Shown: positions 1 through 64,000 of the stretch, piece by piece | Layout: each line of letters begins with the position of its first letter | Position numbering within the stretch: position 1 is the first letter of the stretch | From: Candidatus Termititenax sp. | GTDB taxonomy: Bacteria > Margulisbacteria > Riflemargulisbacteria > GWF2-35-9 > DYQY01 | NCBI GenBank assembly: GCA_020719045.1 | Contig: DYQY01000002.1 | Coordinates: forward strand, 6,260 to 70,259 | DNA: 64,000 nucleotides | Reading direction: 5' to 3' | Program-made: the position numbers and the translations under genes | Notes under the pieces: generated by a model | What the model saw: only the letters and a program-made list of their open reading frames with translations | Told to the model about the DNA's origin: nothing | Database searches by the model: none

Positions 1-734
1 CAATACTCTCTGAAACAGGAGCAATGTTTGAAATACGAGTTCAAAACGAAAAAAATTCAATAATAATGAGCATCGACACCAGTGGATCAGGCTTACATAA
101 ACGTGGCTACCGAGAAAACATGAACGAAGCCCCACTTAAGGAAACATTAGCAGCTGGGCTTGTTATGCTGAGTAGATGGAAGCCAGAGAAAGAAACTCTG
201 CTTGACCCTATGTGTGGAACAGCTACTATCCTTGTTGAAGCAGGTATGATTGCCAGAAACATGGCACCTGGCCTTAAACGTTCATTTGTATCAGAATCTT
301 GGCAATTTATTCCAAAGAATCTTTGGGTAAAAACTAGAGAAGAAGCAACAGCCGCTATTAAAAAGGATGTTGAATACAATATATATGGTTCAGACCTTGA
401 TTGGAGAGCTTTAAAAATTGCAAGAGAAAACATTAAACTTGCAGGGCTAGATGATATCTTTATTCAAAACCAGCCACTAAAGGAGGCTCGCTCACGTTTT
501 AATGTAGGAAAAATTATAACTAATCCTCCATATGGGGAAAGATTAGAAACACCTGAAGATGCTGAAATATTATACGAAGAAATGGGCAGAGTATTTAGAG
601 AAAACTTCCCTACCTGGGATTACTACGTTTTATGTCCACATGAACAACTAGATAAGTTAACAAAACTTCACTCTGCTAAACGCAGAAAACTCTATAATGG
701 TGGCATAAAGTGTCATTATTATATGTACTTCTAA
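1..734 (+). CDS. 23S rRNA guanine-N2 methyltransferase, RlmL/YpsC type (5' partial)
   Basis: This is the C-terminal methyltransferase part of a UPF0020/RlmL-type enzyme that uses S-adenosylmethionine to methylate a guanine of 23S rRNA in the cytoplasm. The reading frame is open to the left edge of the window, so the N-terminal THUMP region is missing only because the window starts here. Visible family marks are DTSGSGLHKRGYR, the SAM-binding LDPMCGTATILVEA loop and the catalytic NPPYGER motif, which is the N2-guanine type. An ATG at 24 is internal and not the true start. The exact target guanine cannot be told from the sequence. Family assignment is firm; paralogue identity is not. Confidence 0.87.
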   Translation, partial: ILSETGAMFEIRVQNEKNSIIMSIDTSGSGLHKRGYRENMNEAPLKETLAAGLVMLSRWKPEKETLLDPMCGTATILVEAGMIARNMAPGLKRSFVSESWQFIPKNLWVKTREEATAAIKKDVEYNIYGSDLDWRALKIARENIKLAGLDDIFIQNQPLKEARSRFNVGKIITNPPYGERLETPEDAEILYEEMGRVFRENFPTWDYYVLCPHEQLDKLTKLHSAKRRKLYNGGIKCHYYMYF

Positions 735-819
735 ACACCATCTGTGGTGCTTAAACTTAAACTTCAAAATCTAAAAACACCAAATAAAGAAAAATATTAA
801 AAAAAATTTCCAAAAAATA

Positions 820-849
820 TTTACATTAATAAATCCATAATGCTATTCT
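820..849 (+). promoter_or_regulatory. Predicted sigma70 promoter for the 69-aa gene
   Basis: A -35 box TTTACA (820-825) and a -10 box TATTCT (844-849) are separated by 18 nt. Transcription would start near 856 and give a leader of about 40 nt that carries the AAGGAG site of the gene at 896. The surrounding DNA is very AT-rich, so chance matches are possible. Confidence 0.4.
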
Positions 850-895
850 AGAAATAATGTAAAATTACGTCTTTAAAAAATGGAAGGAGATAAAA

Positions 896-1105
896 ATGAA
901 TGATTATGAATTAACCGGTTTAGTAAAAGAATATATCGCAACAGTAGAGTTAAATAATAGGAAAAATACAAATCTTGATCTATTCCAGCTTGAAGACAAT
1001 TTAAATAGAGAACTAAGTATTGATTTGTTTGTTATAGCAATGAACGATAAAATCAATTTTCTACTAGAACAACCACGTATAGCAGATATTTTAGTATCAG
1101 CATAA
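896..1105 (+). CDS. Small acidic hypothetical protein (69 aa)
   Basis: I do not recognise this protein. It is 69 residues, acidic, has no signal peptide or membrane segment, and looks helical; it includes ELSIDLFVIAMNDKINFLLEQPR. Support for a real gene is a strong GGAAGGAGAT ribosome binding site 6 nt before the ATG, a plausible promoter upstream, and an intrinsic terminator directly after the stop. It therefore appears to be a single-gene transcript. Function is unknown. Confidence 0.6.
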   Translation: MNDYELTGLVKEYIATVELNNRKNTNLDLFQLEDNLNRELSIDLFVIAMNDKINFLLEQPRIADILVSA

Positions 1106-1112
1106 TTATTTG

Positions 1113-1143
1113 AAAAAGCCAGGTGGTAAACTTGGCTTTTTTA
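1113..1143 (+). terminator. Intrinsic terminator
   Basis: The stem AAGCCAGG pairs with CTTGGCTT around a TGGTAAA loop (one G-U pair) and is followed by a T tract. It lies just after the stop of the 69-aa gene. Confidence 0.8.
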
Positions 1144-1194
1144 TCGTTTAAAATAAATACTAATATTATTTTCACTATGGTATTATATTAATTA

Positions 1195-1455
1195 ATGTCT
1201 GTTTTACTTATTCAACTTCCCTTCTGGACTAACAAGGATCAAGAATATGCTATTAAATGCATCTCAACCCCCAACCTAGGCATTGGATATCTTACCTCAA
1301 TGCTTCTACAAAGCTGCATAAACACAAAAATTATTGGATTAAGTTGCTGCTTAATGTTATTAGAGTTTACGACCAAATTGCAAACATTTCTGGACATTAC
1401 CGTTCATTTAATTTATATAATTGATAACTCCCTTTATCTCCATAATATTTATTGA
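1195..1455 (+). pseudogene. Remnant of a B12-binding radical SAM protein N-terminus
   Basis: The first 40 residues of this 86-residue frame (SVLLIQLPFW, then TPNLGIGYLTSMLLQ) match the start of cobalamin-binding domains of B12-dependent radical SAM enzymes. KIIGLSC also resembles the next beta strand, but the segments between are missing and the rest drifts into non-homologous sequence. No CxxxCxxC cluster follows. The start has no Shine-Dalgarno; TATTAT with an upstream TG lies 8 nt before the ATG. I read it as a decayed or internally deleted gene. The same type of domain, intact, is found in the 1223-aa fusion protein at 46-50 kb. A real 86-aa protein is possible but less likely. Confidence 0.5.
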
Positions 1456-1496
1456 TATACTAGTTATAAGAATACTTATTAAGGGGAGTGAAAATA

Positions 1497-1598
1497 ATGG
1501 GTAAAGAAGAAAAAGTTAAAAAAGAAAACAAAAAACAACCAACAAAAAGTCTTAAAGAAAAAAGACTAGAAAAAAAAGACAAAAAGCACAACTATTAA
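1497..1598 (+). CDS. Very small lysine-rich protein (33 aa)
   Basis: The frame begins at an ATG preceded at good distance by TTAAGGGGAGTG and encodes 33 residues, about half of them Lys or Arg (it ends KRLEKKDKKHNY). It closes with TAA just before a strong terminator. There is no membrane segment. Tiny Lys-rich proteins of this look occur in many bacteria, often annotated as hypothetical; an RNA- or ribosome-associated role is only a guess. The ribosome binding site and terminator argue that it is expressed. Confidence 0.5.
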   Translation: MGKEEKVKKENKKQPTKSLKEKRLEKKDKKHNY

Positions 1599-1608
1599 TA
1601 AAACTTAA

Positions 1609-1645
1609 ATATAGGGCGAAAAATTTATTTCGCCTTATATTTTTT
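1609..1645 (+). terminator. Intrinsic terminator, probably bidirectional
   Basis: ATATAGGGCGAAA (1609-1621) pairs with TTTCGCCTTATAT (1628-1640) in a 13-bp stem with one G-U pair, followed by T residues. It ends the 33-aa gene and overlaps the last codons of the convergent ABC-F gene, for which the A-rich left flank could supply the U tract. Confidence 0.8.
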
Positions 1646-3413
1646 CCATTTCCTTCTCTAACATTGAATACTGTTCTTCTAGTTTAATCTGAAAATCATG
1701 ATTTTCTTTGGATAATTCAGCTAAAACTTTAGCATTATTAATAACTGATGCTTCTGCTATCTTTTGATTATTATCAGCTATCTCTTTTTCTAATAACTCT
1801 ATTCTCTGTTCAATTTTCTTAATCTCATTCTGTACTGCTTTTGAAGAGACTTTCTTTTCTTTATTAGATTCAACTATTTGCTTGTCAGCTTCTTTTTCAG
1901 GCTTTTTCTTCTTTTTACTAACACCAATCTCGTTCTGCCAGCCTACGGTATCTAAAAATTCCTGATACGTGCCTTCAAAAACCTCTATTCCATCTTCGCT
2001 AAACACAACCAAACGGTTAGCTATGCTGTTTAAAAATAGCTCATTGTGCGTTACTACTAACACAGCTCCTGAAAAATCATTAATAGCTTCAATTAATGAA
2101 TCGCAAGAGTCCATATCTAAATGGTTGGTTGGCTCGTCTAATAGTAAGAAATTTGATGGTGTTAACAATATCTTTCCTAACAATACGCGACTTTTTTCTC
2201 CACCTGATAACACCTTAATACTTTTTGTTGCTAAGTCACCAGAAAACATCATTGCACCACATACGCTTCTAATTATCTTTGGATTTGTTTCACCAGTTGA
2301 TGCCATAAGTTCTGCTTCAATTGTTTTTGAAGAATGTAGCCTATCTATATTAGTTTGACCGAAAACACCCATTTTCAATCCTGGGTGACGTGTAATTTCT
2401 CCAGCAGTAGGCTTTAATTCCCCACTAAGCAACTTCAGTAGCGTAGTTTTACCTTTACCATTCTTACCAATAATACAGACTCTATCTTCCTTAGCTATTG
2501 TTAAGGAAAAATGCTCAATAAGTTTGTCTTTCCCTGGGTACGCAAAAGACACATTCTCGGCATTCAAAACAACCTTTGCTGGGAAATCTGCTTCTGTGAA
2601 ACTAAACTCAAGGTTTCTAATCTTATCTAGCTTAGATAGTTCGGTCATTCTATTAAGTGCCTTAACTCTAGACTGTGCCATACCTGCTAAGCTAGCCTTG
2701 GCTTTAAACCTAGCAATAAACTCTTCCATCTCTTTACGTTGTTTCTCGTCTTTAGCTCTTGTTCTCTCAAAAGTTTCTTCTTCTAAAGCAATCTGTTCAT
2801 AAAGTTTAGCCGTTCCGCCCTCGTTTTTCTTCATTCTCTGACGATGGATAATCATCGTGTGTGTTGTTATGCTGTCCATGAATGTTCTATCATGGGTAAT
2901 TATAATTAGTTCGTTTGGCCAACTAAGTAAAAAACGCTCCATCCAACGAATAGAAACAATATCAAGATAGTTAGTAGGTTCGTCTAATAGTAGTAAATTT
3001 GGCTCAGACACTAACACTTTGGCTAAATTAAGTCTTACTTGATATCCACCAGAAAATATCTTTGGGTCACTGTATAAATCCTCATAGCTAAAACCAAGGC
3101 CAAACAATATCTTTTCAACTTTCCAAACATCCTCTTCATGACCTACTGGAAGCCCCAAACAGCCTTCCTCAATTACGGTACTACAAGTGAAAGCTAAATG
3201 CTGTTGAACATAGCCTATTCTGTAGTTCTTAGGAACTGAAATAACTCCATTTGGCGCTGTCTGTTTATTACAAAGAAGATTAAACAGAGTAGTTTTTCCG
3301 CTACCATTTCTTCCGACTAAGCCAATCCGCTCTCTTGAATTTACATTAAAACTAGCTTCCTTAAATAATACTTGCTCACCGTACGCTAAATTTAGCTTAT
3401 TTACTGTTATCAC
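1635..3413 (-). CDS. ABC-F family ATPase (ribosome-associated)
   Basis: This is a soluble ABC-F protein with two ATP-binding cassettes and no membrane domain; the family acts at the ribosome exit site in translation or antibiotic protection. Cassette 1 has Walker A GRNGSGKTT, signature FSGGYQVRLNLAKVL and Walker B LLLLDEPTNYLD. Cassette 2 has GKNGKGKTT, LSGGEKSRVLLGKIL and LLLDEPTNHLD. A Lys/Glu-rich linker and a C-terminal coiled coil follow, as in the Uup group. I chose the GTG at 3413 (VITVNKLNLAYGEQ) because it has a GAGG site upstream and overlaps the helicase stop by only 17 nt; an ATG at 3470 would add 19 unrelated residues. It is translated downstream of the DEAD-box helicase gene in one operon. 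Confidence 0.9.
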   Translation of the reverse strand: MITVNKLNLAYGEQVLFKEASFNVNSRERIGLVGRNGSGKTTLFNLLCNKQTAPNGVISVPKNYRIGYVQQHLAFTCSTVIEEGCLGLPVGHEEDVWKVEKILFGLGFSYEDLYSDPKIFSGGYQVRLNLAKVLVSEPNLLLLDEPTNYLDIVSIRWMERFLLSWPNELIIITHDRTFMDSITTHTMIIHRQRMKKNEGGTAKLYEQIALEEETFERTRAKDEKQRKEMEEFIARFKAKASLAGMAQSRVKALNRMTELSKLDKIRNLEFSFTEADFPAKVVLNAENVSFAYPGKDKLIEHFSLTIAKEDRVCIIGKNGKGKTTLLKLLSGELKPTAGEITRHPGLKMGVFGQTNIDRLHSSKTIEAELMASTGETNPKIIRSVCGAMMFSGDLATKSIKVLSGGEKSRVLLGKILLTPSNFLLLDEPTNHLDMDSCDSLIEAINDFSGAVLVVTHNELFLNSIANRLVVFSEDGIEVFEGTYQEFLDTVGWQNEIGVSKKKKKPEKEADKQIVESNKEKKVSSKAVQNEIKKIEQRIELLEKEIADNNQKIAEASVINNAKVLAELSKENHDFQIKLEEQYSMLEKEMEKI

Positions 3414-4611
3414 TTTTTCTATGTCCTCTAAATCCTGGCTTCTTAAATGGACGGTGAACAACTGGAGCATCAGTTACATGCTTAATCTCTTTATAATTAA
3501 ATGTTTCAAGCCTAATCCTCTCGATAGTTTCACCTAATTTTCTTTCTATCTGCTTTACCATAACGCTATCTTCCTCAGAAATAAAAGTAAAAGCATCACC
3601 TGTACGCTCTGCTCTACCCGTTCTTCCTATTCTGTGAGTATAAGCCTCTGGTGTACTTGGAATATCATAATTAATTACATGAGACACAAGTGATACATCT
3701 ATACCTCTTGCTGCAATATCAGTTGCAACCATTATCTGATACGTCCCTTTACGAAACCCTTCAAGTGCTTCTTGTCTTCTGTTTTGACTCAAATTACCTT
3801 GAAGTGAAGTTGCTTTATAACCTTTTGCTTGAAGTTTTTTATCTAAATCTTTTGCTCTGTGCTTAGTTCTTGTGAAAATCAAAATAGATTTAGTATCTGT
3901 GTGTTTAATTAGCTCAAACAATAAGCCTGTTTTCAAATGCTGAGGAACTGGATACATTGCATGTTTAATAGTACTAAGTTTTTCATTTACTTTAATAGCA
4001 ATCTTTACTGGATTCCTTAATGTTTCACTTGCTAGTGACTGAATGTCACTTGGCATTGTAGCAGAAAACAGTAGAGTCTGTTTGCGATGTGAAGCATATT
4101 TTAATATTTTCCTAATGGTTGGCAAAAAGCCCATATCAAACATATGGTCAGCTTCATCTAACACTAAGGTATCTAGCAAGGAAAGGTCAACCTTGCGTGC
4201 TTCTAAATGGTCAAGTAGCCTACCAGGACAGGCAACAATGATATCTACGCCATTTCTTAGCTGTAGCTCTTGTTTTGCATACCCTACTCCACCGTAGATA
4301 ACCATACTAGAGATGCCAATCTTTTTACCAAAATCGATTATTACATCATTAATCTGTTCAACTAACTCTCTTGTAGGCGCTATTATTAAGGCTCTAACTC
4401 TGCCTTTAACTTTTGTAAGCGCGATGTTATGTAATATCGGTAATACAAATGCTGCTGTCTTACCAGTGCCTGTTTGAGCAAGGCCCATAACGTCTTTACC
4501 TTGCATAACTATTGGAATTGCTTCTTGCTGAATTGGTGTTGGTGTTTCAAAACCCTTTTTAACTAACTCTGACAATATCTCTTTACTTAAACTAAACTGC
4601 TCAAAACTCAT
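3397..4611 (-). CDS. rhlE: DEAD-box ATP-dependent RNA helicase, RhlE-like
   Basis: A 404-residue cytoplasmic RNA helicase likely acting in ribosome assembly or RNA turnover. All superfamily motifs are present in order: Q motif FETPTPIQQEAIP, motif I AQTGTGKT, PTRELVEQ, a CPGRLLDHLE version of TPGR, DEAD box LDEADHMFDMGF, SAT, TRTKHRAKDL, ATDIAARGIDV and HRIGRTGR. The short basic tail (KKPGFRGHRKSDNSK) is typical of RhlE. The ATG at 4611 is preceded by AGGAAG. It heads a two-gene operon with the ABC-F gene, suggesting a shared role in translation. Assignment to RhlE rather than another DEAD-box subgroup rests on length and general similarity. Confidence 0.92.
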   Translation of the reverse strand: MSFEQFSLSKEILSELVKKGFETPTPIQQEAIPIVMQGKDVMGLAQTGTGKTAAFVLPILHNIALTKVKGRVRALIIAPTRELVEQINDVIIDFGKKIGISSMVIYGGVGYAKQELQLRNGVDIIVACPGRLLDHLEARKVDLSLLDTLVLDEADHMFDMGFLPTIRKILKYASHRKQTLLFSATMPSDIQSLASETLRNPVKIAIKVNEKLSTIKHAMYPVPQHLKTGLLFELIKHTDTKSILIFTRTKHRAKDLDKKLQAKGYKATSLQGNLSQNRRQEALEGFRKGTYQIMVATDIAARGIDVSLVSHVINYDIPSTPEAYTHRIGRTGRAERTGDAFTFISEEDSVMVKQIERKLGETIERIRLETFNYKEIKHVTDAPVVHRPFKKPGFRGHRKSDNSK

Positions 4612-4701
4612 AAATTCCTACTTCCTACTATATATATAACCTGATGTCTTTTAACACATTTTATTTATAAACTTCAATAGTGTACAGTAATATATTTATA
4701 G

Positions 4702-6444
4702 CTATGCTCTAGAAAGATAATCTAGGTCCTTTAATTTACCTATTTTTTCCAGTGCTTTTTTTAAAAAATTTGCATTAGTCTTTATCCATGGTTGAAGCAA
4801 AGCTCTCTGCCATAATCGCTCTTCCTCCTTAGCAACATGGAGCTTATTGCCACTAAATGGGTCCTGCTCAGTGTAATACATAACTGACGCTATAGTCATT
4901 GGAATTGGTATAAAGCTTTGTACTTGCTTAACTTTTAAATGCTTTTTCCTTAAATGCATTGCGAGTTCATACATGTCCTTCAAGGTACTTCCAGGATACG
5001 ATGCAATAAAATATGGGATTAAATACTGCTCCTTCTTGTTTTGCTTATTTGTTTCCTCAAAAAGCATTTCAAATTCTTCAAATTTATTATTCTTTGGTTT
5101 ATTCATTAAAGTAAGCACATTATCACAAATATGTTCAGGTGCTATGCTCATTTGCCCACTAACATGACTCTTGATTATAGCTTTTGCATACTCCCTATCC
5201 ATTAACGCCATATCAAAGCGTATTCCTGAATTAATAAATACCTTCTTAACATTGGAAAGAGAATTAACCTTTCTAATTAGCTCCAAGTGCTTCTGCTGAT
5301 TTAATTTAAGAAACTTACAAGGATGAGGTGTTAAGCAACTAGCTCTTTCACACTGCTGCTCTGCACCACACTCACTTGCATACATATTGGCAGTTGGTCC
5401 ACCAAGATCAAGGATATTTCCCTTAAAATCTTTTGCTTGAGAGGTAACTGTCTTTACTTCATTTACAACAGATTCCATTGACCTGTTCAATATTTGCTTA
5501 CCTTGATGAATTCCTAGCGCACAAAAATGACAACCACCATAACAACCACGATGTGATACAACAGAATCTTTAACAAAACCCCAGGCAGGAACATCTTCTG
5601 TATATGATGTATGTATGTCTCTAACAAATGGCAGCTCAAATAATCCATCAAACTCTTCTGTAGATAAAAGGCTTACAGGCTCAATAACAACATACTTATT
5701 CTGACATTTCTGAACAGCTTTAGTTTTCTTTGCTGAAGCAACAAACTTATGATAATCAACGTGTGATTTTATGAATTTCTTTTTGTCCGCCATCACATCC
5801 TCATAGCCATCTAACTCTAGGCCAACACCTTCAGGCAAGAAATCACTAATATAAGATGTATTTGGAATATCAACCAATGTCTCCTTATTTCTTATCTTCT
5901 CAGCTATCATCAAAATAGCCTTCTCTCCCATCCCATATACTAAAATATCGGCTCGAGAATCAAACAACACAGGTCTTCTAATGCTATTAGACCAATAATC
6001 ATAATGAGCAATCCTTCTTAAACTTGCCTCAATCCCACCAATTACAAGGGGAACATCCTTATAAATCTTTCTTATGGAGTTACAATAGACTGTAACGGCT
6101 CGATCTGGTCTTCTACCAGCAACACCACCTGGTGAGTACATATCTTCTTTTCTAGCTTTCTTATCGGAAGTTTTATTTGCTATAAGCGAGTCTAGGTTTC
6201 CAGCAGTTACACCAAAAAACAAATTTGGTTTTCCTAGTTTAAGAAAATCATCGTCATTACGCCAATCAGGCTGAGCAATTATGCCCACCTTATAACCCTT
6301 ACTCTCCAGAAACCTACCTAAAATAGAGGCAGCAAAAGACGGATGGTCAACATATGCATCACCTGTAACAAGAATTATATCAACGCTATCCCAGCCTCTC
6401 TGGGCTAGGTCATCCTTAGTAATTGGCAAAAATTGTGAGCTCAT
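4702..6444 (-). CDS. ygiQ: YgiQ-family radical SAM protein (UPF0313)
   Basis: A 580-residue radical SAM protein of the YgiQ/UPF0313 family. The 4Fe-4S cluster motif CYGGCHFC is followed by ALGIHQGKQILNRS, a family hallmark; the N-terminal part resembles the family's B12-binding-like domain (GDAYVDHPSFAASILGRFLESKGYKVGIIAQPDW) and IAPEHICDNVL lies in the radical SAM barrel. It is shorter than Escherichia coli YgiQ (about 740 aa). The family's reaction is not established. The gene stands alone. Its ATG has no Shine-Dalgarno, but TAGAAT lies exactly 6 nt upstream, suggesting a leaderless mRNA. Confidence 0.92.
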   Translation of the reverse strand: MSSQFLPITKDDLAQRGWDSVDIILVTGDAYVDHPSFAASILGRFLESKGYKVGIIAQPDWRNDDDFLKLGKPNLFFGVTAGNLDSLIANKTSDKKARKEDMYSPGGVAGRRPDRAVTVYCNSIRKIYKDVPLVIGGIEASLRRIAHYDYWSNSIRRPVLFDSRADILVYGMGEKAILMIAEKIRNKETLVDIPNTSYISDFLPEGVGLELDGYEDVMADKKKFIKSHVDYHKFVASAKKTKAVQKCQNKYVVIEPVSLLSTEEFDGLFELPFVRDIHTSYTEDVPAWGFVKDSVVSHRGCYGGCHFCALGIHQGKQILNRSMESVVNEVKTVTSQAKDFKGNILDLGGPTANMYASECGAEQQCERASCLTPHPCKFLKLNQQKHLELIRKVNSLSNVKKVFINSGIRFDMALMDREYAKAIIKSHVSGQMSIAPEHICDNVLTLMNKPKNNKFEEFEMLFEETNKQNKKEQYLIPYFIASYPGSTLKDMYELAMHLRKKHLKVKQVQSFIPIPMTIASVMYYTEQDPFSGNKLHVAKEEERLWQRALLQPWIKTNANFLKKALEKIGKLKDLDYLSRA

Positions 6445-6450
6445 TTAATC

Positions 6451-6456
6451 ATTCTA
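6451..6456 (-). promoter_or_regulatory. -10 box of a probable leaderless promoter (ygiQ)
   Basis: On the minus strand TAGAAT is followed by 6 nt (gattaa) and then the ygiQ ATG, which would place the transcription start on the start codon. No clear -35 box is seen. Confidence 0.45.
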
Positions 6457-6545
6457 TTATGAAGATATTGAAAACTCCAGTTTGGTATTATTTATTAAAT
6501 TCATAATATTTAAAATTTCTCTTAGCCTAAACCATAAAATATCTA

Positions 6546-6551
6546 TATAAT
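6546..6551 (+). promoter_or_regulatory. -10 box for the DUF4914-like gene
   Basis: A consensus TATAAT lies 41 nt upstream of the ATG at 6593, leaving room for a leader with the GGGAGAG ribosome binding site. No convincing -35 box is present. Confidence 0.45.
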
Positions 6552-6592
6552 ATAGTTCTAGTTTATGGTCAAATAGTGATGGGAGAGAATAA

Positions 6593-8476
6593 ATGAGTGT
6601 AGTTTGGGCAAAATGGAATATTGAAGATAACATTAAAGATATAATGAACACAGCACGTTCTGTGAAGATAGCTCAGAATCGCGAAGAGCTGTTTACGCTA
6701 GCAACGAATGGTGGGCAAGATGTATTTAATGTTGAATATTCACTACCTGATGGCAGAACCATTACTGAAGCTCAAGTTGTTAAATGCAAAAATGGGCTTA
6801 CTATAAACTATCTAGACAAAAATATGAGAAGAAGAGATCCTGACTGCTTAATGATTGGGGACGATAGAGTTACTGATAAAGCAAAATATAAAGACGTGTT
6901 CAATAAAGAGTTCTCTAAAACAAGAACAGAAACCTTTGAGTGGTTAAAAAATCAGGACTTATTAGTTGCAGGCATTTATATTGGTGGAGAACAAACAGGT
7001 CTTACTGGTATGATTATTGCTCCTGCAAATGCTGGTTTCTTTGTTGGTGGACTTGCTGACCTTCAAGGATTCTTGGATTTAAATGACCTAAGCACATACA
7101 AGACATTTAACCCTGACTCGATTTTATATCTAGCACCACCTTTTAGACACACTCACTACAATGGAAAACAAATTGTTGTTCATAATAGAAAAGAAAATCT
7201 TCACGAAATATTTTCCTATAACTTATACCCAGGACCAAGTGCAAAAAAAGGTATCTATGGCGTTTTACTGCAAAAAGGTGAAGAAGAAAACTGGCTAACA
7301 CTACACGCATCAACCGTACAAGTTGTGACACCTTATGAAAACATAACTACATTTCTTCACGAAGGTGCAAGTGGAAGCGGGAAAAGCGAAATGCTTGAAC
7401 ATCCACACCGTGAAAATGATGGTAGATTACTGCTTGGAAGAAACAAAATATCTGACAAGACTTTCTATGTAACACTTAATCAAACTTGTGCTCTTAGCCC
7501 TGTTACTGACGATATGGCTCTTGTTAACAACAAAAAAAGCATTAAAGATAAAAAGCTTGTTGTAACAGATGCTGAAAATGCTTGGTTCCTTCGCGTTAAC
7601 CATATTGAACACTATGGAACTGACCCATTACTAGAAAAGATAACTATTCAACCATCAGAACCACTATTATTTCTTAATATACAAGGCGCACCAAATTCAA
7701 CTGCACTTATATGGGAACACACTGAAGATGAACCAGGAAAGCCATGCCCTAACCCAAGAGTTATTCTTCCGAGAAAACTTATGCCATCAATTATTGATTC
7801 TTTTGCTGAAGTAGACTTTAGAAGCTTTGGTATAAGGACTCCTTTATGCAGTGAAAAAAATCCTAGTTATGGAATAGTTGGCATGTTTCACCTGTTACCT
7901 CCTGCATTAGCTTGGTTGTGGAGACTTGTTTCTCCTAGAGGTCATAACAACCCAAGCATACTAAATGATGAAGGGCTATCAAGTGAAGGCGTTGGGTCGT
8001 ATTGGCCTTTTGCAACTGGAAAATATGTTAATCACGCTAACCTACTTTTAGAACAAATTATTAATACACCTAATACAAAATACATACTTTTCCCAAATCA
8101 GCACGTTGGAAGCTGGGAAGTAGGCTTTATGCCACAATGGATTTCCAGAGAGTATTTTGCAAGAAGAGGTGTTGCTAAGTTTACAAAAGAACAGCTTAAA
8201 CCTGCAAGATGTTCACTACTTGGATATACTCCGGCTAGAGTAGTAGTCGAAGGTGTTCAAATACCAGAATACTTCTTTAATGTTGAGCATCAACCTGAAG
8301 TTGGCATTGAAACCTATGATTATGGAAAAGAACAACTCTATAAGTTCTTTGAAAAGACACTTAAGGAGTATCTAGTCCCTGAACTAAATCCATTAGGAAA
8401 GAAAATAATTGAGTGTTGCCTTGAAAGAGGTAGCATCGCTGAACTAGATGCACTTATTTCTTTTGGCGAAAAATAA
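6593..8476 (+). CDS. DUF4914-like protein with PEPCK-type P-loop
   Basis: A 627-residue cytoplasmic protein that I assign to the DUF4914 family by overall pattern and length. It has a PEP-carboxykinase-like phosphate-binding loop HEGASGSGKSEMLEHPHRE (near residue 265) and other conserved-looking blocks such as GRLLLGRNKISD, LFLNIQGAPNSTALIWEHTEDEPG and GSYWPFATGKYVNHANLLL. PEPCK-fold kinases transfer phosphate from nucleotides to small molecules or proteins; the substrate here is unknown. The ATG has a GGGAGAG site. A gene for an APH-type kinase follows 25 nt later on the same strand, so both are probably co-transcribed. The classical PEPCK metal and PEP site residues were not verified. Confidence 0.7.
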   Translation: MSVVWAKWNIEDNIKDIMNTARSVKIAQNREELFTLATNGGQDVFNVEYSLPDGRTITEAQVVKCKNGLTINYLDKNMRRRDPDCLMIGDDRVTDKAKYKDVFNKEFSKTRTETFEWLKNQDLLVAGIYIGGEQTGLTGMIIAPANAGFFVGGLADLQGFLDLNDLSTYKTFNPDSILYLAPPFRHTHYNGKQIVVHNRKENLHEIFSYNLYPGPSAKKGIYGVLLQKGEEENWLTLHASTVQVVTPYENITTFLHEGASGSGKSEMLEHPHRENDGRLLLGRNKISDKTFYVTLNQTCALSPVTDDMALVNNKKSIKDKKLVVTDAENAWFLRVNHIEHYGTDPLLEKITIQPSEPLLFLNIQGAPNSTALIWEHTEDEPGKPCPNPRVILPRKLMPSIIDSFAEVDFRSFGIRTPLCSEKNPSYGIVGMFHLLPPALAWLWRLVSPRGHNNPSILNDEGLSSEGVGSYWPFATGKYVNHANLLLEQIINTPNTKYILFPNQHVGSWEVGFMPQWISREYFARRGVAKFTKEQLKPARCSLLGYTPARVVVEGVQIPEYFFNVEHQPEVGIETYDYGKEQLYKFFEKTLKEYLVPELNPLGKKIIECCLERGSIAELDALISFGEK

Positions 8477-8501
8477 GAAATAGTCTACCGCTGTACTAGT
8501 T

Positions 8502-10007
8502 ATGCTATATACAGCAAAGACTCTATTAGTTGATTACTGGAAGTTCAACCCTCAAGAAATAGCCGTATCACAGCAGTTACGTTCATTCTTTCGAGACTCT
8601 GAGGTATTCTTTGTCGAGAATAACAACGTAAAATATTTACTTAAAGCTACACCAATTAAACTAAAGAACCTAATTATTAATAATCAACAGATATCTTCCT
8701 TAGTTGCACAACACCAAGTATCAACTATACGGCCAATTAATGACTACATTATTAAGAATGACTATATATTTGAGCTCTACCCAATGATGGAGCCACTTGA
8801 TATTGAAGGAATTAACATTATTTGCACAAATCTAAATAAAATATTTACTTGCCTCCAATCTGTAACTGGTGATTTCCCAAAACTTATTCTAACTGATATA
8901 AACATTAGTAATCGGCACCTAAATTATTTAGAAAATGCATTATTTAAATACTTTCCTTTTATGGAAACCAGCTTTATCCATGGCGATTTTCACCCTCACA
9001 ATATTTTTTTAAATGACAATACTCTGTATTTAACTGATTGGGAAACAGCAGCAATTGGACCTAAACTATATGATTTGGCTTTCTTCTGCGGATGCTACGG
9101 TCTTCATGGAGAAGAGTTTCTACAATCTACCAATATTGGACTTCTATTACAATCCATCAGTAGCAACATGTTTATAGACCAACTATCCATTGATACCTTT
9201 CATGCACTGCTTGTATATACTAGGATTAGGTGGCTTATTGTATGGGAACAAAACAAAGACAATGAAATGGTTGAAACAGAAAATATATACATTGATTTCT
9301 TAATTAGCAATCACGACAAGTTAGTCTCTTTCTGGAAAGAAAACATAGTATCAAACTTAACTCATAACACTAAATGGATAATAACAGATGCAAATTTCTC
9401 AAAAGAAGTTCTTGAACTAAAGAATAATGACAACTTTTCTCAAATAGATAATAGTGAATTATCATCTAAAATACCTGAACTTATAATAGCTTTCGGGAAA
9501 GATAATAACATTAAAAGAAATATAGACCTGCTACTTCTTCATGAGCAATTTGCAAAAAATGCTACTTTTATAAATGACTTAATGATTTCCTTTATAAATT
9601 TTTCTTTAGATGCTTCCAGACTAAAACAAAAAGTTGCCCTTAAGCACATTATTTCTATTGTTGAGAACAAATACGCAGATAATGAAATGACTCCAATTTC
9701 CCTAGCTTATTTATACAGGAACTATTTTACATTACTTACGGAAAACAATGACAACAACATGATAGAAGTAAAAAACAAACTTGAAAAACTTCTTAATACA
9801 TATCCTGACAAAATTGAGTTAGTGGAGGAGTATTCAAGAGTATTATCTGGAGAAATTAACTTCTTTCTTATTAACAAAAAAAGAAATAAAGCAAAAAAGT
9901 CATATAAAATACTAGAGAATTTAAAAAACTCATATCCAGAATCATCGAAAATAGCAGCAACTTATAAAGTTGCTAAAAATAACCTTGAATCAAAATCACT
10001 CAACTAA
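8502..10007 (+). CDS. Aminoglycoside/choline kinase-fold protein with helical C-terminal extension
   Basis: The first 290 residues form a phosphotransferase of the APH/choline-kinase superfamily. The catalytic loop is HGDFHPHNIF and the metal-binding element is LTDWETA (the DFG equivalent), both intact; an N-lobe Lys (YLLKATPIKLKN) is present. Residues about 300-501 are a Lys/Asn-rich alpha-helical extension that looks like TPR-type repeats and is not part of the usual kinase. The gene follows the DUF4914-like gene by 25 nt without a good ribosome binding site, so translation may be coupled. The substrate is unknown; small metabolite phosphorylation is more likely than antibiotic resistance because the gene sits in an ordinary chromosomal setting. 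Confidence 0.75.
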   Translation: MLYTAKTLLVDYWKFNPQEIAVSQQLRSFFRDSEVFFVENNNVKYLLKATPIKLKNLIINNQQISSLVAQHQVSTIRPINDYIIKNDYIFELYPMMEPLDIEGINIICTNLNKIFTCLQSVTGDFPKLILTDINISNRHLNYLENALFKYFPFMETSFIHGDFHPHNIFLNDNTLYLTDWETAAIGPKLYDLAFFCGCYGLHGEEFLQSTNIGLLLQSISSNMFIDQLSIDTFHALLVYTRIRWLIVWEQNKDNEMVETENIYIDFLISNHDKLVSFWKENIVSNLTHNTKWIITDANFSKEVLELKNNDNFSQIDNSELSSKIPELIIAFGKDNNIKRNIDLLLLHEQFAKNATFINDLMISFINFSLDASRLKQKVALKHIISIVENKYADNEMTPISLAYLYRNYFTLLTENNDNNMIEVKNKLEKLLNTYPDKIELVEEYSRVLSGEINFFLINKKRNKAKKSYKILENLKNSYPESSKIAATYKVAKNNLESKSLN

Positions 10008-10107
10008 ACTTATCTCGTCAGTCCCTGATACTATAGTCTCACTAAAATGCATTTGAGCTAATTGCATAAACCTCTCTATTTCACTGTTATTCCCATAATA
10101 TTATCTA

Positions 10108-10968
10108 TTAGCTATTCTTTTGATAAAACTTTAAAATATAATTAAAGGCTTCTTCGTTATAATCAATCAAAAAAGAATGTTCGTTACCTATCCAAATTAA
10201 CTGTTTTTGCTTTGATTTAGCTAAAGCATCAATAAACCTAGCTGATTGTGGTGAAGCAACATCGTCATTCGCGCAATGCAAAATCAGCAATGGGTCATCA
10301 ACATCATACATTCTTCTCTGAATATACTTAGAATAATCCCATAACTCCATTGAAGAACGAATAGGATTTCTTATGTGTGTTATATGTTGGCGATGCTTAG
10401 GTATTGGCACATCTAAATACCCTAAGTCCATATTTAGAATATAAGTAATTGGATACAACAGTGCACCAAAGGTAATCCTCATATCAGCTGGATAGACAGG
10501 AGCACCAGCAACTACAATACTACTTATATCGTAATCTGCAGCTATATGCAGAGCATTAATTGCCCCAAGAGAAACACCAAAAACATGTACTGCTTTATAA
10601 TCATTCTTTAGAACTTTAACAACTGATTCTGCTGATTCATGCCATTGTCTCCAATTTGTATCTTTTAAATCTTGAGGAGTTGTTCCATGTCCGTGCATAC
10701 GAACACCATAAACATCAAATCCGTTTTCAAACAAAAAATCAGCTAAAGCTTTTGTTTCAGTTGGATTTGACGTGTAACCATGTATAAGCAAAACAACCTT
10801 ATTGTTATCATTATGATACTTATAAAAAGAATGCCCATAGCTAGAAACGCTTAACTCTTTCTCCTTTAATATTTTATTATTAAAGAACGTTAAGGTGCTT
10901 TGGTTGTTTGCAAAACTAAAGGAAATAAAAAAGAAAATAACAGTAATAGTTAAACTTCTAAAACTCAT
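10108..10968 (-). CDS. Exported alpha/beta hydrolase (carboxylesterase/lipase-like)
   Basis: A 286-residue serine hydrolase with an N-terminal signal peptide (hydrophobic SLTITVIFFFISFSF), so probably periplasmic. The core shows an oxyanion-hole region LIHGYTSNPTE, HGHGTTPQDL, a nucleophile elbow GVSLGA, an acidic residue in HCANDDVASP and the catalytic His in GNEHSF. The pattern HGxxxxPxETxxLAxxL is like the Est30/monoacylglycerol lipase group acting on short or medium chain esters. It stands alone on the minus strand, convergent with the kinase-like gene; GGAG lies 13 nt before the ATG, which is longer than usual. The natural substrate is unknown. Confidence 0.85.
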   Translation of the reverse strand: MSFRSLTITVIFFFISFSFANNQSTLTFFNNKILKEKELSVSSYGHSFYKYHNDNNKVVLLIHGYTSNPTETKALADFLFENGFDVYGVRMHGHGTTPQDLKDTNWRQWHESAESVVKVLKNDYKAVHVFGVSLGAINALHIAADYDISSIVVAGAPVYPADMRITFGALLYPITYILNMDLGYLDVPIPKHRQHITHIRNPIRSSMELWDYSKYIQRRMYDVDDPLLILHCANDDVASPQSARFIDALAKSKQKQLIWIGNEHSFLIDYNEEAFNYILKFYQKNS

Positions 10969-11073
10969 AATTCACATAATTCTCCAAACCTATTAATTAC
11001 ACAAATATAATATCATAAAAATTAGCGTTCTAACCTGTCAGATGGCTTTTTGCCATGATAATATTTATAAATA

Positions 11074-13796
11074 ATGAACATATTACGCTCTATAAGTATT
11101 CTTATGCTTTTACTTTCCTCATCTCTATTTGCAACAGTTAATATGACTGGAGTAATAGACAAAGGAAATCACAGTTTTATTATAAAAAGCAATGGAAGCC
11201 TCTATGCTGTTGGTGAAAACACAGAGGGCTATATGGGAACAGGGACTACCTCCACGAGAAACACCTATAGTTACATCCTAAGTAGTGTAAATACCAGCAT
11301 TTCACCAAATGCTGTGCTTGCAACAGGCTATACTCATAGTTTGCTTCTCAAATCAGGGCAACTTTGGGGAACTGGATATAATGGAACAGGACAACTTGGA
11401 ATTAATGACGATGCTAATCGCTCTGTTTGGACTACTATGCCAGAAGCAGTTGTTACTTTAGCTGCAGGAACATATCACGGTTTTGCAATTAAAAACGACG
11501 GAACGTTACTTGCAACTGGCTATAACGGAGTTGGTCAGCTTGGAACCAGCTCAAACACCAACATATTTGCTTGGACAACAGTTCTTACTACCACCAACGC
11601 TGTTGTTGCAGGTGATGGGTTCAGCCTAGCACTTAGAAACGATGGCTCAGTTTGGGCTACAGGATACAATGCTAATGGCCAACTTGGAAACGGAACCAGC
11701 AGTAATAGCCTATCTTGGATACAAGTAATCACGCAGGATGTAGTGCAAATAATGGCTGGACATAGCCACAGTCTAGCACTTAAAAGTGATGGCACTTTGT
11801 GGACCACTGGATACAATGCTAACGGTCAACTTGGACTAGGAGATATAACTGATAGATACAGTTGGACTAAAGTTCTTACTGCAAGCGTTTCGTCACTAAT
11901 GGCAGGTGACCACTTTTCTTTCTTCATAACCACAACTGGTGATTTATGGGGAACAGGACAGAACCTTGATGGTCAGCTTGGAATAAACTCCAGTCAAGAT
12001 GCCCTACTCTGGAAACTAATCACAGGGAATGTCCAAAGCGTAGGCGCGCAGGCTCTAAACATAGTCATATAATTAAAAATAATAACACCCTATGGGCTAG
12101 CGGAAGAAACGTTGAGAGACAACTCGGGCTAGCTTCTTTATCAAATTACTATGTTTGGAACCGTGTTCCAACCCTCAACAACCAACCTACCTGCAATGCT
12201 GGAGTTAGTGTTTCTATCCATGCTGGCACTCAAGTAACACTTACAGGATATTACTATGACACAGATGATGATGTACTATCACTGAATTGGAGAATTCTTA
12301 GCAAGCCAGCTGGTAGCACCTTAACTACAAATCTATCTACACAAAGCATCTGCCAATTCACTCCAGATTTAGTTGGAACTTATAACTTACAATTTACAGT
12401 CTCAGACTCACTTACTTCTGTATTAAGTACTGTTTCTGTATTTGCAACCAACACAAGACCAACAGCAAATGCAGGCTCATCTGGAAACTATCCTGTTCTA
12501 ACCTTAGTTCAATTATCAGCACAAAACTCTACAGATAATGAAGGCGACAATCTTCTGTATCGTTGGCAATTAACGTCTAAGCCTTCTGGCAGTGTTCAGA
12601 CTATAAGCACCAGCAATCTCATAACTACCAACCTTTTACTCGACATCATAGGAACATATAATGTATTGCTCATTGTTTCAGATAACTGGAGTCAATCATC
12701 AGCATCAATAACGATTGTAGCTCGTGCAGTGTTTGATCCAATAGCGCCCACCTACTCTATAACACTTGCTAACAAATACGTAACCTCTCAAGTAGGCGTA
12801 TCTATAAATTTCAGCGAAAACATGCAATCAAGCCCATTTTCCCTTCGATTACTATATGACAATGGAACCTCAGAAAACATATTAAGCGGTTCATGGATTA
12901 CAACTAAGCTATGGACATCTACCTTTATACCAAGTTCTAGTTGTGGATTTCTTGTAACAGTAATGGTTAATGAAGCAAGAGGAAATGATGGAAACGATGT
13001 AAGTCATGGAAACTCTCTGGTAGGCACATATTCGATAATCCAGTCTCTTTCCAAAACCAACCCACTAACTGGAATAATACTTACGGCAGTAATTCCATCG
13101 ACTGCAGTTACAATAAATGTTGTACCAATAATCAGCTTTGATAACACAATTTCAATAAATATTGCCAACATTCCTTCTTTTGACCGTTTAAGTAATGAAT
13201 ATATCTATAATTTATCGCTATATGATAGCTTCATTTTTTGTCTGCAAAACTCTGGAAACCATATCGGCCTTCCAACTGCAAACATCCAAACTTATGCAGA
13301 ACTAAGCTTCTATCGTTCTGGACTTGGATTAAACAACAAAGTGCGATTATATGCCTATAATCCATCAACTAATCTATGGACTGATATAGGAATAACACTT
13401 AGTTCTACTCAATCAGACCAGATAACATATCGAACTTCTTTACAAACGAAATTTGCGTTAGTTGCAATTGAGACACTAACATCGTCATCAAGCCAACAGC
13501 TACTTATTAACAACCCATTATCAGCACCTAACCCATTTAATCCACTACAAGAAGTTGCTCATATTGGATACTTTATTAATTCGCCAGTGCTAACTAAACT
13601 ATATATTTACAGTATAAATGGATTACTTATCCATACAGCTACAAAGCAAAGTGTGGTTGGCTATAACGAATTCGAATGGGATGGTCGCTCTAGCTTTGGA
13701 TATACCATTGGAAGCGACCTCTATTACGCTTATCTTGTTGCAGAAAACTCTCTTGGAAAAGCGCAAGCAGTTATAAAGATAGTGGTGAAAAAATGA
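11074..13796 (+). pseudogene. Secreted RCC1-repeat / PKD / FlgD-tail protein, interrupted by a frameshift
   Basis: Two frames together encode one protein of about 906 residues. Frame one (11074-12072) has a signal peptide (ISILMLLLSSSLFA) and RCC1-type propeller repeats (GTGYNGTGQLG, ATGYNGVGQLG, ATGYNANGQLG and others). It then stops, while the next RCC1 repeat (HSHIIKNNNTLWASGRN) continues in the other frame, open from about 12063 to 13796. That frame carries two PKD-like Ig domains (RILSKPAGS, TNTRPTANAGS) and a FlgD-like C-terminal Ig domain (YSINGLLIH, NEFEWDGRSSFG), usual in secreted proteins of candidate phyla. Removing one GC from the (GC)3 run at 12044-12049 restores a perfect repeat (SVGAGSKHSHIIK). 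The stop at 13796 overlaps the next start (ATGA). It may be a real mutation, a switch or a sequencing error. Confidence 0.82.
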
Positions 13797-14689
13797 GTCG
13801 AATAAGCAAAATATTTATATATTCTTTCCTTCTCACTATCACTACAATTTGTACTAATTCCGTATTTGCAGAAACATATAACAGTGCTGGTTACTGGCTA
13901 GAAATTATACCTGATGCTAGAGCAAGTGCCATGGGTGGCGCAAATACTGCCATTGCTTCCTCAGCTCTTGCTACTTACTGGAACCCAGCAGGCATCTATA
14001 TGGAAAACAGTTGGCAATCCACCTATCTTGGTATGATGTCAGGCATGCAAAAATATCTATCATTAGCAGCCGCATTCCCAATACCAGAGGGAACTTTCGG
14101 GGCAAGCATCATGGCACTCAGCTCTGATGGTATAAAGCAAACTATCTATCAAAATGGTAGACCTATTGAAACTGGGACTGAACTAAATCTGCTATATGCC
14201 CTTATCTCTACCACTTATGCTACAGAAGCTGATGGATGGCATACAGGAGTCACATGTAGACTTCTTATGCATCAACTTGCCAATGAAACTGCATCAGGGT
14301 TTGGAATTGATGTAGGAATCAAAAGAAACTATGGACAATGGACCATTGGTGGATACAAAACTTTTCTGCCAATAATCCTCCGCTGGAGAAATGGAACAAC
14401 AGAAGCTATTCAGTCTCAAACAAGAATAGGAGTTGGATATCAGCCTTTTAAGTTTCTTACAATAGCATCAGATATTAATCTCGAGCAAAGTAGTCGTCCA
14501 ATAACAATAGGAATGGAATTCACCTTATTAAATTTTGCATTTCGATTGGGTTACGGTGGCAGTACCGCTCTTATTAATGCTGGGATGGGAATGTCCTTTA
14601 AGGATACTGAAATAGACTTAAGCTACAGCATCTCAGAACATGCTCACATCTCCCCAGAATATAGACTGTCTTACAGTTCTAAATTCTAA
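13793..14689 (+). CDS. PorV/PorQ-like outer-membrane beta-barrel protein (UPF0164 type)
   Basis: A 298-residue protein with a signal peptide (IFIYSFLLTITTICTNSVFA) followed by the family signature IIPDARASAMGGANTAIASSALATYWNPAG. The rest alternates hydrophobic and polar residues as in transmembrane beta strands and ends in SYSSKF, an aromatic C-terminus typical of outer-membrane barrels. Its ATG overlaps the stop of the RCC1/PKD gene (ATGA), so the two are translationally coupled. PorV-type proteins help type IX-like secretion or anchor surface proteins in Bacteroidetes; here a role in export or attachment of the coupled FlgD-tailed protein is an inference from position. Confidence 0.8.
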   Translation: MSRISKIFIYSFLLTITTICTNSVFAETYNSAGYWLEIIPDARASAMGGANTAIASSALATYWNPAGIYMENSWQSTYLGMMSGMQKYLSLAAAFPIPEGTFGASIMALSSDGIKQTIYQNGRPIETGTELNLLYALISTTYATEADGWHTGVTCRLLMHQLANETASGFGIDVGIKRNYGQWTIGGYKTFLPIILRWRNGTTEAIQSQTRIGVGYQPFKFLTIASDINLEQSSRPITIGMEFTLLNFAFRLGYGGSTALINAGMGMSFKDTEIDLSYSISEHAHISPEYRLSYSSKF

Positions 14690-14695
14690 TGTGGT

Positions 14696-16432
14696 TCACT
14701 TACTTGTAACAAGTCCACTGACTTCAACTTTAGACCAAGGCTTATCCCAACGATAGAAACTTAGATTTATCTTCCCATCTTCAGACTTAAGTGAATACGG
14801 AAACTTTAGTGGTATTCCTGATGGTATTATAAATCTTGAAAAGCGACCTATTCCAGTTGGCTTAAGCTCACTTGGATAATGTATCTTTAACTTTGCTTTA
14901 TCAAAATCCACTATACGTGTTGTGTTAATCTCTGGCATATCAATAACCTCTACTTTGCTTCCTCCCTCAATCTCGATAACTAAACCATCTGAAAATATCA
15001 TTCGATTACCTTCTCTTAAATAAAATGCACTATTTATGTCGAGTATGGTATTTTCGTCATGACCAAATAAAGGAAGGATATATCGAGAAGCTACTAATAA
15101 AACTGAAAAAATACCAGCACTTAAACTAACCTCTAATGGCATATTTAAGCTATTAAATAAAACTGATAATCCTAAACCAATAAACAAAGCTACCTGATAC
15201 ATAATAAGTGACAAATTTTCTTCAAAAGCATAAATACTCCAGAAATTATTCTTAATAGAAGCCATATTCTCCGTATCCTGAATCCTATCCATTGCTATCT
15301 TAAAAGAAATTTTGTCTATTGCAGAAGAGGCATAAGCAGCCATATATAGTGAAATCATATAGGCAACGGTAAATAGTCCAACCTTTAAGTTATCACTGAA
15401 TATACTAGTTGCTGAATTATATACAGGTGGATACAAGCATAGAAGCAAAACAGAGCTCATGGTAGCAATTGATATAGCTTGTCGTTTCTGTGCAATAAGT
15501 GACCTCAATGTCTCATAGCTTTCGCCCATTTCCCATAAAGGAACTAACTCATCTAGTGCCTTTCCTAGTCTTTCTCTTGCCTCTATAGAATCAATCTTCT
15601 TTGATGAGCGACTGATTCCTAAGGTATTAAATAAAACAGTTGTTCTACTTATAAAACCAAGCAAGGCAGCAACCTTGAATGAGTCTTGAGCCTGAGTAAG
15701 AATAGATAATAGAATAAACCCTTCCAAAAGGCCCTCTCCAGCATACCCAAAAGCATTGCCTAATGCAGACTTAGCGTAAATTGGATCCTTAAGTGCCAAG
15801 CAAAACAATCGAAAATTTGCACTAATAGTGCGATTCGGAACTGACATTAAAGATAATTGAGCTTTATTATTAACAAATGGCCAATTATCATTAATACTCT
15901 GTAAATTCACAAGAAAAAGTCCGTTTTTATCATATGCATATAATTCATTAAAAAACTCTTGTCTTATAAGCACTTCTTCTTGGCAAAAAATAATATTCTC
16001 TGGATAGGTATCTAAAATAAACTCAAGAGGCAGTTTATCGGATATTGATTTATCACATCTCTTAACAAGTATTAAAAGTGTATTTTCCATACCTTTAACC
16101 TGATGCATCAAAACTAAAGCATCTGCAAATAATTTAATGCACTGCTCATCTTCATCCCAATAGTTATGATAAACCAACTTATAGATTGTTCCTGGCTCAT
16201 TTTCCTTTGCAAGTATTTTTACAACAGCTTCTCTAACATTAGGATCGGTTATCTCTATCCTACTTATAAGTTCTGCTGACCTTTTATCAATAATAACTGG
16301 GTCTAAATAGATAGCAGTCTTTAGCTCTCCCTGATTAAGAAAAAATGCGGTTTCCAAGTCCTCAGGCAAAACATAGTTAGGTCTAAAAGAAACATCATTA
16401 ACGGCAACACTAACTATCTTTTGTTTTAACAA
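14696..16432 (-). CDS. Unknown membrane protein downstream of efp (578 aa)
   Basis: I do not recognise this protein. Residues 1-190 look soluble and mixed alpha/beta (PGTIYKLVYHNYWDEDEQCIKLFADALVLMHQ); residues about 215-265 and 315-450 contain several hydrophobic segments (IATMSSVLLLCLYPP, VGLFTVAYMISLYMAAYA, LIMYQVALFIGLGLSVLF, GIFSVLLVASRYILPLF); residues 460-578 return to a soluble beta-rich tail. The start is TTG at 16432 with a strong GTAAGGAG site 8 nt upstream, and that site lies in the 3' arm of a perfect hairpin. The gene follows efp by 95 nt and may be part of the earP-efp transcript. Confidence 0.7.
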   Translation of the reverse strand: MLKQKIVSVAVNDVSFRPNYVLPEDLETAFFLNQGELKTAIYLDPVIIDKRSAELISRIEITDPNVREAVVKILAKENEPGTIYKLVYHNYWDEDEQCIKLFADALVLMHQVKGMENTLLILVKRCDKSISDKLPLEFILDTYPENIIFCQEEVLIRQEFFNELYAYDKNGLFLVNLQSINDNWPFVNNKAQLSLMSVPNRTISANFRLFCLALKDPIYAKSALGNAFGYAGEGLLEGFILLSILTQAQDSFKVAALLGFISRTTVLFNTLGISRSSKKIDSIEARERLGKALDELVPLWEMGESYETLRSLIAQKRQAISIATMSSVLLLCLYPPVYNSATSIFSDNLKVGLFTVAYMISLYMAAYASSAIDKISFKIAMDRIQDTENMASIKNNFWSIYAFEENLSLIMYQVALFIGLGLSVLFNSLNMPLEVSLSAGIFSVLLVASRYILPLFGHDENTILDINSAFYLREGNRMIFSDGLVIEIEGGSKVEVIDMPEINTTRIVDFDKAKLKIHYPSELKPTGIGRFSRFIIPSGIPLKFPYSLKSEDGKINLSFYRWDKPWSKVEVSGLVTSK

Positions 16433-16440
16433 TTATAAAT

Positions 16441-16484
16441 CTCCTTACGATATATATAACTTTTCAGATATATATCGTAAGGAG
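16441..16484 (-). promoter_or_regulatory. Perfect 17-bp hairpin that hides the ribosome binding site
   Basis: The arms CTCCTTACGATATATAT and ATATATATCGTAAGGAG are perfect complements around a 10-nt loop. In the minus-strand RNA the AAGGAG of the 3' arm is the Shine-Dalgarno site for the TTG start at 16432, and it would pair with CUCCUU at the foot of the 5' arm. There is no T tract, so it is not a normal terminator. It probably controls translation of the 578-aa protein. Confidence 0.7.
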
Positions 16485-16527
16485 AAATAATTTATTTCAG
16501 TAAAAATGTGATACAAGGATACTGAGA

Positions 16528-17091
16528 CTATTTCTGTTCTCTACCTACATACTCTTTAGTTGTTGTATCAATGATAATAATTTCGCCTTCTTTTAAAAAG
16601 TACGGAACTTGTACTTCTAATCCAGTTTCAACTGTTGCTGGCTTAGTTACTTTTCCAGAAGAATCACCTCTTGTTACTTCTTCAGTATAAGTAATCTTTA
16701 GATTAGCTGATTTTGGCAAATCGATACTTACTGCTTTTCCTTCATAGAAAAGAATATCAACAACCTGTTCTTCTAAAATAAAATATATAGCATCACCTAA
16801 GTCATCTTTAGTAATCTCTACTTGGTCAAATGTTTCCTGGTCCATAAAAGAATAAGAATCATTTGTTGCATATAAATATTGCATTTTCTTAACATCAAGT
16901 CTTACATCATCTAACTTGTCTGTAATCGTATAAGAGGTTTCTGATAATGCGTTTGTTGTCATGTTTTTTAACTTCATTTTAATAATTGCATTTTGTCTTG
17001 CTGCTCTATAGTACTCACACTTTACAATCAAAAAAAGGTCATTTCCTCTTTTGATAATATTTCCTGATCTTACGTCTCCTGCTAATTTCAT
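16528..17091 (-). CDS. efp: Translation elongation factor P (Arg-32 type)
   Basis: EF-P of 187 residues that relieves ribosome stalling at polyproline stretches. It has the KOW-like N-terminal domain (VRSGNIIKRGNDLFLIVKCEYYRAARQNAIIKMKLKN) and two OB domains ending GEIIIIDTTTKEYVGREQ. The residue at the tip of the loop is Arg-32, as in Pseudomonas EF-P, which is rhamnosylated by EarP, and not the Lys-34 used by EpmA. The earP gene ends 10 nt upstream, consistent with this modification. A GGGAG site precedes the ATG. A role in translating the proline-containing or giant proteins nearby would be speculation. Confidence 0.95.
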   Translation of the reverse strand: MKLAGDVRSGNIIKRGNDLFLIVKCEYYRAARQNAIIKMKLKNMTTNALSETSYTITDKLDDVRLDVKKMQYLYATNDSYSFMDQETFDQVEITKDDLGDAIYFILEEQVVDILFYEGKAVSIDLPKSANLKITYTEEVTRGDSSGKVTKPATVETGLEVQVPYFLKEGEIIIIDTTTKEYVGREQK

Positions 17092-17101
17092 TTTTTACTC
17101 C

Positions 17102-18199
17102 CTATATTTGCTCGATAAACTTAAATAATCTTTCTATCAATGTCCCGTTTTCCTGAATCTTACTTCTAAGTTTATGAAAATTTAGTCTTATTTTATCAAG
17201 GTTATTAATAAATGAATAGATGATGTCTTCGATTTCTTCATCTTTTAAGCTGCAAACACTATTATAATAATGAAATATAGTCTTAAAATTATTAAACTGC
17301 TGATTATCTTCGAAAGAACTTTCCATCATTTCTATAAAAGCATTAAGTTTTAAAAGATGCACAGAATCACTCTGAGGATAAAGTTGCCAGAAAAATGGGT
17401 TTGATGCATTTATAGCCTGCATTAATGAATCCTCGCCTCTTATAAAATTAAAGTCAGAAACACGAAGCAACTCATCAAACTCAGTCTGCTCATAAAATCT
17501 TGGGAAAATCAGACGCAAATTACCTTTTACTAAATCGATGTTTTTAAATACTTTTTGACTTTTCTCTCCGCACACAAATAAATATACATTTTTTTCACTT
17601 TTCGATAATGCATTAACTAATTGATTTACTTCATCACCATAATTAAATAAAACACCTATTAATCCATCATCGTCACTTATCGCATTTTCTTTCACAAAAT
17701 AATCCTTACTGTATTTACTAGCACTACCATTACCTACCAATATCCCACCGCTGTGTTCATCAAATCCTGGAATATAAAAAAACTTACGTGCACTACCCTC
17801 AATATGTGACTGACTTCCATGAACTTCTTTACCCCATGCTTCAGCAGTTACACCCTCCAAGACTATTACTAACTTGCTCTGCTCAAAAACCTTTAATTCA
17901 TATTCTAATGGTAAAGCTGTTGCTAATAATTGAATGACAAGAGGAGCAGGAGTAACTTCTGTAATAGAAATCTTTGTTATATCTATAAACTTAATACCAG
18001 CTACTGTCTGAGTAGCTAATTTAGGACTTATAGAGTTATCGAGCAAATGCAATAATTGAATATCATCAATAAACAACCGAACATTGGCTAATGAACAATA
18101 CTCTAAATATAACCTAGCCAACCTTAAAGCAATTCCAGCATCACCATAATTATCAACAACTTGGAAATGAATATCTACATCATTATTTGGTAACTTCAT
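17102..18199 (-). CDS. earP: EF-P arginine rhamnosyltransferase EarP
   Basis: A 365-residue inverting glycosyltransferase (GT-B fold) that transfers rhamnose from dTDP-rhamnose to Arg-32 of EF-P. The N-terminal motif VVDNYGDAGIALRLARLY contains the two Asp (D16, D20) matching the catalytic and structural Asp of the family, and the C-terminal domain has the diagnostic block RGEDSLMQA, then FFWQLYPQ and LLKLNAF, which binds the nucleotide sugar. It lies directly upstream of efp in the same operon. TAAAAT lies exactly 6 nt before the ATG and no Shine-Dalgarno is seen, so the mRNA may be leaderless. The dTDP-rhamnose genes are not in this window. Confidence 0.93.
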   Translation of the reverse strand: MKLPNNDVDIHFQVVDNYGDAGIALRLARLYLEYCSLANVRLFIDDIQLLHLLDNSISPKLATQTVAGIKFIDITKISITEVTPAPLVIQLLATALPLEYELKVFEQSKLVIVLEGVTAEAWGKEVHGSQSHIEGSARKFFYIPGFDEHSGGILVGNGSASKYSKDYFVKENAISDDDGLIGVLFNYGDEVNQLVNALSKSEKNVYLFVCGEKSQKVFKNIDLVKGNLRLIFPRFYEQTEFDELLRVSDFNFIRGEDSLMQAINASNPFFWQLYPQSDSVHLLKLNAFIEMMESSFEDNQQFNNFKTIFHYYNSVCSLKDEEIEDIIYSFINNLDKIRLNFHKLRSKIQENGTLIERLFKFIEQI

Positions 18200-18205
18200 T
18201 CTGCT

Positions 18206-18211
18206 ATTTTA
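18206..18211 (-). promoter_or_regulatory. -10 box of a probable leaderless promoter (earP-efp)
   Basis: TAAAAT followed by 6 nt (agcaga) and the earP ATG on the minus strand. No clear -35 box is visible. Confidence 0.4.
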
Positions 18212-18340
18212 GCTTATTTTAAATAAATCTATATAAATAATTAGAAGAAACTAGAATCATACTTTAACAAAGCAGGTAAAAGTGAGCAAATAAACATAAA
18301 TAGAGGCATTTTGTGCCTAGTAAAAAGAAATTTTCTTGAT

Positions 18341-18346
18341 TATAAT
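18341..18346 (+). promoter_or_regulatory. -10 box for the SPOR/mreB operon
   Basis: Consensus TATAAT lies 44 nt before the ATG at 18391 and leaves a leader that carries AAAGGG. A small hairpin AGGCA-TTTTG-TGCCT (18304-18318) sits in the spacer/-35 region; its role is unclear. Confidence 0.45.
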
Positions 18347-18390
18347 AGAGTATATAAAATCCAAATAATTAAACAAAAGAAAGGGATAAT

Positions 18391-19095
18391 ATGTTTGCAG
18401 ACGATGAATTAAAAGATTTTGATTTCGAAGAATTAGATAATGAAATTGGTCTAGGTGAACTATTAAAACAAAAAGATAATTTTTTTGTTTCTCTTATTAA
18501 AAAGATAATTTTTGCAGTTCTTGTAATCCTTATTGGTATTATGGTCTTTTATGCGAGCTTCACTATAGGAAAAGTTCTTTTTCTTTCTGATAGTCCAACA
18601 ATTAATCCATCGGAAGAAGCAATTAGCTACAATGATATCGTTGCTGATAACAAAGCAGCTACAGAGAATGCTTCAACTCAAACTGCAAATGTAGTTCCAA
18701 CAGAAGTTATACCTGCACCTGTTGTTAAAGAAAAACCAGTAGCTATTCCTGTTAAAAAAGAAGAAGTTAAACCTATAGCCGTTATTGCTAAGGAAGCTGT
18801 TAAAGCACTACCTGTGCAGAAACCTGTTCAAGTAGCTCCAGTAGTTCAAAATAATCAGGCTACTCAATATGCATTAATTGCTGGAACCTTTGGTCAAATG
18901 GCCAATGCTAAGAACTTAGAAAGCACTCTTGTAAAAAAAGGATATAAGGTGGAAATTAAGCCTATTCCAAAAAATGGTACAACCTTCTATCGTGTAATTG
19001 CAGCTACTGTAAATAGTCTTGAAGCAGCAAATAGCACTAAAAAAGCTTTACTATCTAACGGTATTGAAGTTTTCGTAGAAACAGTTAAAAACTAA
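18391..19095 (+). CDS. SPOR-domain inner-membrane protein
   Basis: A 234-residue bitopic protein. An acidic cytoplasmic N-terminus (residues 1-35) is followed by one membrane segment (IIFAVLVILIGIMVFYASFTIG, about 38-60), a long Pro/Val/Lys/Ala-rich periplasmic linker (65-160) and a C-terminal SPOR domain (QYALIAGTFGQMANAKNLESTL to IEVFVETVKN). SPOR domains bind denuded glycan strands at the division septum. The gene is 3 nt from mreB, so it likely works with the cell-shape and division machinery. An AAAGGG site precedes the ATG. It is not clearly FtsN or DamX, only of the same architecture. Confidence 0.85.
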   Translation: MFADDELKDFDFEELDNEIGLGELLKQKDNFFVSLIKKIIFAVLVILIGIMVFYASFTIGKVLFLSDSPTINPSEEAISYNDIVADNKAATENASTQTANVVPTEVIPAPVVKEKPVAIPVKKEEVKPIAVIAKEAVKALPVQKPVQVAPVVQNNQATQYALIAGTFGQMANAKNLESTLVKKGYKVEIKPIPKNGTTFYRVIAATVNSLEAANSTKKALLSNGIEVFVETVKN

Positions 19096-19098
19096 TAA

Positions 19099-20127
19099 AT
19101 GCTATTTGAAAACATGAGACAAGACATTGGAATCGACCTTGGTACTGCGAATACTGTTGTATTCGTAAAAGGCAAAGGAATCCTTCTAAGAGAACCATCT
19201 GTTGTTGCTATTGAAAAAAACACACGTCAACTTATGGCTATTGGCAAAGAAGCCAAGCTTATGGTTGGCAGAACTCCAGGAAACATTATTGCCATGCGTC
19301 CATTAAAAGACGGGGTTATCGTTGACTTTGAAATAACCGAGCAGATGATTAGAAGTTTCATAAATAAAATTTATCCAAACAGATGGGCTTCTGTATTTAA
19401 GCCAAGAATAATAATCGGAGTTCCTTCTGGCATAACTAATGTTGAAAGACGTGCAGTTATTGAAGCATCAAGCCAAGCTGGCGCAAAAGAAACCTTCCTT
19501 ATTGAAGAGCCAATGGCTGCTGCTATAGGAGCTAACCTACCAATTGAAGAACCAACAGGTAACATGATTGTTGATATCGGTGGGGGCACTACAGAGGTTG
19601 CTGTAATTTCTCTTGGCGGAATAGTGGTTGCTAGATCAATAAGAGTAGCTGGTGATGAGATGGACCAAGCTATCGTTAATCATTGCAGAAAAAGCTACAA
19701 CCTTCTAATTGGAGAAAGAACTGCAGAATCAATTAAAATACAAATAGGATCAGCCTATCCAAAGCTAAAAGAAAAAGAAATGGAAGTTAATGGCAGAGAC
19801 TTAGTTACAGGACTTCCACGAACATTCACGCTTACTTCCTCTGAAATAAGACACGCTTTAATTGAGCCGGTTAATACTATTGTTCAAACAGTCAGGCTAA
19901 CACTTGAACAAACTCCTCCTGAGCTATCTGTGGACATTTCTAATAACGGAATATACCTTGCTGGTGGAGGCGCGCTTCTAAAAGGATTAGACAAATACAT
20001 CTCTGACGAAACTGGTCTTAAAGTTAAGATAGTAGATGACCCACTCTCCAGTGTAGCTTACGGAACTGGTAAAGTTCTAGAGGACATGGACAGATTAAGA
20101 AAAGTTCTTATATCTGATAATACCTAA
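19099..20127 (+). CDS. mreB: Rod shape-determining protein MreB
   Basis: Bacterial actin homologue, 342 residues, which polymerises at the inner membrane and guides lateral wall synthesis. Diagnostic segments are [19 protein letters not shown] (phosphate 1), [52 protein letters not shown] (phosphate 2) and [14 protein letters not shown] (adenosine). Length is normal. The start follows the stop of the SPOR gene by 3 nt without its own good Shine-Dalgarno, implying translational coupling; an ATG five codons later ([10 protein letters not shown]) is an alternative start. mreC and mreD do not follow; a convergent kinase gene does. Confidence 0.96.
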
Positions 20128-20134
20128 TAAATAA

Positions 20135-22507
20135 TTACTTATAGTTTGGAAGGAATAACTTAAATTCTGTTCCAACTGATTCTTTACTCTCTACTGTTAT
20201 ATCGCCTTTAGCATCTTCAACAATCTTCTTAACTATTGCTAGACCTAATCCAGTACCAGTAAGGTTCTTTCTTTTTGTGTAAAAAGGCTTAAATATTGTA
20301 TTTAAGTGCTCGGAAGGAATTCCCACACCATTATCCTTAACAGAAACACATATCATGTTTCTGTTCTCTATAACTGTCTCATATCCTGAAATGATTACTT
20401 CCTTTAAATCTATATCGTTTTCAATAACAGCCTTAATGGCATTATCAATAATGTTCATTGTCACCTTTTGCACTTGATGCTCAAACATCATAACTTTTGC
20501 CTCAGGAATATCATCAATAGTAAGCACTACATTATTCTTCTTCACCTCATCTGAGGCACTAAACTGATTAGTAATCCGAAGCAATAATCTATTCAAGCTT
20601 ACTTTCTCCGTCGGGATATCCTTAGATGTTCTTGAATAGTCTAAAAAGTCATCTGCTATTTTTCTTAGCTTGTCATTTATCTGCATAGTTTCATCAATTA
20701 CAGAATTAATCTCTTTATTGTTTACAAGCAAATACTTAAGGCTCTTCAAAAGCTTTGATTTATCTTGTAAATTGCTTTTCTCAAGCTCTTCATACAAGTT
20801 AACTATTACTTTATCGTTATTATTAATAATCTCTTCTTGTTTAACATATGTAAACAATCTGTTCATTGAACTTAAAGGGTTTCTAATATCATGTGCCACC
20901 TCGCCTGACAGCTTGCCCATTGCAGATAGTTGCTCTTCTTCAATAAGCCGTTCTTGCGCACTTTTCAGCTCTACTAAGGCTTCTCGTAATTGCTCATTTT
21001 TCTCTTCAAGCTCCTGCTTATGCTCCATATGCATCTTTTTTTCAATTGATATTCTTGTTTTTTCTTCAATCTCAAAAATTCTCATCAGAACTAAAGAACC
21101 TTGATTAATCATAAATCTTAACAACCTAAAATCCTTTGGTTTGAATCTCTCACCACTCTTTTTACGAGAAACAACAAGTATGCCATTTAGTTTATTCTTA
21201 AAGACACTTCCTACTAACGCTTCAGCTCCTATTAAATCAAATACAGACAAACACTCTTTTAGCTTAACGTCATCATTGTAATCTATTGTTTTGATTAACT
21301 CTTCCTTAACCAAAATATTTCCCTGAGCTTTTTCAATTACAGAAAAAAGGGAGTGCGTGCTACTTATGGATAATAGCTTAGAGCGCTTCCTTGTATCTAT
21401 AAAATTATCCATTTGGTCTAACTCAACATAGTAATATTTAGTCTTTGTTTTATTTGGCAAGAACATCCCTGCATCCTGTACTTTTAAATACTTCAAAATA
21501 TCTTCTTGTAGACTATAAAGCAAAAAATATATATCAGTAATCTCACTTAACTTCCTATTAACTCTATCCAACACCTTATCGTAATTGTAGTCAGCAGCAT
21601 AAAACAAACTATCTGTAAGACGTTTCATCCACTCTTTAATATACTCAGAAAAAATTATAAATACTGTCCAAAGAATAGCTGTTAGCAGATAAGAATGATC
21701 TCCAACTATTGAAAATAATTTATCAGAAAGAAAGTTTACAAGCATAACAAAAGGTAAAATAACTAATAAAAACAGCACTAAAAAGTAGGAGCTTCTCTTT
21801 AAAATTATTTCCACATCAAGAAACTTTAAATATAAAATATTAAACACCATAAACATGCCAAAAATTACTCCAAAGAAACTAGAAAGCAAATTAAAGACAG
21901 AATAAGATAAATTACTATTTATATCTGGAATCAATAAATAATAGAAAACTGCACAAAACAACGCAAAAACAGAACCAACAATAAAAAACTTGATACTCTT
22001 TGTGTCTTCCTTTTTTCTAATATATATAGCGCTAACAAGGTCTATAAAAGAAATTGCTAATAAAATAAAAAAATAAGCAATAAACACATACCAACCAATA
22101 GCTGGTTCTATAATATACCTATTATCAAACTTCAATACCACATCTGAACGAAACAAATCGGTAAAATTTAAAATTAGTAAAATAAGTGAAACAGGAAAAA
22201 AATAAAATAAAATTTTGGTTCTATCTATTCTTGTAAATAGCTGAGTAAAACGATTATACACTATTGGAATAAAAACCATTGCAAAATAATATAAATAATC
22301 AGCATACAATGCAACTGAGTCTGTTCTAGTAATTCCCTGTATAAAACACGCAAGACCACCTAAAGACATCAAGATACTAAAAAACAAATAATATAAATTT
22401 AATTTCTCATGCTTATTATTAAAAAAAACAATTAATCCAAGTGGTAAATTAATAAGTATCACCAATAAAGGTGAAATTCTACTGAAATATATTAAAAAAT
22501 CATACAT
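20135..22507 (-). CDS. Multi-spanning sensor histidine kinase with GAF-like domain
   Basis: A 790-residue sensor kinase. Residues 1-290 hold about eight to nine hydrophobic segments, similar to 7TM histidine-kinase input domains; residues 330-475 look like a GAF domain (GNILVKEELIKT, ALVGSVFKNKLNGILVVSRK); a coiled coil (480-530) leads to the H-box GEVAHDIRNPLSS with His-539; the ATPase has N-box MNIIDNAIKAV, G1 VKDNGVGIPSE and G2 GTGLGLAIVKKIV. It is last in the operon, 4 nt after the alpha-oxoamine synthase gene. No output receiver is attached; the partner is plausibly the receiver/kinase hybrid two genes upstream. The signal is unknown; a membrane-embedded sensor suits a hydrophobic small ligand. 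Confidence 0.85.
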   Translation of the reverse strand: MYDFLIYFSRISPLLVILINLPLGLIVFFNNKHEKLNLYYLFFSILMSLGGLACFIQGITRTDSVALYADYLYYFAMVFIPIVYNRFTQLFTRIDRTKILFYFFPVSLILLILNFTDLFRSDVVLKFDNRYIIEPAIGWYVFIAYFFILLAISFIDLVSAIYIRKKEDTKSIKFFIVGSVFALFCAVFYYLLIPDINSNLSYSVFNLLSSFFGVIFGMFMVFNILYLKFLDVEIILKRSSYFLVLFLLVILPFVMLVNFLSDKLFSIVGDHSYLLTAILWTVFIIFSEYIKEWMKRLTDSLFYAADYNYDKVLDRVNRKLSEITDIYFLLYSLQEDILKYLKVQDAGMFLPNKTKTKYYYVELDQMDNFIDTRKRSKLLSISSTHSLFSVIEKAQGNILVKEELIKTIDYNDDVKLKECLSVFDLIGAEALVGSVFKNKLNGILVVSRKKSGERFKPKDFRLLRFMINQGSLVLMRIFEIEEKTRISIEKKMHMEHKQELEEKNEQLREALVELKSAQERLIEEEQLSAMGKLSGEVAHDIRNPLSSMNRLFTYVKQEEIINNNDKVIVNLYEELEKSNLQDKSKLLKSLKYLLVNNKEINSVIDETMQINDKLRKIADDFLDYSRTSKDIPTEKVSLNRLLLRITNQFSASDEVKKNNVVLTIDDIPEAKVMMFEHQVQKVTMNIIDNAIKAVIENDIDLKEVIISGYETVIENRNMICVSVKDNGVGIPSEHLNTIFKPFYTKRKNLTGTGLGLAIVKKIVEDAKGDITVESKESVGTEFKLFLPNYK

Positions 22508-22510
22508 AAA

Positions 22511-23899
22511 CTACTCAGATATTTTTTTATAAGAATTATAAAGGATGTCTACAGTGTTATTAATATCCTCTTTTGTGTGGTTAGCTGTAACAATAAACCT
22601 TAATCTACCTTCATTTAACCCAACAACAGGATATGCAACCCAATTAGTAAAAATACCATTTTCATAAATATCCTTGCACATAAGAGATAATTTATTTGGA
22701 TCACTCATATAAATAGGAACAATTGGACTTGTACTATTTCTACAATCAAAGCCTTTTTCTAACAGCTTTCCTCTAAAATGATTAGTATTCCTCCATAAAA
22801 TATCCTGATATGTGCTATCTCTTGTTATTATCTCTAATGCTTTATAAACAGCTCCAGCATCTCCTGGGCTAAGACAAGCTTGAAAAAGATAAGGACTAGA
22901 TTTAACCTGTATATAAGTTGCTAACTCTTTGCTACAACTAATAATCCCACCAGCAGCACCAGTTGATTTAGATAGTGTCGTCATCATAACATCAACATCA
23001 TCAATACAGCCTCTATCATAACAAAGGCCACGACCTTGTGCTCCATAAAAACCAAAAGAATGTGCCTCATCAACGTATAATAAGAAGTTATATTTGCTCT
23101 TTAGCTTAGCAATAACTTCCACTGGTGCTTCTTCACCACTCATTGAATACACCGACTCAATGACAACCAACACAGTATTATATGACCCAGAATATTTTTT
23201 TAGTTTCTTCTCTAAATCCTCAGGATCGTTATGTCTAAATGGAAGCAACTGTGCTTTACTTAACTTAACTCCATCAATAATACTTGCATGGCATTCTTTA
23301 TCAATTAACACCAAATCATCAGAGCCAACCAACGCTGAAATAGCTCCAAGATTAGCTGTATATCCTGTAGGGAAAATAATACTCTCTTCTTTACCCCAAT
23401 ACTTACTAAAAAATTGCTCAATTTTTCTATGAATTTCATTCATTCCACCAGCAACCATTGATGTTCCAGCCCCAGTACCATATCTTCTAATGCATTCTTG
23501 TGAAAACTTAATTACTTCCGGATTTCTATTTAACCCTAAATAATGATTAAGGTTCCAAACATAATGTTTCTTATTTGACTTTATACTGTCTGTTCTATTA
23601 AGAATAACTCCGACATTATTACTTGCTTCTTTAATGTAACGATCGTATGGGTATACTTCTTTCTTAGTTTGGAATTCTTTAAGTGCATAGACAATCTCAG
23701 AGCGTTTTTTAATATCAAGGCTCTTATCCATACTAGCTTTTTTTGCAATGAACCCTATCTGAGAGCTAATATCTAAATCATAACCATGCTTAGTAATGAC
23801 TTCAGACTGAAGATTATTATTTACTATTATCTTTACGTCAGGATTTTCTATAACATTAACTGCTATATTTTTACTATGAGTATACAAGCTTTCCCCCAC
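22511..23899 (-). CDS. Alpha-oxoamine synthase (BioF/KBL/SPT/CqsA superfamily)
   Basis: A 462-residue PLP enzyme that would condense an amino acid with an acyl-CoA and release CO2. Core features are GTGAGTSMVAGG, FPTGYTANLGA, the PLP-ring site DEAHSFG (Asp-277, His-280) and Schiff-base Lys-311 in TTLSKSTGAAGG. The core starts near residue 110, so there is an unusual N-terminal extension of about 110 residues. SKSxGxxGG recalls bacterial serine palmitoyltransferase, but biotin or ketone-signal synthases cannot be excluded. The gene is sandwiched between two histidine-kinase genes. The start is uncertain: GTG at 23899 with AAGGGGAT 14 nt away, or TTG at 23887 after a GGGGG run. Confidence 0.85.
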   Translation of the reverse strand: MGESLYTHSKNIAVNVIENPDVKIIVNNNLQSEVITKHGYDLDISSQIGFIAKKASMDKSLDIKKRSEIVYALKEFQTKKEVYPYDRYIKEASNNVGVILNRTDSIKSNKKHYVWNLNHYLGLNRNPEVIKFSQECIRRYGTGAGTSMVAGGMNEIHRKIEQFFSKYWGKEESIIFPTGYTANLGAISALVGSDDLVLIDKECHASIIDGVKLSKAQLLPFRHNDPEDLEKKLKKYSGSYNTVLVVIESVYSMSGEEAPVEVIAKLKSKYNFLLYVDEAHSFGFYGAQGRGLCYDRGCIDDVDVMMTTLSKSTGAAGGIISCSKELATYIQVKSSPYLFQACLSPGDAGAVYKALEIITRDSTYQDILWRNTNHFRGKLLEKGFDCRNSTSPIVPIYMSDPNKLSLMCKDIYENGIFTNWVAYPVVGLNEGRLRFIVTANHTKEDINNTVDILYNSYKKISE

Positions 23900-23964
23900 T
23901 CCATTGGTTTATCCCCTTTTAAATCATATATAAAATAAATCAATATTGCAAGTACGGACAGTCA

Positions 23965-25197
23965 TTAGATAAAAATATGGTAAAAGAGTCCAACTCCAGG
24001 TCGATTATCTAAAATCAATTGTCCATTAAGGATTTCCTCTGCTCCATTCTTAATCATCCAACTACCTAACCCTGTACCATCTGCCTTTCCTTTAGACACG
24101 TATGGCTCAAAGAAGTTACTAACTAATTCTTCAGGTAGTCCACCTGCATTGTCACCAACTACTATAACTAGCTGAACATTCTCCTTATTTACTCTTGATA
24201 AATAATCTTTATATGCTTCAGAATAATCCTCAAATGTCATTATTTTTATATCAATCTTTGGATCCTTAATTTTATTTTGATGAAATGCATCACTTGAGTT
24301 CTTTATAATATTTAAAATAATCTGAGTAAAAAGAGTATTCTTATCTGAAACAACATCACCTTCATGCAAATACTCAACATTCATAATAAACCTCTTTGAG
24401 TACTGCAATTCCAAAATCTCTAAAAAGTCATTAAAAGACTCCTTTATATTCATACTCTGTAGCTGAACAGTAATGTTCTTCTCTTTAGCATATTGAAAAA
24501 GAACAAGTTGATTTGAATTAAAAAATTGAACCATTTTCTTTAGTCTTTCAACTAATTCATATGTCCTGCCTAAATCCCCAGCCTTCATAAACCTTTTAAT
24601 TAAATCAGGCATCATTAGTATTGGAGCAAACATATTTTTTAAGTCGTGTAACAAGCCAGCCAACATCTTATTTTTTTCCTGAAAAATCTTTGTACGCTCA
24701 AGTTCAATCACATGCTTATACGACTGAATAGCATTAATTAAAGAATCCATAATCATTTCAACTTCATTTACATGATTCTTAACAATATAACCATGTGGTC
24801 TGTATTTCTTATATATATCAAAGCCATCACCATAAGTAGCTTGATATCCTGTAATAAATATTATTGGCACATTAACATCAATTTCCTTAATATAATTAAA
24901 AACTTCGAAACCATCCATATCTGGCAACCTTATATCCAGAAGAATAGCCATAACATCGTGAAATTTTTCCTGATACTCTCGAATAGCTTGATTCCCATTA
25001 CTGCAAGAGATAATATTAAAACTCTTCCTCAAAAGCTTATTCATAGAAGACAGCTGGTACTGATCGTCATCAACTACCATAATTGTATCTTTATTCTCAT
25101 CTTTTTTTTGATTAGATTTTTTTGAGTTACCTAGAATTTCATCAATAGACACATCACCTACTGATTTAGAGTTTAATATATCATCTACGCTTGCCAC
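23965..25197 (-). CDS. Receiver-histidine kinase hybrid (two-component regulator)
   Basis: A 410-residue soluble protein. After a short tail containing two copies of a (S/D)(I/V)DEIL-like motif (VDDILNSKSVGDVSIDEILGN) comes a receiver domain (residues 37-155) with acidic D43-D45, phospho-acceptor Asp-88 (LLDIRLPDMDGFEVF), Thr-116 and Lys-140. Then a kinase part follows with H-box GLLHDLKNMFAP (His-184), N-box NIIKNSSDAF, GDNAGGLPEEL and GTGLGSWMIK. There is no membrane segment and no DNA-binding domain, so the output is probably phosphotransfer. It has a GTG start with AGGA 9 nt upstream. It lies 16 nt after panB and 66 nt before the alpha-oxoamine synthase gene. Confidence 0.88.
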   Translation of the reverse strand: MASVDDILNSKSVGDVSIDEILGNSKKSNQKKDENKDTIMVVDDDQYQLSSMNKLLRKSFNIISCSNGNQAIREYQEKFHDVMAILLDIRLPDMDGFEVFNYIKEIDVNVPIIFITGYQATYGDGFDIYKKYRPHGYIVKNHVNEVEMIMDSLINAIQSYKHVIELERTKIFQEKNKMLAGLLHDLKNMFAPILMMPDLIKRFMKAGDLGRTYELVERLKKMVQFFNSNQLVLFQYAKEKNITVQLQSMNIKESFNDFLEILELQYSKRFIMNVEYLHEGDVVSDKNTLFTQIILNIIKNSSDAFHQNKIKDPKIDIKIMTFEDYSEAYKDYLSRVNKENVQLVIVVGDNAGGLPEELVSNFFEPYVSKGKADGTGLGSWMIKNGAEEILNGQLILDNRPGVGLFYHIFI

Positions 25198-25212
25198 TAA
25201 TTATTATCCTAA

Positions 25213-26004
25213 CTAAAAAGAATTCTCGTTGCTTGGAAAAATTCCTTTTGTAATATCTTCTTTATAAGATAATACAGCATCTCGTATATCATCAGCAAGA
25301 CTAGCGTATCTTTTTACAAATTTTGGCTTAAATTTAGTAAATAAGCCTAATGCATCATAGGATACAAGTATTTGACCATCACAATATTTACCAGCACCGA
25401 TTCCGATTGTTGGAATAGAAATGGACTCTGTAATTTTTTTAGCTAACTCTTCAGGTACCATCTCTAAAAATAAAAGAGAAACTCCAGCTTTCTCTAACTT
25501 TTTAGCGTCAGAAACAATATTCGTTGCACTCTCATCAGTTCTTCCCTGAACAACATTGCCACCGAACCTATTTATCTGCTGAGGAGTGAAACCTAAATGA
25601 CCAGAAACCATTATTCCAGCCTCAACCATCCTATCAATAACGCTTATAGTAAAATCACCAGCTCCTTCTACCTTTACACCATGAGCGCCTGCCCTTAACA
25701 ACTTTGTTGCATTCTTTATTGCCTCACCTACGGACTCATGACAAGCAGCAAAAGGCATATCCGCTAGAATCAAAGAATTTTTGGCACCATTTGCAACAGC
25801 TCTTGTATGATACTCCATCATCTCAACAGTCACAGGAATAGTTGTATCAAAGCCATACACAACATTACCCATAGAATCACCAACTAAAAGCAAATCAACA
25901 CCAGCCTCGCTGAAAATAGAGGCCATTATGGCATCATAAGCAGTCAAAGCAACTATCTTATCTGAACTATTCTTTCTTTCTTGAAGCGTTTTAATACTAA
26001 TCAT
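25213..26004 (-). CDS. panB: 3-methyl-2-oxobutanoate hydroxymethyltransferase
   Basis: PanB makes ketopantoate from 2-oxoisovalerate and methylene-tetrahydrofolate, the first step to pantothenate and CoA. The 263-residue protein is full length and shows ALTAYDAIMASIFSEAGVDLLLVGDSMGNVVYG split around the Mg-binding Asp, DMPFAACHES, KVEGAGD, GHLGFTPQQINRFGG, the catalytic Glu in LEMVPEELA and IPTIGIGAG. Its ATG overlaps the cdaA stop by 4 nt (ATGA). panC and panD are not nearby. Substrate supply fits the branched-chain pathway gene cimA in the same operon. Confidence 0.96.
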   Translation of the reverse strand: MISIKTLQERKNSSDKIVALTAYDAIMASIFSEAGVDLLLVGDSMGNVVYGFDTTIPVTVEMMEYHTRAVANGAKNSLILADMPFAACHESVGEAIKNATKLLRAGAHGVKVEGAGDFTISVIDRMVEAGIMVSGHLGFTPQQINRFGGNVVQGRTDESATNIVSDAKKLEKAGVSLLFLEMVPEELAKKITESISIPTIGIGAGKYCDGQILVSYDALGLFTKFKPKFVKRYASLADDIRDAVLSYKEDITKGIFPSNENSF

Positions 26005-26870
26005 AAATCATCACTCTTTTTAAAAGCTGAAAATAAGTTATCCAAAACATGCTGAAACCCTTTTGATGTATCTTTTGTGGATGTACTTTCTATATCAACT
26101 TCCAAATACGAAAGCAAATGCTCACCTAGTTTTTTTCTGTTCAATTTTCTATAAAGCTTTCCATCTTTAGCTATAGAAATAATACCAGTCTCTTCTGATG
26201 TTACTAACACAATAGCATCTGTTAGCTCTACCAAACCAAGCGCTGCGCGATGCCTAGTACCAAGTGACCTGTCCCTTAACTTGCTTTGAGTTAAAGGAAG
26301 CAAACAACCTGCTGCCTCTATTCTACTGCCAGTCAACACAACAGCTCCATCATGCAATGGATTTTTGCCATAAAAAATACTTATCAATAACTCATTTGAA
26401 AAAACAGCATTTAACTCAACTCCAGTGTCTTTGATACTGTCTAAATTATTCATTCTTTCAATAACAACTATTGAACCTATCTTATTCTCAGCAAGCATAT
26501 CAATAACTTTAATTAAATTTTGAATGAATTGTATAGAAAAAGTATTATCGCTCACCTTATCATGTGCCCATAGATTACTAAACGGGGTTCCCTGCCCTAA
26601 TCGCTCTAAAAACTGTCTAAGCTCAGGCTGAAACACTATCAGGAAAACAAATAGCATTATCATAGCTAATTTCTGCATCAACCAATCAATAGTATATAAC
26701 TGCAAGAAATGACTTATACTGTATAAAATAAGAATAATTAAAAAACCTTGAAGTAATTTGTTTGCATTTCTATTTCGCGTCCAAACAAGCACATTATAAA
26801 TAAAAAAAGAAACTATCGAGACATCTATAAGGTCTTGCCATCTAAAGAAAAATAAAGAACTGTAATCCAC
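26001..26870 (-). CDS. cdaA: Diadenylate cyclase CdaA (c-di-AMP synthase)
   Basis: A 289-residue membrane-bound diadenylate cyclase that makes cyclic di-AMP from two ATP. Three N-terminal hydrophobic segments (VSIVSFFIYNVLVW, GFLIILILYSISHFL, LAMIMLFVFLIVF) precede the DAC domain with the catalytic DGA motif (LHDGAVVLTGSRIEAAGC) and RHR motif (GTRHRAALG). It starts with GTG after AAGGA, 1 nt past the lysA stop. In Firmicutes cdaA is followed by ybbR and glmM; neither is present here, and the gene sits between lysA and panB, which hints that c-di-AMP is tied to amino acid or CoA metabolism in this organism. Confidence 0.95.
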   Translation of the reverse strand: MDYSSLFFFRWQDLIDVSIVSFFIYNVLVWTRNRNANKLLQGFLIILILYSISHFLQLYTIDWLMQKLAMIMLFVFLIVFQPELRQFLERLGQGTPFSNLWAHDKVSDNTFSIQFIQNLIKVIDMLAENKIGSIVVIERMNNLDSIKDTGVELNAVFSNELLISIFYGKNPLHDGAVVLTGSRIEAAGCLLPLTQSKLRDRSLGTRHRAALGLVELTDAIVLVTSEETGIISIAKDGKLYRKLNRKKLGEHLLSYLEVDIESTSTKDTSKGFQHVLDNLFSAFKKSDDL

Positions 26871-26871
26871 G

Positions 26872-28131
26872 CTAAATCCTTATATCGTTTCTGACAATGT
26901 CATCAAGAGTTTCTCTTTTCAAGACCAATCTAGACTTGCTATCTTCCACAAAAACCATAGCTGGCTTTCTGTACCTATTATAATTACTAGACATAGAATA
27001 ATTGTATGCACCAGTTGCATGTACAATAAGCAAATCACCTTTATGAACCTCTGGTAAATCAATATCCTTTATTAAAATATCTCCAGACTCACAAAACTTT
27101 CCTGCTACTGAATATTTTTTTAAATTCTTTTTGGGTTTATTTACAATTTCTGCTGAATATTCAGCACCATAAGTAATTGGTCTTGGATTATCAGCCATAC
27201 CACCATCAATAGAAATATAGTTTTTTAGTCCTACAATCTCCTTAATCCCACCGACTGAATAAACAGTTGAACCAGCATTAGCGACTATTGACCTTCCTGG
27301 CTCAAGAATAAGCATTGGCTCTATTGGAAAATTAACTCTTTTTAATGCTAACTTCATGCTTTCAGCAATACTTGATACGAACTCTCTAATACTAGGAGGA
27401 TCATCCTGTTCTGTGTATCTAATACCTATGCCACCACCAATATCAATAACCGAAGCAAGAATACCTGTATTATTCTTCACATCAACAGCAATATCAATTA
27501 ACTTATCAATAATCACATGATATGGGTCAGTGTCGAAAATCTGTGAACCAATATGTGCATGAAATCCAACAAAATCAAACTCTGGATACTTCTGAGTTTC
27601 CTTAACAAAACCAACAACATTCTCTAAATTGACACCAAACTTACTATCACGCTGACCTGTCCTAATAAAATCATGAGTATGAGCTTCAATTTCTGGAGCA
27701 ACTCTCACCATAATCGTCACCTTCTTGCTTAACCGCAACTCAGAATATACTTCATGAATAGTATTTAATTCATCTACATTATCAACAACTATAACTCCTA
27801 CTCCTTTTTGTAGAGCATACTTTATCTCATCAATGGTTTTATTATTACCATGAAAATATGCTTTCTCAGCTGAAACTCCTGCATTTAGCATGGAATAGAA
27901 CTCACCATCAGAAACTACATCGAAATAAATACCTTCAGCATCTAATACTTGATAAAGAGCGGTTAAAGATAGTGCCTTGCTTGCATAAGATATCCTAGTG
28001 TTTGGATAATAGTTTTTAATAGAAAGATAATCACTAGCTACTTTTCGTACAGCTTCAATATCCAGAATATATAACGGTGTTCCATATTCTTTAGCTAAAT
28101 TAGCAACATCACATCCAGCAATTTTTTCCAC
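26872..28131 (-). CDS. lysA: Diaminopimelate decarboxylase
   Basis: A fold-type III PLP enzyme that decarboxylates meso-diaminopimelate to lysine. The 419-residue protein has the PLP-Lys region ISYASKALS, YFHGNNKT, GFHAHIGSQIF, IDIGGGIGIRY, LEPGRSIVANAG and the C-terminal CESGDILIKDIDLPEVHKGD with GAYNYSMSSNYNRYRKPA. The GTG start overlaps the last base of the cimA stop. The residues fit LysA rather than an ornithine/arginine decarboxylase. It indicates local lysine synthesis through DAP, also needed for peptidoglycan. Confidence 0.95.
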   Translation of the reverse strand: MEKIAGCDVANLAKEYGTPLYILDIEAVRKVASDYLSIKNYYPNTRISYASKALSLTALYQVLDAEGIYFDVVSDGEFYSMLNAGVSAEKAYFHGNNKTIDEIKYALQKGVGVIVVDNVDELNTIHEVYSELRLSKKVTIMVRVAPEIEAHTHDFIRTGQRDSKFGVNLENVVGFVKETQKYPEFDFVGFHAHIGSQIFDTDPYHVIIDKLIDIAVDVKNNTGILASVIDIGGGIGIRYTEQDDPPSIREFVSSIAESMKLALKRVNFPIEPMLILEPGRSIVANAGSTVYSVGGIKEIVGLKNYISIDGGMADNPRPITYGAEYSAEIVNKPKKNLKKYSVAGKFCESGDILIKDIDLPEVHKGDLLIVHATGAYNYSMSSNYNRYRKPAMVFVEDSKSRLVLKRETLDDIVRNDIRI

Positions 28132-29699
28132 TATTTAGACCTCTCTTTAAGTAGCTTATACTCGATACTATCAATAAGAGCAAACCAACTAGCTTCAATA
28201 ATATTTGCACTCACACCTACAGTACCCCAGGTTTCGTAATCATCCTGCGACTCAATAATAACTCTTACTTTTGCATCTGTTCCGTCAGTACTATTAAGTA
28301 CCCTTACTCGATAATCAACCAGATGCATGGTCTTTATCTCTGGGAATTTTGACTCTATTGCTTTTCTTAATGCATGGTCAAGCGCACCAACAGGACCTGC
28401 GCCCTCACCTGCAGTATGAATAATCTCATCATTAATCATTAACTTTACAGTTGCCTCTACTAAATGATAATCATCCTTTGCATATCTATCATTAATAACT
28501 CTAAAACTTACTAAATCAAAAAATCTTTTATGCATACCAGTTGCTCTCTTAAGCATAAGCTCAAAAGACGCCTCACCCTCTTCAAACTGATAGCCAATCT
28601 TCTCTAACTCTTTAATGTCTTTTAACAACTCTTTTACCGCAGGATCCTTATCATCTAAGTTAATACCTATCTTTTCAGCCTTATACTTTAAATTACTTAC
28701 ACCTGATAATTCTGAAACAAGTACTCTTTGTTCATTACCTACAAGCTCTGGCTTAATATGTTCATAAGTTTCAGAATGTTTATTTATAGCGCTAACGTGT
28801 ATGCCACCTTTATGAGCAAAAGCACTTTTCCCAACGTAGGCTAAATGATTGTTATGTGGCAAATTGGCAATCTCGCTAATATGTCTTGATACTTCTGTTA
28901 AAGTTCTTAGCTCCTCATCTGTCATACAATTAATGTTCATTTTTAACTTAAGAGAAGGAATTATGGAACATAAGTTAGCGTTTCCAGCTCTTTCTCCATA
29001 ACCATTAATGGTTCCCTGCACTTGAACTGCACCATTATGAACAGCAATCAGAGAATTAGCTACAGCTAACTCTGAATCATTATGTGCATGTATCCCTAAC
29101 GGAGTATTGACCTTTGTTTTAACAACCCTAATAATCTCTTCTACTTCATGCGTAAGTGTTCCACCATTAGTGTCAGCAAGAACCAATACATCAACACCAC
29201 CTGCTTCAGCTGCCCGAAGTGCTTTAATCGCATACTCAGGGTTCTTTTTATAACCATCAAAGAAATGCTCAGCATCAAAAAATACTTCATCCATATTCTC
29301 TTTTAGAAACCTAATAGAATCTGTAATAAGCTCTAAGTTATCTTCTAGACTAATCTTAAGCGCATGCGTAACATGGAAATCCCATGCTTTACCGAAAATA
29401 CAAGCTACTCTAACGCCTGAATCTACAATAGCTCTCAAATTTACATCATCACTTGCTTTATTGCCATGACGTTTTGTACTACCAAAAGCAACCATTTTTG
29501 CTCTCTTCAGCTTAACACTCTTCATTGCATTAAAAAAATCTACAGCTTTTGGATTAGAACCAGGCCATCCACCTTCTAAATAATGAATACCCATCTCATC
29601 TAATAACTTAGCAATCTTTATCTTATCAGAAACAGTAAAGGATATCCCCTCACTCTGTTCTCCGTCTCGTAACGTTGTATCAAATAGTTTTACTTGCAT
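28131..29699 (-). CDS. cimA: (R)-citramalate synthase
   Basis: CimA condenses pyruvate and acetyl-CoA to citramalate, which opens the threonine-independent isoleucine route. The 522-residue protein has the catalytic TTLRDGEQSEGISF, YLEGGWPGSNPK, the AEHFFDGYKKNPEYA block, LADTNGGT, the metal-binding HAHND and GYGERAGNANL, followed by a LeuA-type dimer domain. YLEGGWPGSNPK and AEHFFDGYK separate it from 2-isopropylmalate synthase. It heads a seven-gene minus-strand run; TATAAT lies 7 nt before the ATG with no Shine-Dalgarno, so the whole operon probably starts as a leaderless mRNA. Confidence 0.95.
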   Translation of the reverse strand: MQVKLFDTTLRDGEQSEGISFTVSDKIKIAKLLDEMGIHYLEGGWPGSNPKAVDFFNAMKSVKLKRAKMVAFGSTKRHGNKASDDVNLRAIVDSGVRVACIFGKAWDFHVTHALKISLEDNLELITDSIRFLKENMDEVFFDAEHFFDGYKKNPEYAIKALRAAEAGGVDVLVLADTNGGTLTHEVEEIIRVVKTKVNTPLGIHAHNDSELAVANSLIAVHNGAVQVQGTINGYGERAGNANLCSIIPSLKLKMNINCMTDEELRTLTEVSRHISEIANLPHNNHLAYVGKSAFAHKGGIHVSAINKHSETYEHIKPELVGNEQRVLVSELSGVSNLKYKAEKIGINLDDKDPAVKELLKDIKELEKIGYQFEEGEASFELMLKRATGMHKRFFDLVSFRVINDRYAKDDYHLVEATVKLMINDEIIHTAGEGAGPVGALDHALRKAIESKFPEIKTMHLVDYRVRVLNSTDGTDAKVRVIIESQDDYETWGTVGVSANIIEASWFALIDSIEYKLLKERSK

Positions 29700-29706
29700 A
29701 GGATTT

Positions 29707-29712
29707 ATTATA
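29707..29712 (-). promoter_or_regulatory. -10 box of a probable leaderless promoter (cimA operon)
   Basis: Consensus TATAAT, 7 nt (aaatcct), then the cimA ATG. The place of the -35 box is taken by 7-nt repeats. Confidence 0.55.
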
Positions 29713-29750
29713 AAGATAAAAGGTAAAAGATAAAAGTCAAAAGATTAAAG
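29707..29750 (-). repeat. 7-nt tandem repeats running into the cimA -10 box
   Basis: On the minus strand, units TTTAATC, TTTTGAC, TTTTATC, TTTTACC and TTTTATC follow one another without gaps and run directly into TTTATAAT, whose TATAAT (29712-29707) is the -10 box 7 nt before the cimA ATG. The folE promoter has the same arrangement. Confidence 0.65.
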
Positions 29751-29820
29751 CTATACATAAAATTCTATGTTTAAAAAAATCAATCTGCGGGCATATACAA
29801 AATAGATACAAGGGAAGAGG

Positions 29821-30309
29821 GTGGTATTTTTGAATATAGTTAGAAAAAGAAGCTACGTTGTTACAGAAGACCAAGAATCATTAGAATCAATAATTAGAGC
29901 AAATTATGGTGAAATAAAAAAAATTAGAGATGTAGTAGTATTTCTAGAGCAATTCAATTTAGTACTATCATCTGAGTTATACAAAGGTGATGTTATACAG
30001 CTACCTAACCTACCGAAGTATCTTACAGGAGAAAACCCTTCCTATGTAAAGTATCCTTTCAAAAAAACAGATAACTTAAAACAAATCATAAGTAATTACT
30101 ATGAAAATGAACCAATAGACATAGATAAAACCGAAAAATATATAAAAAAAATAAGCAATATCAAGGCTGAACCAAAAGCAAAAGATATAATATTGCTTCC
30201 AGTTAACCTACCCAGCTATTTTTACTGCAACAAACTGAAAACAAATTCGATAAATTTTATGGAATGTTTTAATAAAGTAATCGAAAACAATGAATTTGAA
30301 GAACAATAA
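29821..30309 (+). CDS. Protein with two LysM-like segments
   Basis: A 162-residue protein. Residues about 10-55 (VVTEDQESLESIIRANYGEI to GDVIQLPNL) and 70-128 (DNLKQIISNYYENEP to AKDIILLPVNLP) each look like a LysM fold, which binds N-acetylglucosamine polymers. There is no signal peptide or membrane segment, odd for a wall-binding protein; it may be exported by a special route or act inside. The start is GTG at 29821 (AAGGGA upstream) or TTG at 29830, which has GAGG 8 nt upstream. The gene is 17 nt before the EF-hand-like gene and divergent from cimA. Confidence 0.6.
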   Translation: MVFLNIVRKRSYVVTEDQESLESIIRANYGEIKKIRDVVVFLEQFNLVLSSELYKGDVIQLPNLPKYLTGENPSYVKYPFKKTDNLKQIISNYYENEPIDIDKTEKYIKKISNIKAEPKAKDIILLPVNLPSYFYCNKLKTNSINFMECFNKVIENNEFEEQ

Positions 30310-30326
30310 ATAAAGGAGAATAGAAA

Positions 30327-31091
30327 ATGAGCGGAGAATATATATCAGGATTAAGAAATGTCAGAAGTAATTTTAACAGCATAGATACTTCAAAAGATGG
30401 GAAATTGGACACAACTGAAATAGCTACTGCAATAAAAAATCAAACTATATCGCCAGAAGGAAGCAAATTCCTTGAGGGCGTATTATACAACAAAGCAACT
30501 ATTTTTAATAAAATCACTACAATTGAAGATGATGGGCCAAATATATCAGCAAACGATCTTAAAACTCTTGAGATTTGTACTGATGGTAGACAAGGTGATG
30601 TAAACGTAGCAGGGAAAGCCCTTTTTAGTCAATCAAAGGAGGTAATCACCTCAGAAGATATAAAAAGAAACCTTACATCTAAAAAAGCTACAAAAGAAGA
30701 GCTAACTGCATTGATTAATACATATTGTGATTTAGGAACAAAAGGTAAAACAAAGGACAAGCTTTTACCATCAGGGAAAAACCTACCAGAAATAAGAGAT
30801 GTTATGTTTGTTCAGACTCCTGCAGGAACAGGTTCTTATAAAATAGACAGTAATAGATCAAAAGAATTCCTTAAAAATATTCAAAATACACTTACTATAC
30901 TTGGATATGCACCAAAATCTGACAAAATTGAAGATATTCAAAGCGCTTTTAAAAGTTATCAAAACAACACCTCAGGAAAAGCAACTGGAAATTTTGGTTA
31001 TCACACATGGAAAAGCATGATGGAAAACCTTTCAGAACTTTCCGGTGACAATAAAAAATGCGCTACCCCATTTAACGACTTAGACGACTAA
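30327..31091 (+). CDS. EF-hand-like / peptidoglycan-binding-like protein
   Basis: A 254-residue protein. Near residue 20, DTSKDGKLDTTE matches an EF-hand calcium loop (D-x-S-x-D-G-x-L-x-x-x-E). The C-terminal part (LKNIQNTLTILGYAPKSDKIED, then AFKSYQNNTSGKATGNFGYHTWKSM) resembles a peptidoglycan-binding domain 1. As for its LysM neighbour, no signal peptide is seen. A clear AAAGGAG precedes the ATG. The last 20 bases overlap the convergent AsmA-like gene, and the terminator lies inside that gene. A cell-envelope task for this pair is an inference. Confidence 0.6.
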   Translation: MSGEYISGLRNVRSNFNSIDTSKDGKLDTTEIATAIKNQTISPEGSKFLEGVLYNKATIFNKITTIEDDGPNISANDLKTLEICTDGRQGDVNVAGKALFSQSKEVITSEDIKRNLTSKKATKEELTALINTYCDLGTKGKTKDKLLPSGKNLPEIRDVMFVQTPAGTGSYKIDSNRSKEFLKNIQNTLTILGYAPKSDKIEDIQSAFKSYQNNTSGKATGNFGYHTWKSMMENLSELSGDNKKCATPFNDLDD

Positions 31092-32700
31092 GCTCTTTCT
31101 TGAAATTATCTTCTTGTTCTTTCACAAAACCTTTCCACTGATCGGAAAGGTTTTGTTTTATGCTTTCAATCTGCTTATCTATCATCTCTTGAGTAGCTTT
31201 CGCCATATATTCATCTACATTAGTATCTATTGTTAATTTATCACCGTCTAAATCTATACTAACAATAAAAGACGATATATTACCCAAACTCTCAAACAAG
31301 AACCTTTCAATTACAGACTTACTCTCAATCGCTGGAAGCTGCTCTAAATTTAGTCCATTTGTCTTTAAGTTAATCTTTGAAAACAACTTATCTTTATCAA
31401 ATCCACCATTAAAGTTAACATCGTACTTACCTTGCCTTATCTGCAAAGGAATCTGACTAGGGTCCCAATACACACTCTTAAACGGCTGGTTGTTCATATA
31501 CCCATTTACAGCAATATACACATCATCTCTTAAATCTATTGTAAGTTTAGCAAAGAAAGCAACTGGCCCTAAATTCTGAAATAGCTCTAAAGTAGTTGGT
31601 AGGTTTCTAACGCTCTGTTTATAAGTAATATCCTTACCTATTCCCTTAAAAGCATTTCCGTTTTTATCCACACCATCAATAGTAATATTATTAATATAGA
31701 ACACTGGATAGCTGTCTTTTACAGGAAAAGCAACATCTACACCTTTAAATCCAAACAACTTCTTTTTCTTCTTATCACCCTTTAAAACCCTAATCACTTC
31801 AATACCTTTTTTGGCCATCTCAATATAACCATTTACTTTTTCTCCAATAATATCAGAAACAAAAGACCTCTTCTTGTCTTCAACAAAAGCTAGCTTACTA
31901 TTAATTAAACCAACATCTAACTTACCAGCATACTCAACATTCTTTTTTGCTAATTCTATTTTTTTATTAAAATTGACTATTGAGTCAGCCTTAGCATCAT
32001 AAGCAGCTTTAACTTTCTTATATTCCCTCTCCAGTCTCGCTATCTCCTGAGAATACTCTGGCAACTTCATGAAATCTGTTGGTCTATTGCTTTCTAGCTT
32101 CTTTATGGCTGATTCCAACTCTTTTAAATTATTCTCTAAATCTGCGGAAGCTAATACTTTCTGCATCTCATCATAGGATACTCTTATTTCATTTAACTCT
32201 GACTCTAAAACTTTAGCAAATTTCGCTTTACTTAGATCAAGAAAACTATCAACACCTAGCCTATCCTTTAAACTATCTACTGAATAATACGCCATTGTAT
32301 TATTGGCAATCTTTTTTGCCTCTTTTTTAACAAAATTATCTTTCTTTGGCTTTTCCTCTTCGTAGTAAACCATTGACCTTGGGACTATCTTCATACCAGA
32401 AACTTGCATATTAGTTACTACGAACCTAGCCTTAAGTAACTGGGTTGTGTTTAAGTCAAAAAGTATCTTTTCAATAGCCGTAGCATTTTCAGCTTTTTTA
32501 GAAAAAACCACAACGTCAGACATTACCATCTTTCCTTCAAATATATGCAGTTTCAATTTATATATTTGAACTACAAAATTGGCTTTGGATAATGACCTCT
32601 GTAAAGACACTCTTACTAAATTATCTAAAAAAAAGTATCTAAAAATTACTAAACATAAAATAATTATTACAAAAGGAATAAAATATTTCTTTCTAATCAT
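31072..32700 (-). CDS. AsmA-like membrane-anchored protein, TIGR03545-like
   Basis: A 542-residue protein with one N-terminal membrane anchor (YFIPFVIIILCLVIFRYFFL) and a large periplasmic part. The start (VRVSLQRSLSKANF, IFEGKMVMSDVVVFSKKAENATAIEKILFDLNT) resembles AsmA/DUF748 chains and in particular family TIGR03545; the middle is a coiled coil with many Lys/Glu (residues 180-290), and the end is beta-rich. AsmA-type proteins form lipid-transfer bridges or affect outer-membrane assembly. It abuts the DUF2062-like gene upstream, matching the known TIGR03546-TIGR03545 gene pair. The name was assigned from memory of the family pattern and not by a profile search. Confidence 0.65.
   Translation of the reverse strand: MIRKKYFIPFVIIILCLVIFRYFFLDNLVRVSLQRSLSKANFVVQIYKLKLHIFEGKMVMSDVVVFSKKAENATAIEKILFDLNTTQLLKARFVVTNMQVSGMKIVPRSMVYYEEEKPKKDNFVKKEAKKIANNTMAYYSVDSLKDRLGVDSFLDLSKAKFAKVLESELNEIRVSYDEMQKVLASADLENNLKELESAIKKLESNRPTDFMKLPEYSQEIARLEREYKKVKAAYDAKADSIVNFNKKIELAKKNVEYAGKLDVGLINSKLAFVEDKKRSFVSDIIGEKVNGYIEMAKKGIEVIRVLKGDKKKKKLFGFKGVDVAFPVKDSYPVFYINNITIDGVDKNGNAFKGIGKDITYKQSVRNLPTTLELFQNLGPVAFFAKLTIDLRDDVYIAVNGYMNNQPFKSVYWDPSQIPLQIRQGKYDVNFNGGFDKDKLFSKINLKTNGLNLEQLPAIESKSVIERFLFESLGNISSFIVSIDLDGDKLTIDTNVDEYMAKATQEMIDKQIESIKQNLSDQWKGFVKEQEDNFKKELSRLSR
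31124..31160 (+). terminator. Intrinsic terminator inside the convergent gene
   Basis: ACAAAACCTTTCC (31124-31136) pairs perfectly with GGAAAGGTTTTGT (31144-31156) around a 7-nt loop and is followed by TTTA. It ends the plus-strand LysM/EF-hand pair, yet lies within the coding sequence for DQWKGFVKE of the minus-strand protein. Confidence 0.7.
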
Positions 32701-33245
32701 TACAATACTTTCCGCAATTCAGCATATTTTTCAGAATATTTAAGAAACAACTTATAAAAATTTGATGCCTTTATTACTTTAACAATCCATATTTTTTCAA
32801 AAAAAGCATTAACCTTGGCTTGATATTTTTCTCTATAAAGCAAAATTCCCTTTACTGAGAGAAGTTGGATTGGATATAGAAGAAAAACACCTAATATCAG
32901 CCCACCTAAAACTGCAGTATTATTAAACTTAGTAAAAGGAAAAATAGGAGTATTATATAGTGTAGTCCAAATCCCATTTAACGCTTCCATCTTTAGAAGA
33001 TATAGTCCTAAATTATGAGCCCAGATTACAATTTGAAAGTTAATTATCTTGAAAATTAACGAGAAAATAAAAAAACTAGGCAAATGAACCATGAATAAAT
33101 AAACAATTAGCAATATCGCCAAATGAATAAGATTAAACCCAGGCATTAGCGCAAACAGAAAAGCAATAGCAATAGCCCATCCAATTTGCTTCGGTGAATC
33201 ATTACTCATTATGAAAGTTATTAAAGAAAATACCTGGCTTATCAT
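32700..33245 (-). CDS. Multi-spanning membrane protein, DUF2062/TIGR03546-like
   Basis: A protein of 181 residues from the chosen start, with about four hydrophobic segments (IGWAIAIAFLFALMPGF, LAILLIVYLFMV, VLGGLILGVFLLYPIQ and others). NDSPKQIGWAIAIAFLFALMPG resembles the SPxQxAxGxAxGxxxGxxPG opening of DUF2062 and TIGR03546 proteins. I chose the ATG at 33245 because it gives the family's usual distance to SPKQ and because TAAAAT lies 7 nt upstream; a GTG at 33272 would add 9 residues. It abuts the AsmA-like gene, so the two form an operon; function in the envelope is unknown. Confidence 0.65.
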   Translation of the reverse strand: MISQVFSLITFIMSNDSPKQIGWAIAIAFLFALMPGFNLIHLAILLIVYLFMVHLPSFFIFSLIFKIINFQIVIWAHNLGLYLLKMEALNGIWTTLYNTPIFPFTKFNNTAVLGGLILGVFLLYPIQLLSVKGILLYREKYQAKVNAFFEKIWIVKVIKASNFYKLFLKYSEKYAELRKVL

Positions 33246-33252
33246 GTGAGCA

Positions 33253-33258
33253 ATTTTA
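33253..33258 (-). promoter_or_regulatory. -10 box of a probable leaderless promoter (DUF2062-like gene)
   Basis: TAAAAT, 7 nt (tgctcac), then the ATG at 33245 on the minus strand. It is back to back with the promoter of the RDD gene. Confidence 0.4.
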
Positions 33259-33291
33259 TAACGACAGTGCACAATAATCCAGAGTTTAGTT

Positions 33292-33297
33292 TATAAT
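33292..33297 (+). promoter_or_regulatory. -10 box of a probable leaderless promoter (RDD gene)
   Basis: Consensus TATAAT, 6 nt (aaagac), then the ATG at 33304. No Shine-Dalgarno can fit in between. Confidence 0.6.
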
Positions 33298-33303
33298 AAA
33301 GAC

Positions 33304-33693
33304 ATGAACTACGAACGAGCATCTATACCACAGAGAATGGCGGCATTTATAATTACATGGATGCTAACCTTCTCTGTAATTACGCTAAGTACACCTTTAG
33401 CTAAAACAGAAACATTGAACTACATTATTATTTTACTAACTTACCTTTGTGTACTTTGCTTATTTTATTTACATAGCTCTTGCCCTGGTAAGTTCATTAT
33501 GAATATACAAGTAATCTCATCTATTAACCATAAACCCGCTAGTTTATGGTTAATGCTCTATAGGGAGAACATTGGGAAATTAATTAGTTCCATTTTTTAT
33601 ATTGGCTTTATTTATGTCTTATTTAATAAAGACCAACTGGCCGTACACGACTTAATCTGTAAAACTTATGTAACTAAAGTCAATAATCGTTAA
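33304..33693 (+). CDS. RDD-family membrane protein
   Basis: A 129-residue membrane protein of the RDD family. The Arg/Asp pattern is partly kept: PQRMAAFIITWMLTF for the first helix, a second segment (LNYIIILLTYLCVLCLFYL), the SCPGKFIMNIQVIS loop (equivalent of TxGKxxxGLxVV), LYRENIGKLISSIFYIGFIYVLF, and KDQLAVHDLICKTYV (the HDxxxxT end). The family is linked to ion transport, but the substrate is unknown. It is a single gene between divergent and downstream promoters. Confidence 0.8.
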   Translation: MNYERASIPQRMAAFIITWMLTFSVITLSTPLAKTETLNYIIILLTYLCVLCLFYLHSSCPGKFIMNIQVISSINHKPASLWLMLYRENIGKLISSIFYIGFIYVLFNKDQLAVHDLICKTYVTKVNNR

Positions 33694-33731
33694 TCTTTCG
33701 TCTTTAATCTTTCGTCTTTAGTCTTTATAAT
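33691..33731 (+). repeat. 7-nt tandem repeats running into the folE -10 box
   Basis: Units TTAATCT, TTCGTCT, TTAATCT, TTCGTCT and TTAGTCT are joined without gaps and run into TTATAAT. Equivalently, a perfect 14-bp repeat TAATCTTTCGTCTT occurs twice in tandem (33691-33704, 33705-33718). TATAAT (33726-33731) is the -10 box of folE. Confidence 0.7.
33726..33731 (+). promoter_or_regulatory. -10 box of a probable leaderless promoter (folE)
   Basis: Consensus TATAAT, 6 nt (actcat), then the folE ATG at 33738. Confidence 0.6.
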
Positions 33732-33737
33732 ACTCAT

Positions 33738-34298
33738 ATGAAAAAAATTAATACAAATAAAATCGAAAAAGCAGTTAAGTCCATCCTTGAGGCTATTGGA
33801 GAAGACCCAAACAGAGAAGGTTTAATTGAAACACCTAAAAGAATAGCAAAAATGTATGGAGAGATTTTTGCTGGAATCTCTGCTGACCCAAAAGAACACA
33901 TTAAGCTTTTCCATGATGAAAATCATCAAGAAATGGTAATCGCAAAAAACATCGAATTCTATTCAATGTGCGAGCACCACATGTTACCCTTCTTCGGTAA
34001 AGTGTGTATTGCCTATATCCCAAACAAGAAAATTTCTGGAATTAGCAAATTGGCTAGAATTACTGATACCTTTGCAAAAAGACTTCAATTGCAAGAAAGA
34101 CTAACAACGCAAATTGCTAATTTTATTATGGAAGAGTTTGAGCCACAAGGCGTAATGGTTTACATAGAAGCTGAGCATCTCTGCATGAGCATGCGTGGTG
34201 TTCAGAAACCAGGAACTACAATGGTTACATCAGCCGTACGAGGTGTTTTTGATACAGACCAAAAGACTCGCAACGAAGCGCTTCTGCTTTTTAAATAA
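33738..34298 (+). CDS. folE: GTP cyclohydrolase I
   Basis: FolE converts GTP to 7,8-dihydroneopterin triphosphate, the first step of tetrahydrofolate (and possibly queuosine) synthesis. The 186-residue protein is full length. Zinc and catalytic residues are visible in [17 protein letters not shown] (Cys and His), SGISKLARI, and the second Cys/His set [26 protein letters not shown]. It belongs to the zinc-dependent FolE1 class and not the FolE2 class. The gene seems to be alone, with a leaderless-type promoter preceded by tandem 7-nt repeats. Confidence 0.96.
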
Positions 34299-34391
34299 AC
34301 AAAAAAAGAAACAAAAAAATAGGATATTTATTCTTCGAAAGTGTACCCTCTTTTGATAGACACTAGCCATAATAAATGATAGGATTTAATC

Positions 34392-35012
34392 ATGGAAAAC
34401 ATTCAAAATAACGAACCAGATATCAGATTCACCTTAACAGAAACTTCAAAAAACAACTACGAAGTCACAACCTCACGGTTTATTGGAACAAAAGGAATTG
34501 GAAACACTCCAGAAGATGCACTAGAAGACCTTCTTATGAAAATCAGTAAAGAATTTGAGGAAATATCCAAAGATATTCTAGTTACAACAATGCATAAAAA
34601 TGAAATAATTAAGAAATACAGACGTTCTTTGTATAAAGCAAAAAAACTTTCTAATAAAAGAAATTTCTTAGTTAAAATATGGGAAGCTGTTCTTTTCAAA
34701 TTTAAATTCATAAAAAAAGACCAAAATGTTCAAATTTATATTAAAGATAAAACAAATATTGAAAATCTTCTAAAAAAGGTTGGAGACAATCTAAATAAAA
34801 GAATTTCATCCGAAAAAATTAAAGGTAAATTATTACCTAAGTTAATTAACAGTAACGTGCTTCCTCATCCTGGAATAATTTTTCATGATGAAGCAATGCT
34901 AATTAATACAGCACCAATGCAAAAAGAAATACCAATCCAATTATATTTGGATGAAGAAGGAAATACGCTTGACGATGTATTCCCTTATGGTATAGTTGTT
35001 AACCTGAATTAA
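34392..35012 (+). CDS. Hypothetical protein coupled to thrS (206 aa)
   Basis: I do not recognise this Lys-rich, soluble 206-residue protein. The first 50 residues (FTLTETSKNNYEVTTSRFIGTKGIGNTPEDALEDLLMKI) have the strand-strand-helix look of HicB/UPF0150 domains, but this is weak. The C-terminal part (HPGIIFHDEAMLINTAPMQKEIPIQLYLDEEGNTLDDVFPYG) is not similar to the TGS domain that thrS lacks. AGGA lies 9 nt before the ATG. Its stop is 1 nt before the thrS start, so the two are almost certainly co-translated. Confidence 0.65.
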   Translation: MENIQNNEPDIRFTLTETSKNNYEVTTSRFIGTKGIGNTPEDALEDLLMKISKEFEEISKDILVTTMHKNEIIKKYRRSLYKAKKLSNKRNFLVKIWEAVLFKFKFIKKDQNVQIYIKDKTNIENLLKKVGDNLNKRISSEKIKGKLLPKLINSNVLPHPGIIFHDEAMLINTAPMQKEIPIQLYLDEEGNTLDDVFPYGIVVNLN

Positions 35013-35013
35013 T

Positions 35014-36741
35014 ATGAGCGATTTAGTAACCTTAAGACACACAGCATCACATATCCTTGCGCAAGCAGTAACTAGATTATACCCAGGAACAAAACTTGGA
35101 ATCGGGCCAGCTATAGACAATGGCTTTTACTATGACTTTGAGTTCCCTTCACCCATATCAGAAGACGACCTTCCAAAAATTGAAGAAGAAATGAAGAAAA
35201 TAGTTAAAGCAAATATTCCTATTGTTAAATGTGTATTCACAAAAGAAGATGCTCTTTCTAAGGCTGATGTAACAAGCCAACTTTACAAGAAAGAACTTAT
35301 AGCTGAACTTCCTGAAAAAGACGAAATTAGCTACTACACTCAAGGTGACTTTGAAGATCTTTGCAGAGGACCACATCTTGAAAGCACAGGCAGATTACAA
35401 GCATTCAAGTTACAAAAAGTTGCTGGTGCTTATTGGCGTGGCGACGAAAAGAAACCTATGCTTCAAAGAATTTATGGAACAGCTTTTGCAACCAAAGACG
35501 AACTAAAACAATATTTATTCCAGCTTGAAGAGGCTGAAAAAAGAGACCACAGAAAACTAGGGAAGGAACTAGACCTTTTCAGTATCCAAGAAGAAACAGG
35601 TCCAGGACTTATTTACTGGCACCCAAAAGGAGCTAGACTTAGACATATTCTTGAGTCATTTTGGAAGGACGAGCACTTTGACAACGGATATGACATGATA
35701 TATACACCTCATATTGGTCAAAGCTGGCTATGGGAAACATCTGGACACCTAGGTTTTTATGCTGAAAACATGTTTTCACCTATGAAAATTGATGAAAAAG
35801 AATACTACTTAAAACCGATGAACTGTCCTTTCCATATTATGATATACAAATCACAACTTCGCTCTTATCGCGATCTTCCACTTAGATGGGCAGAACTTGG
35901 TACCGTATATAGATACGAACGTTCCGGCGTTCTTCATGGCACTATGAGAGTAAGAGGATTCACACAAGACGATGCTCACATTTTCTGTACTCCAGAGCAA
36001 ATGGAAAAAGAAATCCATGAAGTAATACGGTTCTCTAACTATATTTTAAACACTCTTGGTTTCAAAGAAATAGATTATTATGTATCAACCAAACCAACCA
36101 AATCTGTTGGCGACCAATCTTTATGGGATAGCGCTATTGCTGGACTAAAAAAAGCATTAGAAATGGAAGACATTACTAATTACAAAATAGACGAAGGTGG
36201 TGGAGCATTCTATGGTCCGAAAATCGACTTTAAGATTAAGGACGCACTCAATAGAGAATGGCAGCTTTCAACCATCCAATTTGACTTCAATTTGCCTGAA
36301 CGTTTCGATATGACATATATTGGACAGGACGGACAGAAACACAGACCATATATGATTCACAGAGCTTTACTTGGATCACTAGAAAGGTTCTTTGGAATAC
36401 TTATTGAACATTATTCAGGGAAATTTCCCTTCTGGCTATCCCCTACTCAATTTAAAATTATTACAGTTAATGACTCTGAAACAATAACTAGTTTTGCAAA
36501 CGAAATATTTACTAAACTAAAGAGTGCTGGGTTTAGAGGTGAGATTGATAATAGAAATGAAAAATTAGGCTTCAAAATAAGGGACGCTCAAAAGCAAAAA
36601 ACACCTTACTCCTTTATTATTGGAGAAAAAGAAGCAGAAGAGAAAACGCTATCTATTAGGAAACACGGAGAACAAGAAAACATCACACTAAACTTTGATG
36701 AAGTTATTACTTTATTTAATAAGGCAAACTGTAAATCTTAA
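35014..36741 (+). CDS. thrS: Threonyl-tRNA synthetase lacking the TGS domain
   Basis: A class II aminoacyl-tRNA synthetase that charges tRNA-Thr. The 575-residue chain begins directly at the editing domain (LRHTASHILAQAVTRLYPG, the HxxxH editing site) and lacks the 60-residue N-terminal TGS domain found in most bacterial ThrRS. The rest is complete: DMCRGPH-like DLCRGPHLES, the zinc Cys in MNCPFH (usually MNCPGH), motif 2 YRYERSGVLHGTMRVRGFTQDDAHIFC, and motif 3 MIHRALLGSLERFFGILIEHYSGKFP, with an anticodon-binding domain after it. No Shine-Dalgarno is seen; translation is probably coupled to the gene upstream. TGS-less ThrRS occurs in several lineages. Confidence 0.96.
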   Translation: MSDLVTLRHTASHILAQAVTRLYPGTKLGIGPAIDNGFYYDFEFPSPISEDDLPKIEEEMKKIVKANIPIVKCVFTKEDALSKADVTSQLYKKELIAELPEKDEISYYTQGDFEDLCRGPHLESTGRLQAFKLQKVAGAYWRGDEKKPMLQRIYGTAFATKDELKQYLFQLEEAEKRDHRKLGKELDLFSIQEETGPGLIYWHPKGARLRHILESFWKDEHFDNGYDMIYTPHIGQSWLWETSGHLGFYAENMFSPMKIDEKEYYLKPMNCPFHIMIYKSQLRSYRDLPLRWAELGTVYRYERSGVLHGTMRVRGFTQDDAHIFCTPEQMEKEIHEVIRFSNYILNTLGFKEIDYYVSTKPTKSVGDQSLWDSAIAGLKKALEMEDITNYKIDEGGGAFYGPKIDFKIKDALNREWQLSTIQFDFNLPERFDMTYIGQDGQKHRPYMIHRALLGSLERFFGILIEHYSGKFPFWLSPTQFKIITVNDSETITSFANEIFTKLKSAGFRGEIDNRNEKLGFKIRDAQKQKTPYSFIIGEKEAEEKTLSIRKHGEQENITLNFDEVITLFNKANCKS

Positions 36742-36800
36742 GTAGTAAACAATGAACATCATGAATGAAAATATTATTAGGTATACGCATCAACTAATGC

Positions 36801-36829
36801 TTGCACGCAGCGTTGTCGAAGTGTATAAT
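36801..36829 (+). promoter_or_regulatory. Sigma70 promoter of the infC-rpmI-rplT operon
   Basis: TTGCAC (36801-36806), a 17-nt spacer and a perfect TATAAT (36824-36829). Transcription from about 36836 would give a leader of roughly 23 nt with AGGAGG before infC, too short for a large ribosomal-protein-binding leader. Confidence 0.65.
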
Positions 36830-36858
36830 CGTTAGGGACTTTAATAGGAGGATGCGCG

Positions 36859-37371
36859 ATAGTAAAACATTTGCCAAAAAATAAAGAGATACAGGCTTCT
36901 CAAATAAGACTGATAGACGAAGATAGTAAAGAACAAAAAATCGTAAGTCTAACAGATGCTTTAGCGATGGCTAAGGAGCAAGAGCTTGACCTAGTTGCAG
37001 TATCTCCAGGTTCTGAACCTCCTGTTTGTAAAATAATGGATTATACTCATTATCTATACAACCAAAGTAAGATTGAGAAAAAAGCCAAAAAAGGCAGCAA
37101 AAGTGGCGTTATTAAAGAATTGAAGTTAAGCCCTAAAATTAGTGAGCACGACTTTCAAGTTAGAGTAAACGCTGGTATTAAATTTTTAGAAAAAGGTTAC
37201 AAAGTAAAAGTAACATTAATGTTCAAAGGAAGAGAAATAACCCACTCTGAACTTGGAATGAATATGATGACTAAGTTCATGGCTGATCTACAAGAAGTAG
37301 CAACAGTAGAACAAGAACCATGCACTAACGGTAAATTCATAAACATGATGTTAATACCAAAAAAGAAATAA
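36859..37371 (+). CDS. infC: Translation initiation factor IF-3 (probable AUA start)
   Basis: IF-3 binds the 30S subunit and checks start codons. The protein (about 170 aa) shows [39 protein letters not shown], then [19 protein letters not shown] and [16 protein letters not shown]; the size is normal. The start is notable: AGGAGG (36846-36851) is 7 nt from an in-frame ATA at 36859, while the first ordinary start in frame, TTG at 36871, is 19 nt away. An ATG at 36852 is out of frame and too close. Rare starts (AUU, AUA) are typical of infC and let IF-3 repress its own translation. It heads the classical infC-rpmI-rplT operon. Confidence 0.93.
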
Positions 37372-37394
37372 AGTATTTCACAGGAGAAGTAAAA

Positions 37395-37589
37395 ATGCCA
37401 AAAATGAAAACAAGAAGTTCTGCTAAAAAAAGATTTAAAGTAACTGGTACTGGGAAGATTAGACACTATAAAATCAATGGTTCCCATATCCTTGAAAAAG
37501 AGTCTGCTAAAAAGAAGAAAAACAGAAAAGGCGCTGTTGTTCTTGATGGTACAAACTACGCAAAAGTAAGAAAGATGCTTGTTATCTAA
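37395..37589 (+). CDS. rpmI: 50S ribosomal protein L35
   Basis: A 64-residue basic protein of the large ribosomal subunit. It begins [20 protein letters not shown], the usual L35 opening, and ends with [20 protein letters not shown] site precedes the ATG. It lies between infC and rplT in the conserved order. Confidence 0.97.
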
Positions 37590-37619
37590 GCATTATTAAG
37601 TCGGTAGAAGGAGCATACA

Positions 37620-37964
37620 ATGGTAAGAGTTAAAAGAGGACACGTAAGAATAGCAAAAAGAAAGAAGATTCTAGACCTAGCAAAAGGTTTTTATGGATCA
37701 TTACATACATTATTTAGACCTGCTAAACAAGCAGTTTATCAAGCATTAACAAATGCTTTCCGTGGAAGAAGAGAGAAAAAAAGAGTTTATAGAGGAATAT
37801 GGATTACTAGAATGAACGCTGCTTGTAGAGAAAACGGAGTTTCATACAGCAAGTTTATTAATCTTTGCAAAAAAAAGAACGTTCAGATCAACAGAAAAAT
37901 GATGGCTGAAATAGCTATGTTTGATCCAGCAGGCTTCAAGAAAATAGTAGAAACAGTTAAATAA
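37620..37964 (+). CDS. rplT: 50S ribosomal protein L20
   Basis: A 114-residue early-assembly protein of the large subunit that binds 23S rRNA and in many bacteria represses its own operon. Diagnostic segments are VRVKRGHVRIAKRKKILDLAKGFYG, FRGRREKKRVYRGIWITRMNAA and SYSKFINLCKKKNVQINRKMMAEIA. An AGAAGGAG site precedes the ATG. The gene for the nuclease-family protein follows 10 nt later. Confidence 0.97.
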   Translation: MVRVKRGHVRIAKRKKILDLAKGFYGSLHTLFRPAKQAVYQALTNAFRGRREKKRVYRGIWITRMNAACRENGVSYSKFINLCKKKNVQINRKMMAEIAMFDPAGFKKIVETVK

Positions 37965-37974
37965 AGGAGCTTTA

Positions 37975-38544
37975 ATGATTGAAATGCAACTGGGTGGATT
38001 AGGATTCGACCCGAGGAACATGTCACCGATTATTCTTCTTAGAGATGCCGAAGAAAAGAATTTTCTTCCAATATGGATAGGCATGTTTGAAGCAGCAGCA
38101 ATCGCTATGGAACTTCAAGACTTTAAGCCACCTAGACCAATGACTCATGATTTACTAGTTGGTATTATTGACATACTAGGTGGAGCTGTTGACCGTATAG
38201 TTATTTCCGACATTAAAGATGATACATTCTATTCCAGTATAGATTTAATAGCACCGGCTGGACACATCAATTTAGATTTACTAGAAGGCAATATAATTGC
38301 TGATAAAGAATTAAAAGATGGTGAAGACGCTGATACCGAGATTATTAGACTTGATGCACGTCCATCTGATGCAATAGCTATTGCCGTTAGAACTAATGCA
38401 CCTATTTTCGTAAGTGAGCAAGTAATGTTCAAAGCTAAAATGGTTAATGCAGAAAAAGACCAAGAAGAAACCAAAAAATTCAAAGACTTCATTGAAAACA
38501 TCAACCCTGAAGATTTTGAAAAATACTTCAATCAAAAACAATAG
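37975..38544 (+). CDS. Bifunctional nuclease family protein (DUF151)
   Basis: A 189-residue protein of the BFN/DUF151 family. Family marks are ILLRDAEEKNFLPIWIGMFEAAAIAMEL, RPMTHDLLVGIIDILGGAVDRIVI, then RLDARPSDAIAIAVRTNAPIFV. A UVR-like acidic tail follows. A plant member has RNase and DNase activity, but in bacteria the role is unsettled. A strong AAAGGAG precedes the ATG. It is attached to the rplT end of the translation operon, which suggests an RNA-linked role. Confidence 0.9.
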   Translation: MIEMQLGGLGFDPRNMSPIILLRDAEEKNFLPIWIGMFEAAAIAMELQDFKPPRPMTHDLLVGIIDILGGAVDRIVISDIKDDTFYSSIDLIAPAGHINLDLLEGNIIADKELKDGEDADTEIIRLDARPSDAIAIAVRTNAPIFVSEQVMFKAKMVNAEKDQEETKKFKDFIENINPEDFEKYFNQKQ

Positions 38545-38636
38545 CTCGCTAGCGCTCGTAGCAATCAGTGAATAGTGAAATTAATCTTTTATCAAATAAT
38601 CAAGAGACAAAGTCGCCTAAACAGATAAACAAGTGA

Positions 38637-38642
38637 TATAAT
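38637..38642 (+). promoter_or_regulatory. Extended -10 promoter of the SPASM radical SAM gene
   Basis: TGATATAAT is an extended -10 box; TATAAT ends 9 nt before the ATG at 38652 and no Shine-Dalgarno is present, so the transcript would have zero to three leader bases. Confidence 0.5.
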
Positions 38643-38651
38643 TTCACTAAG

Positions 38652-40022
38652 ATGACTCAATCTATTATCTGGTTTAATCTAAATAAATATTCAGAACAAT
38701 TCAACAAATACTCCATCAAGCAAAACAGTAGCTATCTTGTTGCTCCAGATTTATTTTACATAGATACTCTTAATGATAAATATATTGTATTTGCACCGCT
38801 GCTTTATAGAGTTTACTATATCCCAAAACAATACATATCAAGCACTACTCCATTAATATTAAATGAAGAGAATTTAGATGAACTAATTAAAGCCAATCTG
38901 TTCTTACCTGAAGATATTATTAATTCGCTCTACCCTACCAAAAAAGACTGCAAAACTTTTAATCCAAACATTAGACTCCTTCTTACAACGGCCTGCAATC
39001 TAAACTGTGTATATTGCTATGCTAACGCTAATAAAACATCTAACTTAATTAGCATAGAGAATCTACAATCATTTATTAACTCTGTTCCATCTAATGTTAA
39101 AGCACTAGAGATTGAGTTTCATGGTGGAGAACCAACTGTTGCGTTTAAGCGAATGCAAGAAACATATAACCTAATAGTTAGCAAATTCCCAGAATCCACT
39201 TTTATGATACAAACGAATGGTGTTTTTAATGATAAAGTTATGGACTGGTTAATATCTAACAACATTAGAATTAACTTTTCAATAGACGGTGATGAAGAAA
39301 CACACAATATCCAACGACCTGCCATTAGCATTAACACTAATAGCTTTAAGGAATTACTTAGAAATATTAAAAAAGCACAAGAAAAAGGAACTGGAACCGC
39401 CTGTATCGTTACGGTAACAGCATTTAACTTAGATAAAATGCAGGATACCTTTAATTTTTTAAAGGAGCATAATTTTAAATACATAAAATTTAATCCATTA
39501 TTTGAAGAAGGACGTGCCCTAGCTGACAGTAAGAGCACAATGTCTTCTCCTAACCTTGAGACATTTGCAAAAAACCTAGCCAAAATAAGCATTGAAGCAT
39601 TTCAAAAAAAAATAATGATAGACTCTGACCTACTACCTAACATTCATACTAAAAAAGCATCATATTACAGATGTGGCGCTGTTTGCAGCCAAATGACCAT
39701 TTGTGCTGATGGCAACATAATTGCTTGTGCTGATGCCTACTATCTAACTGAAGACAAAAATGACAATCCATTCTTTTTCTCGTCAATAAACGAAAACAGT
39801 ATTATCTATAATGAAGGACATCAACAAATACTCAACAACTCTACAGCAGACAACTACCCTATCTGCCAAAAATGTTTTCTAAAATGGCACTGCTCTGGAG
39901 GATGTAAAATTGAAAACTACCTTAAAAACAAAGATATTATGATTCCTGATTCTGTAAGCTGTAATGCAAAACAAATATTCTTAACAGAGTACTTGAAGGA
40001 AATCGGAAGCAACATACTTTAA
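38652..40022 (+). CDS. Radical SAM/SPASM peptide- or protein-modifying enzyme
   Basis: A 456-residue anSME/RiPP-maturase-type enzyme. Residues 1-100 form an N-terminal domain of unknown type. The radical SAM cluster is CNLNCVYC (Cys-115, 119, 122), followed by EFHGGEPTV, MIQTNG and FSIDGDEETHNIQRP. The C-terminal SPASM domain has many Cys (RCGAVCSQMTICADGNIIAC; CQKCFLKWHCSGGC; SCNAK) to hold auxiliary Fe-S clusters. It is homologous to the central part of the 1223-aa fusion at 46-50 kb, sharing the QTNG, DWL/DWI, SIDG and LKWxCxGxC blocks. No small precursor-peptide gene is visible next to it; the 1174-aa protein gene is its convergent neighbour. The substrate is unknown. Confidence 0.88.
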   Translation: MTQSIIWFNLNKYSEQFNKYSIKQNSSYLVAPDLFYIDTLNDKYIVFAPLLYRVYYIPKQYISSTTPLILNEENLDELIKANLFLPEDIINSLYPTKKDCKTFNPNIRLLLTTACNLNCVYCYANANKTSNLISIENLQSFINSVPSNVKALEIEFHGGEPTVAFKRMQETYNLIVSKFPESTFMIQTNGVFNDKVMDWLISNNIRINFSIDGDEETHNIQRPAISINTNSFKELLRNIKKAQEKGTGTACIVTVTAFNLDKMQDTFNFLKEHNFKYIKFNPLFEEGRALADSKSTMSSPNLETFAKNLAKISIEAFQKKIMIDSDLLPNIHTKKASYYRCGAVCSQMTICADGNIIACADAYYLTEDKNDNPFFFSSINENSIIYNEGHQQILNNSTADNYPICQKCFLKWHCSGGCKIENYLKNKDIMIPDSVSCNAKQIFLTEYLKEIGSNIL

Positions 40023-40028
40023 AACAAA

Positions 40029-40054
40029 AAAGCCCACTCTTTCAAGTGGGCTTT
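40029..40054. terminator. Bidirectional intrinsic terminator
   Basis: AAAGCCCACT pairs with AGTGGGCTTT around a 6-nt loop, with A residues on the left and a short T run on the right. It separates the convergent SPASM and 1174-aa genes. Confidence 0.8.
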
Positions 40055-40089
40055 AATACGCTAATTAATTAATGCTAGTTATTAGTTGA

Positions 40090-43000
40090 TTATGTACTAG
40101 CACCTGCTGCTGGTTGTACTTCTTCATCTTCTTCTCCTGGAAGTTTTGGTTTACCATCATCGCCATTATAACTATGAGTGCTTGAGAAAGACCAATCACT
40201 TACATCTTGTTCATAGTCCAAAATAAGATTCAAAGTGCTTCTGTCACTTGAAGACAAAAGACTGAATGCTCTATAAGAATTAGCGTTTTCATCAGCATAA
40301 TTACTACCATAAGATCTGTTAATAATACCAAAATCTTCCATTGACATGTCTACATGTTGAACAAAGTAACCTGAACCATTACTTCCAATGAATCCTGTTA
40401 TTCCAACTAAGTTATTAAGAGCATCAGCAACTTTATTAGACATTAAACCTTGATTATCGGCTAAATAATTACTCATTGATGAACTATGACCTATCGCAGA
40501 AAGAAGAGATCCTTCTTCACCTTGAGAGATAAAAACTACCCTCTTAATATTGTTATAGTATGCAGGTCCATCAGTAGCATTTAAATCAAATCCAATAACT
40601 CCGGATAATGCTTTACTAACTAATGTATCAGCTAACTCTGGTTTCTGATCTTCAAGAGCTGCTTGATACAGATACTCAGCTGCAACAACAATAGAATCAA
40701 CATTCAATAGGAAATCGCTATTATCAGTAACTCCAAACGCTGCTAAACTTTCACCCTTATCAAGATTAACACTAGCAGCAGCAATAACTGCTTGTGCTTG
40801 TATTTGACCAAGAGCATTATCTAAATCATTAATGTTCCCTCTGGAAGCAGCTACAACTGCTTCTCTTAAGTAAGCCTGGACTAAACCGTCACCAGCAAGT
40901 GCTTTTTCTTGAAGTGAAGTAAACAAACTTTCTGCAGAAACATTATCTATAAGCTCAATAAGAGTATTTATCTCTTTAAAATCACTAGCTGGAATAGTTG
41001 TCTGATGTATCATGAATGTTGCTATGTCCGCAAAAACTCTTTGTGTATCAGCGCCCCAATTATTCTCAAATCCTTTAGCTATAAATGACATTGCATTTAT
41101 ATCTGGATACATCTGAAATACCATGTCTGTAAATCTGCTAGTTTTTGCTTCACTTGGATTACTTACCAACAACTTAACAAGAGAATCAGCTAAATCTTGA
41201 GACCTTGGCTTTCCTTGTTGGAAATAAACCTGTAAAGCATCATTAAACTCAGCTGGGTCTGAAACCTGATAGTAAAGAGATGCTATCGAATCTGAACCCA
41301 CATATTCAATTAATGTATCAATAGCTAATGATAATGAATCTGCGTTCATGTTATTAAACAAACTAACTAATCTACTATCTACGCCACTATCTGCTGATAT
41401 GCCTAGTCTCATAAAAACTTGAAACATTCCTTCTTTATCAACAGCTATTTGTGATAATAATGGTGCAAACTTCTCTACACTTATATTTCCGGACAAGTAA
41501 CCATCAATCATATTATCAGCAATAACACTATTCATTTCTCCAGGATTATCTATAAAAAACTGAGCAAAATTATCATTATATGTATTTGGATTATCAATAT
41601 CTATTGATAAGTTTAGCGATAAGTAGTTACGTAATGCATCATTGATTCTTCCAGTTAAAGCTGTAACTCTTGATGTGTTTTGACTATCTGCACCAGTTAC
41701 TGAGGTATAACCTTCTACATAAGCAGCTTGGTCCCCTACTTGACCAGTTATTTGGTAATTCTGTGCTGAACCTGCTCTATGAATATCTTGATTAATATAA
41801 GCAGTAGGCCCATCTATCACACCAGCAACACCAGAAGCATTATATGTTCCATTTTCAGTGGCACTACCCATAAATACACCAGTTTGCATTTCAACATTCT
41901 GAGCTAAATCTTCTTGATGAACTAAAGTCCTATTACTATAATCTTCTCCGAGTAATTCCATCTCGTTATTTGTGCTAGCTTTTAATGCAGATAAATCACC
42001 ACTAGCCTCTTCAAAGAAAATCATTGCAACAGGGTCACAGTTTCTACACTTAGCATCATAAAAAGAAGAATGCGTTGCAACAGTAGTACTCACAAGAGCA
42101 GTTTGAGCAAAACGTTCAGTACCAAATAATAACTGAAAATCATCATTAGTTCCAGAATTAATCTTCGTATACTCTACACCAGTGGCAGTGTCAGCTCCTG
42201 TTACGTTTACTGTAAGACCTCCACCAGCTAGTAAATCTACTACCCTTGCTACTGTAACTGCATTACCATTAGCATCAACTACGCCTAATCCAGTTACATC
42301 TACAGTTAATGAACTTATGTCATCAGCTCCACCACCATATGTTTTATATGTTCCTGAAGTATTAACACCAGGATGTGCAGAAGTGATACGGTTATAAACT
42401 TCTTGTGGTACATAAAAATATCCATTACTATTTTGCTCACTAGATGATGCTCTATTTGTAGTTATATGAAAATTATGCCATCTGCCAGCCGCAGAACCAA
42501 CCACCCAACTATTAGTTGTTGAAGCTCTATTAATAACTCTTGTTTCTGAATCCCCCTTAATCTCTACTGTTGCATTCTTTAATGCAGTAACAAAATCATT
42601 AACAGCCTCACCTTGATACATTGCATTTTGATTATAGGTTCCATCACCATTATCAGCATCTATCATTGCTGCAGCCATACCTGCTATCCATGTTGCATCA
42701 TATGTTGTTCCAGCCCAATCTAATTTAGCATTATCTCCTTCTGAAGCAAGCCAGTTCTGTAATTGATAACCGTATGCCAAGCTTCTTGAGGATTCAACAC
42801 CGATAGTAGTATTTGTATCAACACTCAACTCTCCACTAGTTGATTTAATAGTATCAGATTGAAACACATGGACTTCTACCCCACCTGCAAGATTTTCAGC
42901 TGTATCCTTTGAAACTGCATCAGTAATATTAACGTTGTATACAAGATCTGCATCTACTGTACTATCAATATCAAATTTAATGTTAATAACCCCATTATTT

Positions 43001-43614
43001 AATCCATTTACGTCATTTTGCTCAAAATTAGAAGTGCCAGTAATATCAATAGTATTCTTAAATCCTTCAGTCACATTGTTATTAAGTAGGACACTATTAT
43101 CAATATCATAATTAAGTAAATATTCACCATTTGCATGTTCACTTTCCCAACCAGTATCATCTAGGGCAACCGATAATGCATTGCTCGCAAAAGTTAACCC
43201 TTCAGACATGGCATCAGAAACTGAAACTGAACCAATGTTTGATACCCCGTGCGCATCAGCAGTGCCTAATATCATCGTATCAATAATTAATCCATCTGTA
43301 TCAGCAACGAAAATTTGAAAATCAGTATCATCACCTGACTGAATACCGTCCAAACCATCTGCATCTTTGATTGTTAAAAGATCAAAATCAATTACAGGTT
43401 TGCCATTAGCTCCAATATCATCAAAATCAAAAACAACCGATTCCCCACCCTCAATATTTATTTCTAACCCAGAATTTACTTTACTTTGAAGAGCCGCATA
43501 ATCTATAGCCCCATTATTATAACAGCCTAACTTTATTGCTAAAGCCTCCATATCGATTACTCTATCTGCTACACTAAAATCTTCCCCAGATCTAAAACTT
43601 ATTGACTCTACCAT
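40090..43614 (-). CDS. Giant acidic protein of unknown function (1174 aa)
   Basis: I do not recognise this protein. It has no signal peptide or membrane segment and is acidic and Asn/Asp/Ser-rich. Residues 50-560 look beta-rich (ESVVFDFDDIG, DITGTSNFEQNDVNGLNNG, SLTVDVTGLGVVDANGN); residues about 700-1000 are an array of helices (FAPLLSQIAVDKEGMFQVFMRLG; DSLVKLLVSNPSEAK); the tail is GEEDEEVQPAAGAST. The only visible cysteines are one near residue 30 and the CRNC pair in the middle. The start has TAAGGGGGG and a structured leader motif. It sits between two SPASM radical SAM genes and could be a substrate, a secreted or surface protein, or a scaffold. Confidence 0.75.
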   Translation of the reverse strand: MVESISFRSGEDFSVADRVIDMEALAIKLGCYNNGAIDYAALQSKVNSGLEINIEGGESVVFDFDDIGANGKPVIDFDLLTIKDADGLDGIQSGDDTDFQIFVADTDGLIIDTMILGTADAHGVSNIGSVSVSDAMSEGLTFASNALSVALDDTGWESEHANGEYLLNYDIDNSVLLNNNVTEGFKNTIDITGTSNFEQNDVNGLNNGVINIKFDIDSTVDADLVYNVNITDAVSKDTAENLAGGVEVHVFQSDTIKSTSGELSVDTNTTIGVESSRSLAYGYQLQNWLASEGDNAKLDWAGTTYDATWIAGMAAAMIDADNGDGTYNQNAMYQGEAVNDFVTALKNATVEIKGDSETRVINRASTTNSWVVGSAAGRWHNFHITTNRASSSEQNSNGYFYVPQEVYNRITSAHPGVNTSGTYKTYGGGADDISSLTVDVTGLGVVDANGNAVTVARVVDLLAGGGLTVNVTGADTATGVEYTKINSGTNDDFQLLFGTERFAQTALVSTTVATHSSFYDAKCRNCDPVAMIFFEEASGDLSALKASTNNEMELLGEDYSNRTLVHQEDLAQNVEMQTGVFMGSATENGTYNASGVAGVIDGPTAYINQDIHRAGSAQNYQITGQVGDQAAYVEGYTSVTGADSQNTSRVTALTGRINDALRNYLSLNLSIDIDNPNTYNDNFAQFFIDNPGEMNSVIADNMIDGYLSGNISVEKFAPLLSQIAVDKEGMFQVFMRLGISADSGVDSRLVSLFNNMNADSLSLAIDTLIEYVGSDSIASLYYQVSDPAEFNDALQVYFQQGKPRSQDLADSLVKLLVSNPSEAKTSRFTDMVFQMYPDINAMSFIAKGFENNWGADTQRVFADIATFMIHQTTIPASDFKEINTLIELIDNVSAESLFTSLQEKALAGDGLVQAYLREAVVAASRGNINDLDNALGQIQAQAVIAAASVNLDKGESLAAFGVTDNSDFLLNVDSIVVAAEYLYQAALEDQKPELADTLVSKALSGVIGFDLNATDGPAYYNNIKRVVFISQGEEGSLLSAIGHSSSMSNYLADNQGLMSNKVADALNNLVGITGFIGSNGSGYFVQHVDMSMEDFGIINRSYGSNYADENANSYRAFSLLSSSDRSTLNLILDYEQDVSDWSFSSTHSYNGDDGKPKLPGEEDEEVQPAAGAST

Positions 43615-43674
43615 AATAATTCCCCCCTTAATTTTTTTATCAATAAAATATTATTTTTATCTACTCTCAATATT

Positions 43675-43710
43675 AATATCGAAGGTTCCAAGAAAACCCA
43701 TGCATCGATA
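43675..43710 (-). promoter_or_regulatory. Structured leader motif, copy 1
   Basis: On the minus strand TATCG-ATGCATG-GG, then a 15-nt interior, closes with CGATA; GGTT and AACC can form an inner stem. It ends 60 nt before the ATG of the 1174-aa protein. Copy 2 (60015-60054) keeps the outer stem and ATGCATG but swaps the inner GG/CC pairs for CC/GG. Confidence 0.55.
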
Positions 43711-43712
43711 GT

Positions 43713-44474
43713 TTATGATGTATGCGATATTAAGAAATATTTATCCCCACCAAGCGATACTTTATCTACCATATCCCAATAAAATGACAGCAAAGCATCA
43801 GTCTCAGCAACACTCCAAAAAAAAGATTTTGATGTTACTTTTTCTAGTTGATTACTTTCAGAGTAATACTCCCTCTCAATCATTCCAGTACCAATATCGT
43901 AACCTTTCTCTTCGCTTATAAGTCTTTCCCCATAACCTTCAGCATAAGCTTTCTTATAATAATTACCATCTAAAAAAATAGCTTTTCTTCTATCCATTTC
44001 TTGAATGATAAACATCCCATCAGTAGTTAATACATCCTTAACTGATGAATAAAGTTTGATGCTCTCTTTAGGTGAAAAATGTGGAGTAGAAAGACCATAC
44101 ATTATAACGACATCAAATTTCTGATTAAAACGCTTTATATTCAAAGCATCACAAACTTTAAAAACAGAACCACTTACACCTAAGGTTGCTGAAAGCCTAG
44201 CACTTTCCATAAGCAAGTCACGGGTATCAGTTACTAAAACTTTAATTTTTTTATCAGGAAACAAGGAAGAAAACACAAGTGACCCATACCCAGCTCCAGC
44301 GCAAATTTCTAAGATACTCCATTCATCTTTTTCTAGTAATTTACGTAGAATCAAGTTTGAATCTTGTAACTGTTTGAAATATGAAATAGTCTCAGCTAAA
44401 TACTTAGCACCACGGTCGGATGAAGAATCATCTGGCCAAAAATATAATTCATACAAGTTACTATTCTTCAGCAC
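43713..44474 (-). CDS. Class I SAM-dependent methyltransferase
   Basis: A 253-residue methyltransferase. SAM-binding motif I is ILEICAGAGYGSLVFSSLFP, motif II ends VLVTDTRD, and VIMYGLSTPHFSPKE marks the acidic strand 4 region; the C-terminal half is not like a well-known subfamily. It begins with GTG 14 nt inside the end of the ankyrin gene and has no good Shine-Dalgarno, so it is translationally coupled to that gene. The target could be a small molecule or a protein; its place in the radical SAM cluster suggests a role in the same pathway, which is an inference. Confidence 0.8.
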   Translation of the reverse strand: MLKNSNLYELYFWPDDSSSDRGAKYLAETISYFKQLQDSNLILRKLLEKDEWSILEICAGAGYGSLVFSSLFPDKKIKVLVTDTRDLLMESARLSATLGVSGSVFKVCDALNIKRFNQKFDVVIMYGLSTPHFSPKESIKLYSSVKDVLTTDGMFIIQEMDRRKAIFLDGNYYKKAYAEGYGERLISEEKGYDIGTGMIEREYYSESNQLEKVTSKSFFWSVAETDALLSFYWDMVDKVSLGGDKYFLISHTS

Positions 44475-45126
44475 CGATAGACTGCAAATAATTAATAACT
44501 TCTAATCTATTTGCTCTTTTTGCCATTGCTAATGCTGTAGTATTATCAGACATCCTTAAATTAATATCTGCCCCCTTATTGTAAAGCAAAACTATTTTAT
44601 CGATATCATCTTTAAGTGCTGCTATCATTAATGGTGTTGTCCCATACTTAGAACCTCTTGCATTAACATCAGCTCCTTTGCCTATTAAATAGCCAAACAT
44701 TCTCTCGTGTCCATATACTAAAGAAGTAATAAGCGGAGTCCATCCATCAGCATCTACTACATTAATATTCGCTTGGTTTTCCAACATAAAAGTAGCAACC
44801 TTAAGACTATTATAAGCAGACGCACATAACAAAGCGACATTCTTGGAAACAACCTTTGATTCTACTAGAGGAATAATCCCCTTAGGTGAATCAGACAAAA
44901 GCACATTAATTAATGCTTGGACTTTCTCATCCTCAAACTCTTTAAACTTCTCTTGAATAACTTTCAGTGATTGCATTTCGTCCAATGTATTACCAACCAC
45001 CAAAGAATCTAACATCCTTTTAGCAATCCGTGGATTAAAGGCAACTTGTTCATTGTTTTTAAAAGCATTAATATACTTTACTGTTTCTTTAGGATTTATT
45101 TTCCATAAAGCTATTTTTAATTCCAT
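44461..45126 (-). CDS. Ankyrin-repeat protein
   Basis: A 221-residue soluble protein. The C-terminal two-thirds are ankyrin repeats (DADGWTPLITSLVYGHERMFGYLIGKGADVNARG; YGTTPLMIAALKDDIDKIVLLYNKGADINLR; NTTALAMAKRANRLEVINYLQSIGA), while the first 80 residues are helical and unassigned. Ankyrin repeats bind other proteins. The ATG has the TAAGGGGG-type site shared with several giant-protein genes. It is the first gene of a two-gene unit with the methyltransferase and is divergent from another methyltransferase gene. Confidence 0.85.
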   Translation of the reverse strand: MELKIALWKINPKETVKYINAFKNNEQVAFNPRIAKRMLDSLVVGNTLDEMQSLKVIQEKFKEFEDEKVQALINVLLSDSPKGIIPLVESKVVSKNVALLCASAYNSLKVATFMLENQANINVVDADGWTPLITSLVYGHERMFGYLIGKGADVNARGSKYGTTPLMIAALKDDIDKIVLLYNKGADINLRMSDNTTALAMAKRANRLEVINYLQSIGAEE

Positions 45127-45190
45127 AAAAGTTACCCCCTTATTATAATAATAATTATATAATTATTACCTACCTATAATTTAACCTAAT

Positions 45191-45210
45191 ATACTGATTT
45201 TATCCAGTAT
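45191..45210. promoter_or_regulatory. Inverted repeat, possible operator
   Basis: ATACTG and CAGTAT are separated by 8 nt in the region between the divergent ankyrin and methyltransferase genes, overlapping where the -35 box of the rightward promoter would be. Confidence 0.35.
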
Positions 45211-45216
45211 TTTTGA

Positions 45217-45222
45217 TATACT
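45217..45222 (+). promoter_or_regulatory. -10 box of a probable leaderless promoter (methyltransferase)
   Basis: TGATATACT (extended -10) ends 6 nt before the ATG at 45229; no Shine-Dalgarno is present. Confidence 0.55.
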
Positions 45223-45228
45223 TTAAAT

Positions 45229-46056
45229 ATGAATTATATTTGGGATAATATTGATAAACATCTTAGCAAAGATCAAATTAAAAGCTTTTTAAAACTAGAT
45301 GGGATTGATTTAGAAACAGCTGATTTGCTTACCAAAATTAAGTCACGCAAACTATCTTACACTTCACTTAATTTAATAAACAAAAATGACTATATCTTAG
45401 ATATTGCATGTGGGCTTGGAGAAGACTGTATTGAACTCTCCGACTTAACTGGAACAAATGGCAAGATTGTAGGTATCGACATCTCTGAAACTCTTACAAA
45501 AGAAGCAACAAACGTTAGTATAATGCACAGGATAAACAATATATCCTACCAAACTATGGATGCACATGAATTAGATTATACAGACAATATATTTGATGTT
45601 GTCTGCATTAAAAGAAGCCTGCAACATATGGTGAATCCAAAAAAAGTTATTAACGAAGCATTACGCGTACTTAAATCAGGCGGAAAAATCATTGTAATTG
45701 AGCCTGATAGAGGGTCTGCGATTATTAATCATCCTGATAGACAAATGACTAGAATGATTATGACTTATATTGAAGAAGTAGTCAGAAACCCTTGGATTGG
45801 CAGACAACTTAAACAGTTACTCAACACAAATAACACAAGTCAACTTACACTAAACTTCGACATAGACGTATTATCTTCATACGAAACCATAAACAATAAT
45901 TTCGGTTTGGAAAAAGCAACTGCATACCTAATAAACCTTAAACTTATAAGTCACGAACAATCAAACAATTGGCTAAACATATTAAAAGACCTTGATAAAA
46001 CAAACCAACTATTCTGCTCTACTACACAATTTATTGCCACTGGCATTAAAGCTTAA
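45229..46056 (+). CDS. UbiE/class I SAM-dependent methyltransferase
   Basis: A 275-residue methyltransferase. Motif I is ILDIACGLGEDCIELSDLTG, then GIDISETLTKEA, MDAHELDYTDNIFDVVCIKRSLQHMVNPKKVINEALRVLKSGGKIIVIEPDRG, which is the pattern of the UbiE/Methyltransf_11 group acting on small molecules. It is divergent from the ankyrin/methyltransferase pair and convergent (4-nt overlap) with the 1223-aa radical SAM fusion. The substrate is unknown; it could serve the same pathway as its neighbours. Confidence 0.85.
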   Translation: MNYIWDNIDKHLSKDQIKSFLKLDGIDLETADLLTKIKSRKLSYTSLNLINKNDYILDIACGLGEDCIELSDLTGTNGKIVGIDISETLTKEATNVSIMHRINNISYQTMDAHELDYTDNIFDVVCIKRSLQHMVNPKKVINEALRVLKSGGKIIVIEPDRGSAIINHPDRQMTRMIMTYIEEVVRNPWIGRQLKQLLNTNNTSQLTLNFDIDVLSSYETINNNFGLEKATAYLINLKLISHEQSNNWLNILKDLDKTNQLFCSTTQFIATGIKA

Positions 46057-49000
46057 GAGACAATTAGTCTCTCTATGTAGCTATCTAATATCTTAATTTG
46101 CTCTAATTTAAATTTATGGATTCTCTCAGCTGATTCAATAAAATCATTGGTTCCTACTTGTTCTTCTCCAGTGTATTTTTTACGATAAAATTCATTTAAT
46201 TGTTTCTTTAAGTTGTTTGCATTACTACTATATAGTTGCCTAGATGATAAAAAAGAAGAACCTATCTGATTAAAATTTACAATTAATTCATCATACAACT
46301 TCTTTTTAACCTGATACTTATGAGAAATTGCTCTATTCGCCAAGTAATCCTTACTCATTTCATATCCAGTGGATTGAGGTAGATTCTCAAAGAAAAAAAT
46401 CTCCACATGATCAATATTCCAAATATTTCTTTTTATATAATCCAGTGTCATAACTACATCATCCACACCCTCTTCTGGAAGCCCTACAATAAATGAAGCG
46501 TGGATAAAAATGCCTGCCTCCGCAACATTTGCAATAACAGTCTCATTATCATTAATAGTTGTACCTTTATTGACAACATCTAATACATGTTGCGAATTAC
46601 TTTCTATCCCAAAAGACAAATAGACGGCTCCAGCCTCTGCAAGCTTATGGCAAAAATCTTTATCAAAAACACTATCAATTCGAACATATGCACTCCAATA
46701 CATCTTATCTTCATTAGTCAGCTTATTAACAAAATCTTTTAACCAATTAGGGCTTCCGTTAAGCAGCATATCCGTAAAATAAAACAAGTTACACTGATGG
46801 CTCTTCACGTGAAAATTCATCTCAGAAACCACATCTTCTACGCTTTTAAGTCGATATCCATTCCACAATATTTTATGGGAACAAAAAGAACAATTAGAAC
46901 TACACCCACGTGAAGCAAAAATAGGGATAACTTGATGAACAAATTTACCGTCCTCGTAGCCACTTACATAGTTAAGCTTTGAAACGCCCACTTTAATATC
47001 CAATTTATTCTCGTCCTTATATAAAACAAAATCCTCGTTAATATTCTCCCTTGTTATAACTCCTTGGATGTTATTATTGCCATTCACATATGACAACACT
47101 TTCTCTTCTCCCTCTTTCAATATAAGAGCATCACCCATCTCTGCACGTAGAAAATCTTTGTATTTCTCTACCTCCATATAAACATCTGGACCACCGAGAA
47201 ATAAATTATATTTCTTCTTGGGTTTTACATTCTCAAGGAAAACTTTAATAAACTCATAGGTATTATCAAAACTTGAGAGTCCAACAAAAGTATAGTTTTT
47301 ACTGATAAGAACCGCTGACACTCTGGAAATATAAGCATCAATAAAACCTTTAAATCCACTATCTTTTAAATAATTATCACTAAAACAAAATGTCTTCCTC
47401 CACTCATCTTTATGGTTATAGTACATATCCTTATTCAAATCGATAACTTCACATTTTATTCCCTTATTTATCAAGTAATTGGCAAGGTAATTGACTCCAG
47501 GAGGAGGAAGCATTGGAGTAACAGGAGGAAAATGTATCAATGCTACCTTAAGAGATAAAGAACCATGAATATAGCTTTTCAAATACTCGACAATAAAATA
47601 GGTTTTAGCCTCACATCTATCCTTATATACTTTATACATATCACCATTAAGCTCATAGCATTGAAGTAAACAATCACCCGCACAGTTCCATTTAAGCAAA
47701 CAATGCTTACACTCAGGCATGTTCTCTGTAACTCTACACCTAAGCTTTTCTTCATTACCAACATTAATCTTTACTTTAGGCCCAATATTAGCCCAAACAA
47801 AAGGATTATCTGACCCTGCACCTTTATCATAAGCCCTGGTACAAGAACAAACATCACCATTCGCATAAACACCAACACCAGCCTTACAAGCATCACACTG
47901 ATAATTTCTCGGAATATACTGGAAAAAATCAGGCAAAAAATCTGAAACCAAATAAACCCCTTCTTTGTCAGCTTTCATTTTTATCTCAAGGTAATTATTA
48001 ACAAAGGTCATTAAATCAACGTCTCGTTTTGCAGGATGGTCATTCTTTTGCGATCTACCCAAAAATGAATGCACTGGATTCATCATCATTGCTCTTACAC
48101 CTAATAACTTAATAAACTCGTAAATACTCAGCAACTTATCCTGTGAATACTCTGTAATAACAGAAACAGTTGAAACACTCACGCCTTGTTCTATCATCTT
48201 TGAAATATTGGAAGTTATTTTATCAAAAACATCTACCCCATCAGTTCTCTGAACATCGTTTACTTCTTTGTTTCCATCTATAGAAACGCTGACAACAATT
48301 TTCTTTTCAACTATCCAATCAATAATTCCAGCAGGAAACAACCCATTCGTTTGCAACCTAATAGTGCGACTATTCGTTTTACTATCAATATAATCAACTA
48401 TCTTCTTAATTTCGTTAATCATTAAGGTTGGTTCTCCACCACCATGGAATTCAACTTCAATATTATGAAGGTTATCACCGTAAAGTTTTATTAAGTACTC
48501 AATAGCCTGTTCTGCAGATATTTCAGCCTTAATTTCATTACACTCTCCAGAACTTAAGTAACAATACTTACACCTCAAATTACAATTATTGGTCATATGA
48601 AAGCGAACTTTTTTAACAAACCCATTGTGTCTTTCTAAATCATTAGGTGATTGTTTAAAATAAGTCTGACCTCTAGCAACAAGTAAGCCAGCCTTCAAAA
48701 AATGACTTTTATAAAGATCATTAAATTCAATTGGTGAAAAATTCTTAAAATACCTATTAGGAACACCAACCATCCTACCTATTAATGGAAGGAAAAAATA
48801 AACACGCTCATTTCTTTTCTCAATAAAAAAAATATCTTTAACTAACTCTGATTCAACAGAACCACTTACTACAAACTCCTGACTAAACTTACCAAAATGA
48901 GTAATATCTATCCCAGATATTAGTTTCTGAACCTTATTAATAATTCCCTCATATATTTCTTGTGGAATAAATTCCTTTTCCCACCCTGACACAATCGACT

Positions 49001-49724
49001 TTCCTATGTCCTTAAAATACAACTCAGTAACTAAGTCAGCTAAAGACTCACGTCTTTTATATTCAACTTCATTTCCATCTAAAGAAAACCCATTTTGTAT
49101 TAAAATCCTATCAGTAAAATAGTGAGCTAACTCATGAACACCTACAAAGAATATTTCATCAGAAAGATTCTTTACGTTCGGTACAGCTATTGCAAACCCA
49201 TTCCTTCCTGGAAAACCAACAGATTTACCACGTTTTTCAGGCATATTCTTAATAAGCCATATATGTAAATCCTCTTTGTACTCTATCCCAGAAACATATG
49301 AAAGGAACTTAAGTGCATGGATAAATTTCTCAATATTATTACTTTTAAAAGCAGCTAATTCAACTATCACAGTTTCAGAGTCCCAACTATCAACATAACT
49401 CTGATACTCTTTCACTATCCACTCAAAAGAATCCTTTGATACATTATCAAGCTGGTTCTTATAACCTTCAGTATTAGGAAAATTTCTAAAATAGAAGAGC
49501 ATATTCTCTTTTAATGACTTAACCTTATTAATATCCATATAAAACGGAAAATGAGAAACTATCTGCAAATTATTAACAAGGAAATCTCTTAAATCCTGTG
49601 GAATAACGACTTTATGATTATCTACATATTTTTGATTATAAACAGCATATGGCTCACTAACATCTTGTTGAACTAAAATGTGATACCAAAAATTTACAAA
49701 GATATCATAGTTAAGTTGAATCAT
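46053..49724 (-). CDS. Metalloprotease-like + SPASM radical SAM + B12-type radical SAM fusion
   Basis: One chain of 1223 residues joins three enzymes. Residues 1-360: a zinc-protease-like domain with HELAHYFTD (His-197, Glu-198, His-201) and a candidate third ligand Glu-226 in RRESLAD, like gluzincins. Residues 370-720: radical SAM with CNLRCKYC (Cys-381, 385, 388), EFHGGGEPT, RLQTNG, SVSIDGNKEVNDVQR and a Cys-rich SPASM end (CDACKAG; CKHCLLKWNCAGDC). Residues 724-1223: a cobalamin-binding-like domain (VALIHFPPVTPMLPPPGVNYLANYL, LFLGGPDVY, without DxHxxG) and a second radical SAM cluster CSSNCSFC (Cys-941, 945, 948). TAGAAT lies 6 nt before the ATG. I infer a peptide or protein maturation enzyme that may also cleave. 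Confidence 0.9.
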   Translation of the reverse strand: MIQLNYDIFVNFWYHILVQQDVSEPYAVYNQKYVDNHKVVIPQDLRDFLVNNLQIVSHFPFYMDINKVKSLKENMLFYFRNFPNTEGYKNQLDNVSKDSFEWIVKEYQSYVDSWDSETVIVELAAFKSNNIEKFIHALKFLSYVSGIEYKEDLHIWLIKNMPEKRGKSVGFPGRNGFAIAVPNVKNLSDEIFFVGVHELAHYFTDRILIQNGFSLDGNEVEYKRRESLADLVTELYFKDIGKSIVSGWEKEFIPQEIYEGIINKVQKLISGIDITHFGKFSQEFVVSGSVESELVKDIFFIEKRNERVYFFLPLIGRMVGVPNRYFKNFSPIEFNDLYKSHFLKAGLLVARGQTYFKQSPNDLERHNGFVKKVRFHMTNNCNLRCKYCYLSSGECNEIKAEISAEQAIEYLIKLYGDNLHNIEVEFHGGGEPTLMINEIKKIVDYIDSKTNSRTIRLQTNGLFPAGIIDWIVEKKIVVSVSIDGNKEVNDVQRTDGVDVFDKITSNISKMIEQGVSVSTVSVITEYSQDKLLSIYEFIKLLGVRAMMMNPVHSFLGRSQKNDHPAKRDVDLMTFVNNYLEIKMKADKEGVYLVSDFLPDFFQYIPRNYQCDACKAGVGVYANGDVCSCTRAYDKGAGSDNPFVWANIGPKVKINVGNEEKLRCRVTENMPECKHCLLKWNCAGDCLLQCYELNGDMYKVYKDRCEAKTYFIVEYLKSYIHGSLSLKVALIHFPPVTPMLPPPGVNYLANYLINKGIKCEVIDLNKDMYYNHKDEWRKTFCFSDNYLKDSGFKGFIDAYISRVSAVLISKNYTFVGLSSFDNTYEFIKVFLENVKPKKKYNLFLGGPDVYMEVEKYKDFLRAEMGDALILKEGEEKVLSYVNGNNNIQGVITRENINEDFVLYKDENKLDIKVGVSKLNYVSGYEDGKFVHQVIPIFASRGCSSNCSFCSHKILWNGYRLKSVEDVVSEMNFHVKSHQCNLFYFTDMLLNGSPNWLKDFVNKLTNEDKMYWSAYVRIDSVFDKDFCHKLAEAGAVYLSFGIESNSQHVLDVVNKGTTINDNETVIANVAEAGIFIHASFIVGLPEEGVDDVVMTLDYIKRNIWNIDHVEIFFFENLPQSTGYEMSKDYLANRAISHKYQVKKKLYDELIVNFNQIGSSFLSSRQLYSSNANNLKKQLNEFYRKKYTGEEQVGTNDFIESAERIHKFKLEQIKILDSYIERLIVS

Positions 49725-49730
49725 TATTAC

Positions 49731-49760
49731 ATTCTAAAACGTCTAACACTTGCAGGACAA
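49731..49760 (-). promoter_or_regulatory. Promoter of the radical SAM fusion gene (probable leaderless)
   Basis: On the minus strand TTGTCC (49760-49755), an 18-nt spacer, TAGAAT (49736-49731), 6 nt, then the ATG. The gene thus has its own promoter and does not depend on the giant gene upstream. Confidence 0.55.
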
Positions 49761-49783
49761 GCTATTCTAACTTTATTAAATTA

Positions 49784-52700
49784 CTATTTCTTAGAAATAG
49801 ACTTCAAATAAGACTTAAATTGACTTCGTTTAGAGTCAGCTATTTGAGCAGAAACCTCTTCGTCTTTCTTTTTAGCGAGCTGTTCATCGTAATCTGCTTT
49901 TCTTCTATCATACTCAAGATTCAGTTCATCATTAGCAATTGAAATCATAATTCTAGCTAATAGAACTTCCATATAAATACTATTTAACTCAATCAATGAG
50001 TGGGCTGAACTTGCGTTGGCTCCAACAGAAACATTATTCCACCCAATATTATGGAAAAAATCGTAAAACTGTCTAACCTTAGCTTCATCATTTGGACTAA
50101 AGACATCCTTCAAGAACTTAACCTGTTTGGAAAATTCATCATATGTCATATCAGCAACTTTGCTAGATTTGAGCTGTATTACTTGATCCTGAACTGCGAT
50201 ATCTCCTCTGTCATAGTTAATTACTCTCATAACCTTTAGAGCTCCAAACAAACTTGATTCATCGAGTTTAACACCATCACCATTTTTTGAATGTACACTA
50301 ATGGATACATCATTACCTTGAAATGATTTAACATTCTGGCCTGAAGTACTAAGCATTAAATCGCCAAAAACTAAAGTACGACCAAACTCATCTCTCATCG
50401 CTCTTTCCAAAGTAGACCTTATATTATCTTTACCCTGAGATTCATCATACTTCATCTCAGACACTTTAGCCTTTACTGTTGCGTGTTGATTTACATTTCC
50501 TGTTTCCATATCATAATCAAACTTTGAAAAATCCATTTTATTATCAATCTCTGAAGAAGTTGAATTCTTAACTACTCTACCTCCCGTTTCATACCATCCA
50601 ACTGACTTTGTCATAGATAAAGTGTCAGCTTTTGAAGCTATCTCTCCATCGGTTGAAACAAAAGCATTTTCAACAAACCTTGATTGAAACTCTGCACCCA
50701 TAATTAATGAATCAAACCCATTCCGCATATAAAATTCATCTCTAAACAAGGACTCAAGCGTACTATTAGCACTTCCTATGGCTAACATTTCTTTAACTTG
50801 TTTGGCGTAATCATTGTACCTATCAGTCTGTATCTTCAAATATCCCATATTAGATTTTGCTCTATCTCTTAATAGCAACAACGCGTCATAAACAGTTAAC
50901 TGACCATCTTCACTGCCATCGCCACTATAATCAGAAAGAGCTAACCACTCACTAGTATTCTCGGATTTAAGAAAATCTCTTTCATATTCCTGCTGCACAG
51001 TATTACTATTCTCTAAGTACCCATAATTGGTTCTTTGAAGATTCCCTCCCCAATTACCAGTTGCCCAAACATTCTGAAAAGAAGTTAATTCTCCACCAGA
51101 AGTAATAGTCCCATTAAAATTACACGCACTAAAGGCAATAACTGTTCGCTCAGAACCTTCAACCTTAGTATATTTATCTTTACCAAAATATTTTTCAGTA
51201 GGAAAAGTATAACCTTGTGCTGTATGTGAAACAGACGCGGTGCCACCACTTACAGTTAATCCACTTGAAGGCTCATTTCTTACGAAAGTTGAAGTCACTA
51301 CAGAGTCTCCTTTTCTATAATTAGCAGAATAAGAAACTTTAAACGTAAATCCATAATTAGCACTAATTTGTCTAATAGCTGCTGCCAACTCAGGATTAAA
51401 ATTAATAGAACTTGAGCTACCGCCCCCCACACTATTAAACGCAGCACTAATATTGTTTGCCATTACTGCAAAATCTGCCTGTGCTTTAGTCTTAAATGTA
51501 GAGTTATTTGTTACTGCCTTAGCATAATCGACACCATTCTGACTTTCCCAAGTATCATCATCCTGAATAGACCATTTATTTTCAATAATATCACTAATCT
51601 TTTCAATAATATCAAAATCTTTATAGCTAATAACCCCACCCTTTGTTCCAGTTGTAAGTAGAGGAGGAAGAGTTATACCAGCAACTTCGCTAGGAACATT
51701 CTTTTTCACAAAATCCCATAATACACCTAACTCATCATCTATAAAAAAATAGTCAGAATTTGCAGGATTTGCAGGAATTGAACTATCTACCCACTTAAAC
51801 CCCTCAGCTTCCTTATATGCCTTTACCTGCCTGACTGTCTGCACAAAATCAGGAGATATAAACATAGCAATTAACGAGTCTTTTGTATTAACTTTTAGAT
51901 TTTTATTACCAAATGCAGTATAGTTAATATTTACAACTCCATTTACCCAAGCAGACAACTCATTTCCAAATAATTTATTATTAATCCTAGAAATAAGGCC
52001 AGATGCTCCATAAATCTGATCCTTCGTATATATAGTCACATCCCCAGCACTGTTCTTATAGCCTTCTCGAGTTAATATATCAAAAGATGGAATTCCTAAT
52101 GAAGGATTAATACCTTGCAGAATCTCATACTGATTATCGATATTGTTACCAGAAGTATCTTTCTTATTTACAAGGATACCCTCAGTTAATAACACTTTCT
52201 CTAAAATGCTATCGTTTATTTCGCTAGAAGTTATTGTAAATTCGCCAAAATCATCCATCCATATAGGAGTAATGGTATCATTATTAGTAAAATCTAGCAT
52301 ATTAAACTGAGTGGTTGATACAGAAGCATTATTTGTTCCTGAGTCTGCAAAATCTATTGCACTCATTTTATTGTAAAGACTACTTACAAAAGTCTTTATA
52401 TGTTCATAATCTTCTTTCACTGATTTTGCAATAATATCACTAACAAAATTTCGTTTATCAGAAGTAATTTCTTCTTTTCCTTCTCCATTTAAAATAGGAT
52501 ACTCAGCTCCAGTTACTACGTCTTTCAAGCCTTGTTTAACACTGGCTACTTGACTTTTAAATAACTGCGAAAATGTGCCTTCTAAAACTAAACTATCAAT
52601 TTTACTTAACATTTGACTTACCGTATCTGTTTCAGAAACTATTTGTAAACTTCCAACAGCATCAATAATATTATTATCTTTAAGTTTATCAATTAATAGT

Positions 52701-55700
52701 TGGTTAGCATATACTGAAATATAATTTTTAAATGTTTCTACTTTAACTAACCCACCAGCTGTCTTCCCATCTAACCATCCTGTCAACTTAGCATCTAAAA
52801 TATCATAAGGAGATGTAAGGCCCATAGTTGAAGCAACCGCCGGAGGAGTCTTAATCTTATAACAATCATTTCCATCTTCGTCGGCAATTATCTCATCTTC
52901 AAAAACACTCCCAAAAAGCTGATTTGCAATATCTTGATAAATATTATCTGCCATAGTATCCATAGCAGTAGCAATACCATTTTTTGTTACCAGACCAATT
53001 CCAAGAATATCTTCAGTAGAGTCATTGCCAAAAATACTTGTACTTTGCAAATATGCTTTCCTATCCTCTAATAATGCATCATAAGATGATTTTAATGGAT
53101 CCAAAAAATTAAACTTATATTCCATTGAAGATTTAATAGATGTTTCTGTTGACGCAGTAGAAGTACCAAAGTAACCAAGAATACTACCATTAGCATCTGC
53201 CAAAATAGATTTAACCTTAGGTGCAGTATTCTTATTATAAGTAAGTTCATACAAATAATTGTTCCCATATTCACTAACATCAATTGACCAATCAGTGCTA
53301 TTTGCAGATGTAGGAACATATGTTAATCCTGCATTCTGAAAAGCCTTCTGAGCCTTAGAAACATCAGTAATTACTCCTATTCTTGCTACGGTCGCATCTA
53401 CATCAACAAGTGGCATTCCTGCACTTACTGCATATTCAGTAGCATCAATAACTACACCATTATCTTTAGCAATAGTTACGAAACTACCATCAGAAAAGAC
53501 ATCATAAGTATTCCAACCCATAACAGCTTTAACAGTCATCCTTAGTGAATCATTTAATTTACTCTCATAACCTTCATTAACTGTATTAACATAAGGAGCT
53601 GGAGTAACTCCTTGATCTAAACCCTCAATTGGACTAAACCCGATATCAACACCATTACTATTAACTCTAACAATACAGCCTTCCCAGTTATTACCAGTTT
53701 TATAAGCCAAGCTAACATCAAACTCTCCAGCTTGTCCTGACTTTTTAATAGTTGCCTTCCAATTAGCTTTATTAGCAACTGTTGCCGCAAATGGTGCACC
53801 AGTAGTAGAAATTAGCTTATTAAAAATTACTGCGTTATCTATCGGTATTTCTGCAGTAGCATTATTTGCTAAATACTGAAACATTGCATTATAATCAGTT
53901 TTAATCGCAGTATCATCTATAAAACCATTAGGCATTGATTGAGTAATATATTCAACTAATGGTGCTGTGCTTCCGATATTCTTAAACCCAATATCCTTAC
54001 CTGTATCATTCACTCTAACCACAAATTGCTTAGGAACATCTGGGGCAACTGCATCAACATCAATATTCACAGTAATATCATATTTACCAACCCCAACACC
54101 TGTAATACTTGCATTCCAGCTTGCAGTATTTGCTAATCTTGCCACAAAGTTATCAGAGGTCATACCAATCAAACTGTTAATAACAACTGGATTAGAAATA
54201 TTAATCACATTAGTTGGTGTTAAGTCCAGATTTGCAAAAATATCTTTAAAATAATTGACATCAACTACATCTGCCATACCATTCCCTAGCTTAACAACTT
54301 CATAGTTATGAATGTTTTTAGTACAATAAGCATTTAAACTGTTAAGATCTTCAGAAAATCTAGTAGAACCAACATCTGCGCCACTATCATTAACCTCAAT
54401 AATAAATCCTTTATATGTAGGTTTAGCAGCTAAACTATCATTATATTTAACATGTATTTCATATACATTGTTATTTCTAACAACATCTACTTGGTATTTA
54501 TCAGTATTACCAGGCACTCCAACTACACCTGCTGCCTCATCAGCTTCAACAGCAGCTATTGCTCTAAAATTGTATACTCTCCCAGCGGCTAATAATTTAT
54601 TTATAGTATCTACATCATTAATTCTCCTTAAACCACTATTATCTTTAACTCCTGGATTTTCCAATGCTGATTGGAAAACTTTAGGATGCGTAGTAATTAA
54701 ATTATTTGTGATAACTGTTGCCGGATACTCTGTCATAGATATAAGATTTACAGCGCTCCCTAAATCAGTAGGGTCTAAAGAAGTAATATTACCAATAGAG
54801 GAATAACCAACATCTTTACCAGAAGCATCGACTCTTACAGTGAGTCCTTTTATGCCATCAACTGCTCCCTTCCATCTAATTGTCACATCATATGCGCCCA
54901 AATAGTTGTTATTATCAGGGGTTGGAACAGGGTCTAATATAGTTTTTTTCTTAATAACCAAACTCCAATCAGTTTGGTTAGCAACTGTTGCTACAAAATC
55001 ATTATTCCCAGTAATTGCATAAAGCTTTTTAAATAGTTCATGATTATCTAATGACACAAATTCACCATCAGCTAAAGCATCAACTTGAGCTAACAATGGA
55101 GAACTTGCACCATCCTTATACAATTTATTACAATCAGCAAAGAAACCATTATTGACCGCTTTATAATGAGGCTCTTGATAAGAAAACACGTCAACACTAC
55201 ACATACTACTTAAATTTGCTAAATTTTCTATCTTACTTTTTCCTACATCTTTACCATCTCTTCCAATTCTAACTATATAACCTTTTGCCTGAACACCATC
55301 AGTATACTTAACATGAACATCGTTGGTATCTCCTGAGGTTGACTTCTTAATGTCTATCTTCCATAAAGTATTATTATTAAACTGAGCGTCAAATGCTGGA
55401 GCAACCCCATCAAGAACAGGGTTATCGCTTTGCAACGGCGCAATATTTAAAAAACGATTAGCTATACCTATGTTTGGGACATTAACCACAGCACCAGCAA
55501 CCGCAACATTTTCTGCATTAACACCATCTCTATTTGCATCTAAATAGCTAAAAACACTATCATAGTAATCTGATTCTTCACTCCCTATTAATCCCTGAAG
55601 GTTAGAAGTACGATATAACCCCACATCCACACTTTTTGTAACCTCTGAGTCCAGACTTTGAAGAGCAATATCCGCCTGACTAATCCCAATGTCTTTCCCT

Positions 55701-58700
55701 GAAGCATCAAGCTTAACTCTATACCCTGTAATACTAGTTCCATTTTGATATTTTAACTGTACATCATAACCGCCAGTAACCTTCTTTATTGAAGACTTCC
55801 AGTTAGTAGCACCATCAGTTGCTGTAAAATCACTTACACCAACAACATCATGCAATAATTTATTAAACTGATTTGCAGTATTTAACTGTACTGTTTTAGT
55901 AGGATAAGCATCTAAAAACTGATAGATAGTATATATATTCTGCTCGTCTGGTGCAGGGACTGCCTGATAACTATCAGTAGCGCCCATTGCCACGTTCCTA
56001 ACTGTTACTGGCTTCCTCTCAGCATTTAGCAGTGGAGTATATAGACGATTATATTTATCAACGCTGTATGTTACACCGCTAAAAGTAGCTTGTTGCCCAG
56101 TCCAACTAAACGGCTCGGTTGACTCCTTGTCAGCTTCGTTAATCAATCCATCATTGTTAGCATCAACAGGAGATGCAAATGACATCATCATGTAGAAATT
56201 ATTCATCTTCTGCATTTCTGCTATCATACTAAAATACATTTTATCCACCATATTTACTTCATAACGAGCAGAATCTACTCCATCCATAAACTGATCACTA
56301 TCTGGTATCTGTTTAGAACTTACATATGGAGACTCTGCTGTTGTTCGAGCTATTTCTGCTGGATAATATCCTAAATCTAATATACCTTTTTCATATAAAT
56401 TCTCTGTGGTTGTTTCCCCATTTTGTTTTACTCCTGCAACATTTCTAACAGTTCCATACTGAATATAATGAAACTTATCTATCATATTAATATCATTAAA
56501 CATCCTAGCTTGGTCATTAACTGTGTCAGTTAAAATTGAAAACATATCACCAGTATTATTAGAAACCTGAAAAGACATATCAATTATTTTTTCCATCTCA
56601 GCAGAAGCCTTTGCTGAGCCATAATTATCAACATTGCTAGTATAGTTTTTATAGTAATGACTCATTGTTTCAATTGCATTGCTTACTACTCTCTGTCTAT
56701 AACTATCATCTTCTTCGATTGAACCATCAGTTGCTTTTTTATATAGTACAGTACTTGCGATATCCGTTCTTGTATCTAGGTAATCTATTATGAAATTCTT
56801 GCTATTAGCAGTTTCATCTTTTATTACCAACATATCACCAGCAGACTTCTTTATCTTTGTAATAAAATCGTTTAACTGAATCCATTTTGTTGCTTCATTT
56901 CCAACTGGATTCGTTACATAATATATTTTCTCTTGATTATCTTTTTTATAAGCAGTCCCATCCCTTCCAGGATAAGAACCAGTTAAAACAGTTGCCCTAT
57001 CTGCATCAGCTACCTTAGAAATCATCCAATCTTTAGCCTCTTTAACTAACGACAAAAGCTGAGCTAAATTTGTCTCATTTATTTGTGAACCAGACTCAAC
57101 TGAAGCTGAAACTTTTCTAAGCATACTATTTAAATCATCTAGACATTTAGGCCTTTTGTTATTCTCATCTACAAAAGAATCATCGATAAGCAAATTAGGA
57201 AGTTCGAGTTTATTCTCTTTTAATGCCCTGTTCAGTGAATCTTGATACAAAGTAAACATTGCCTGATTGGTTGTATATTCAATAGCTCTCTTATTCAACC
57301 AATTAAGCTTTTCAATTTTTCTATCTACAGGGTCAGTAATAATCTTCCCAACATCTTTTGGGATAAAATAATTATACATTCTTTCATATCTACCAGCTAC
57401 TGTCTGAACATCCATATACAGATAATCTTCAGTAGTGTCACACTGCCATATATCAGGGTTAGTGTATTTAGAAACAGCATCTTTTATATCTGGGTCTGAA
57501 TCCTGTATTCCAAATATTGTGGACATAGCGTAAGTATATCTTCTTCTCGATTCTAACATCATCATAGACATATTAAATACATCTTTATCTTCCCATTTAG
57601 TGTCATCAGCTGCTGGTTGTGAAAAATCAATACCTTTTCTAGCTAACTCATAAATATTTGGAATATAGGCTGCTTCGTGATTTCCTTCCAGACCGCTTAC
57701 TTTAATCTTTATCTTATTTAAAAAAGACTCAAACTCTCCTGTTGTATTATTAGGATCTAAGGCACTATGAAGTTTATTGTATGTTTTTCTATCCATATCA
57801 GTATATTTCTTATCAATCGCATCAGTACCAAACAATGAACCACTCATGAAATCAGAAAATGCATCACTGTAATCTAATACTGGAAAATAAACACCTAGCT
57901 CTTTTAAATATGCTGACTGATACAAGCTTGTATCCAAAGAGGTTGTAGATAAGGAATCATATTCTATATTTTCGCCTTCTCCATTAGTGTCTGCATATCC
58001 ATCTCCATTTGCATCAACAACAAACTGATTAGAGCTATTATCATATGAAGCATTGGTATGTTGCATATCCACAACAGTTGCATGGAAGTTTACTCCCTCT
58101 CTAAAGTTCCTTGCATAATCATCACCCTTTAAGTCTTTTAAAATAGGTGCTAAATAATTACTATTTAACCCTGTTATGTCATACTTTATTGCCTGACCTT
58201 TTCTATTTGTATATTCAAAAAAGTACTTACCAAGACCCTTCTTATCTTCTCCTACCTCCTCCTTGAATGTTACTTCTCTAACATTATTATCTTCATCTTT
58301 CACATTATAGGTACCTAATGCTATCTTTCCATCAAAAGGTATACCCAACAAACCTGCAAAACGTGATATATTAATATTACCAGCTGCCGTATTATTCATA
58401 TTTATTTTCGATTGCTTATCAGAAAACAATTGGTCTAAAATTGTTGATTGATTGCCTTTCCATAAACCAGTTTCTTTATCTTCAAAAACAGTTTTGTTAT
58501 AAACAGATTCTGCTATATCTGCCTTATCTGAAAGACTATCAATACCTTTTTCATTGTAATTGTGTTCAGTAAGGGTATTAGTTGTGGCTCTAGGTAAAAA
58601 CTTCATTATCTCATTAAGAAAATTAATCTTAGTATCTAAATACAATTGACCTTCTTCTGATGGATTATCCCGACGAAATGCAGGAGCATGTTCATCATAA

Positions 58701-58771
58701 TATTGATGATCTCCCATAGGTAATTTTAATGGTTTTATTGGCTCATTAAGCCCAGGATAATAATCTGTCAT
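49784..58771 (-). CDS. Giant repeat protein of unknown function (2995 aa)
   Basis: I do not recognise this protein. It has no signal peptide or membrane segment. Residues 1-930 are mainly helical with calcium-loop-like stretches (DANGDGYADTNGE; DANNDGLINEADKE). Residues about 935-1870 carry seven tandem repeats of 117-156 residues, each with a closing G-x-D-(I/V)-G element. Residues 1900-2600 are unassigned, then a dockerin-like SGDGSEDGQLTVYDALLLLRD occurs, and the chain ends in a Lys/Glu coiled coil (YDRRKADYDEQLAKKKDEEV). The ATG has AAGGGGG. It lies just upstream of the radical SAM fusion gene, which has its own promoter. A secreted filament, adhesin or toxin-like structure are all possible. 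Confidence 0.8.
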   Translation of the reverse strand: MTDYYPGLNEPIKPLKLPMGDHQYYDEHAPAFRRDNPSEEGQLYLDTKINFLNEIMKFLPRATTNTLTEHNYNEKGIDSLSDKADIAESVYNKTVFEDKETGLWKGNQSTILDQLFSDKQSKINMNNTAAGNINISRFAGLLGIPFDGKIALGTYNVKDEDNNVREVTFKEEVGEDKKGLGKYFFEYTNRKGQAIKYDITGLNSNYLAPILKDLKGDDYARNFREGVNFHATVVDMQHTNASYDNSSNQFVVDANGDGYADTNGEGENIEYDSLSTTSLDTSLYQSAYLKELGVYFPVLDYSDAFSDFMSGSLFGTDAIDKKYTDMDRKTYNKLHSALDPNNTTGEFESFLNKIKIKVSGLEGNHEAAYIPNIYELARKGIDFSQPAADDTKWEDKDVFNMSMMMLESRRRYTYAMSTIFGIQDSDPDIKDAVSKYTNPDIWQCDTTEDYLYMDVQTVAGRYERMYNYFIPKDVGKIITDPVDRKIEKLNWLNKRAIEYTTNQAMFTLYQDSLNRALKENKLELPNLLIDDSFVDENNKRPKCLDDLNSMLRKVSASVESGSQINETNLAQLLSLVKEAKDWMISKVADADRATVLTGSYPGRDGTAYKKDNQEKIYYVTNPVGNEATKWIQLNDFITKIKKSAGDMLVIKDETANSKNFIIDYLDTRTDIASTVLYKKATDGSIEEDDSYRQRVVSNAIETMSHYYKNYTSNVDNYGSAKASAEMEKIIDMSFQVSNNTGDMFSILTDTVNDQARMFNDINMIDKFHYIQYGTVRNVAGVKQNGETTTENLYEKGILDLGYYPAEIARTTAESPYVSSKQIPDSDQFMDGVDSARYEVNMVDKMYFSMIAEMQKMNNFYMMMSFASPVDANNDGLINEADKESTEPFSWTGQQATFSGVTYSVDKYNRLYTPLLNAERKPVTVRNVAMGATDSYQAVPAPDEQNIYTIYQFLDAYPTKTVQLNTANQFNKLLHDVVGVSDFTATDGATNWKSSIKKVTGGYDVQLKYQNGTSITGYRVKLDASGKDIGISQADIALQSLDSEVTKSVDVGLYRTSNLQGLIGSEESDYYDSVFSYLDANRDGVNAENVAVAGAVVNVPNIGIANRFLNIAPLQSDNPVLDGVAPAFDAQFNNNTLWKIDIKKSTSGDTNDVHVKYTDGVQAKGYIVRIGRDGKDVGKSKIENLANLSSMCSVDVFSYQEPHYKAVNNGFFADCNKLYKDGASSPLLAQVDALADGEFVSLDNHELFKKLYAITGNNDFVATVANQTDWSLVIKKKTILDPVPTPDNNNYLGAYDVTIRWKGAVDGIKGLTVRVDASGKDVGYSSIGNITSLDPTDLGSAVNLISMTEYPATVITNNLITTHPKVFQSALENPGVKDNSGLRRINDVDTINKLLAAGRVYNFRAIAAVEADEAAGVVGVPGNTDKYQVDVVRNNNVYEIHVKYNDSLAAKPTYKGFIIEVNDSGADVGSTRFSEDLNSLNAYCTKNIHNYEVVKLGNGMADVVDVNYFKDIFANLDLTPTNVINISNPVVINSLIGMTSDNFVARLANTASWNASITGVGVGKYDITVNIDVDAVAPDVPKQFVVRVNDTGKDIGFKNIGSTAPLVEYITQSMPNGFIDDTAIKTDYNAMFQYLANNATAEIPIDNAVIFNKLISTTGAPFAATVANKANWKATIKKSGQAGEFDVSLAYKTGNNWEGCIVRVNSNGVDIGFSPIEGLDQGVTPAPYVNTVNEGYESKLNDSLRMTVKAVMGWNTYDVFSDGSFVTIAKDNGVVIDATEYAVSAGMPLVDVDATVARIGVITDVSKAQKAFQNAGLTYVPTSANSTDWSIDVSEYGNNYLYELTYNKNTAPKVKSILADANGSILGYFGTSTASTETSIKSSMEYKFNFLDPLKSSYDALLEDRKAYLQSTSIFGNDSTEDILGIGLVTKNGIATAMDTMADNIYQDIANQLFGSVFEDEIIADEDGNDCYKIKTPPAVASTMGLTSPYDILDAKLTGWLDGKTAGGLVKVETFKNYISVYANQLLIDKLKDNNIIDAVGSLQIVSETDTVSQMLSKIDSLVLEGTFSQLFKSQVASVKQGLKDVVTGAEYPILNGEGKEEITSDKRNFVSDIIAKSVKEDYEHIKTFVSSLYNKMSAIDFADSGTNNASVSTTQFNMLDFTNNDTITPIWMDDFGEFTITSSEINDSILEKVLLTEGILVNKKDTSGNNIDNQYEILQGINPSLGIPSFDILTREGYKNSAGDVTIYTKDQIYGASGLISRINNKLFGNELSAWVNGVVNINYTAFGNKNLKVNTKDSLIAMFISPDFVQTVRQVKAYKEAEGFKWVDSSIPANPANSDYFFIDDELGVLWDFVKKNVPSEVAGITLPPLLTTGTKGGVISYKDFDIIEKISDIIENKWSIQDDDTWESQNGVDYAKAVTNNSTFKTKAQADFAVMANNISAAFNSVGGGSSSSINFNPELAAAIRQISANYGFTFKVSYSANYRKGDSVVTSTFVRNEPSSGLTVSGGTASVSHTAQGYTFPTEKYFGKDKYTKVEGSERTVIAFSACNFNGTITSGGELTSFQNVWATGNWGGNLQRTNYGYLENSNTVQQEYERDFLKSENTSEWLALSDYSGDGSEDGQLTVYDALLLLRDRAKSNMGYLKIQTDRYNDYAKQVKEMLAIGSANSTLESLFRDEFYMRNGFDSLIMGAEFQSRFVENAFVSTDGEIASKADTLSMTKSVGWYETGGRVVKNSTSSEIDNKMDFSKFDYDMETGNVNQHATVKAKVSEMKYDESQGKDNIRSTLERAMRDEFGRTLVFGDLMLSTSGQNVKSFQGNDVSISVHSKNGDGVKLDESSLFGALKVMRVINYDRGDIAVQDQVIQLKSSKVADMTYDEFSKQVKFLKDVFSPNDEAKVRQFYDFFHNIGWNNVSVGANASSAHSLIELNSIYMEVLLARIMISIANDELNLEYDRRKADYDEQLAKKKDEEVSAQIADSKRSQFKSYLKSISKK
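53150..55980 (-). repeat. Seven protein-level tandem repeats within the giant gene
   Basis: Each unit has a helical start (FxKLLxxxGxxDFxATxAN), W-(K/S)-x-x-I-K-K, a beta hairpin (YDVxLKYxxG, then GYIVRV), and ends SGKDIGIS, DGKDVGKS, SGKDVGYS, SGADVGST, TGKDIGFK, NGVDIGFS or, in the last degenerate copy, NGSILGYF. These ends lie near 55690, 55250, 54815, 54378, 53997, 53647 and 53180. DNA identity between copies is low, so the duplication is old. Confidence 0.7.
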
Positions 58772-58948
58772 TCGCTACCCCCTTAACTCTCCTGCAAAAA
58801 AATGACAACTCCTACGTCACTATCTTGTCAGAAACCTACCCATCACTAGTCAGTATTCATATTCTACCCAAAAACTATTCATCTAAACATATTATCATCT
58901 AATCTTAAGACACATACTTTTTACAATAGTTCCCAAAAAAATATACAT

Positions 58949-58977
58949 AAAAAAATCCCCCTCCAGTCGGAGGGGGA
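58949..58977 (-). terminator. Intrinsic terminator after the 314-aa gene
   Basis: TCCCCCTCC and GGAGGGGGA form a 9-bp GC-rich stem with a 4-nt loop; on the minus strand it is followed by a run of T. It separates the 314-aa gene from the 2995-aa gene. Confidence 0.88.
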
Positions 58978-59021
58978 CAATTCTCTACTACCAAATTTCC
59001 AACTAACTACAATGTACCTGG

Positions 59022-59966
59022 TTATCCGTTCATGTCTCGAACAAAGCTTTGAACAGCTGTTGTACTGACATCTCCGCCAACCTTGCCCACAGCTCCAATA
59101 GCCTGCATAGCATCCTTCATTTGTTGAAGTAGTTGCTGAATCAAGAACAACGTACCTGGAGACTCTAAGATAGATTCGTGGTCTGAAAGTTTCACATCTA
59201 TATTATCCATAGATACTTTTCCATCAGGTGCTGTTAAAGTAAATGTCAAACCCTCAACTTTACTTAAGTCTAGATCTGTAAACCCATCATTTTGCTGTAG
59301 TCTAACAGTATCAAAGTCACCTGAAGCTAAAACTGTACCTTTTATATCAGTAATTCCTATTAATTCAGCATTATTTTCTAACATTTCACCAAAAGCAGTT
59401 AAAACAGCTTCAGCCTGAGTATTGTCTAACATACTCTGAACAGATACACCATCAATAGTAATGCCCTTTTCAGCAAGAAGCATAATACCTCTTAATCCAG
59501 TACCATTAGAAAGAACAGTAGACATTGCTAAAATATCCATAAACATTTCATTCATCTGATTAGCAATTGAATAAAGCATTTTACCAAAAAGTGAATTTGC
59601 CCCAAACTGAAACCCTTGAGTTCTTCCATCATCATCCCTTGGAGGCATTGATCTAATAATGTTTTCAAAAGCGGCTGCTTCCTCAGCAGTAATATTGTCA
59701 CCAATATTAATACTTGGATCTAACGATACACTTGACCCTTCCCTCTTAAAACTAATTTTACCATCAGGTGCTAATGTAAAATCAACCCCACCTAATTTAA
59801 AACTCCAACCAGCAAAGCTGTCACCAGAACCTATACCCTGAAAAGATGTTATATCACTATTTGATACCCCTAACATCCCAGCCAACTCTGCTGCCTCAAG
59901 ACCTGCAGCATCACCAGTTTTAGCTGTCCAACCCACATTACTATTTGAACTTACTTCTATACTCAT
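59022..59966 (-). CDS. Unknown acidic protein (314 aa)
   Basis: I do not recognise this 314-residue protein. It lacks a signal peptide. It is Ser/Gly/Asp-rich with beta-like stretches (DSFAGWSFKLGGVDFTLAPDGKISF; VEGLTFTLTAPDGKVSM: APDGK appears twice in similar context, hinting at an internal duplication) and two amphipathic helices (GKMLYSIANQMNEMFMDILAMSTVL; FLIQQLLQQMKDAMQAIGAVG). The ATG has AAGGGGGGAAT and the same leader motif as the 1174-aa gene. It is followed by a strong terminator. Shared control suggests that it works with the giant proteins. Confidence 0.7.
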   Translation of the reverse strand: MSIEVSSNSNVGWTAKTGDAAGLEAAELAGMLGVSNSDITSFQGIGSGDSFAGWSFKLGGVDFTLAPDGKISFKREGSSVSLDPSINIGDNITAEEAAAFENIIRSMPPRDDDGRTQGFQFGANSLFGKMLYSIANQMNEMFMDILAMSTVLSNGTGLRGIMLLAEKGITIDGVSVQSMLDNTQAEAVLTAFGEMLENNAELIGITDIKGTVLASGDFDTVRLQQNDGFTDLDLSKVEGLTFTLTAPDGKVSMDNIDVKLSDHESILESPGTLFLIQQLLQQMKDAMQAIGAVGKVGGDVSTTAVQSFVRDMNG

Positions 59967-60014
59967 TTTATTCCCCCCTTTTTTATTCTTCGACCATTAA
60001 TTGATCTACACTTT

Positions 60015-60054
60015 AAATATCGCCCACTTTCACAAAAGGCATGCATCGATATTT
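60015..60054 (-). promoter_or_regulatory. Structured leader motif, copy 2
   Basis: On the minus strand AAATATCG-ATGCATG-CC, a 13-nt interior, GG, then CGATATTT. The 8-bp outer stem is perfect and CC/GG can form an inner stem. It ends 48 nt before the ATG of the 314-aa protein. See copy 1 at 43675-43710. Confidence 0.55.
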
Positions 60055-60066
60055 TTCGTTTTATGC

Positions 60067-60756
60067 CTAGAAAAGTTCTTTTGCCTTATCTTCTTTAACA
60101 CTCCCTTTCTGATTATTCTTTACCTCAGCCTTATTCTTATCTTCAAAAGCTTTCATCTTCTCGTATTCTTGAACATCAACTATTGGAAAATTTCTTTTAT
60201 TTAACTGCTCAGCAATAGAAGCACTATGCACTTGAAGCTTTACAAAAAACACGGGATTAATTGTAAACTTATTAGCTTCATACTCAAACAAAATCTCTTG
60301 CGCAACTAAACTTCTAACAATCGCTGTAAAAAAATATCTTTTATAAATCTTAACTTCCCCATTCACTACATCTCCAGCAAACTCATTATAGTAATATAAC
60401 TCCTTAACTTTTGGATCATCTGTGTCCACTAATTCAAACTCATACCTTCCTGTATTAACGTCTGTAGAGAATAAACCATAAGTAACTTTTGCTACATTTT
60501 GTAAATCTGTCTTATCAATTTTAAAATACAAAGTAAGTGTATTTCCATCTTTCTTGTAATATGCATCCTTAAATGTTGATACATCCTTTGGTAAAGTAAG
60601 TTCTGTTTTCTTTTTTATCTCGGATAATTGTTTTCTCTCTTGCAATAAATCTAAAAAAATACTTTCAGACCTATCATCCATATCTGGCAAAGCCTCCACA
60701 TCAAACATATCTTCATTTTCTAAACTATTCTTATTCAACAATGGTAAATTAAACAT
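60067..60756 (-). CDS. Hypothetical protein downstream of the GH8 gene (229 aa)
   Basis: I do not recognise this protein. It is 229 residues, acidic at the start (EDMFDVEALPDMDDRSE) and Lys-rich at the end (KNNQKGSVKEDKAKELF), with a beta-rich middle (TLTLYFKIDKTDLQNVAKVTYGLFSTDVNTGRYEFELVD). No signal peptide is seen. TAAGGGGGGAAT precedes the ATG. It starts 22 nt after the GH8-like gene, so both are one operon, and the 314-aa gene follows after a leader with its own motif. Confidence 0.65.
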   Translation of the reverse strand: MFNLPLLNKNSLENEDMFDVEALPDMDDRSESIFLDLLQERKQLSEIKKKTELTLPKDVSTFKDAYYKKDGNTLTLYFKIDKTDLQNVAKVTYGLFSTDVNTGRYEFELVDTDDPKVKELYYYNEFAGDVVNGEVKIYKRYFFTAIVRSLVAQEILFEYEANKFTINPVFFVKLQVHSASIAEQLNKRNFPIVDVQEYEKMKAFEDKNKAEVKNNQKGSVKEDKAKELF

Positions 60757-60778
60757 TCATTCCCCCCTTATATTTTTA

Positions 60779-62554
60779 CTATTCCAGTATACCCAAGTGC
60801 TTTGCAATATTTCTACCTTTATTAATAAATAGCTCTAACCCAAACCATGCCCAATTTTGTTTATAATAATCTTTAGGGTTATCTCCCCAATACCCAGCTG
60901 AATGATAACTATCATCTAATTTATCTAACATAGCTCTTTCCATAGGCTTATCCCCTACTGAAGAAAATAGAGCCAAATATACCCCATAAGATGAAGGGTA
61001 TTCATATTGTAGTCCCCTTTCCAATGAGTTATTTCCATCGATTGAATATCCTTTATGTAACCCCCTGTCTTCCTTATATTTATTTTTATAAAATTCATAG
61101 GTTTTATCTTTTAGAAGAGAATCAGACGACAAAGCAGGAACAACTTCTTTAGTCATTGCTAAAAAATACCAAGTTCTAAAAGCATCCCAACCACAAAGAT
61201 AATCATCTATTGAGCCATCTTCTGCCCAAGGCAAGTCCACAAAGTTACCTTTGTTGTCCAACATACACCAGTCAGGCACTAATGCACCATTACCTTTGAA
61301 AACATCACCTTTTTGATTTGAGAGTGTTATACTTTTACTCTTCTTAATATGCTCCAAGCTATCTTTAGCTAACTTCTTCCAATCATGTTCTGGATCTATT
61401 AACGCAAATGCTTCGTATAAAAATGGCATATAATAGGAAACATTGACCCAAGGGTCTCCTTTAGCATTAGATAACAAATGATACTTTTGAATAGATGAGT
61501 CAGACTGTTGAATCAACTTAACATTATCTAACGCAAAATAATCATCAATTGGCTGAATCATAATAGACCTTACTCTGCTCCAATCAAAGTTGGTATTCTC
61601 TCTATTATCAAACACTACTTCCACGGTAAACAAATCATCTCGATACCCATAGTTACGACTATAAATAACTTTCTTACCTGAAGTATCTTCCAATACTACC
61701 TTTAATCCTCTATTCCATTTTGTTTGAAAAGAAATACCCTTTACTTGTGACATGTCAAGTTTCCCAAGATACTTTCCTATTCCATAATAGTCTGTATTGT
61801 AGGTGTCTATACTTAAAAATGAATTTCCATTCTCTTTTTCTATCTTTTTCCCAAACATCCCACCTTTAGAATAACTAAACCATCTATCTGCGGAACCAGC
61901 GTTTTCAAAATCATCTAAAATATTTGTTCCAGCCTTATATACACATTTCCTCCATATATCAGCTACAATATCTTTTGCAATGCCAATATAGTCATATGCA
62001 CCCTCACCACTTCTCCATCTATTGTGTGCCATAATTAGAGCACCTGCGATTAATTCATCACCGTCTGGAGCAACTTCTACTCCATCTCGCCACCCGTTTA
62101 CTTCTTGAGAGTTATCAGGAACATAGATAATACCCCCGATATTTGTATTCATAATGTTAGGAGTAAACCTCCACGCAAAGAGATTATCTTTCTTAACATC
62201 AGGCATCTGTTCCCATCTGCTTTCTGCCCAGTTAAAAACCCTTGGAATATTCTTTCTCATCATATTGTTATAAGACCAAAACCAAACCTTATCAAAAGTT
62301 GCCTTATCATCCATTATTACTGCTCGATATAATACATAAGAAACTGTCTCTGAAAAACTTAGATCCTTGCCATAGCTACCTCGACCTAAATCTTTATAAT
62401 CTAAATCAGCAAGTGGTCGTCCATTTATAGCTATCTTTTGCTTCTTATAATGTTCCCAGCTATTAGATAGAATTTTGTTATAGTCTTTTGCAAATAAAAA
62501 AGACAGCAGAAATATACTACATACAACATAGATTTGTTTCTTGGTTACTTTCAT
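60779..62554 (-). CDS. Exported GH8-like glycoside hydrolase with inserted carbohydrate-binding-like module
   Basis: A 591-residue exported enzyme (signal peptide IYVVCSIFLLSFLFA). The first GH8 part has SFSETVSYVLYRAVIMDDKATFDKVWFW with the candidate acid Glu-69 (the usual SEGxSY appears as SETVSY) and APDGDELIAGALIMAHNRW with the Asp pair at 164/166. Residues about 211-345 are a beta-sandwich-like insert (DDFENAGSADRWFSYSKGG; FALDNVKLIQQ) like a family CBM11/CIA30-type module. The GH8 barrel resumes with NVSYYMPFLYEAFALIDPEHDW and continues to GYWGDNPKDYY. GH8 enzymes cut beta-1,4 glucans, chitosan or xylan. The site is AGAGGGG before the ATG. Confidence 0.75.
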   Translation of the reverse strand: MKVTKKQIYVVCSIFLLSFLFAKDYNKILSNSWEHYKKQKIAINGRPLADLDYKDLGRGSYGKDLSFSETVSYVLYRAVIMDDKATFDKVWFWSYNNMMRKNIPRVFNWAESRWEQMPDVKKDNLFAWRFTPNIMNTNIGGIIYVPDNSQEVNGWRDGVEVAPDGDELIAGALIMAHNRWRSGEGAYDYIGIAKDIVADIWRKCVYKAGTNILDDFENAGSADRWFSYSKGGMFGKKIEKENGNSFLSIDTYNTDYYGIGKYLGKLDMSQVKGISFQTKWNRGLKVVLEDTSGKKVIYSRNYGYRDDLFTVEVVFDNRENTNFDWSRVRSIMIQPIDDYFALDNVKLIQQSDSSIQKYHLLSNAKGDPWVNVSYYMPFLYEAFALIDPEHDWKKLAKDSLEHIKKSKSITLSNQKGDVFKGNGALVPDWCMLDNKGNFVDLPWAEDGSIDDYLCGWDAFRTWYFLAMTKEVVPALSSDSLLKDKTYEFYKNKYKEDRGLHKGYSIDGNNSLERGLQYEYPSSYGVYLALFSSVGDKPMERAMLDKLDDSYHSAGYWGDNPKDYYKQNWAWFGLELFINKGRNIAKHLGILE

Positions 62555-62689
62555 TAGCCCCTCTTTACCCTCTATGCACTATATGCCATCAATAAAGATA
62601 AAATAAACATCAATAAAAATTGATATAATGGCACCAATCCATCCACTCAAAGTTGAAAGATAATGGTTATTTATGTCGGGAAGATTTGA

Positions 62690-63400
62690 TTAAACTATTG
62701 CTGGTTGATTAAAAACTAGCTTCTGCATTGTTTGATATATTAAAGGCAGAATCTCGACATCATGATCACGATAGTATCTTTCAAGATTCTCTAATGCCTC
62801 TAAAGAATTGTTATTCTTGTAATTACCAATAGGCGTAATTGTCATTTTGGCATAATTCTTCTTATCAACATATGACAACTTCTCCAATAGTAGTGGAATC
62901 TTCTCATGTGGGAAATAGGAAATATACTGAACCATCTGCTCATATTGAAAAAATGGAGTATTCAAAAGCTCCTGTATTGTTTGATGCTCTGGTTGAATAA
63001 AACCAACAAAATCAACAACCTGCAATAAAAAAGAAGCTCTTGGATCTGAATCGTTTAACTTTATCTCTGGAAATCCATAATTATAAGAAGCTATATTTTT
63101 ACCCTTAACAACAGCCCTACAGTTCTCAATTCTTCTTTTGATATACAACATATGATTTTTATCATCTAATAAATCAACATAATCGTTATAGTATTTCTCA
63201 ATTATATGACAAACCAAATCAACATTTTCCGTACTTATATCTGGAATAAAGGTATTTTTTACCATACTTGCAAACTCGGGAAGTAAAACTAATTGCCCTA
63301 AAATCTTTTGAAACTCTGGTTGATAAGGATTTATGCTAGCAAGCTTTTGCCACATATCATACATATTTCTTGCAATAGTTAAGTTTATGATTTGAGCCAT
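62690..63400 (-). CDS. Hypothetical helical protein (236 aa)
   Basis: I do not recognise this 236-residue soluble protein. It is mostly helical, with PQ/PEF-containing turns (ASINPYQPEFQKILGQLVLLPEFASMVKNTF; EHQTIQELLNTPFFQYEQMVQYISYFPHEKIPLLLEKL). No signal peptide or known motif is seen. TATAAT lies 7 nt before the ATG with no Shine-Dalgarno, so it likely has its own leaderless promoter. It precedes the GH8 operon on the same strand by 136 nt. Confidence 0.7.
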   Translation of the reverse strand: MAQIINLTIARNMYDMWQKLASINPYQPEFQKILGQLVLLPEFASMVKNTFIPDISTENVDLVCHIIEKYYNDYVDLLDDKNHMLYIKRRIENCRAVVKGKNIASYNYGFPEIKLNDSDPRASFLLQVVDFVGFIQPEHQTIQELLNTPFFQYEQMVQYISYFPHEKIPLLLEKLSYVDKKNYAKMTITPIGNYKNNNSLEALENLERYYRDHDVEILPLIYQTMQKLVFNQPAIV

Positions 63401-63407
63401 ACTTTTG

Positions 63408-63413
63408 ATTATA
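63408..63413 (-). promoter_or_regulatory. -10 box of a probable leaderless promoter (236-aa gene)
   Basis: Consensus TATAAT, 7 nt (caaaagt), then the ATG at 63400 on the minus strand. Confidence 0.5.
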
Positions 63414-63494
63414 TCCTAAAAAAATATTTGGTACTATCTAAAGATAAAAATTCAAAACAAAAAAAATCATATTTCATTGTTACCTATTATTTTC

Positions 63495-63536
63495 TTGACA
63501 GTAAAATCTCTCGGCGATATACTTTTCTCGCTGAGA
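63495..63536 (+). promoter_or_regulatory. Consensus sigma70 promoter with overlapping inverted repeat
   Basis: TTGACA (63495-63500), a 17-nt spacer and TATACT (63518-63523) form a near-perfect promoter for the lipoprotein gene. TCTCGGCGA (63509-63517) and TCGCTGAGA (63528-63536) form an inverted repeat around the -10 box with one mismatch (8 of 9), a possible repressor site or a leader hairpin. Confidence 0.75.
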
Positions 63537-63576
63537 ATTTAATCAGATTATCAAAATTTTAGAAAGGAGTAAAAAC

Positions 63577-63744
63577 GTGAAAAAGTTATTATTAGTTTCA
63601 TTATTAGTTATGGCAATCAGTTTAGTAGGATGCAAAAAAGCAGTTGATGCAGCAGTTGAGCCAGTAGCAGAACCAGTTGCTACAGAAGCAGTTGCTACAG
63701 AAGTTGTTGCTACAGAAGCTGTAGAAGCAGTTCCAGCACAATAA
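63577..63744 (+). CDS. Small Ala/Val/Glu-rich lipoprotein (55 aa)
   Basis: The GTG at 63577 follows AGAAAGGAG by 8 nt and encodes a 55-residue lipoprotein. The signal peptide KKLLLVSLLVMAISLVGC ends in an LVGC lipobox; Cys-18 or nearby would be lipidated. The mature part of about 36 residues is Ala/Val/Glu-rich with three tandem VATEA/V units. A consensus promoter and a strong terminator frame it, so it is a highly expressed single gene. Its size recalls entericidin-like or Lpp-like small envelope proteins, but there is no sequence match. A reverse-strand frame over the same DNA is a shadow. Confidence 0.8.
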   Translation: MKKLLLVSLLVMAISLVGCKKAVDAAVEPVAEPVATEAVATEVVATEAVEAVPAQ

Positions 63745-63753
63745 ATAATATTC

Positions 63754-63790
63754 AACGAGGAAACTTTTAACCAGTTTCCTCGTTAATAAA
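63754..63790 (+). terminator. Intrinsic terminator of the lipoprotein gene
   Basis: AACGAGGAAAC (63754-63764) and GTTTCCTCGTT (63774-63784) form a perfect 11-bp stem with a 9-nt loop. The downstream tract is A-rich rather than T-rich (TTAATAAAAAA), so efficiency on this strand is uncertain. Confidence 0.65.
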
Positions 63791-63838
63791 AAATCACCAA
63801 TTTACCCAATATATTATTAAAAAACAAAAAAGGAATTA

Positions 63839-63867
63839 TTGCCAAATTTATTTGCATTACATATAAT
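63839..63867 (+). promoter_or_regulatory. Sigma70 promoter of tRNA-Gln
   Basis: TTGCCA (63839-63844), a 17-nt spacer and TATAAT (63862-63867), 19 nt before the mature 5' end of the tRNA. Confidence 0.7.
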
Positions 63868-63886
63868 TACCTCCGTACTAATTAAT

Positions 63887-63960
63887 TGCCCCATAGTGTA
63901 ATGGTAGCACCGCAGATTCTGGTTCTGCTTGTTGAGGTTCGAGTCCTTGTGGGGCAGCCA
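63887..63960 (+). tRNA. tRNA-Gln (anticodon CUG)
   Basis: A 74-nt cloverleaf. The acceptor stem TGCCCCA pairs with TGGGGCA, the anticodon stem GCAGA/TCTGC closes the loop TTCTGGT with anticodon CTG, and GGTTCGAGTCC is the T-loop region. The CCA end is encoded. Reading CAG suggests that a second tRNA-Gln with UUG exists elsewhere. Confidence 0.95.
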
Positions 63961-64000
63961 TCCTTCGCTCTGCGAGCTACGGCTGGCACAGCCAATATAA

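Follow-up and report, generated by a model that had tools for sequence, protein, structure and literature searches.

A three-part HExxH, SPASM and B12-type radical SAM protein within an optional gene cassette of a marine margulisbacterial lineage

The window analysed here, by which we mean the whole 64,000-nucleotide stretch of DNA, comes from a 1.75 Mb genome (G000; 99% complete) of Candidatus Marinamargulisbacteria, a marine and barely studied lineage. A single intact open reading frame of 1223 codons, P0001, occupies window positions 46053–49724 on the minus strand and is surrounded by a cassette of further genes. These encode P0002, a stand-alone SPASM radical SAM enzyme (38652–40022, plus strand); P0006, a protein of 1174 residues (40090–43614, minus strand); two SAM-dependent methyltransferases, P0004 (43713–44474, minus strand) and P0003 (45229–46056, plus strand); and the ankyrin-repeat protein P0005 (44461–45126, minus strand), the last three being assigned by Pfam. 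Beyond P0001 lies the gene for a giant neighbour, the 2995-residue P0007 (49784–58771, minus strand). The initial annotation was confined to P0001, and it missed both the cassette and the candidate target encoded at 40090–43614. Elsewhere in the window, a gene for an RCC1-like repeat protein (11074–12072, plus strand) is followed by a frame that has no ATG start (12666–13796, plus strand), and the two are perhaps one frameshifted gene. Comparisons were made with a second species of the same genus (G001), with a member of a different family within the same order (G005, contig CAIUCY010000106.1) and with G002, which is a congener and sibling species of G005, as well as with further genomes introduced below.

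P0001 combines an HExxH domain, an RRE-like domain, a SPASM radical SAM part and a B12-type radical SAM part, and its motifs at residues 197, 381 and 941 bear out the three-part architecture that had been proposed from the letters of the frame. The HExxH domain (about residues 118–270; 48915–49373, minus strand, as are all parts of the gene) contains HELAH at residue 197, giving H197-E198-x-x-H201, with E226 located inside the string RRESLAD. It is followed by a proposed RRE-like, or peptide-recognition, domain (about residues 271–370; 48615–48914) and by the SPASM radical SAM part (about residues 371–725; 47550–48614), in which the cluster motif CNLRCKYC at 381 provides C381, C385 and C388. 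We took a SPASM domain to require CX9-15GX4C, CX2CX5CX3C and a final cysteine after the radical SAM core, and P0001 has the complete set: C613-X9-G623-X4-C628, the CX2CX5CX3C motif at 672–685 (C672-C675-C681-C685) and the final C704. SPASM family models align over residues 362–707, placing this part among the SPASM proteins, and the closest solved structure is that of CteB (PDB 5wgg; E 2.4e-21, residues 346–707). The best NCBIfam match is PapB (NF047865; E 2e-35), and so it is for P0002 (E 2.6e-37), although at 122.6 and 128.8 bits against a curated cut-off of 340 both proteins fall outside the PapB family.

The remainder of the chain holds a B12-binding-like domain and a second radical SAM core (about residues 726–1110; 46395–47549), whose motif CSSNCSFC at 941 provides C941, C945 and C948. 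Pfam model PF04055 (Radical_SAM) matches P0001 in two stretches (E 2e-30; 106.5 bits against a cut-off of 29.5), such that P0001 belongs to the radical SAM superfamily through two sites, at 381 and 941. The B12-binding model PF02310 has a cut-off of 32.1 bits; P0001 falls below this with 24.6 bits, and the stand-alone orthologue P0009 passes it with 36.5. With a B12-binding domain ahead of the core, the second half of P0001 fits the cobalamin-binding radical SAM enzymes, and cobalamin binding is predicted; among solved structures, OxsB matches this half. We note that an 86-residue frame at 1195–1455 (plus strand) of the window resembles the opening residues of a radical SAM protein of the B12-binding kind and is apparently a remnant.

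The P0001 fusion is genuine. In G001, the match to P0001 residues 1–599 closes one contig, and a second contig opens with the remainder, from the match to residue 545 onwards; the two contig ends share an exact 127-bp overlap, which yields one chain of 1247 residues with the frame continuous across both domain junctions. In G005 the HExxH and SPASM parts (678 residues) and the B12-type radical SAM part (470 residues) are two separate genes, and this is the one observation that would favour an assembly error having joined distinct genes into the long frame, as the initial annotation had allowed. However, the G005 genes adjoin and overlap, G001 independently carries the single chain and the P0001 gene shows no break in composition along its length; we therefore reject such a join, the probability of which is practically negligible. 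Identity between the window protein and that of G001 is 61% in the HExxH domain, 43% in the region before it and 74–76% over the SPASM part and both radical SAM cores, while the G005 protein is about 24% identical over the HExxH region. A fourth copy, in G003, is decayed: it has no HExxH motif (H197 and E198 are lost), no CxxxCxxC, no SPASM cysteines and no B12-type radical SAM part.

A search with an alignment of the HExxH and RRE-like domains found the HExxH domain or its remnant in only four of 74 genomes of the phylum (G000, G001, G003 and G005), all remaining matches being to the shared RRE-like part alone. Scans of 84,980 species genomes, which were built on a few short patterns, returned no match to the whole of P0001 and only the G005 record with the HExxH-RRE alignment. 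A search of viral contigs, plasmids and phages recovered no relative.

Homologues of P0002 through P0007 are all present in the matching stretches of G001, in the same order, and of G005, where they are rearranged. In G005 the cassette lies between the P0007 homologue and trpS, and in G002 trpS follows the P0007 homologue after 48 bp; the block is therefore optional, with G002 preserving an empty site. P0007 itself is also present, within the order, in relatives that lack the cassette, the empty-site genome included. In another relative, G006 (86% complete), the ankyrin and SPASM genes are found close to trpS, where the contig ends, and neither P0006 nor P0001 nor P0007 is present. A different G006 contig, C3, was considered as the missing half of this cassette and rejected, being a separate gene cluster. 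It encodes (L041, 1–7982) a YcaO-like protein, two B12-type radical SAM proteins and a methyltransferase, all named by eye, beside a protein of at least 801 residues, and is possibly a second case in the same lineage of a giant protein accompanied by enzymes that modify peptides.

In both the window and G003, P0007 is preceded by genes for a family-8 glycosyl hydrolase (60779–62554, minus strand) and two uncharacterised proteins (60067–60756 and 59022–59966, both minus strand), and in G002 the P0007 homologue likewise comes after genes for the hydrolase and for the first of these uncharacterised proteins. This looks like a conserved locus. In G004 a protein of 1206 residues (L061, 1326–4946, minus strand) follows the P0007 homologue, in the place of P0006, on a contig with no radical SAM gene; the same genome has 52 ankyrin-repeat matches, a marked expansion.

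P0001 and P0002 are related beyond their radical SAM cores. Residues 272–718 of P0001 align end to end with P0002, including the domain ahead of the core that is the N-terminus of P0002, and the two are therefore paralogues. This common domain matched none of the RRE models and is predicted, with low confidence, to form beta strands and a helix; it appears to sit where SPASM maturases carry a recognition element. A short precursor-peptide gene was sought in the gaps of the cassette, and the only ATG frame of at least 20 codons encodes 20 residues with no cysteine.

The nature of the HExxH domain bears directly on what P0001 may do. The three intact orthologues all keep H197, E198, H201 and E226, along with the basic residues R165, K167 and R225. 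The initial annotation called for a peptidase profile search, and here the outcome was negative: the domain matches no curated Pfam or NCBIfam family above cut-off, and we rejected its assignment by sequence to a known peptidase family. PF06114 (ImmA/IrrE) has no match in G000 or G005, nor to the HExxH domain, and a profile comparison with ImmA/IrrE is local only, extending over 35 columns at the HExxH helix. The sole weak match is to PF18818 (Zincin-like metallopeptidase) in G001, below cut-off at E 0.018–0.075.

Structure predictions gave divergent results. A model of 372 residues (mean pLDDT 56, rising to 80–88 around the HExxH motif) matches mostly gluzincin peptidases, including ERAP1 (Z 9.9), the lanthipeptide peptidase EryP (Z 9.3), selecase (Z 7.8) and IrrE (Z 7.3), and also the ChlB HExxH domain 8s5f (Z 6.5, 141 aligned residues, rmsd 4.5). 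A 174-residue model of the HExxH domain alone has a higher mean pLDDT of 74 and shows no zincin match above Z 3.5, with 8s5f not listed. Foldseek searches with both models returned no match with E below 0.001. The domain is thus gluzincin-like by motif, with an HExxH followed by a downstream glutamate, and in one of two structure predictions. That it acts as a peptidase seems to us a close call that falls slightly short of even, and the machine suggested in the initial annotation, which would modify a substrate and afterwards cleave it, is a possibility.

A hydroxylase is the principal alternative to a peptidase. In a characterised fusion of a radical SAM enzyme with an HExxH domain, the latter had been annotated as a metallopeptidase and turned out to be an alpha-ketoglutarate hydroxylase, although peptide-bond hydrolysis is still within the reach of a related enzyme (PMC12636437). 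By analogy with ChlB, the P0001 domain could be an iron/alpha-ketoglutarate hydroxylase that modifies a residue of the target site (for example Asp527 or Pro528 of P0006, see below) with no cleavage. The known fusions of this kind hydroxylate the beta carbons of Asp and His (PMC12636437), 8s5f is among the fold matches, the invariant R165, K167 and R225 would be in keeping with such a role, and oxygen respiration has been predicted for a marine relative (PMC6349859). However, the TIGR04267 model of alpha-ketoglutarate HExxH peptide hydroxylases has no match to the domain at E up to 10 and none in G000, G001 or G005; the P0001 domain is N-terminal, whereas in ChlB the HExxH match falls within chain residues 525–718; and the spacing of HExxH, 24 residues and ExxAD resembles that of gluzincin peptidases, judging from the motif. 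We regard hydroxylation as unlikely. Very unlikely, in our estimation, is a catalytically dead HExxH part that serves only in binding, which would reduce P0001 to a two-enzyme radical fusion. The lack of a family match, the contradiction between the two fold models and the lower identity of the HExxH domain and the region preceding it relative to the radical SAM cores are all consistent with loss of activity, but H197, E198, H201 and E226 remain invariant in the intact orthologues at identities down to 24%, and G003, the only genome in which HExxH has disappeared, has lost the radical cluster as well.

P0006 is the candidate target. Its homologues occur in three of 55 genomes, G000, G001 and G005, which are those with the intact enzyme, and it is absent from G003, where the enzyme is decayed; because there are only three genomes with the full set and the cassette genes are linked, this co-occurrence is partly expected. 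Three homologues are 25–48% identical to P0006. The best-conserved stretch of the alignment is CRNCDPVAMI, where eight of 10 columns are invariant, as compared to five or fewer in windows away from the motif, and only two cysteines are aligned in all three homologues, both of them in this motif. Within it, the invariant site C-R-[NM]-C-D-P-V-A corresponds to CRNCDPVA at residues 523–530 of P0006 (42025–42048, minus strand), and C523-RNC-D527, the proposed modification site, has CX3D spacing. At the DNA level the CxxCDPVA pattern is found once each in G000, G001 and G005 and not in G002, G003, G004, G006 or G007, and a reversed-pattern control gave no hits. It could be argued that P0007 or an unlinked peptide is the true target and that P0006 merely travels with the cassette, given that in G000 and G001 the gene immediately upstream of P0001 is that for P0007, which precedes the decayed homologue in G003 in the same way, and that linked genes co-occur anyway. 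The presence of P0007, and not of P0006, in relatives without the cassette argues against this, as does the confinement of the shared cysteines of P0006 to the motif, and we consider another target improbable, with about the same weight as the hydroxylase.

Our preferred explanation, held tentatively and a little short of even confidence, places P0001, as a true three-part enzyme, in the middle of an optional maturation cassette that introduces a cross-link, and perhaps a C-methyl group, at the CRNCD site of P0006. Both the target and the chemistry are what we infer from these comparisons. The RRE-like domains of P0001 and P0002 would hold P0006, and the SPASM centres may form a thioether, or a related radical link, from a cysteine of CRNCD to Asp527. 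PapB makes Cys-to-Asp links in CX3D sites and tolerates spacings from X0 to X6 (PMC9413430); PapB-like thioether formation at CRNCD is proposed by analogy, since the PapB scores of both enzymes lie far below the cut-off. The B12-type radical SAM part could then add a C-methyl group or make some other radical change near the CRNCD site, the two methyltransferases might carry out additional methylation, and the HExxH part, if it forms a zincin-like metal site, would trim the modified protein. In this maturation scheme the target would be a giant protein rather than a short peptide. Several points count against it: the low PapB scores; the linkage of the cassette genes in the only three genomes with the full set; the short precursors on which known radical SAM peptide maturases act; the 174-residue fold model, which has the higher mean confidence and lacks a zincin match above Z 3.5; and G006, which keeps two cassette genes at a contig end in the absence of P0006, P0001 and P0007. 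Somewhat more doubtful is the stronger proposition of a portable cassette, in which a three-centre polypeptide, a second SPASM enzyme and two methyltransferases rewrite one lone CRxCDPVA site within a protein whose length exceeds 1100 residues.

Most of what is known about radical SAM maturases concerns short peptides and precursors, and if the proposed explanation is correct, radical peptide chemistry is here applied to a giant protein. With the enzymes come an invariant site in the candidate target, an empty site in a sibling genome and a decayed enzyme in another genome, which together render the target, the chemistry and the order of steps testable. A chain with three centres would also offer a natural example of radical and metal chemistry linked by channelling.

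Parallels with known systems can be drawn for each part. RiPP gene clusters differ from the cassette, whose gaps yielded no short precursor peptide gene beside the maturases. CteB, a SCIFF thioether-forming SPASM enzyme, is the best solved relative of the SPASM part but is a stand-alone enzyme from a short-peptide system. PapB, which tops the NCBIfam matches of P0001 and P0002 alike, forms Cys-to-Asp thioethers in CX3D, such as CRNCD offers, but the scores are far below the cut-off, the PapB substrate is a short peptide with six sites, and no HExxH or B12 part is given for PapB in PMC9413430. The cobalamin-dependent radical SAM enzymes (the PhpK, BchE and HpnJ models; OxsB, PDB 5ul2) share the B12-binding-like domain ahead of the second core, whereas in P0001 this part is fused behind a SPASM enzyme and has no family-level match. 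Gluzincin peptidases (selecase, IrrE and M1 aminopeptidases) have an HExxH helix followed by a Glu helix, an arrangement matched by one model of the P0001 domain with Z of 7 to 10, but no peptidase family model matches and the second model does not reproduce the likeness. The initial annotation knew of no described enzyme with this order of parts. An N-terminal HExxH domain and an HExxH, SPASM and B12-type radical SAM chain were indeed not found in the open papers searched, which are a part of the literature; however, fusions of radical SAM and HExxH domains have been described, namely ChlB (Morishita 2024, as cited in PMC12636437 and PMC13060819). Like P0001, the ChlB-type fusions (PDB 8s5f and 9gm3) combine, in one chain, a radical SAM part of the peptide-modifying kind with an HExxH domain; the zincin-like fold of the latter is shared with one of the two P0001 models. 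P0001 differs from them in having its HExxH domain at the N-terminus, with no TIGR04267 match, in the B12-type radical SAM part that follows, and in its likely target, a giant protein.
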